DNA of 21,993 nucleotides from Candidatus Aerophobota bacterium. GTDB taxonomy: Bacteria; Aerophobota; Aerophobia; Aerophobales; B3-G15. The stretch lies in the NCBI GenBank assembly GCA_014859225.1, contig JACUUP010000014.1:1-21993 (forward strand), in the 5' to 3' direction. Below the pieces are notes generated by a model that did not search any database, was not told the DNA's origin, and saw nothing but the letters and a program-made list of their open reading frames with translations. A program made the position numbers and the translations under genes. The number at the start of each line of letters is the position of its first letter. Position 1 is the first letter of the stretch. Shown here in pieces: positions 1 through 21,993 of the stretch.

Positions 1-2
1 CC

Positions 3-3000
3 AATGAACAGGCGGTTGAGCTTGCAAGAGCTTTGCAGGAGAAAAACATTTTAGTTTTTATGGCATCGTCATCCAACGGAAAAAGCATGGCTGAGCAGCT
101 GGCTGAGGAAGGAATTGAGATGAACTGGGATACCTTCCTTGTTCCTTACGGGAAGGATACATCGGCCGCGGTTCTTGCGTTAAATTTTGCGGCAAGGTCG
201 GCTATGACCTTTGGTGGAATAAAACCCGGTGATTTTGAAGCTGCAAGAAAGATTTTGCTTTACAATAAAGACAGGGTGCATGCCTTTGTTCTTGCCTTAG
301 GAGCCGACCCGGAGGTAAACGGGACCGGTCAACTGATCACTGATGAGAAATATGCAACTGCGGCCGGGGCAATTAACTTTGGTTTTCCTTGCCTTTCTGA
401 TATAAATATACCCCAGATTCTTCCCACAGGTATTTGCACTTATGAGCACGTTGTATCAGGTATCTCCTTGGATAAAATAGTGACCAAAGCCGTTGAAGTA
501 AGAGGGCTTGAAATAAAGGTCACCGAGATTCCCATACCTGTCCCCTACGGAGCAGGATTTGAAGGTGAGCGAGTCAGGAAAGAACAGATGCAGGTTGAAT
601 TTGGCGGGAAAAAAAGCATCGCTTTTGAACTTTTAAGAGGTCGCTCTATGGACCAGGTGGAAGATGGCAAAATTGAGGTTATAGGTCCTGATGTTGATGA
701 GATGGAGGAAGGTGCTGCTTATAATCTTGGTACGCTGGTGCAAGTTGCGGGAAGACAGTTCAGTGAAGATTTTGAAACTGTGCTTGAGCGAAGAATTCAT
801 GAGTTTATATCCTGTGCCAATGGAATATTCCATATGGGGCAAAGAGCCATTGCCTGGATAAGAATAAGCAAAGAGGCCTACCAGAAAGGATTTAGACTGA
901 AACACCTTGGAGAAATACTCGTAGCTAAGATTAAAGATGAGTACTCAAAGATTGTAGATAAAGTCCAGGTTAAACTAATTACCGATGAGGAGAAAATAAA
1001 GGAGCTGCTTGAGGCGGCAAGAAAAATTTATCATGAAAGAGATGAGAGGTTAGGTGGAATGACCGACGAAGATGTAGATGAGTTTTTTAGTTGCATTCTC
1101 TGTGTTCCCGGGGAAGAGACTATCCTTCTGCCTGATGGTTCTTTTAAGAGCGTGGAAAACCTCTTTGATGAGGCATCCTTTAAATATGTCTTGTCTTTAA
1201 ACAGTCACGATTTTCAGGCTCAATCTGTGGAAGAGCTTTTTCTTAATCCTGCCCCATCAAAGCTGATAAAGATTACTTTAAGTAACGGGAATTCTCTTGC
1301 TCTTACTCCCAACCATAATCTTCTGGTAGATAAAAAGGAGGCTCTTGAATGGTTGAGGGCTTCAGAGTTGAAAATCGGTGATTGGCTTATGTCTCCCCTG
1401 ACAAGCGCTATTGATAAAGGGAGGGATAAAGAGCCCTATGTGATAGATTTCTTATCTCCAGAAATCAAGGTCTGTGATGACGAGGCTCTTTTCTCTTTAA
1501 AGGGATCTATTCTTAGAAAGTATGAGACTCTAAGTAAGGGAGCTTCCAAGTTAGGTATTGATTATCAAAAGCTCTACCAGGCTTTAAGAATAGGGGAAAA
1601 GGTTGCTCGAAGAAGGTTAAGTCTAAAAGAAGTTAAATCAATTTGTGAAAAGCTAACAATTTCCTGGAATGAGTTTAAAACACGGATAAAAGAATTAGGA
1701 ATAGGCAAAGGATGTAGATTAAATGAAAACATTTTAAATGAGGAGTTTTTATATGTGGCTGGATTGGTAGCCTCCGATGGCTGTATTATTAAGAGAGGAA
1801 AAAGCAGTTATGTCCAGTTCACCAATGCTGAAAAAACTTTAGTGGATAGATTCGGGCAGATTGTTTGCAACTGGCTGGGAGTGCACCCCAAAGTTTATGA
1901 GGTAGAGCCTGCTGTATCCATTTCCAAGGGAGTGGAGGTTAGAGGGAGACAAAAAGTTTTTGTCTGCCATGTTCATAATCCTCTCTTAGGACAGATTCTG
2001 ATGGGGTTGGGAGTTAGAAAGAATAGGGGATGGAACGGCGAAAGTATTTCCTCCCTTTCCTCAAGTTTAGTTGCTTCGTTTATCAGGGGACTTTTTGACG
2101 GTGATGGTCATGTAACCAAAGAGCATATTTTTATCTCCACCGGGGACTACAAAGAAGCACAACATATTCATCTTTTGTTGAAAAAGTTAGGGATCTCCTC
2201 TTACATAACCAAAACCACCCGTGGGTACCAGATAGGAACCAGAAGTTTTAATGATGTAGAGAAATTCAGAGCCCTGATATCTTCCCAGCATCCTGCTAAG
2301 TTGCAAAAGATGGAAGAGGTGCTATCACATCGTGACAAAAATCATGTCATACGCACAGATACCGTTCCCTACCTTTGCGGAAGATTGATAGAGAATCTTG
2401 TCCAAAAATATCAAAAGAAACTCCAGATAACCAAACTATCTGTTGATTATAAAACCATTAAAAATTGGATTGCGGGAAAACATCGTATATCCCGGGAAAA
2501 GTTGAAACTGTTGTTGGATGATTTAAAAGAAATAGTTGAGCCCTGTGATTATAACTACAGGGAACTTTTATCCTGGTACAATTCAAGGGCGAGCTTCGAA
2601 AGAATAAAAGATATACAAGAAGTTAAATACTTAGACTCCCGCGTTTACAATTTCAGTGTTAAAAATACGCATAACTACCTGGTAAATGGTGTGGTAGTGA
2701 AAAACTGTCAGTCCTATGCACCGAATCATGTTTGCATTGTAACCCCTGAAAGATTAGGACTTTGCGGAGCCTATACCACGCTTGATTGTAAGGCATCCTA
2801 CCAGATAAATCCCCATGGACCTAATGAACCAGTGAAGAAGGGAAAATGTCTTGACCCGGTTAAAGGTCAGTGGGAAGGGATAAATGAGTATCTTAAGGTT
2901 AAATCAAATGGAAACCTGGAAAAATTTAATGCCTACTCCATGCTGGAGGACCCAATGACTTCGTGTGGCTGCTTCGAGTGTATTGTGGCACTTTTACCTG

Positions 3001-3368
3001 AGGCAAATGGTGTAATGATTGTTAACAGGGAATTTTCGGGTATGACTCCTGTGGGAATGACCTTTAGCACCATGGCCGGACAGGTGGGAGGTGGGGTGCA
3101 GACTCCTGGATTTATTGGTATTGGTAAGCTCTATATAACAAGTAAAAAATTTATCTCTGCCGAAGGTGGTTTAAAGCGAGTTGTCTGGATGCCAGATATG
3201 CTCAAGGAGGAGATAAAAGAAAGATTACAGAAAAGGCTTGAGGAGATAGGAGAACCCGACTTAATGGAAAAAATAGCAAGCGAGAAAGATGCTACGACCA
3301 CAGAGGAGCTGCTTGAATTTTTGCAGAAAAAAAATCATCCGGCCCTTTCAATGGAACCAATGATGTAA
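3..3368 (+). CDS. acsB: Acetyl-CoA synthase (CODH/ACS beta subunit), 5'-partial, intein-containing
   Basis: AcsB condenses a methyl group from the corrinoid protein with CO and CoA to make acetyl-CoA at the Ni-Ni-Fe4S4 A-cluster. The reading frame is open from base 3 at the left edge, so the N-terminus lies outside; about 140 residues are missing relative to the roughly 730-residue Moorella enzyme. The TTG at 33 is only an internal codon. The A-cluster ligands are visible: FFSCIL before the intein, then CQSYAPNHVC and GLCGA after it (the four Fe4S4 cysteines), and the distal-nickel CGC motif at 2964-2972. The host coding sequence is interrupted at 1101-2705 by an in-frame intein; removing it leaves about 586 visible host residues with a continuous, well conserved A-cluster motif. 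The C-terminus (MEPMM) is complete. The gene leads the acs operon and is followed 18 bases later by acsC. The family call is very secure. Confidence 0.96.
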   Translation, partial: NEQAVELARALQEKNILVFMASSSNGKSMAEQLAEEGIEMNWDTFLVPYGKDTSAAVLALNFAARSAMTFGGIKPGDFEAARKILLYNKDRVHAFVLALGADPEVNGTGQLITDEKYATAAGAINFGFPCLSDINIPQILPTGICTYEHVVSGISLDKIVTKAVEVRGLEIKVTEIPIPVPYGAGFEGERVRKEQMQVEFGGKKSIAFELLRGRSMDQVEDGKIEVIGPDVDEMEEGAAYNLGTLVQVAGRQFSEDFETVLERRIHEFISCANGIFHMGQRAIAWIRISKEAYQKGFRLKHLGEILVAKIKDEYSKIVDKVQVKLITDEEKIKELLEAARKIYHERDERLGGMTDEDVDEFFSCILCVPGEETILLPDGSFKSVENLFDEASFKYVLSLNSHDFQAQSVEELFLNPAPSKLIKITLSNGNSLALTPNHNLLVDKKEALEWLRASELKIGDWLMSPLTSAIDKGRDKEPYVIDFLSPEIKVCDDEALFSLKGSILRKYETLSKGASKLGIDYQKLYQALRIGEKVARRRLSLKEVKSICEKLTISWNEFKTRIKELGIGKGCRLNENILNEEFLYVAGLVASDGCIIKRGKSSYVQFTNAEKTLVDRFGQIVCNWLGVHPKVYEVEPAVSISKGVEVRGRQKVFVCHVHNPLLGQILMGLGVRKNRGWNGESISSLSSSLVASFIRGLFDGDGHVTKEHIFISTGDYKEAQHIHLLLKKLGISSYITKTTRGYQIGTRSFNDVEKFRALISSQHPAKLQKMEEVLSHRDKNHVIRTDTVPYLCGRLIENLVQKYQKKLQITKLSVDYKTIKNWIAGKHRISREKLKLLLDDLKEIVEPCDYNYRELLSWYNSRASFERIKDIQEVKYLDSRVYNFSVKNTHNYLVNGVVVKNCQSYAPNHVCIVTPERLGLCGAYTTLDCKASYQINPHGPNEPVKKGKCLDPVKGQWEGINEYLKVKSNGNLEKFNAYSMLEDPMTSCGCFECIVALLPEANGVMIVNREFSGMTPVGMTFSTMAGQVGGGVQTPGFIGIGKLYITSKKFISAEGGLKRVVWMPDMLKEEIKERLQKRLEEIGEPDLMEKIASEKDATTTEELLEFLQKKNHPALSMEPMM
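1101..2705 (+). mobile_element. LAGLIDADG homing-endonuclease intein inside AcsB
   Basis: This is an in-frame protein-splicing element of 535 residues. It begins with Cys1 (CVPGEETIL, a typical block A) and ends VVVKN, followed by host Cys+1. Block B is seen as TPNH (Thr69, His72 of the intein), block F as VYNFSV followed by THNYL (His524), and block G as NGVVVKN. The two endonuclease motifs are VAGLVASDG (1755-1781, acidic residue at intein position 226) and FIRGLFDGDG (2079-2108, acidic residue at 335), so both catalytic aspartates are kept and the homing enzyme looks intact. Two helix-turn-helix-like stretches flank the endonuclease core (about residues 140-191 and 434-480). Splicing would join CIL to CQSYAP, restoring the A-cluster motif. 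The penultimate residue is Lys instead of the usual His. Boundaries come from the host motif and the intein blocks and are secure to the residue. Confidence 0.95.
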
Positions 3369-3386
3369 CCAATAAGGAGGGAGTAA

Positions 3387-4751
3387 ATGGCTTTAACGGG
3401 ATTACAAATTTATAAACTTTTACCTAAGACTAACTGTGGAGATTGTAATTTTCCTACCTGCATGGCTTTTGCTATGCAAGTGGCGGCGAAGAAGGTTGCC
3501 TTGAATCAGTGTCCTCATGCAAGCGAAGAGGCAAGAGCAGAGCTTGCCGAGGCATCAGCTCCACCCATGAAGCTTGTAACGATTGGCACTGACCACAATA
3601 AGGTAGAGGTGGGACAGGAAACAGTACTTTTCAGACATAAGGAGAAATTCCATCACCCAACCGGGATAGCTGTTTTAGTTGAGGATACCCTGACCGATAG
3701 TCAGCTGGATGATGAGATAAGCTCTATAAACAAACTAAAGTTTACCCGGGTGGGGGAGGAAATAAGCGTAAATTTTGTAGCCCTGCAGCACAAATCAACA
3801 ACTGCCAGGGATTATGCTAACTTAACCGAGAAGGTTGTAGAGAAGAGCGATTTTCCACTCATCCTTATCTGCAAAGACCCATCCATTATGGAATCTGCCT
3901 TAAAAATAGCCGGTAACAGAAAACCCTTGCTTTATGCTGCTACCAAAAAAAATTATGAAAAAATGGCTTCCCTTGCTAAAGAATTTAACTGCCCTCTTGC
4001 AGTTTATGCTGAGAGCTTAGAAGAGCTTGCTGCTCTTACCCAGGATGTAAAGAAAATTGGAGTGGACGAGCTTGTTCTTGACCCGGGTTCCAGAGAGCCA
4101 AAAACAGCTCTTGATAATTTAACCAGGCTAAGGAGATTAGCGGTTGAGAAAACTTTCCGTCCCGTAGGATATCCTACGATAATTTTTACGGGTGAGAGCG
4201 ACTCTTTTCAGGAGATTATTCAAGCATCTACTTATGTGTGCAAGTATGCAAATATTGTGGCTTTAAGTGCAAAAACTTCCTGGCAAATTTTACCACTTTT
4301 AACCGTGAGACAAAATATCTATACTGACCCTCAGGTGCCTAACGCGGTTGAATCCAGGCTTTATGAAATAGGGGCAGTGACACCAACCTCACCCCTGCTT
4401 GTAACTACTAATTTTTCCCTTACCTATTTTACCGTAGAATCAGAAGTTGAAAATAGTAAAGTTCCTGCTTATATATGTTCTGTAGATACTGAAGGTATGG
4501 GTGTTTTAAATGCCTATGCCGGGGATAAATGGTCTGCGGAGAAAGCTGCAAAAACTTTAGAGCAGCAAAAAGCAAGAGAAAAGATAAGCCACAATACTGT
4601 AATTATTCCTGGTCTTGTTGCTGTTTTCAGAGCAGAGCTCATTGATGAATTTGGATGGGATGTGCTCGTTGGCCCGGAAGATGCGGCCCGCATCCCCAGT
4701 TTTCTAAAAAATGAGTGGAAGGGATATATGAGCAAAAAAGAGCAAAGATGA
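3387..4751 (+). CDS. acsC: Corrinoid iron-sulfur protein large (gamma) subunit
   Basis: This is the large subunit of the corrinoid iron-sulfur protein. With AcsD it carries the methyl group on cobalt from AcsE to acetyl-CoA synthase. The N-terminal domain has the Fe4S4 signature CGDC-x4-C followed by NQCPH (Cys17, 20, 25, 42), the low-potential cluster that keeps cobalt reducible. The central part is the TIM-barrel domain, and the C-terminal part (about residues 320-454) is the corrinoid-binding region. Length is 454 residues, close to the roughly 446 of the Moorella protein. A strong ribosome binding site (aaggaggg) precedes the ATG. The gene follows acsB by 18 bases and overlaps acsV by an ATGA. 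I see no defect. Confidence 0.96.
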   Translation: MALTGLQIYKLLPKTNCGDCNFPTCMAFAMQVAAKKVALNQCPHASEEARAELAEASAPPMKLVTIGTDHNKVEVGQETVLFRHKEKFHHPTGIAVLVEDTLTDSQLDDEISSINKLKFTRVGEEISVNFVALQHKSTTARDYANLTEKVVEKSDFPLILICKDPSIMESALKIAGNRKPLLYAATKKNYEKMASLAKEFNCPLAVYAESLEELAALTQDVKKIGVDELVLDPGSREPKTALDNLTRLRRLAVEKTFRPVGYPTIIFTGESDSFQEIIQASTYVCKYANIVALSAKTSWQILPLLTVRQNIYTDPQVPNAVESRLYEIGAVTPTSPLLVTTNFSLTYFTVESEVENSKVPAYICSVDTEGMGVLNAYAGDKWSAEKAAKTLEQQKAREKISHNTVIIPGLVAVFRAELIDEFGWDVLVGPEDAARIPSFLKNEWKGYMSKKEQR

Positions 4752-6667
4752 AAAAAGATATAGCCAAGGTAACTTTTCTGCCAGAGGGCGAAACTATTGA
4801 GGTAGAAAAGGGGGTAAGTTTACTTGAGGCATCTACAAGGGCTGGTGTTTATGTTAGCTCAATTTGTGGTGGGGATGGAATCTGTGGAAAGTGCAGACTG
4901 ATTGTTAAGAAAGGCGAGGTTAAAACAAGACCCACAACGCTTCTTGCCAGGGAAGATATAAAGAGAGGTTATGTTCTTGCCTGCCAGAGTGAAGTTGTGG
5001 GAGATGTGGAGGTTGAGGTTCCACCTGAATCCAGAATAGAAGGTAAAATTCTCATAGACATGGACGCCCAGCGTTTCAGAGCTTTATATGCTCCCATGAA
5101 GGAGCAGGTTACATTCAGGTATGAGCCTCTTGTTCAAAAAATTTATCTGGAACTTCCTCCTGCCACCTTACAGGATAATATTTCTGACCATGCTCGTCTT
5201 TATCGTGAGATAAGACGCCATAAAAAAATTGAGAATATGCAAACAGGGCTTAAAGTAATAAGGGGCCTTCCTCATATTTTAAGAGAAGCAGGCTGGAAGG
5301 TTACTACAACTTTAGGAGTTAGGGGGGCAACCACAGAGGTCATTCAGGTGGAAAAAGGAAACACAAAAGATAAAAATTTTGCTATAGCTATTGATGTTGG
5401 GACATCTACAGTTGTAGCACATCTTGTTAACCTGAACACATCAGAGACAATAGATGCGGAGGCAACTTACAACTCTCAGCGCGTATACGGGGAGGAGGTT
5501 ACAAGAAGAATAATTTATGCCGAGCTAAAGGGTGCAGATAAATTGAGGGAAGTTATTGTGGAGGATATTAACAACTTAATATCAATTCTTGTCTCTCGCA
5601 ACAATATTCGCCTTAATGATATTATGGGCTTAGTTTGTGTGGGAAATACCGCCATGATTCATTTTCTCTTAGGACTTGACCCTTCCCGCATAAGAAAAGA
5701 ACCTTACATTCCGGTCTGTACATATCCTCCACCTATAAGAGCAGCAGAGGTGGGGATAAAGATAAACCCCCGGGGACTTTTATATTCCATCCCAGGTATT
5801 GCAAGCTGGGTAGGTGCAGATATTACTGCGGGTATTTTAGCTACAGGGATTTATCAGGTAGAAGAGCTTTGTATACTTATAGATATAGGAACAAATGGTG
5901 AGATAGTTATTGGAAACAAAGAGTGGATGGTGTGCTGCTCTGCATCAGCCGGTCCTGCTTTTGAGGGAAGCGGTGTTAAAAGTGGAATGAGGGCGGGGGA
6001 AGGTGCCATAGAGAGGCTTGAAATTACCGAACAGGGGAAGGTGAGATATACAACCATCGGGGGAGGCAGGCCTCGTGGTATCTGCGGTTCAGGGTTAATT
6101 GATATTATGGCACAGCTTTTTAAGGCAGGATTTGTGGATAGGGCAGGTCGTCTTAGAGCAGGGATTGATGGTAGGGTGAGAGAACAGGATGGGGAGTTTG
6201 AATTTCTGGTAGTTCCTGCCTCTCAGACTGATGGAGATGATATAGTTATAACTCAACCAGATATAGAGAACCTCCTCAGGGCAAAGGCAGCTATTTTTGC
6301 TGCAGTTAATATCTTAATTAAATCTTTAAATATTGAATTTTCTGATATTAAAAGAGTACATATTGCCGGAGGATTCGGTAACTACCTTAGTAAGGAAAAT
6401 GCAATAACCCTTGGCCTTATACCTGATATAGATAGAGAAAAAATACAGTTTGTGGGTAATACTTCTATCCTGGGAGCGAAGATGGCACTTTTATCCCGAC
6501 AGGCTTTTGATACCTGCTATAAGATAGCTAAAAGAATAACTTACTACGATTTAATTACCTATCCAGGATATATGGATGAGTTTATGTCGGCAAAATTTTT
6601 GCCTCATACCAATGGAAACAGGTTTCCCTCAGTGACAGAAATGAAAAAAGTAGAAAAGGGGGTTTAA
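4748..6667 (+). CDS. acsV: Reductive activator of the corrinoid iron-sulfur protein (RACo), ferredoxin/ASKHA protein
   Basis: RACo uses ATP to reduce inactive Co(II) corrinoid back to Co(I), returning AcsCD to the methyl-transfer cycle. The N-terminal 2Fe-2S domain shows Cys40, Cys46, Cys49 (CGGDGICGKC) and Cys79 (LACQS). A linker and middle domain follow, then a large ASKHA-type ATPase domain (DUF4445 family) from about residue 213, with the phosphate-binding loop AIDVGTSTVVAH, a second loop at IDIGTNGEIV and the adenosine motif HIAGGFGNYL. I choose the ATG at 4748, which overlaps the acsC stop as ATGA and gives 639 residues. A GTG at 4715 is in frame but would add 11 unconserved residues lying inside acsC. 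The Shine-Dalgarno is weak, so translation is probably coupled to acsC. Confidence 0.94.
   Translation: MKKDIAKVTFLPEGETIEVEKGVSLLEASTRAGVYVSSICGGDGICGKCRLIVKKGEVKTRPTTLLAREDIKRGYVLACQSEVVGDVEVEVPPESRIEGKILIDMDAQRFRALYAPMKEQVTFRYEPLVQKIYLELPPATLQDNISDHARLYREIRRHKKIENMQTGLKVIRGLPHILREAGWKVTTTLGVRGATTEVIQVEKGNTKDKNFAIAIDVGTSTVVAHLVNLNTSETIDAEATYNSQRVYGEEVTRRIIYAELKGADKLREVIVEDINNLISILVSRNNIRLNDIMGLVCVGNTAMIHFLLGLDPSRIRKEPYIPVCTYPPPIRAAEVGIKINPRGLLYSIPGIASWVGADITAGILATGIYQVEELCILIDIGTNGEIVIGNKEWMVCCSASAGPAFEGSGVKSGMRAGEGAIERLEITEQGKVRYTTIGGGRPRGICGSGLIDIMAQLFKAGFVDRAGRLRAGIDGRVREQDGEFEFLVVPASQTDGDDIVITQPDIENLLRAKAAIFAAVNILIKSLNIEFSDIKRVHIAGGFGNYLSKENAITLGLIPDIDREKIQFVGNTSILGAKMALLSRQAFDTCYKIAKRITYYDLITYPGYMDEFMSAKFLPHTNGNRFPSVTEMKKVEKGV
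6654..6662 (+). promoter_or_regulatory. Ribosome binding site that points to an ACG start
   Basis: An A/G-rich run, aaaaggggg, ends six bases before the ACG at 6669. No other start candidate lies at ribosome-binding distance from it. This is the main evidence that translation of the downstream ATPase begins at 6669 and not at the TTG at 6738. Confidence 0.5.
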
Positions 6668-6668
6668 G

Positions 6669-7439
6669 ACGAGTAAAAAGATTGTTTGCACGGGAAGAGG
6701 TGGAACGGGAAAAACAACTTTTGTAGCTTTAGCAGCTTTGTGTCTCAATTCACATCCCTTGCTTATTGATGCAGATTCTGATATGAGTCTTGCTGATATG
6801 TTAGGGGTTGACCTCCAGAAGGAAAGGATAAAGACTATCTCTGAGGCTCTTTTTGATATTCAAAAAGAACAAACAGATAAAGAGTTAAAATCAATAAGTT
6901 TACCTGAGAAAATAGAGTATCTGATTAATACCTCGTGCTTATATGAATCAGAAAAATTTGATATGATGAGCCTGGGGGTCAAATGGACCCAGGGTTGTTA
7001 CTGTATGCCTAATAATATTTTAAGAGAAGTTGTCTCTAAAATGGCTATGAGCTACACTTATACTATTATAGACTCTCCCGGAGGACTGGAACATATTAAC
7101 AGAAGAATAGTTTCCCAGGTGCAGGATGTATTTGTGATATTAGACCCTTCAAGGAAAGCTTTAAATAATGTGGAGCGGATAAAAAAAATTGCTTCTGAGA
7201 TTGGGATTCATTATGACAATCTTTACCTTATAGCCAATCACAAATTTGACGAAGAAAAAGAAAAATATTTCAAGAGTATGGGTGAGGGTTATTTGGGCAG
7301 GATAGAGTATGATGCGAAGCTGGAGGAGTATACCTGGAAGGGGAGGTCTTTGTTTGAGTTACCGAAAGACTCACCCGCTCTTTGTTCTGTCAGGGAAATT
7401 CTCAAGGGGTCGCTCAAGGGGTCAGGTCTTGCAATATAA
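6669..7439 (+). CDS. acsF: CooC/AcsF-type nickel-insertion MinD-like ATPase, apparent ACG start
   Basis: This is a P-loop ATPase of the MinD/CooC group, thought to load nickel into CO dehydrogenase or acetyl-CoA synthase. The Walker A loop is GRGGTGKTT (residues 9-17), with Arg where most CooC proteins have the signature Lys. The next motif is LIDADSD, and a Cys-x-Cys (GCYC, residues 110 and 112) matches the metal-binding CxC of CooC at the dimer interface. The frame contains no ATG, GTG, TTG or CTG that would keep the P-loop: the first is the TTG at 6738, downstream of it. With ACG at 6669 the protein would begin as (M)SKKIVCTG, one base after the acsV stop and behind a good Shine-Dalgarno. 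Either ACG is used as a start or ATG was lost by a T-to-C change. The last 10 or so residues (LKGSLKGSGLAI) run into a palindromic insertion and probably replace the native end. The name could equally be cooC. Confidence 0.85.
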   Translation, partial: TSKKIVCTGRGGTGKTTFVALAALCLNSHPLLIDADSDMSLADMLGVDLQKERIKTISEALFDIQKEQTDKELKSISLPEKIEYLINTSCLYESEKFDMMSLGVKWTQGCYCMPNNILREVVSKMAMSYTYTIIDSPGGLEHINRRIVSQVQDVFVILDPSRKALNNVERIKKIASEIGIHYDNLYLIANHKFDEEKEKYFKSMGEGYLGRIEYDAKLEEYTWKGRSLFELPKDSPALCSVREILKGSLKGSGLAI

Positions 7440-7510
7440 CATTTGGGTATTTATGTAGTTCATGTAGTAGATTGAAAGTGAGTAGATGTGATATTGCAAG
7501 ACCTGACCCC
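7418..7510. repeat. Long inverted repeat (REP/MITE-like palindrome) between acsF and acsD
   Basis: The left arm at 7418-7437 (ggggtcaggtcttgcaatat) is the exact reverse complement of the right arm at 7491-7510. With one mismatch the pairing continues four or five bases inward (acat at 7439-7442 with atgt at 7486-7489). The intervening stretch is about 45 bases and contains two imperfect atgtagt repeats. The left arm supplies the last codons and stop region of acsF; the right arm ends just before the acsD ribosome binding site. From memory, GGGGTCAGGTCTTG palindromes recur between genes in some environmental bacteria alongside Y1 (REP-associated) transposases, so a mobile palindrome is my favoured reading. 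In RNA it would form a stable hairpin inside the operon. No T-tract follows, so it is not a typical terminator. Confidence 0.8.
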
Positions 7511-7527
7511 AAAATAAGGAGGGTAAT

Positions 7528-8490
7528 ATGCAGATTCCTGATGTTAAACAAAAATGGCCCAATCCAATAAATGAGGTAACCATAGGAGCCACGAAAGAGG
7601 AGGGAGGGACAAGGTCCCATACCATTACTGTGGGAGGGGCTAATAGCTTGCCTTTCCTTTACTTTGAAGGAGAGCTGCCTCATCCTCCGGTAATAGCGCT
7701 GGAAGTCTGGGATGTAGCTCCTAAAGATTGGCCTGAGGAGCTGGCAAAATATTTTTCTGATGTGTGGGATGATGCGGGGAAATGGGCAAAAAAATGTGTA
7801 GATGAGTTTGGAGCAGACCTTGTTTGCTTGAGACTTCAGGGCTGCGACCCGGATGGAGAAAATAAAGGTTCTGATGAGGCGGCTGCGGCAGTTAAAAAGG
7901 TTTTAGAATCTGTCAGCGCCCCTCTTATTATCTTTGGATGTGGCAGTGATGAAAAAGATAATGAGGTATTTCCTGCTTGCTCTCAAGCTGCTGCAGGAGA
8001 GAGGTGTCTTCTTGGTAGCATAACTGAGGACAACTACAAAACACTTGTAGCTTTGTGTAAGGCTGACAGGCATAAACTGATTGCGGAATCACCTGTAGAT
8101 ATAAATATAGCCAAGCAGGTTAATATTTTAGCTACCGATATTGGTCTTGCTCCGGAGGATATTGTCATTTATCCAACCACCGGTGCTTTAGGATACGGAA
8201 TTGAATATGTTTACTCAATTATGGAGAGGGGACGCATAGCGGGATTATCGGGAGATAAAATGTGGGCTATGCCTATTTTAGGAGATATTGGAAAAGAGGT
8301 CTGGAAAGTAAAGGAAGCAAAAGCTTTGCAAAAAGAAGTTCCTGAATGGGGAGATCATACTCAAAGAGGTCCTCTATGGGAAGCTATTACCGCTACGGTC
8401 TATCTTCAAGCAGGTTCTGATATTTTAATTATGCGCCATCCAAAAGCTGTAGCAGAGACTAAAAAATATATTGAAAGTTTAACCGGATAA
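7528..8490 (+). CDS. acsD: Corrinoid iron-sulfur protein small (delta) subunit
   Basis: This is the small subunit of the corrinoid iron-sulfur protein, a TIM-barrel protein that caps the cobamide together with AcsC. Length is 320 residues, matching the family (about 310-325). Recognisable stretches are the N-terminal WPNPINEVTIGAT, the VGGANSLPFLYFEG region, VIALEVWD, DLVCLRLQGCDPD and the C-terminal ILIMRHPKAV. The ATG has a near-ideal ribosome binding site (aaggaggg at 7516-7523) only a few bases after the right arm of the inverted repeat. The element therefore left the translation signal intact. The gene is followed by acsE after a 31-base gap. Confidence 0.95.
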   Translation: MQIPDVKQKWPNPINEVTIGATKEEGGTRSHTITVGGANSLPFLYFEGELPHPPVIALEVWDVAPKDWPEELAKYFSDVWDDAGKWAKKCVDEFGADLVCLRLQGCDPDGENKGSDEAAAAVKKVLESVSAPLIIFGCGSDEKDNEVFPACSQAAAGERCLLGSITEDNYKTLVALCKADRHKLIAESPVDINIAKQVNILATDIGLAPEDIVIYPTTGALGYGIEYVYSIMERGRIAGLSGDKMWAMPILGDIGKEVWKVKEAKALQKEVPEWGDHTQRGPLWEAITATVYLQAGSDILIMRHPKAVAETKKYIESLTG

Positions 8491-8521
8491 ATAAAACAAC
8501 CGAGAATTATGGAGGATAACG

Positions 8522-9316
8522 ATGATTTTTGTGGGAGAGAGAATAAATGGTGGTTTTAAGGATATCCAGAAGGCTATAAAGGAAAAGGATAAATCCATTA
8601 TCGGGCGCTGGGCTAAAATTCAAACAGAGGCAGGTGCAGATTACTTAGATGTTAATATGGGAGCTCTTTCCAATAAACTGGACGATTTTGTCTGGATGAT
8701 TGAAACTGTTCAGGAAGTGGTATCTACCCCCATCTCTATTGACAGTAACAAGCTTTCTTTTATAGAGAAAGCTATAAAACTTTGCCATAAATCTCCTCTG
8801 ATTAATTCAACTACTGCTGATAAGGAAAAGCTTGATGAGATTATCCCGCTTGCAGTTGAAAGTAACGCCTCTTTAATTGGGTTATGCATGGATAAAAAAG
8901 GAGCCCCACGAGATGCAAACAAAAGAGTGGAACTGGGTGCTACTTTATTTAGTGAAGCTATAGAAAAGGGACTGCCTGAGGATAAACTTTTTCTTGACCC
9001 CATAACTATGCCTTTAAAATTTTTGCAGGAGCAGGCGTCGTCTGTTCTGGAGGCTATTCGCCAGTTTACACTCCTGTCCAGTCCTCCTCCCCACATAATT
9101 ATAGGATTAAGTAACATTTCTTCTCAAACCAAAGAGGAGGAGCTTATCAATCGTATTTTTCTTGTTATGTGTATTGAGGCAGGTCTGGATGCAGCTATAT
9201 GCGATGTTACGGATGAGGAACTGGTGAACTCAGCTATAACTTGTGAGCTTATATTAAACAAACAGATATATTCAGATTCGTTTATAAAAGCTTACAAGGA
9301 AAGCAGAAAGAAATGA
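8522..9316 (+). CDS. acsE: Methyltetrahydrofolate:corrinoid iron-sulfur protein methyltransferase
   Basis: AcsE transfers the methyl group of 5-methyltetrahydrofolate to Co(I) of the corrinoid protein and links the methyl and carbonyl branches of the pathway. It is a single pterin-binding TIM barrel of 264 residues, the usual length being about 262. Folate-site motifs are present: GERINGG at the start, DYLDVNMG, SIDS, LINSTT, FLDPI and GLSNIS, which contain the equivalents of the catalytic and pterin-contacting Asp and Asn residues known from the Moorella enzyme. The ATG follows a ggagg ribosome binding site. The stop overlaps the next gene as ATGA, indicating translational coupling. Confidence 0.95.
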   Translation: MIFVGERINGGFKDIQKAIKEKDKSIIGRWAKIQTEAGADYLDVNMGALSNKLDDFVWMIETVQEVVSTPISIDSNKLSFIEKAIKLCHKSPLINSTTADKEKLDEIIPLAVESNASLIGLCMDKKGAPRDANKRVELGATLFSEAIEKGLPEDKLFLDPITMPLKFLQEQASSVLEAIRQFTLLSSPPPHIIIGLSNISSQTKEEELINRIFLVMCIEAGLDAAICDVTDEELVNSAITCELILNKQIYSDSFIKAYKESRKK

Positions 9317-10407
9317 GCTTCCACAAAAGAGTTTTTGTAGCAGCAACCCGCCAGGATGATGGCAAATCAACCGTATGCTTAGGGTTGCTTCAGGTTCTTA
9401 AGAAAGAATATTCGCGCGTTGGTTTTATGAAACCTGTTGGGCAGCACTATGTAGAACAGGATGGTGTTAAGGTTGATGAAGATGTTGTGTTAATGAGAGA
9501 GGTGTGTGGGGTAAATAACAACCTGAAGGACATGAATCCTATAACTGTTGCCAAGGGTTTTACCGAGAGATACCTTGTAGAGGGTGGCTTAGAGAAGTAT
9601 ATAAAAATGATAGAGGATAGCTACGAGCGTATATCAAGAAATAAAGATTTAATGCTCATTGAGGGAACAGGTCATGCAGGGGTAGGAGCTGTATTTGACC
9701 TTTGCAATGCCTCGGTGGCAAAACTTCTCAAATGTAAGGTTATTTTAGTTTCCACAGGAGGAATAGGCAAACCTATTGATGAAGTAATAATTAATAAGGC
9801 GCTTTTTGACCAGGAGAAGGTTGAGATAATTGGGGTAGTCTTAAATAAAGTCATTGCGGAAAAATATGAGAAGATAAAAAAAATTACGAAAATTGGTTTT
9901 GAAAGAAAAGGTATAAAACTTCTGGGTGTTATCCCTTTTAAGCAGTGTCTTACTTATCCCACCATGGAGCAAATTTTAGAGGCTATAACAGGAAAAGTTA
10001 TTTATGGGGGAAAATTTTTACAAAAAAAAGTGCTGCGTGTTTTGGTGGGAGCGATGGAGCCTTACCATGCCCTCTCCTACTTTGCCCCCTGTAGCCTTAT
10101 AATTGTTCCCGGAGATAGGGAGGATATTATTCTGGCTGCTATTGCCGGTGAGCGAGTTATGGGGAAAGATTATGAAATAGCCGGGATTATTTTAACGGGA
10201 AATCTTTTACCTCATGAAGGGGTGATGAGACTTTTAAAGGAAAGTCAGTTCCCCATACTTATTTCAGAGGATGATACCTATATAACTACTAAAAAAGTGC
10301 ACGAGTGTCGGGTTAAAATTAGAGCTAAGGATGAGGATAAGGTGAAAGAAGCTGCGCGCCTGATGGAAACCTATCTTGACATTGATGAAATTGTGAACAG
10401 CATTTGA
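9313..10407 (+). CDS. P-loop (BioD/AAA_26-like) and DRTGG-domain protein, phosphotransacetylase N-terminus-like
   Basis: Two domains are visible. Residues 1 to about 210 form a dethiobiotin-synthetase-like P-loop fold with ATRQDDGKST (residues 11-20), MKPVGQ and LIEGTGHAGVG. Residues of about 225-335 form a DRTGG domain (VGAMEPYHAL, VPGDREDIILAA, ILTGNLLPH). This pair matches the N-terminal regulatory half of long phosphotransacetylases, but the catalytic acetyl/phosphate transferase domain is absent. Stand-alone proteins of this type occur in acetyl-CoA-pathway clusters, and no reaction has been shown that I know of. Overlap with acsE and end-of-operon position suggest a role tied to acetyl-CoA or nucleotide sensing. 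That is inference. The domain call is firm and the function unknown. Confidence 0.85.
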   Translation: MSFHKRVFVAATRQDDGKSTVCLGLLQVLKKEYSRVGFMKPVGQHYVEQDGVKVDEDVVLMREVCGVNNNLKDMNPITVAKGFTERYLVEGGLEKYIKMIEDSYERISRNKDLMLIEGTGHAGVGAVFDLCNASVAKLLKCKVILVSTGGIGKPIDEVIINKALFDQEKVEIIGVVLNKVIAEKYEKIKKITKIGFERKGIKLLGVIPFKQCLTYPTMEQILEAITGKVIYGGKFLQKKVLRVLVGAMEPYHALSYFAPCSLIIVPGDREDIILAAIAGERVMGKDYEIAGIILTGNLLPHEGVMRLLKESQFPILISEDDTYITTKKVHECRVKIRAKDEDKVKEAARLMETYLDIDEIVNSI

Positions 10408-10431
10408 CAAAGTTTTTTTATCTGGTATTAT
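10404..10431 (+). promoter_or_regulatory. Candidate promoter P1 (TTGACA, 16 bp, TATTAT)
   Basis: A perfect -35 hexamer (10404-10409) overlaps the stop codon of the preceding gene and is followed after 16 bases by TATTAT (10426-10431), five of six to TATAAT. It would start transcription near 10438, just ahead of the first palindrome. It overlaps the weak hairpin at 10420-10440, so one of the two readings may be accidental. Confidence 0.4.
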
Positions 10432-10440
10432 TTGCCAGAT
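10420..10440 (+). terminator. Weak hairpin at the end of the acs operon
   Basis: ATCTGG pairs with CCAGAT (10420-10425 with 10435-10440) plus one T-G wobble, around a 7-base loop. It is followed by gtttt only. The stem is short, moderately stable and the T-tract is poor, so termination between the two operons would be partial at best. It could also be chance. Confidence 0.3.
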
Positions 10441-10443
10441 GTT

Positions 10444-10461
10444 TTGTGAAAATAATCACTT
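10444..10461. promoter_or_regulatory. Rex-like operator 1 (imperfect)
   Basis: TTGTGA-AAATAA-TCACTT matches the Rex consensus TTGTGA-N6-TCACAA at 10 of 12 arm positions. It overlaps the first bases of the P2 -35 hexamer and lies just downstream of the P1 -10. The same pattern also fits the CRP/FNR-family consensus TGTGA-N6-TCACA at 9 of 10, so an activator of that family is an alternative. Confidence 0.5.
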
Positions 10462-10487
10462 GACAAAGAAATAATATTTACTAAAAT
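10460..10487 (+). promoter_or_regulatory. Candidate promoter P2 (TTGACA, 16 bp, TAAAAT)
   Basis: TTGACA at 10460-10465 and TAAAAT at 10482-10487 are separated by 16 bases. The predicted start, near 10494, falls inside the second palindrome. It is the best-placed promoter for the hydrogenase operon that follows. Confidence 0.6.
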
Positions 10488-10488
10488 G

Positions 10489-10506
10489 TTGTGATGTTTT
10501 TCACAA
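10489..10506. promoter_or_regulatory. Rex-like operator 2 (perfect arms)
   Basis: TTGTGATGTTTTTCACAA is a perfect 6-6-6 palindrome matching TTGTGA-N6-TCACAA, the operator of the redox repressor Rex, which leaves DNA when NADH/NAD+ is high. It starts two bases after the P2 -10 hexamer, a classic repressor position, and precedes genes for an NAD(P)-linked hydrogenase. A CRP/FNR-type protein could bind the same core. Confidence 0.65.
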
Positions 10507-10534
10507 AGTGCCAGGGAGAGGAAAAGGAGAGGAA

Positions 10535-11596
10535 ATGGAGAAATTGTTCGTAGGTAAGGATAATTTCCTAAAGTTCGTGCAGAATTTAGTTGAGAGATTT
10601 TCTGTCTATGCTCCAGTGGAGAAAGAAGATTTTCTCTTCTATGAGAAAGTTAACCAAGAAAACATAGATAAAATAAAGGTTGATACAAGACGTGCTATCC
10701 ATCCATTAAAGTCCTTTTTTCTTCCCGCCAGACGCAAGGTGAGCGAATACTTTAATTCCTCTTTGGTCCATGAGCAGCAAAATTGTGTAATCTTAGGAGC
10801 AAAAAACTGCGACCTTCATGCTTTAAAAATATCGGACAGCGTATATTCTGGAGAGAAATTTGGCGTAGAATATAAGGACCCTTTCTACATAGAGGCGCGG
10901 GAGAAAACAACGCTTATAAGCTTTGATTGTTTGAGTCCGGATGAGGTATGTTTTTGCAGATTGGTGGGTGTGGACCCTTTTCCTGGAGAGGGTTTTGATT
11001 TGAATTTTTCCTCACTTGAGGAAGGTTTCATAATTCAGGTGGGCTCAGATAAAGGGGAAAAGCTTATTAAAGAAAATGAGGCTCTTTTCTCAGCCGCTGA
11101 GCAAAATATGATTAATAAAAGGGATAAAAATAGAGAAAGGGTGGTTAAACTCATTGAAAAGAATAATAGAGAATTTAAGCCGGCAAAATCTTATAGAGAA
11201 CTAATAAGAGATAGTGATGCTTCTCCTGTTTGGAAAGAACACAGTGAAATGTGTGTTGATTGTGGTGGATGCAATCAAATCTGTCCTACCTGTAGATGTT
11301 TTTTGCTAACAGATAGTAAAACAAAAGACAAATATGAAAGGCACTATCTCTGGGATGCCTGTCTTTTAACCGGGTTTGCTCGTGTAGCAGGTGGCGCCAA
11401 TCCCAGACCTTATCTTCATCAGAGATTTGCCAACAGACTTTTATGCAAATTTTATTTTTTCCCTGAAAATATAAACCTTGATGCCTGCACAGGCTGTGGT
11501 AGATGTATAGCAGTTTGCCCTGGTAAAATTGATATGCGAAAAGTTTTCAGGGACCTTGCTGTGGAGAAAAAAATAACCGTGGGCTTGGAAAAATGA
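10535..11596 (+). CDS. Sulfhydrogenase beta-like 4Fe-4S electron-transfer subunit
   Basis: This is a 353-residue iron-sulfur protein of the sulfhydrogenase beta / anaerobic sulfite reductase A family, which passes electrons between a flavin subunit and a hydrogenase or reductase. Family features are the N-terminal DTRRAIHPLKSFFLPAR region, a middle CFCRLVGVDPFPGEGFDL segment, and two C-terminal Fe4S4 motifs, CVDCGGCNQICP and CTGCGRCIAVCP. I choose the ATG at 10535, which follows aaggagagg. An in-frame GTG at 10508 directly abuts operator 2 and has no ribosome binding site. The gene overlaps the flavin subunit by ATGA, and the two probably form one module. In known enzymes the beta-gamma pair joins soluble group 3 [NiFe] hydrogenases. 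Here it heads a group 4 membrane hydrogenase operon. Confidence 0.88.
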   Translation: MEKLFVGKDNFLKFVQNLVERFSVYAPVEKEDFLFYEKVNQENIDKIKVDTRRAIHPLKSFFLPARRKVSEYFNSSLVHEQQNCVILGAKNCDLHALKISDSVYSGEKFGVEYKDPFYIEAREKTTLISFDCLSPDEVCFCRLVGVDPFPGEGFDLNFSSLEEGFIIQVGSDKGEKLIKENEALFSAAEQNMINKRDKNRERVVKLIEKNNREFKPAKSYRELIRDSDASPVWKEHSEMCVDCGGCNQICPTCRCFLLTDSKTKDKYERHYLWDACLLTGFARVAGGANPRPYLHQRFANRLLCKFYFFPENINLDACTGCGRCIAVCPGKIDMRKVFRDLAVEKKITVGLEK

Positions 11597-12426
11597 ATAA
11601 TCCCTACGAACCAATAAAAACGCAAATTTTAAAGATTATTCCTGAAACAGCGCAGATAAAAACTTTTGTCTTAAAGCCAGAAAATCATTTTGAGTTTAAT
11701 GCGGGCCAGTTTATTCAACTAACCATTCCTGGAGTAGGTGAGGGACCTTTTACCCCCTCTTCATCTCCTTATGAGAAAGAAAAAATGGAAGTAACCATCA
11801 TGCAGGTGGGAAAAATTACCTCTACCCTGCATAATATGAAAGAGAATGATTTAGTTGGGATTCGTGGCCCTTACGGTAATAGATACCCTGTAGATGAATG
11901 GAGGAACAGGGAGATTCTCATTGTGGGAGGAGGAGTTGGTCTTGCACCGCTAAGGTCACTTTTCCTAACTTTAACCTATAATCTAAAAGAGTATAAAAAA
12001 ATTGTTCTTTGTTACGGGGCAAAAACTCCTGAAGATATTGTATACAAAGAAAGCATCCTAAATAAGTGGCAAAAAGAGTTTGCGGGTAAGATTTCCTTCC
12101 GGGTAACAGTGGATGTGGGAGATGAAAAGTGGAAAGGTAAAGTGGGTCTTGTCACCACAACGCTTGATGGAATTGATGAGGAAGTTAGCAACATTTCTGA
12201 AAGCATCGCTGTTGTTTGTGGTCCTCCTGTGATGATGAAATTTACTACTTTAAAATTGCTGGATGTGGGATATACCCCGGAAAAGATTTATCTTTCTATG
12301 GAAAAGAATATGTCCTGTGGAATAGGTAAATGTGGCCACTGCCAACTGGGCAAATTCCTTGCTTGCAGGGATGGGCCTGTTTTTACCTACGAGCAGTTGA
12401 AAGATATCCCTGCAATCTGGGATTAG
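11593..12426 (+). CDS. Sulfhydrogenase gamma-like FAD/NAD(P)-binding oxidoreductase subunit
   Basis: This is a 277-residue ferredoxin-NADP reductase-fold protein, as in sulfhydrogenase gamma and the electron-transfer subunit of dihydroorotate dehydrogenase. The FAD-binding barrel comes first (FNAGQFIQLTIPGVGEGPFT followed by SSSP). The NAD(P) domain has GGGVGLAPLRS, CYGAKTPEDIVYK and VCGPPVMMKF. The C-terminal 2Fe-2S motif is CGIGKCGHC...C (four cysteines within MSCGIGKCGHCQLGKFLAC). It should oxidise or reduce NAD(P)H and trade electrons with the beta-like subunit it overlaps. NADH versus NADPH preference cannot be read with confidence. Its presence implies that the membrane complex exchanges electrons with a pyridine nucleotide and not only with ferredoxin; this is inference from context. 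Confidence 0.9.
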   Translation: MNNPYEPIKTQILKIIPETAQIKTFVLKPENHFEFNAGQFIQLTIPGVGEGPFTPSSSPYEKEKMEVTIMQVGKITSTLHNMKENDLVGIRGPYGNRYPVDEWRNREILIVGGGVGLAPLRSLFLTLTYNLKEYKKIVLCYGAKTPEDIVYKESILNKWQKEFAGKISFRVTVDVGDEKWKGKVGLVTTTLDGIDEEVSNISESIAVVCGPPVMMKFTTLKLLDVGYTPEKIYLSMEKNMSCGIGKCGHCQLGKFLACRDGPVFTYEQLKDIPAIWD

Positions 12427-12435
12427 GAGAGAAAA

Positions 12436-12942
12436 TTGGCTAAAAGACTTTTAATAGAGCTGGATGAGATAAGCAAAAGCTGGAACAATTTAAACATTAA
12501 GTGTAGCTATCCTTATCATTTTAAAAATAGTGGTATTGTGAGTTTGCGTGAATGGCTCGCCTTTCAAATTGTCTGTAGAAAATGTGAGGATTACCCATGT
12601 GTGCATGCCTGTAGATATGATGCCCTGGAAAGAGTTGAGGAAACGGGAACTAATGTAAGAAATGATTGTCTATGTGTATCCTGTAAATCCTGCGCTGTTG
12701 CCTGTCCTTTTGGTGTGATTTATATGGAGATTTTACCCTTTCTCAGCTTTCACTGTGATTTGTGCGAGGGCAGATTAAAAGAAAAAGATGTGCCCATCTG
12801 TGTGGAAACCAGCCAGAGTGCTATTAAATACGGAGATTTTAAAGAAGAGCCGGATAAAAATATCTTTCAAGCAGGACAGGTACTGGTCAAGGTTAAACCG
12901 TGGAAAAAGGAGTTAGTTTCCAAAAAAGGTGAGGGACAATGA
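12436..12942 (+). CDS. CooF/HycB-type multi-cluster ferredoxin subunit
   Basis: This 168-residue polyferredoxin probably carries electrons from the flavin module to the hydrogenase small subunit. Cysteine groups in order are CRKCEDYPCVHAC, CVSCKSCAVACPFGV and HCDLC with PICVETS. The last group normally reads C-x3-CP, but here the second Cys is Ser (CVETSQSAI). One cluster may therefore be absent or have another ligand. The start is TTG at 12436, behind aggagag and with no nearer ATG. The stop overlaps the NuoH-like gene by ATGA. The usual NuoI/HycF/MbhN two-cluster subunit is not seen in the window, so this protein may take that place. Confidence 0.85.
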   Translation: MAKRLLIELDEISKSWNNLNIKCSYPYHFKNSGIVSLREWLAFQIVCRKCEDYPCVHACRYDALERVEETGTNVRNDCLCVSCKSCAVACPFGVIYMEILPFLSFHCDLCEGRLKEKDVPICVETSQSAIKYGDFKEEPDKNIFQAGQVLVKVKPWKKELVSKKGEGQ

Positions 12943-13808
12943 GCGAGGTTCTTTTAGCTTTGCTATATTTTTTGATTTTCCCGGGGTTTCTTTTCACTGC
13001 CGTGATAGGGCTTTTTGCCGCATGGGTAGATAGAAAGGTTACGGCGCGTCTCCAGTGGAGAGTTGGACCACCCTGGTACCAGAATTTCATTGATTTTTTA
13101 AAGTTAATGGGTAAGGAAACGATAATACCTTCTGGTGCAAGGAAAATAACTTTCCTGTCTGCTCCCCTTGTTGGTCTTGTTGGTATTACTCTTGTTTCCT
13201 TAATGCTCTGGCAGATGAATCTTTATCCTGCCACCACTTTTCTGGGAGACCTTATTGTAATCCTTTATCTTTCAATACTTCCCTCCTTAGCTATTATGAT
13301 TGGAGGAGCGGCTTCAGGAAATCCTCTTGCCTCCTTAGGAGCAAGCAGAGAAATAAAACTGTTATTAGCCTATGAGCTTCCCTTTATTGTGGCTATTTTT
13401 ACTCCGGTGGTAATCATTAAAGATATCAGAATAGGCTCCATTGTTTCCTATCAGATAAATCATGGTATGATGTTTACTCATCACATATCCTCCCTTATCG
13501 CTTTGGTGGTCGCATTTATCTGCATGCAGGCAAAATTAACCCTTGCCCCATTTGACATACCTGAGGCTGAACAGGAGATAATGGCCGGGCCTTTAATTGA
13601 ATACTCGGGCCCTTCCCTTGCTATGTTTAAACTTATAAAGGCTATGATGCTTTTTACAGTTCCTGTATTTTTGATTACTGTTTTTGCCGGAGGAATGAGG
13701 TTTGGTGGAATTCAAGCTCTTTATTCAGTTATAAAATATAAAGGCTATGATGCTTTTTACAGTTCCTGTATTTTTGATTACTGTTTTTGCCGGAGGAATG
13801 AGGTTTGA
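12939..13808 (+). CDS. NuoH/HycD/EchB-like membrane subunit, frameshifted C-terminus
   Basis: This is the membrane anchor of group 4 [NiFe] hydrogenases and relative of complex I subunit NuoH, which links the hydrophilic arm to the ion-pumping subunits. Family signatures are VDRKVTARLQWRVGPPW near the N-terminus, ASREIKLLLAYELPF, and PFDIPEAEQEIMAGPLIEYSG. The frame is normal up to VIKY, then a second copy of a 103-bp segment shifts it. It ends with about 20 foreign residues (KGYDAFYSS...CRRNEV), giving 289 residues. The missing last two membrane helices are encoded in another frame up to 13980. Removing one repeat copy would give an intact protein of about 312 residues, the normal family length. 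Either the gene is broken or the duplication is an assembly artefact. Confidence 0.88.
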   Translation: MSEVLLALLYFLIFPGFLFTAVIGLFAAWVDRKVTARLQWRVGPPWYQNFIDFLKLMGKETIIPSGARKITFLSAPLVGLVGITLVSLMLWQMNLYPATTFLGDLIVILYLSILPSLAIMIGGAASGNPLASLGASREIKLLLAYELPFIVAIFTPVVIIKDIRIGSIVSYQINHGMMFTHHISSLIALVVAFICMQAKLTLAPFDIPEAEQEIMAGPLIEYSGPSLAMFKLIKAMMLFTVPVFLITVFAGGMRFGGIQALYSVIKYKGYDAFYSSCIFDYCFCRRNEV

Positions 13809-13843
13809 TGGAATGCAAGCTCTTTATTCAGTTATAAAATATA
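13634..13843 (+). repeat. 103-bp direct tandem duplication inside the NuoH-like gene
   Basis: Bases 13634-13740 align with 13737-13843 at an offset of 103 with only two mismatches (13705 G versus 13808 A; 13712 T versus 13815 G). The copies meet at a shared TATA. As 103 is not a multiple of three, the duplication causes a frameshift. The two differences mean the copies are not a simple identical slip. Confidence 0.97.
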
Positions 13844-13980
13844 TTGTTGTTTTAATTCTCATAATTCTGGTAAAAAATACTAATCCTCGTTTGAGGATAG
13901 ACCAGGCTGTGAACTTTTTCTGGCTTAAAATGTTTCCCCTGGCAATTGTTGGTTTTATATTAGCTCTTGTCGGGCTTTAA
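13747..13980 (+). pseudogene. C-terminal remnant of the NuoH-like subunit
   Basis: This frame repeats MMLFTVPVFLITVFAGGMRF, then continues into the native C-terminus, IVVLILIILVKNTNPRLRIDQA and FFWLKMFPLAIVGFILALVGL. Those are the two last transmembrane helices and the conserved arginine-rich loop expected in the family. It has no ribosome binding site at the ATG (13747), so independent translation is unlikely. It belongs with 12939-13808 as one interrupted gene. Confidence 0.85.
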
Positions 13981-14004
13981 ACTAATGGGGAGATGGAGAA
14001 ATAA

Positions 14005-14448
14005 ATGAGTCTAACAATGTTTTCTCTTAAAAAATCCATATGGGTTTATCATTTATCTGCAGGTTCCTGCAATAACTGCGATATTGAGATATTGGACTGT
14101 CTTACTCCAAGGTTTGACCTGGAGAGGTTCGGGATTATGCTGGTGGGAAGTATCCGCCATGCCGATGTAATTTTAGCTACGGGCATAGTTACCAGAAAAT
14201 GTCTGCTAAGGGTGAAAAGAGTTTACGAACAAATGCCTGCACCCAAGCTTGTTGTAGCAATTGGTGCCTGTGCTTGTACCGGAGGTATATTCAGGACAGG
14301 GTACAATATGGCAGGACCTTTTGATAGGGTTATCCCGGTGAATGCCTATATTCCTGGCTGTCCCCCAAAACCTGAAGCTATGATTGATGGAGTGGTAAAA
14401 CTTATCCAATCTCTTAATGGGAAATTACCCGCAAAGAAAGTGAGATAG
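14005..14448 (+). CDS. Group 4 [NiFe]-hydrogenase small subunit (NuoB/HycG/EchC-like)
   Basis: This subunit holds the proximal Fe4S4 cluster that feeds electrons to the nickel site. At 147 residues it is short, as in group 4 enzymes, and has no twin-arginine signal. Cluster ligands are Cys22 and Cys25 (GSCNNCDIE), Cys89 (GACACTGG) and Cys119 (IPGCPPKPE). The neighbouring DCLTPRFDLERFGI is typical of the family. The ATG follows a ggaga ribosome binding site. The next gene starts three bases after its stop, so the small, NuoC-like and large subunits are made together. Confidence 0.93.
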   Translation: MSLTMFSLKKSIWVYHLSAGSCNNCDIEILDCLTPRFDLERFGIMLVGSIRHADVILATGIVTRKCLLRVKRVYEQMPAPKLVVAIGACACTGGIFRTGYNMAGPFDRVIPVNAYIPGCPPKPEAMIDGVVKLIQSLNGKLPAKKVR

Positions 14449-14451
14449 AAC

Positions 14452-14928
14452 ATGACTGAAAAAGATATAATAGAGAAGACAAAAGAGCTCTTAAAGGATA
14501 AAATAGTTGCCTGGGAGGAAAAATCTTCTCAAAGGCATTATTTTACCATAAAAAAAACCGATATAGCTTTTGTAGCAAAGCATCTTTTTGAAAAGTTAAG
14601 GGCAAGATTTATCATTGCCTCGGGAATTGATACTCCAAAAGGAGTTGAAATACTTTACCACTTTTCTTTTGATAGGGAGGGAGGTCAGGTAGTTACAGTG
14701 AAGGTTCTCGTTCCCAGGCAAAAATGTGAAATAGAATCAATTGCTCCTTCTATTCCTGGAGCTACGTGGATAGAAAGAGAGATTCAGGAGCTTTTAGGGG
14801 TTAAATTTTTAAATCATCCTGACCCAAGGCCTCTTTTAACTTCTGAGGACTGGCCCGAGGGGGTTTATCCTTTGAGATTAGACTACAGAGATGCCCAGTT
14901 TCCTGAAGATGTTCAAAAGGAGAAATAG
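14452..14928 (+). CDS. NuoC-like (30 kDa) hydrogenase subunit
   Basis: This 158-residue protein matches complex I 30-kDa subunit NuoC and the equivalent HycE N-terminal region, EchD and MbhK. It is a structural subunit packed against the large subunit and has no cofactor. The signature lies near the C-terminus: PGATWIEREIQELLGVKFLNHPDPRPLLTSEDWPEGVYPLR. Its stop directly abuts the ATG of the large-subunit gene with no gap, and a ribosome binding site (aaaaggag) lies inside its 3' end. Confidence 0.9.
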   Translation: MTEKDIIEKTKELLKDKIVAWEEKSSQRHYFTIKKTDIAFVAKHLFEKLRARFIIASGIDTPKGVEILYHFSFDREGGQVVTVKVLVPRQKCEIESIAPSIPGATWIEREIQELLGVKFLNHPDPRPLLTSEDWPEGVYPLRLDYRDAQFPEDVQKEK

Positions 14929-16131
14929 ATGGCCAGCGATAAAAGAACAATTATTCCCATAGGACCTTTTCATCCTCTCCAGGAAGAGCCTGAGTTTTTT
15001 GAACTTTATGTGGAAGGGGAAAAGGTTGTTGATATAGATGTTCATATAGGCTACAACCACCGTGCTATTGAACAGATTGGTCAGAGAATGAACTGGGACC
15101 AGGTAATTTTTCTTGTGGAAAGAATCTGTGGAATATGCTCCACTTCTCATCCCATTGCTAACTGCAATGCCCAGGAAGACCTTGCTGGAGTAGAGATACC
15201 CGAGAGAGCAAAGTATATAAGAAGTATTGTAGGTGAGCTGGAAAGACTTCACTCTCATCTTCTCTGGGTGGGATTGGCAGGGCATTTCTTAGGGTATAAT
15301 ACCTTATGGATGTGGGCGTGGAAGTATAGAGAACCTATCTTAGAAATTTTTGAGCATGTTACGGGCAACAGGAATCATTATGCTATGATGAGGCCGGGAG
15401 GAGTTAAAAGGGATATAAAGGAGGAAGATATACCCCATCTTACGAAAGTTCTGGATGAGGCAGAGAGAAAAATAGCCATGGTTACCAAAGCAGCTCTTGA
15501 TGACCCTGTTCTTGCTGCTCGGCTTAAAGGTGTTGGAATTCTCACCCAGGAAGATGCCATAAAATACTGTGCTGTTGGTCCAACTGCCAGGGCATCCGGA
15601 GTAGCTATTGATGTTCGCAAAGATGACCCTTATGCCGCCTATGATTTAGTGGAGTGGAATATTATTACTCAAGAAGCAGGAGATGTTTTTGCCAAAGCTG
15701 TGGTGAGACTGCTTGAGTGTTTTGAATCTGTGAAGATAATTCGTCAGTGTCTTGACAAACTTAAGAAGGTGAAGGGAGATATAGCTGTCAAGATAAAAAA
15801 AATGCCCCATGGAGAAGGAAAGGGACATCATGAAGCTCCCAGGGGCGAGACTTTCCACTATGTGCGCTCAGATGGCTCCAATAATCCAGTGAGGGTAAAA
15901 GTGAGAGCTCCAACTTATGTGAATCTTCCTACCTGCAAGGCAACAGTTCCCGGGGAAAGTGTCGCTGATGCTGCTATAATCTTAGCCGCTATAGACCCTT
16001 GCTACTGTTGCACAGAACGGATGATGAGGGTGATGGACAAAAGAGGGGGTAAGGTGGAGCTTGATGGAAATGAGCTGGTGAGGTTATCCCAGGAAAAAAC
16101 CAGAGGACTTCGTAAACAATTAGGGTTATAA
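14929..16131 (+). CDS. Group 4 [NiFe]-hydrogenase large (catalytic) subunit
   Basis: This is the NuoD-related catalytic subunit. Both nickel-binding pairs are present: Cys67 and Cys70 in RICGICSTSH, and Cys358 and Cys361 in DPCYCCTER. It is therefore a true hydrogenase and not complex I NuoD or a cysteine-less relative. Length is 400 residues. Other family motifs are HIGYNHRAIEQIG at the start, MRPGGV, and the ETFHYVRSDGSNNPVRVKVRAPTY block. There is no long C-terminal extension after the second pair beyond about 39 residues, so no maturation-peptide cleavage motif is obvious; several group 4 enzymes lack one. It should evolve or take up H2 on the cytoplasmic face. Confidence 0.95.
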   Translation: MASDKRTIIPIGPFHPLQEEPEFFELYVEGEKVVDIDVHIGYNHRAIEQIGQRMNWDQVIFLVERICGICSTSHPIANCNAQEDLAGVEIPERAKYIRSIVGELERLHSHLLWVGLAGHFLGYNTLWMWAWKYREPILEIFEHVTGNRNHYAMMRPGGVKRDIKEEDIPHLTKVLDEAERKIAMVTKAALDDPVLAARLKGVGILTQEDAIKYCAVGPTARASGVAIDVRKDDPYAAYDLVEWNIITQEAGDVFAKAVVRLLECFESVKIIRQCLDKLKKVKGDIAVKIKKMPHGEGKGHHEAPRGETFHYVRSDGSNNPVRVKVRAPTYVNLPTCKATVPGESVADAAIILAAIDPCYCCTERMMRVMDKRGGKVELDGNELVRLSQEKTRGLRKQLGL

Positions 16132-16143
16132 AAGGAGTTATAA

Positions 16144-17562
16144 ATGCCAAGCTTTTTCCTGATGGGTTCGGTTATGGTTCCCTTAATAGGTTCCTTTTTC
16201 TGTCTTCTTTTTCCAAGAAAATTCAGGGAAGGATGGGCAGCAGGAATAGTTGCGGTATCCTTTGTTTTTCTCCTCTTTTTAATAAGTCCGATTATACGGG
16301 GCGAGCTTATCAACATAGATATTTTATCTGTTGCAGGTAGTTATTTTGACTTTTCTTTTTTTGCTGATGGCATAAGTTTAATCTTTGCTCTCATATTTTC
16401 CTTTATTGGACTTGTTGCTCTTATTTACTCTATTTCTTACATGAAGAATTCTGAAAATCAAAGAGAGTACTACTTCACAACCTCATTAATGATAGCATCC
16501 CTGCTCGGAGTATCTTTTTCTAAGAATCTTATTCTTTTCTACGTTTTCTGGGAAATAGCAGCACTTACTACCTGGAGACTGGTAGGCTTTTATAGAGAGA
16601 AAAAAGTAGTTTTGATTGCCGATAAAACTTTTCTGATGACCTTCTTAGGTTCATCATTTATGCTTATGGGGTTTAGCCTTATATATGTTCAAACTGGAAC
16701 CTTAGACCTTTTCCATCTGAGAGGCTCCTTTATCCCTGATATCAATACCGCCCTTTTTCTTATATTCTTAGGAATTATTGCCAAATCAGCAATTCTTCCT
16801 CTGCATACCTGGCTCTCTGATGCTCATCCGGTGGCTCCTTCTCCTATGAGTGCCATTCTTTCGGGAGTAGAGGTGGAGGTTGGACTTTTAGCTTTCCTTC
16901 GCATTTTTGTGTGGATGAGCGGGATATCCTGGAGTTGGATTCTCAGCTTAGCGGTTATATCCTCTTTAATTGGTGCAGGAGCTGCTCTTTTAGAAAAGGA
17001 TATAAAGCGCATTATCGCTTATTCTACGGTTTCTCAGGTAGGTTATATTCTCTTAGGATTTGCTCTCTTGAAGGAGATGGGTATTATAGCAGGACTTCTT
17101 TACTTTATGGTGCATGCCATAGCAAAAGCTTCTCTTTTCTTAGGGGCAGGAGTGGTAGAGAGAAGATACGGAACAAGAGATATAGCTAAACTTGGAGGAA
17201 TGATGAAAACCTCGCCTCTTTTTGGTGTTGGATTTTTGTTTTCCTGTTTTTCCATAGCAGGGTTTCCTCCTTTTGGAGGATTTTATGCCAAGCTTATGGT
17301 TATAATGAGTGCAGTAAAGGAAGGGCATCTGTGGATTGCTACCTTAGCTATAGTTGCTGCTATTTTAACCATGCTTTATCTTTTGCGTTTATTCAACGCT
17401 ATTTTTATGGGAAAAGAGGAAGAAAGCGGGGAATTTGCCGCTCCAGGTAAACTAATGGTAGGATGTGTAGTCTTGCTGGGAATAATTTCCCTTGCCATAG
17501 GAGTCTTTATAGCTCAAGCAATGGGACTTCCTGTGGCTGCAGTTGCCGGTATGTTTAAGTAA
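16144..17562 (+). CDS. Antiporter-like membrane subunit A (NuoN/MrpD family)
   Basis: This is a polytopic membrane protein of 472 residues from the proton-conducting transporter family, shared by complex I NuoL/M/N and Mrp antiporters. Ion-path residues are visible: Glu in FYVFWEIAALTTWR, Lys in IIAKSAILPLHTWLSDAHPVAPSP and Lys in EKDIKRIIAYSTVSQVGYI. His/Lys occur in YFMVHAIAKASLFLGAG. About 14 hydrophobic helices are expected. It follows the large-subunit gene by 12 bases with an aaaaggag site. It should translocate H+ or Na+ when the hydrogenase turns over. Which ion cannot be told from the sequence. Confidence 0.92.
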   Translation: MPSFFLMGSVMVPLIGSFFCLLFPRKFREGWAAGIVAVSFVFLLFLISPIIRGELINIDILSVAGSYFDFSFFADGISLIFALIFSFIGLVALIYSISYMKNSENQREYYFTTSLMIASLLGVSFSKNLILFYVFWEIAALTTWRLVGFYREKKVVLIADKTFLMTFLGSSFMLMGFSLIYVQTGTLDLFHLRGSFIPDINTALFLIFLGIIAKSAILPLHTWLSDAHPVAPSPMSAILSGVEVEVGLLAFLRIFVWMSGISWSWILSLAVISSLIGAGAALLEKDIKRIIAYSTVSQVGYILLGFALLKEMGIIAGLLYFMVHAIAKASLFLGAGVVERRYGTRDIAKLGGMMKTSPLFGVGFLFSCFSIAGFPPFGGFYAKLMVIMSAVKEGHLWIATLAIVAAILTMLYLLRLFNAIFMGKEEESGEFAAPGKLMVGCVVLLGIISLAIGVFIAQAMGLPVAAVAGMFK

Positions 17563-17580
17563 ATTAAAAAGGTGTGAAAA

Positions 17581-19515
17581 ATGAATTCCTCCATACTGCT
17601 TTATCCAATAATTTTACCCATCATAGGTGGGGTTTTGTGTTTTTTAATTCCTGCAAGGAAAGCTAAAGAGAGTATTAGCATAGCTATTAGTTTAATAGTT
17701 TTTATCTTTGCTATTTTCATATTTTCCTCCAAGGACATTTTCTTAAGCTATCCCTGGCTCACCTTTTTGGGAATAGATTTCGCCCTGCAAAGCTACAGAT
17801 TTTCCTCTTTTATACTGCTTTTTGCCTGTCTTTTCTCTTTCTTGATTTCTCTTTATTCGGTAAAGTTTATGGCTGAAAATGTCAGGTTAAAAGAGTATTA
17901 CCCGTATCTTCTTTTGACAACATCCTGCGCTGCAGGAGCAGCTCTTGCTGCCAATTTAGTGGTATTTTTGCTTTTCTGGGGAGCCCTGGGAATACTTCTT
18001 TATGCCTTTTTATCTCTTGGTTCCTACAAATTATCCACCAAGGGTCTTTTTATAGTTGGAGCGGCGGATTTTGCTTTAATTTTAGGAGTTTTATTCTTTT
18101 ACCGCTTAAGCGGCAGTCTCTATATGAGCCAGGGTAACCCTTTGTCCATAAACTCTGGTTTAGCTGTGGCCTCTTTTGTGCTTTTAATGATGGGAGCTAT
18201 TGCCAAGGCAGGCGCTATACCTTTTCATTCCTGGATTCCTGATGCTGCAGATAAAGTGCCAACGCCGGTAATGGCTTTCCTTCCCGCCTCCCTGGATAAG
18301 CTTCTGGGAATTTATTTGCTTGCGCGTATATGTTTTGATTTTTTCAAATTGATGCCTAATACATCCCTTTCTTTTCTTCTTTTGCTTATCGGTTCTTTAA
18401 CCATCATAGTAGCGGTGATGATGGCTCTTGTTCAACATGACTTAAAGAAGCTTTTATCCTATCACGCTATCTCACAGGTAGGTTATATGGTTCTGGGGAT
18501 AGGGACAGGTATTCCTCTGGGGATAGCGGGAGGGGTATTTCATATGCTAAACAACGCCATATATAAAGCCTGTCTTTTTCTTGGAGGAGGCTCTGTTGAG
18601 CATAAGGTTAAAACCTCGGACATTGACAGATTGGGAGGTCTGGCAAAGTTTATGCCTGTTACCTTTATAACTGTTTTAATTGCTGCTTTTTCCATCTCGG
18701 GAGTTCCTCCTTTTAATGGATTTTTTTCCAAATGGATGGTCTATCAGGCTGTGGTGGAAGCTGGGAAGCTTGAAGGTGGTGGTATGTGGATTATCTGGCT
18801 TCTTGCAGCAATGTTTGGTTCTGCCTTAACTCTGGCAAGCTTCATGAAACTTATCCATGGGACATTCCTTTCCACGGAAAGCGATGAGGTCAAAGAAAAA
18901 ATATCCGGGAAAACTCTAAAAGAAGCTGGTGCACCCATGCTTTTTCCCCTGATAGTTTTAGCCGGGCTTTGTGTTGTATTTGGTGTATTTGCCTACCAGG
19001 TTCCCCTTAAACTATTTATTTTACCTTCTGTGCCCGAAATTCCTTCTCCTCACCTCTGGCTTGGCTGGTGGGAACCAGGACTTGCTACTATTCTTATAAT
19101 CCTGGGGATAATTGTAGGTCTTGTTATTTATTCGCTGGGGAAAATAAAATTGGGAAGAGTATCAGAGAGCTATGTAGGGGGAGAAGTTACTTCTGATGAG
19201 ATGAGAGTATCAGGTGTAGATTTTTACGATACTATCAGGGATTTTGTGGGTCTGAGGAGATTGTATAAAGCTGCTGAAAGGGGAGCTCTTGATATTTACA
19301 GCGCAATGCTATCATTTGCCCGGGGAGCTAGCTATTTTCTTTTTGCTCTTGACAGATTTGTGGATTTTGTCTGGAGAGGTTTATCCTGGGGGGTTTTGAT
19401 TGTGGGAAAAGGATTTTCTCTTGCTCATACAGGAATCCTTCATACCTATCTTGCCTGGTATCTTATTGGTCTTATAATTCTACTCGTGATATTTTTAGCC
19501 GGAGTGGGAGGTTAG
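17581..19515 (+). CDS. Antiporter-like membrane subunit B (NuoL/HyfB family, long form)
   Basis: This second proton-conducting transporter subunit is 644 residues long and so about 170 longer than its neighbour. The core carries AKAGAIPFHSWIPDAADKVPTPVMAF, LKKLLSYHAISQVGYM and HMLNNAIYKACLFLGGGSVEH, with conserved Lys and His. After the core comes SESYVGGEV, VDFYDTIRDFVGLRRLYKAAERGALDIY and a final hydrophobic helix (TYLAWYLIGLIILLVIFLAG). This resembles the C-terminal arm of NuoL/HyfB/CooM-type subunits, where an amphipathic helix braces the other antiporter modules. It is probably the distal or bracing pump subunit. Confidence 0.9.
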   Translation: MNSSILLYPIILPIIGGVLCFLIPARKAKESISIAISLIVFIFAIFIFSSKDIFLSYPWLTFLGIDFALQSYRFSSFILLFACLFSFLISLYSVKFMAENVRLKEYYPYLLLTTSCAAGAALAANLVVFLLFWGALGILLYAFLSLGSYKLSTKGLFIVGAADFALILGVLFFYRLSGSLYMSQGNPLSINSGLAVASFVLLMMGAIAKAGAIPFHSWIPDAADKVPTPVMAFLPASLDKLLGIYLLARICFDFFKLMPNTSLSFLLLLIGSLTIIVAVMMALVQHDLKKLLSYHAISQVGYMVLGIGTGIPLGIAGGVFHMLNNAIYKACLFLGGGSVEHKVKTSDIDRLGGLAKFMPVTFITVLIAAFSISGVPPFNGFFSKWMVYQAVVEAGKLEGGGMWIIWLLAAMFGSALTLASFMKLIHGTFLSTESDEVKEKISGKTLKEAGAPMLFPLIVLAGLCVVFGVFAYQVPLKLFILPSVPEIPSPHLWLGWWEPGLATILIILGIIVGLVIYSLGKIKLGRVSESYVGGEVTSDEMRVSGVDFYDTIRDFVGLRRLYKAAERGALDIYSAMLSFARGASYFLFALDRFVDFVWRGLSWGVLIVGKGFSLAHTGILHTYLAWYLIGLIILLVIFLAGVGG

Positions 19516-19519
19516 GGGT

Positions 19520-20044
19520 ATGTGGCAAATTTATGCTTTAGCTTTTCTTATGATTGCAGGCTCTTTAGTGGCTGTGCACACAAAATATCTTTTATCAGCG
19601 GTAATCTCTCTTGCGGTTGTAGGTCTTGGTCTTTGTGTAGTTTTTCTTTATCTCCAGGCTCCAGATTGTGCTATAACTCAGATAGTAGTTGAGGTTATAG
19701 CTTTAATCATTCTTATTAGAGCAACAGGTGTAGAGAGAGACCTTCTGGAGATAAAGGGAAGAAGAGAAGTTTTTGCTCTTGTGACCGTCATTTTATTTAT
19801 CATAGTTTTTGCTGTTTTTGCTTTCAGTGCCCTGACTCACCTTCCTGAATTTGGTTATCCGGTTATGCGGGTGGCAGAAGAGTATGTGGTTAAAGGGCTA
19901 AGGGAGACAGGTGCGGCAAATCTTGTAACCGCAGTTCTTCTTGATTTTAGGGCTTATGACACCCTGGGAGAGGCAACGGTGCTCTTTACTGCAATTCTGG
20001 GGTCAATAATAGTTTTGCGAGAAATTGGAAGGAAGAAAAAATGA
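19520..20044 (+). CDS. MbhD-MbhE-like fusion membrane subunit (DUF4040)
   Basis: This 174-residue protein joins two small subunits of Mbh/Mrp complexes. Residues 1 to about 75 hold MbhD (DUF4040: AVISLAVVGLGLCVVFLYLQAPDCAITQIVVEV). Residues of about 80-174 hold MbhE, including DTLGEATVLFTAILGSIIVLRE, the conserved end also found at the C-terminus of MrpA. In Pyrococcus Mbh these are separate genes. It starts four bases after the preceding stop and overlaps the MnhB-like gene by ATGA. It forms part of the ion-translocation module between antiporter-like subunits. Confidence 0.88.
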   Translation: MWQIYALAFLMIAGSLVAVHTKYLLSAVISLAVVGLGLCVVFLYLQAPDCAITQIVVEVIALIILIRATGVERDLLEIKGRREVFALVTVILFIIVFAVFAFSALTHLPEFGYPVMRVAEEYVVKGLRETGAANLVTAVLLDFRAYDTLGEATVLFTAILGSIIVLREIGRKKK

Positions 20045-20496
20045 GTCCTTTTAGAGAAACAAAAGCTGGTATGACAAACATAGTTAAAACCATAGCTAAG
20101 TTTGTTGTTCCTCCGGTGATTATTTTTGGTATTTACATGATTCTCCACGGACACTTAACTCCGGGGGGAGGTTTTCCGGGTGGGGTAATTGTAGCATGCA
20201 CCTTCATTCTTCTTGTTCTTGCCTTTGGTAAGGAAGTAGCTTTTCAGAAGTTAAAGATATCAACTGCATCTGTGATTGAGAGTGCAGGCGCTCTTGTTTT
20301 TCTATCTGTTGCCCTTATAGGTATGGCAGTGGGCGGGTGGTTTTTTTTCAATTTTTTACCCGTAGGGTTTCCTTTGAAGATTATCTCGGCAGGTTCTATT
20401 CCTTTTTCCAATATAGGCATCGGTTTGAAGGTAATGGGGGGTGTATTTGCCGTATTTTTAACTTTAATAATGTTTAGACTTACAACTAAAAGGTAA
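20041..20496 (+). CDS. MnhB/MbhF-like Mrp subunit
   Basis: This is a 151-residue membrane protein of the MrpB/MnhB family. The hallmark is GHLTPGGGFPGGVIVA in the first third, followed by three further hydrophobic helices. The N-terminal MSPFRETKAGM is hydrophilic. It works only as part of the Mrp-type module with MbhD/E, MnhC and MrpD. Overlap with the upstream stop suggests coupled translation. Confidence 0.93.
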   Translation: MSPFRETKAGMTNIVKTIAKFVVPPVIIFGIYMILHGHLTPGGGFPGGVIVACTFILLVLAFGKEVAFQKLKISTASVIESAGALVFLSVALIGMAVGGWFFFNFLPVGFPLKIISAGSIPFSNIGIGLKVMGGVFAVFLTLIMFRLTTKR

Positions 20497-20507
20497 AGGG
20501 GTCGCAG

Positions 20508-20843
20508 ATGTTATTTTTTCTTTCCTTTGTAGTTTTTCTGGTGGGACTTTACTGTGTTATGACAAGAAAGAATCTTTTAAAGATAGTAATGGGGATTGTA
20601 ATTATGGAATATGCGGTAAATTTTTTCCTGGTTCTTTTAGGTTACAGGATGGGAGGAGTTGCTCCTATAGTAACCAAAGGAATGGAAAATGCTAAATTTG
20701 TTGACCCTCTGCCTCAGGCTATGGTGCTAACAGCTATTGTTATTAGCATTGCTACTTTAGCTTTTCTTGTGGCTATATGTGTGCGTATTTACCAGAAGTA
20801 TAATACTTTTGATATTACAGAGATTCGGAAACTAAAGGGATAG
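20508..20843 (+). CDS. MnhC/MbhG-like Mrp subunit (NuoK family)
   Basis: This is a 111-residue three-helix protein of the MrpC/NuoK family. It shows LVGLYCVMTRKNLLKIVMGIVIMEYAVNFFLVLLGY with the conserved membrane Glu, and DPLPQAMVLTAIVISIATLAFLVAICVRIY. It follows MnhB by 11 bases with a gtcgcag weak site, and precedes the third antiporter subunit by 15 bases. It supplies the half-channel next to the MrpD-type subunit. Confidence 0.93.
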   Translation: MLFFLSFVVFLVGLYCVMTRKNLLKIVMGIVIMEYAVNFFLVLLGYRMGGVAPIVTKGMENAKFVDPLPQAMVLTAIVISIATLAFLVAICVRIYQKYNTFDITEIRKLKG

Positions 20844-20858
20844 TGCGGGAGGAAGTTC

Positions 20859-21993
20859 ATGAACATAATTCCTTTATTTGTAGCTTTGCCCCTGGGAGCT
20901 GCTTTTGTCCTGGTTCTTTTAGGTAAAACAAAAGAAACTGTAGGTGATATTTTAATTAATGCAACTACTTTAATTCTTGCTATTTCTTCTCTGGTTTTGT
21001 TTGCATTTTTGAAAGAAAATGGGATTTTTGTCTATACCATGGGCAAATGGTTGCCCCCCAAAGGAATTAACCTGGTTGCAGATGGATTATCCGTTTTGAT
21101 GCTGATAGTTATTAACTGGGTTGCCTTTTTTGCTACGCTTTATTCGGTAAGTTACATGAAAAGATTCACCGCCAAGTCTAAATTTTACAGTTTGTTTTCT
21201 CTTATGCTTGCTGGAATGAATGGAGTGGTGCTGACGGGAGATTTTTTTAATTTGTTTGTATTTCTGGAGATTGCCTCAATTGCCTCTTATGCTCTGGTTG
21301 CTTTTGGAGTGGAAGCAGAAGAACTTGAGGCAGCTTTTAAATATATGGTTATGAGCTCGGTTGCCTCTATACTTATTCTTTTCTCCATTGGTCTTTTATA
21401 TGGACTCACTGGAAGCCTTAATATGGCAGATGTCGGGGGTATAATTCAGGGTAAAAATAGCCTGCTTCTATCTTTCTCTCTTGTTTTGTTTCTGGCTGGT
21501 TTTGGACTAAAGGCGGCGATAATTCCTTTTCATGCCTGGCTTCCAGATGCTCACCCTTCTGCTCCGGCTCCCATCTCAGCTATGCTCTCAGGAGTATTGA
21601 TAAAGGCACTGGGGATTTATACCATTATGAGAATTTTCTTTAATGTTTATGGGATGAATATTCAGCTTAGCTGGGTTTTTATGATTATGGGGATAATCTC
21701 TATGATTGGAGGAGGAATTTTAGCTCTGCGTCAACAGGATTTTAAGCGTCTTCTCGCTTATTCCTCCATTTCTCAGATGGGTTACATAATGATAGGTCTG
21801 GGATGCGGTAATTACTGGGGACTTTTAGGAGCGCTGTTTCACTTATTTAACCATGCTACCTTTAAATCACTTCTTTTCTTAAACTCAGGGGCGGTGGAGT
21901 ACTCAACGGGCACCAGGAAGCTTGAAGAGATGGGTGGACTGAGTAAGGTTATGCCCGTAACCGGAGCTACCTCTACCATCGGCTCTTTATCTA
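20859..21993 (+). CDS. MrpD/MbhH-like antiporter subunit, 3'-partial
   Basis: An ATG at 20859 behind gggagg opens a frame with no stop to the right edge, giving 378 codons. I translated it by hand. It begins MNIIPLFVALPLGAAFVLVL and includes LFVFLEIASIASYAL (membrane Glu), GLKAAIIPFHAWLPDAHPSAPAP (Lys and His), QDFKRLLAYSSISQMGYI and LFNHATFKSLLFL. It is a third proton-conducting transporter subunit, and its position after MnhB-MnhC matches mrpD/mbhH. About 120 residues should lie beyond the window, given family lengths of about 500. Confidence 0.93.
   Translation, partial: MNIIPLFVALPLGAAFVLVLLGKTKETVGDILINATTLILAISSLVLFAFLKENGIFVYTMGKWLPPKGINLVADGLSVLMLIVINWVAFFATLYSVSYMKRFTAKSKFYSLFSLMLAGMNGVVLTGDFFNLFVFLEIASIASYALVAFGVEAEELEAAFKYMVMSSVASILILFSIGLLYGLTGSLNMADVGGIIQGKNSLLLSFSLVLFLAGFGLKAAIIPFHAWLPDAHPSAPAPISAMLSGVLIKALGIYTIMRIFFNVYGMNIQLSWVFMIMGIISMIGGGILALRQQDFKRLLAYSSISQMGYIMIGLGCGNYWGLLGALFHLFNHATFKSLLFLNSGAVEYSTGTRKLEEMGGLSKVMPVTGATSTIGSLS

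Follow-up and report, generated by a model that had tools for sequence, protein, structure and literature searches.

The acsB gene of a Candidatus Aerophobota bacterium, which encodes acetyl-CoA synthase (ACS), very probably contains a genuine and full-length class 1 LAGLIDADG intein, termed AcsB-a. Together with its sister AcsB-b, it belongs to a small AcsB intein family in Aerophobetes and appears to be a homing-capable element with a refuge in the codons of the A-cluster. The window, i.e. the whole stretch of 21,993 nucleotides that was analyzed, is contig C16 from base 1 and originates from a 1.8 Mb draft genome (G000, 91% complete). Its named relatives from the same phylum are Candidatus Aerophobetes, a group with reported genes of the Wood-Ljungdahl pathway (PMC6472368).

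The frame 3-3368 on the forward strand is open throughout without a stop and encodes 1121 residues. Residues 1-366 and 902-1121 together represent acetyl-CoA synthase (NCBIfam CODH_ACS_al_bet, 851 bits; cut-off 800), and both the four Fe4S4 cysteines and the CGC nickel motif of the AcsB family are present. Because the window begins at the first base of the contig, about 160 N-terminal AcsB residues are outside view. The gene and its intein are organized as follows:

3..1100, +, acsB N-extein, 5' end cut at the contig start (NF040764 residues 2-367; PF03598 178-332)
1092..1094, +, Cys506 equivalent (Cys364; Fe4S4 ligand), intein position -3 (Moorella ACS alignment)
1101..2705, +, AcsB-a intein, 535 residues (367-901), Cys1 to Asn535 (PF14890, TIGR01445, TIGR01443, PF14528)
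1305..1316, +, block B TPNH (TxxH) of the splicing domain, shared by AcsB-a and almost every AcsB-b intein
1749..1784, +, first LAGLIDADG-type motif LYVAGLVASDGC (sequence with conserved acidic residue; predicted domain fold)
2079..2114, +, second LAGLIDADG motif FIRGLFDGDGHV (PF14528 residues 689-759)
2643..2705, +, blocks F and G, VYN..THNYLVNGVVVKN (TIGR01443 881-902; 26-intein comparison)
2706..3368, +, acsB C-extein, holds the majority of the A-cluster ligands (PF19436 residues 901-1121)
2706..2708, +, Cys+1, equivalent of Moorella Cys509, which bridges Fe4S4 and proximal Ni (1oao_C alignment, 902 to 509)
2733..2735, +, Cys518 equivalent (Cys911; Moorella alignment)
2763..2765, +, Cys528 equivalent (Cys921; Moorella alignment)
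2964..2966, +, Cys595 equivalent, i.e. site b, empty here and occupied in G007/L086, G015, G012 and G011
2970..2972, +, Cys597 equivalent (alignment)

Pfam and NCBIfam profiles with exact junctions confirmed the original prediction of a 535-residue LAGLIDADG intein inside acsB. Residues 367-901 cover the entire Intein_splicing profile (E 3e-20) and include a LAGLIDADG_3 match (E 3e-18), and the profiles for the N- and C-terminal intein splicing regions (TIGR01445 and TIGR01443) both scored above their cut-offs. Typical for class 1, the element starts with the nucleophile Cys1 (1101-1103), carries the block B motif TxxH as TPNH in both AcsB-a carriers and ends with Asn followed by Cys+1 (KN/C and RN/C in the carriers; the slash marks the junction). 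A class 3 intein was rejected, as Cys1 is present and position F:4 is Asn rather than Cys. The two LAGLIDADG motifs contain the acidic catalytic residues expected for an endonuclease intein (VASDG and FDGDG), and the predicted fold of this domain matches I-DmoI and PI-PfuI in Foldseek. AlphaFold predictions of the whole precursor and of the intein with its flanks had pLDDT values below 50 around both junctions, and the splicing domain was not modelled reliably.

In the alignment to Moorella ACS (1oao_C, 1mjg_M), the second extein segment places query residue 902 on residue 509. When aligned to a close ACS homologue, both extein segments meet on one Cys, as is expected if Cys1 and Cys+1 share one host position. 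The +1 residue is thus the Cys509 equivalent, and this assignment of the original prediction is borne out. The numbering 506/509/518/528 and 595/597 is that of the established ACS ligand residues and agrees with the alignment. The equivalents of Cys506, Cys518 and Cys528 are invariant in 20 intein-free homologues. In ACS, the Fe4S4 cluster and the proximal nickel are connected through a cysteine, and two more cysteines bridge both nickels (PMC5298270).

With 535 extra residues separating Cys506 and Cys509, the unspliced chain should not bind a normal A-cluster. After translation, Cys1 would attack the Leu-Cys1 bond, the N-extein would be transferred to Cys+1 (the future Cys509), and cyclisation of Asn535 would be accompanied by ligation of the exteins as SCIL-CQSYAPNHVC. 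The ligated segment, with a spliced junction peptide spanning CILCQSYAPNHVC, would then be able to bind the A-cluster. The endonuclease in turn would copy the intein DNA into empty acsB alleles, and the invariant nickel-ligand codons would offer a refuge, since the target is not free to mutate in the host and ACS does not survive an imprecise loss of the element. We infer splicing, endonuclease activity and the inactive precursor. A profile search of the genome itself returned a single PF03598 (CdhC) match, so that splicing is probably needed for a working ACS, although the missing part of this 91% complete genome might hold another copy. The idea that splicing gates the whole pathway therefore stands in one part, the likely need of splicing for ACS, whereas the proposed control by redox state or metals is compatible with the sequence and goes no further.

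Two helper positions of the splicing domain deviate from the canonical pattern. In block F, Asn replaces Asp (F:4), while the His at F:13 is present (THNY), and the penultimate His of block G is replaced by Lys or Arg in the AcsB inteins. In class 1 inteins, the penultimate His is usual but not strictly required, and Asp is the most common residue at F:4. Among the 26 inteins compared, no other has Lys or Arg at the penultimate position, and the VYN motif is found elsewhere only in an IscU intein. Inteins that lack the penultimate His have been documented to splice (Chen et al., 2000, as cited in PMC4031507), which suggests that the AcsB inteins would still be likely to splice, perhaps slowly; the citing article also describes F:4 as a less conserved position. 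The combination of the block-F Asn and a penultimate Lys or Arg could render splicing slow or partial.

To follow the distribution of the intein, 98 genomes were searched. AcsB-a is present in two of eight acsB genes from Aerophobetes, AcsB-b in four and neither in the remaining two (G002 and G009), where the gene is uninterrupted. The examination of other homologues, as suggested originally, revealed the same intein in a second genome, Aerophobetes B47_G16 (G004; QMPZ01000025, L082), which belongs to another family of the same order. Its junctions are identical to those in the window, which makes an assembly join very unlikely, and the two copies share 79% identity (exteins: 85%). In Aerophobetes Ae_b3b (G007; NJBP01000014, L086) and in G015, the intein is located at PMTS/C...LIKN/CGCFEC, directly before the Cys595 equivalent, so that AcsB-b occupies another ligand of the proximal nickel. 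G012 also carries intein b, with the N-terminal junction at a contig edge, and G011 its C-terminal part.

In a collection of 84,980 species, 54 named loci were covered and L082 and L086 are the only interrupted ones among them, even though KLQKMEE, one of two peptides used as queries, comes from intein a itself. The ACS genes found outside Aerophobetes in 386 bacterial genomes and four small further phyla had no intein at either site. Including archaeal CdhC, which was covered by five Methanomicrobiales and Methanoregulaceae loci, no acsB or cdhC gene found in these surveys outside the phylum carries an intein at site a or b. A search of viral contigs for intein a yielded no relative. In line with the original prediction, which knew of no described intein at this site, our literature search found no published description of an intein in acetyl-CoA synthase, and NCBIfam, whose intein-specific models cover other hosts (Tes, RtcB), returned none for AcsB. 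AcsB-a and AcsB-b are hence filed as two new insertion sites in a new host protein for a known kind of element.

The surveys also returned several unusual ACS-related proteins. An ACS-like protein (L042, G032), with similar ones matched in G322 and G186, keeps the C..C...C...C pattern but has TAIPE in place of the distal-nickel motif CGCFE, and it is possibly an ACS paralogue without a dinickel site. At another locus (L029, G060), AcsB and an AcsD-like domain are fused in one open frame of 1171-1183 residues. One Aerophobetes genome (L018, G010) encodes a stand-alone CdhC of the archaeal type (414 aa, 43-44% identity) in place of bacterial AcsB, and an AcsC-like gene follows it.

Comparison of the two AcsB-a copies (G000 and G004) gave a dN/dS of 0.085 (0.06-0.12) for the whole intein, with 0.083 for the splicing part and 0.068 for the LAGLIDADG part (extein: 0.058). 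This purifying selection on both parts argues that splicing and endonuclease activity are probably maintained. The dS of the intein (1.33) is similar to that of the extein (1.64), which gives no sign of recent homing of intein a; either it has been resident for about as long as the host genes have diverged, or it was transferred early. Intein b shows a different picture, with dS values of 0.88 versus 3.0 for the host genes in the pair G007-G015 and 0.24 versus 0.60 in G011-G012. Silent divergence so far below that of the host genes shows that intein b has moved between genera, as homing predicts, and judged by these values it is clearly younger than its host genes. Inteins a and b are reciprocal best matches (~140 bits; at most 56 bits to any other intein among the 26) and sisters with a support of 95/91 in a tree of 26 inteins, which has long branches and samples the inteins met in this analysis only. 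Most likely, one AcsB intein lineage has switched its target inside one gene.

The non-canonical residues of blocks F and G could also speak for an inactive relic that no longer splices, or for an artificial join in the assembly. We regard this reading as highly improbable, since identical junctions occur in an independent metagenome, stops are absent, purifying selection extends across the whole intein, and a loss of splicing would kill the sole ACS found in the genome. The +1 residue of an intein has to be Cys, Ser or Thr, and the covered part of ACS has 15 invariant columns with one of these residues, three of them Ni ligands. Both junctions lie within the top roughly 2% most conserved 10-residue windows of ACS, and Cys509 and Cys595 make up two of the three proximal-Ni ligands. 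The latter finding could indicate that the metal site itself, and not conservation, has selected the two positions. This seems rather improbable to us: with so few eligible columns, two chance hits have p ~0.04 if independent, and inteins a and b are sisters and hence not independent events. Inteins prefer conserved or catalytic sites (PMC2814812), and this rule, which the original prediction had invoked and which the placement in an invariant codon fits, explains most of the siting.

A more far-reaching proposal is conditional splicing, in which the AcsB intein would serve as a post-translational switch for the oxygen-sensitive ACS. Under oxidising conditions, a disulfide between Cys506 (-3) and Cys1, or a metal bound at Cys1 and Cys+1, would block splicing; reducing and metal-appropriate conditions would release the block, so that ACS is formed only when it is workable. 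In the MoaA intein of Pyrococcus abyssi, a native Cys-3/Cys1 disulfide blocks splicing when oxidising (PMC10663303; PMC3922620), and Zn and Cu inhibit some inteins (PMC10663303). The AcsB-a precursor has a Cys at -3 at the sequence level, and its C-I-L-C1 arrangement reproduces the geometry of the MoaA trap; by this analogy, the redox suggestion of the original prediction has a concrete precedent. The atypical helper residues, which the two AcsB inteins have almost to themselves among the 26, could make splicing conditional, and in the same genome PorB, likewise an anaerobic acetyl-CoA enzyme, contains an intein. On the other side, Cys506 is invariant in intein-free ACS and was thus not recruited for a switch, sister intein b lacks a Cys at -3 (EDPMTS), and the presence of the intein is patchy, with relatives managing without it. 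On balance, we consider the switch unlikely. Similarly unlikely is that the AcsB inteins are redox- or metal-responsive switches in which host Cys506 and the future Cys509 form a splicing sensor that grants competence for cluster binding only when the cluster can be built. A homing-capable intein in a conserved codon remains our preferred reading.

Aerophobetes are rich in inteins, with Intein_splicing matches in 15 of 17 genomes. The pyruvate:ferredoxin oxidoreductase beta subunit (PorB) of the genome that carries AcsB-a contains a 366-residue intein (G000:C98; L064:1984-3795) with the junctions YDNGAYMN/C...HN/TGIQRSS in a conserved motif beside GDGGTYDIG. G013 carries it too, and G007 has a mini-intein version. 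PorB is the second anaerobic acetyl-CoA enzyme in G000 that would depend on splicing. Further inteins were observed in a UvrD-type helicase, in RtcB (two different sites) and in ribonucleotide reductases (L065, L066, L069, L071, L072, L073, L077), as well as in the P-loop of the V-type ATPase A subunit (GPFGSGK/C; L039, L040, L041). Inteins in this P-loop are known from archaea.

Downstream of acsB, the ACS operon continues on the same strand (3387..9316, +):

3387-4751, +, acsC (NCBIfam)
4715-6667, +, acsV-like corrinoid activase (NCBIfam)
end at 7439, +, CooC/AcsF-type P-loop ATPase (frame reading)
7528-8490, +, acsD (NCBIfam)
8522-9316, +, acsE (NCBIfam)

The operon is followed by genes for an energy-converting hydrogenase/NuoBCD-like complex that includes Mrp-type antiporter subunits. 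The NuoH/HyfC-like membrane subunit contains a 103-nt tandem duplication (13625-13830; copies 94% identical) that shifts its frame and is either genuine or an artefact of the assembly. The NuoD-like subunit (14929-16131), which adjoins the Mrp-type antiporter genes and has no intein, resembles the large subunit of energy-converting [NiFe] hydrogenases, because the RICGIC and DPCYCC motifs are kept.

In comparison to Moorella and Carboxydothermus AcsB, the Aerophobota protein shares the extein sequence and all A-cluster cysteines, but is interrupted by an intein at Cys509. With class 1 LAGLIDADG inteins of the PI-PfuI and TliVMA type, AcsB-a has Cys1, TxxH, the C-terminal Asn, Cys+1 and a nested endonuclease in common, whereas the block-F Asn, the penultimate Lys/Arg and the new host protein and insertion sites set the AcsB inteins apart. 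The MoaA intein of P. abyssi, whose host is also an oxygen-sensitive Fe-S enzyme, likewise combines a host Cys at -3 with a catalytic Cys1; host and metal centre are different, and the comparison covers the junction geometry. As in the V-ATPase A subunit, two sites of one enzyme are used, both in the catalytic site (PMC2814812), but the ACS sites are metal-cluster ligands and the two ACS alleles are sisters.

The known inteins of bacteria and archaea are concentrated in proteins for replication, repair and recombination (PMC5874633). In the present case, a single lineage has inteins at two of the three ligands of the proximal nickel in ACS, the central Wood-Ljungdahl enzyme. The AcsB intein is real and well supported, and the second site makes the case richer than originally predicted. 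Unless splicing is regulated, the AcsB inteins are mechanistically ordinary. They constitute a natural pair of sister inteins at two positions of one oxygen-sensitive metal centre, one with a Cys at -3 and the other without it, which makes the question of a regulated versus a purely selfish intein directly testable in a metabolic enzyme.
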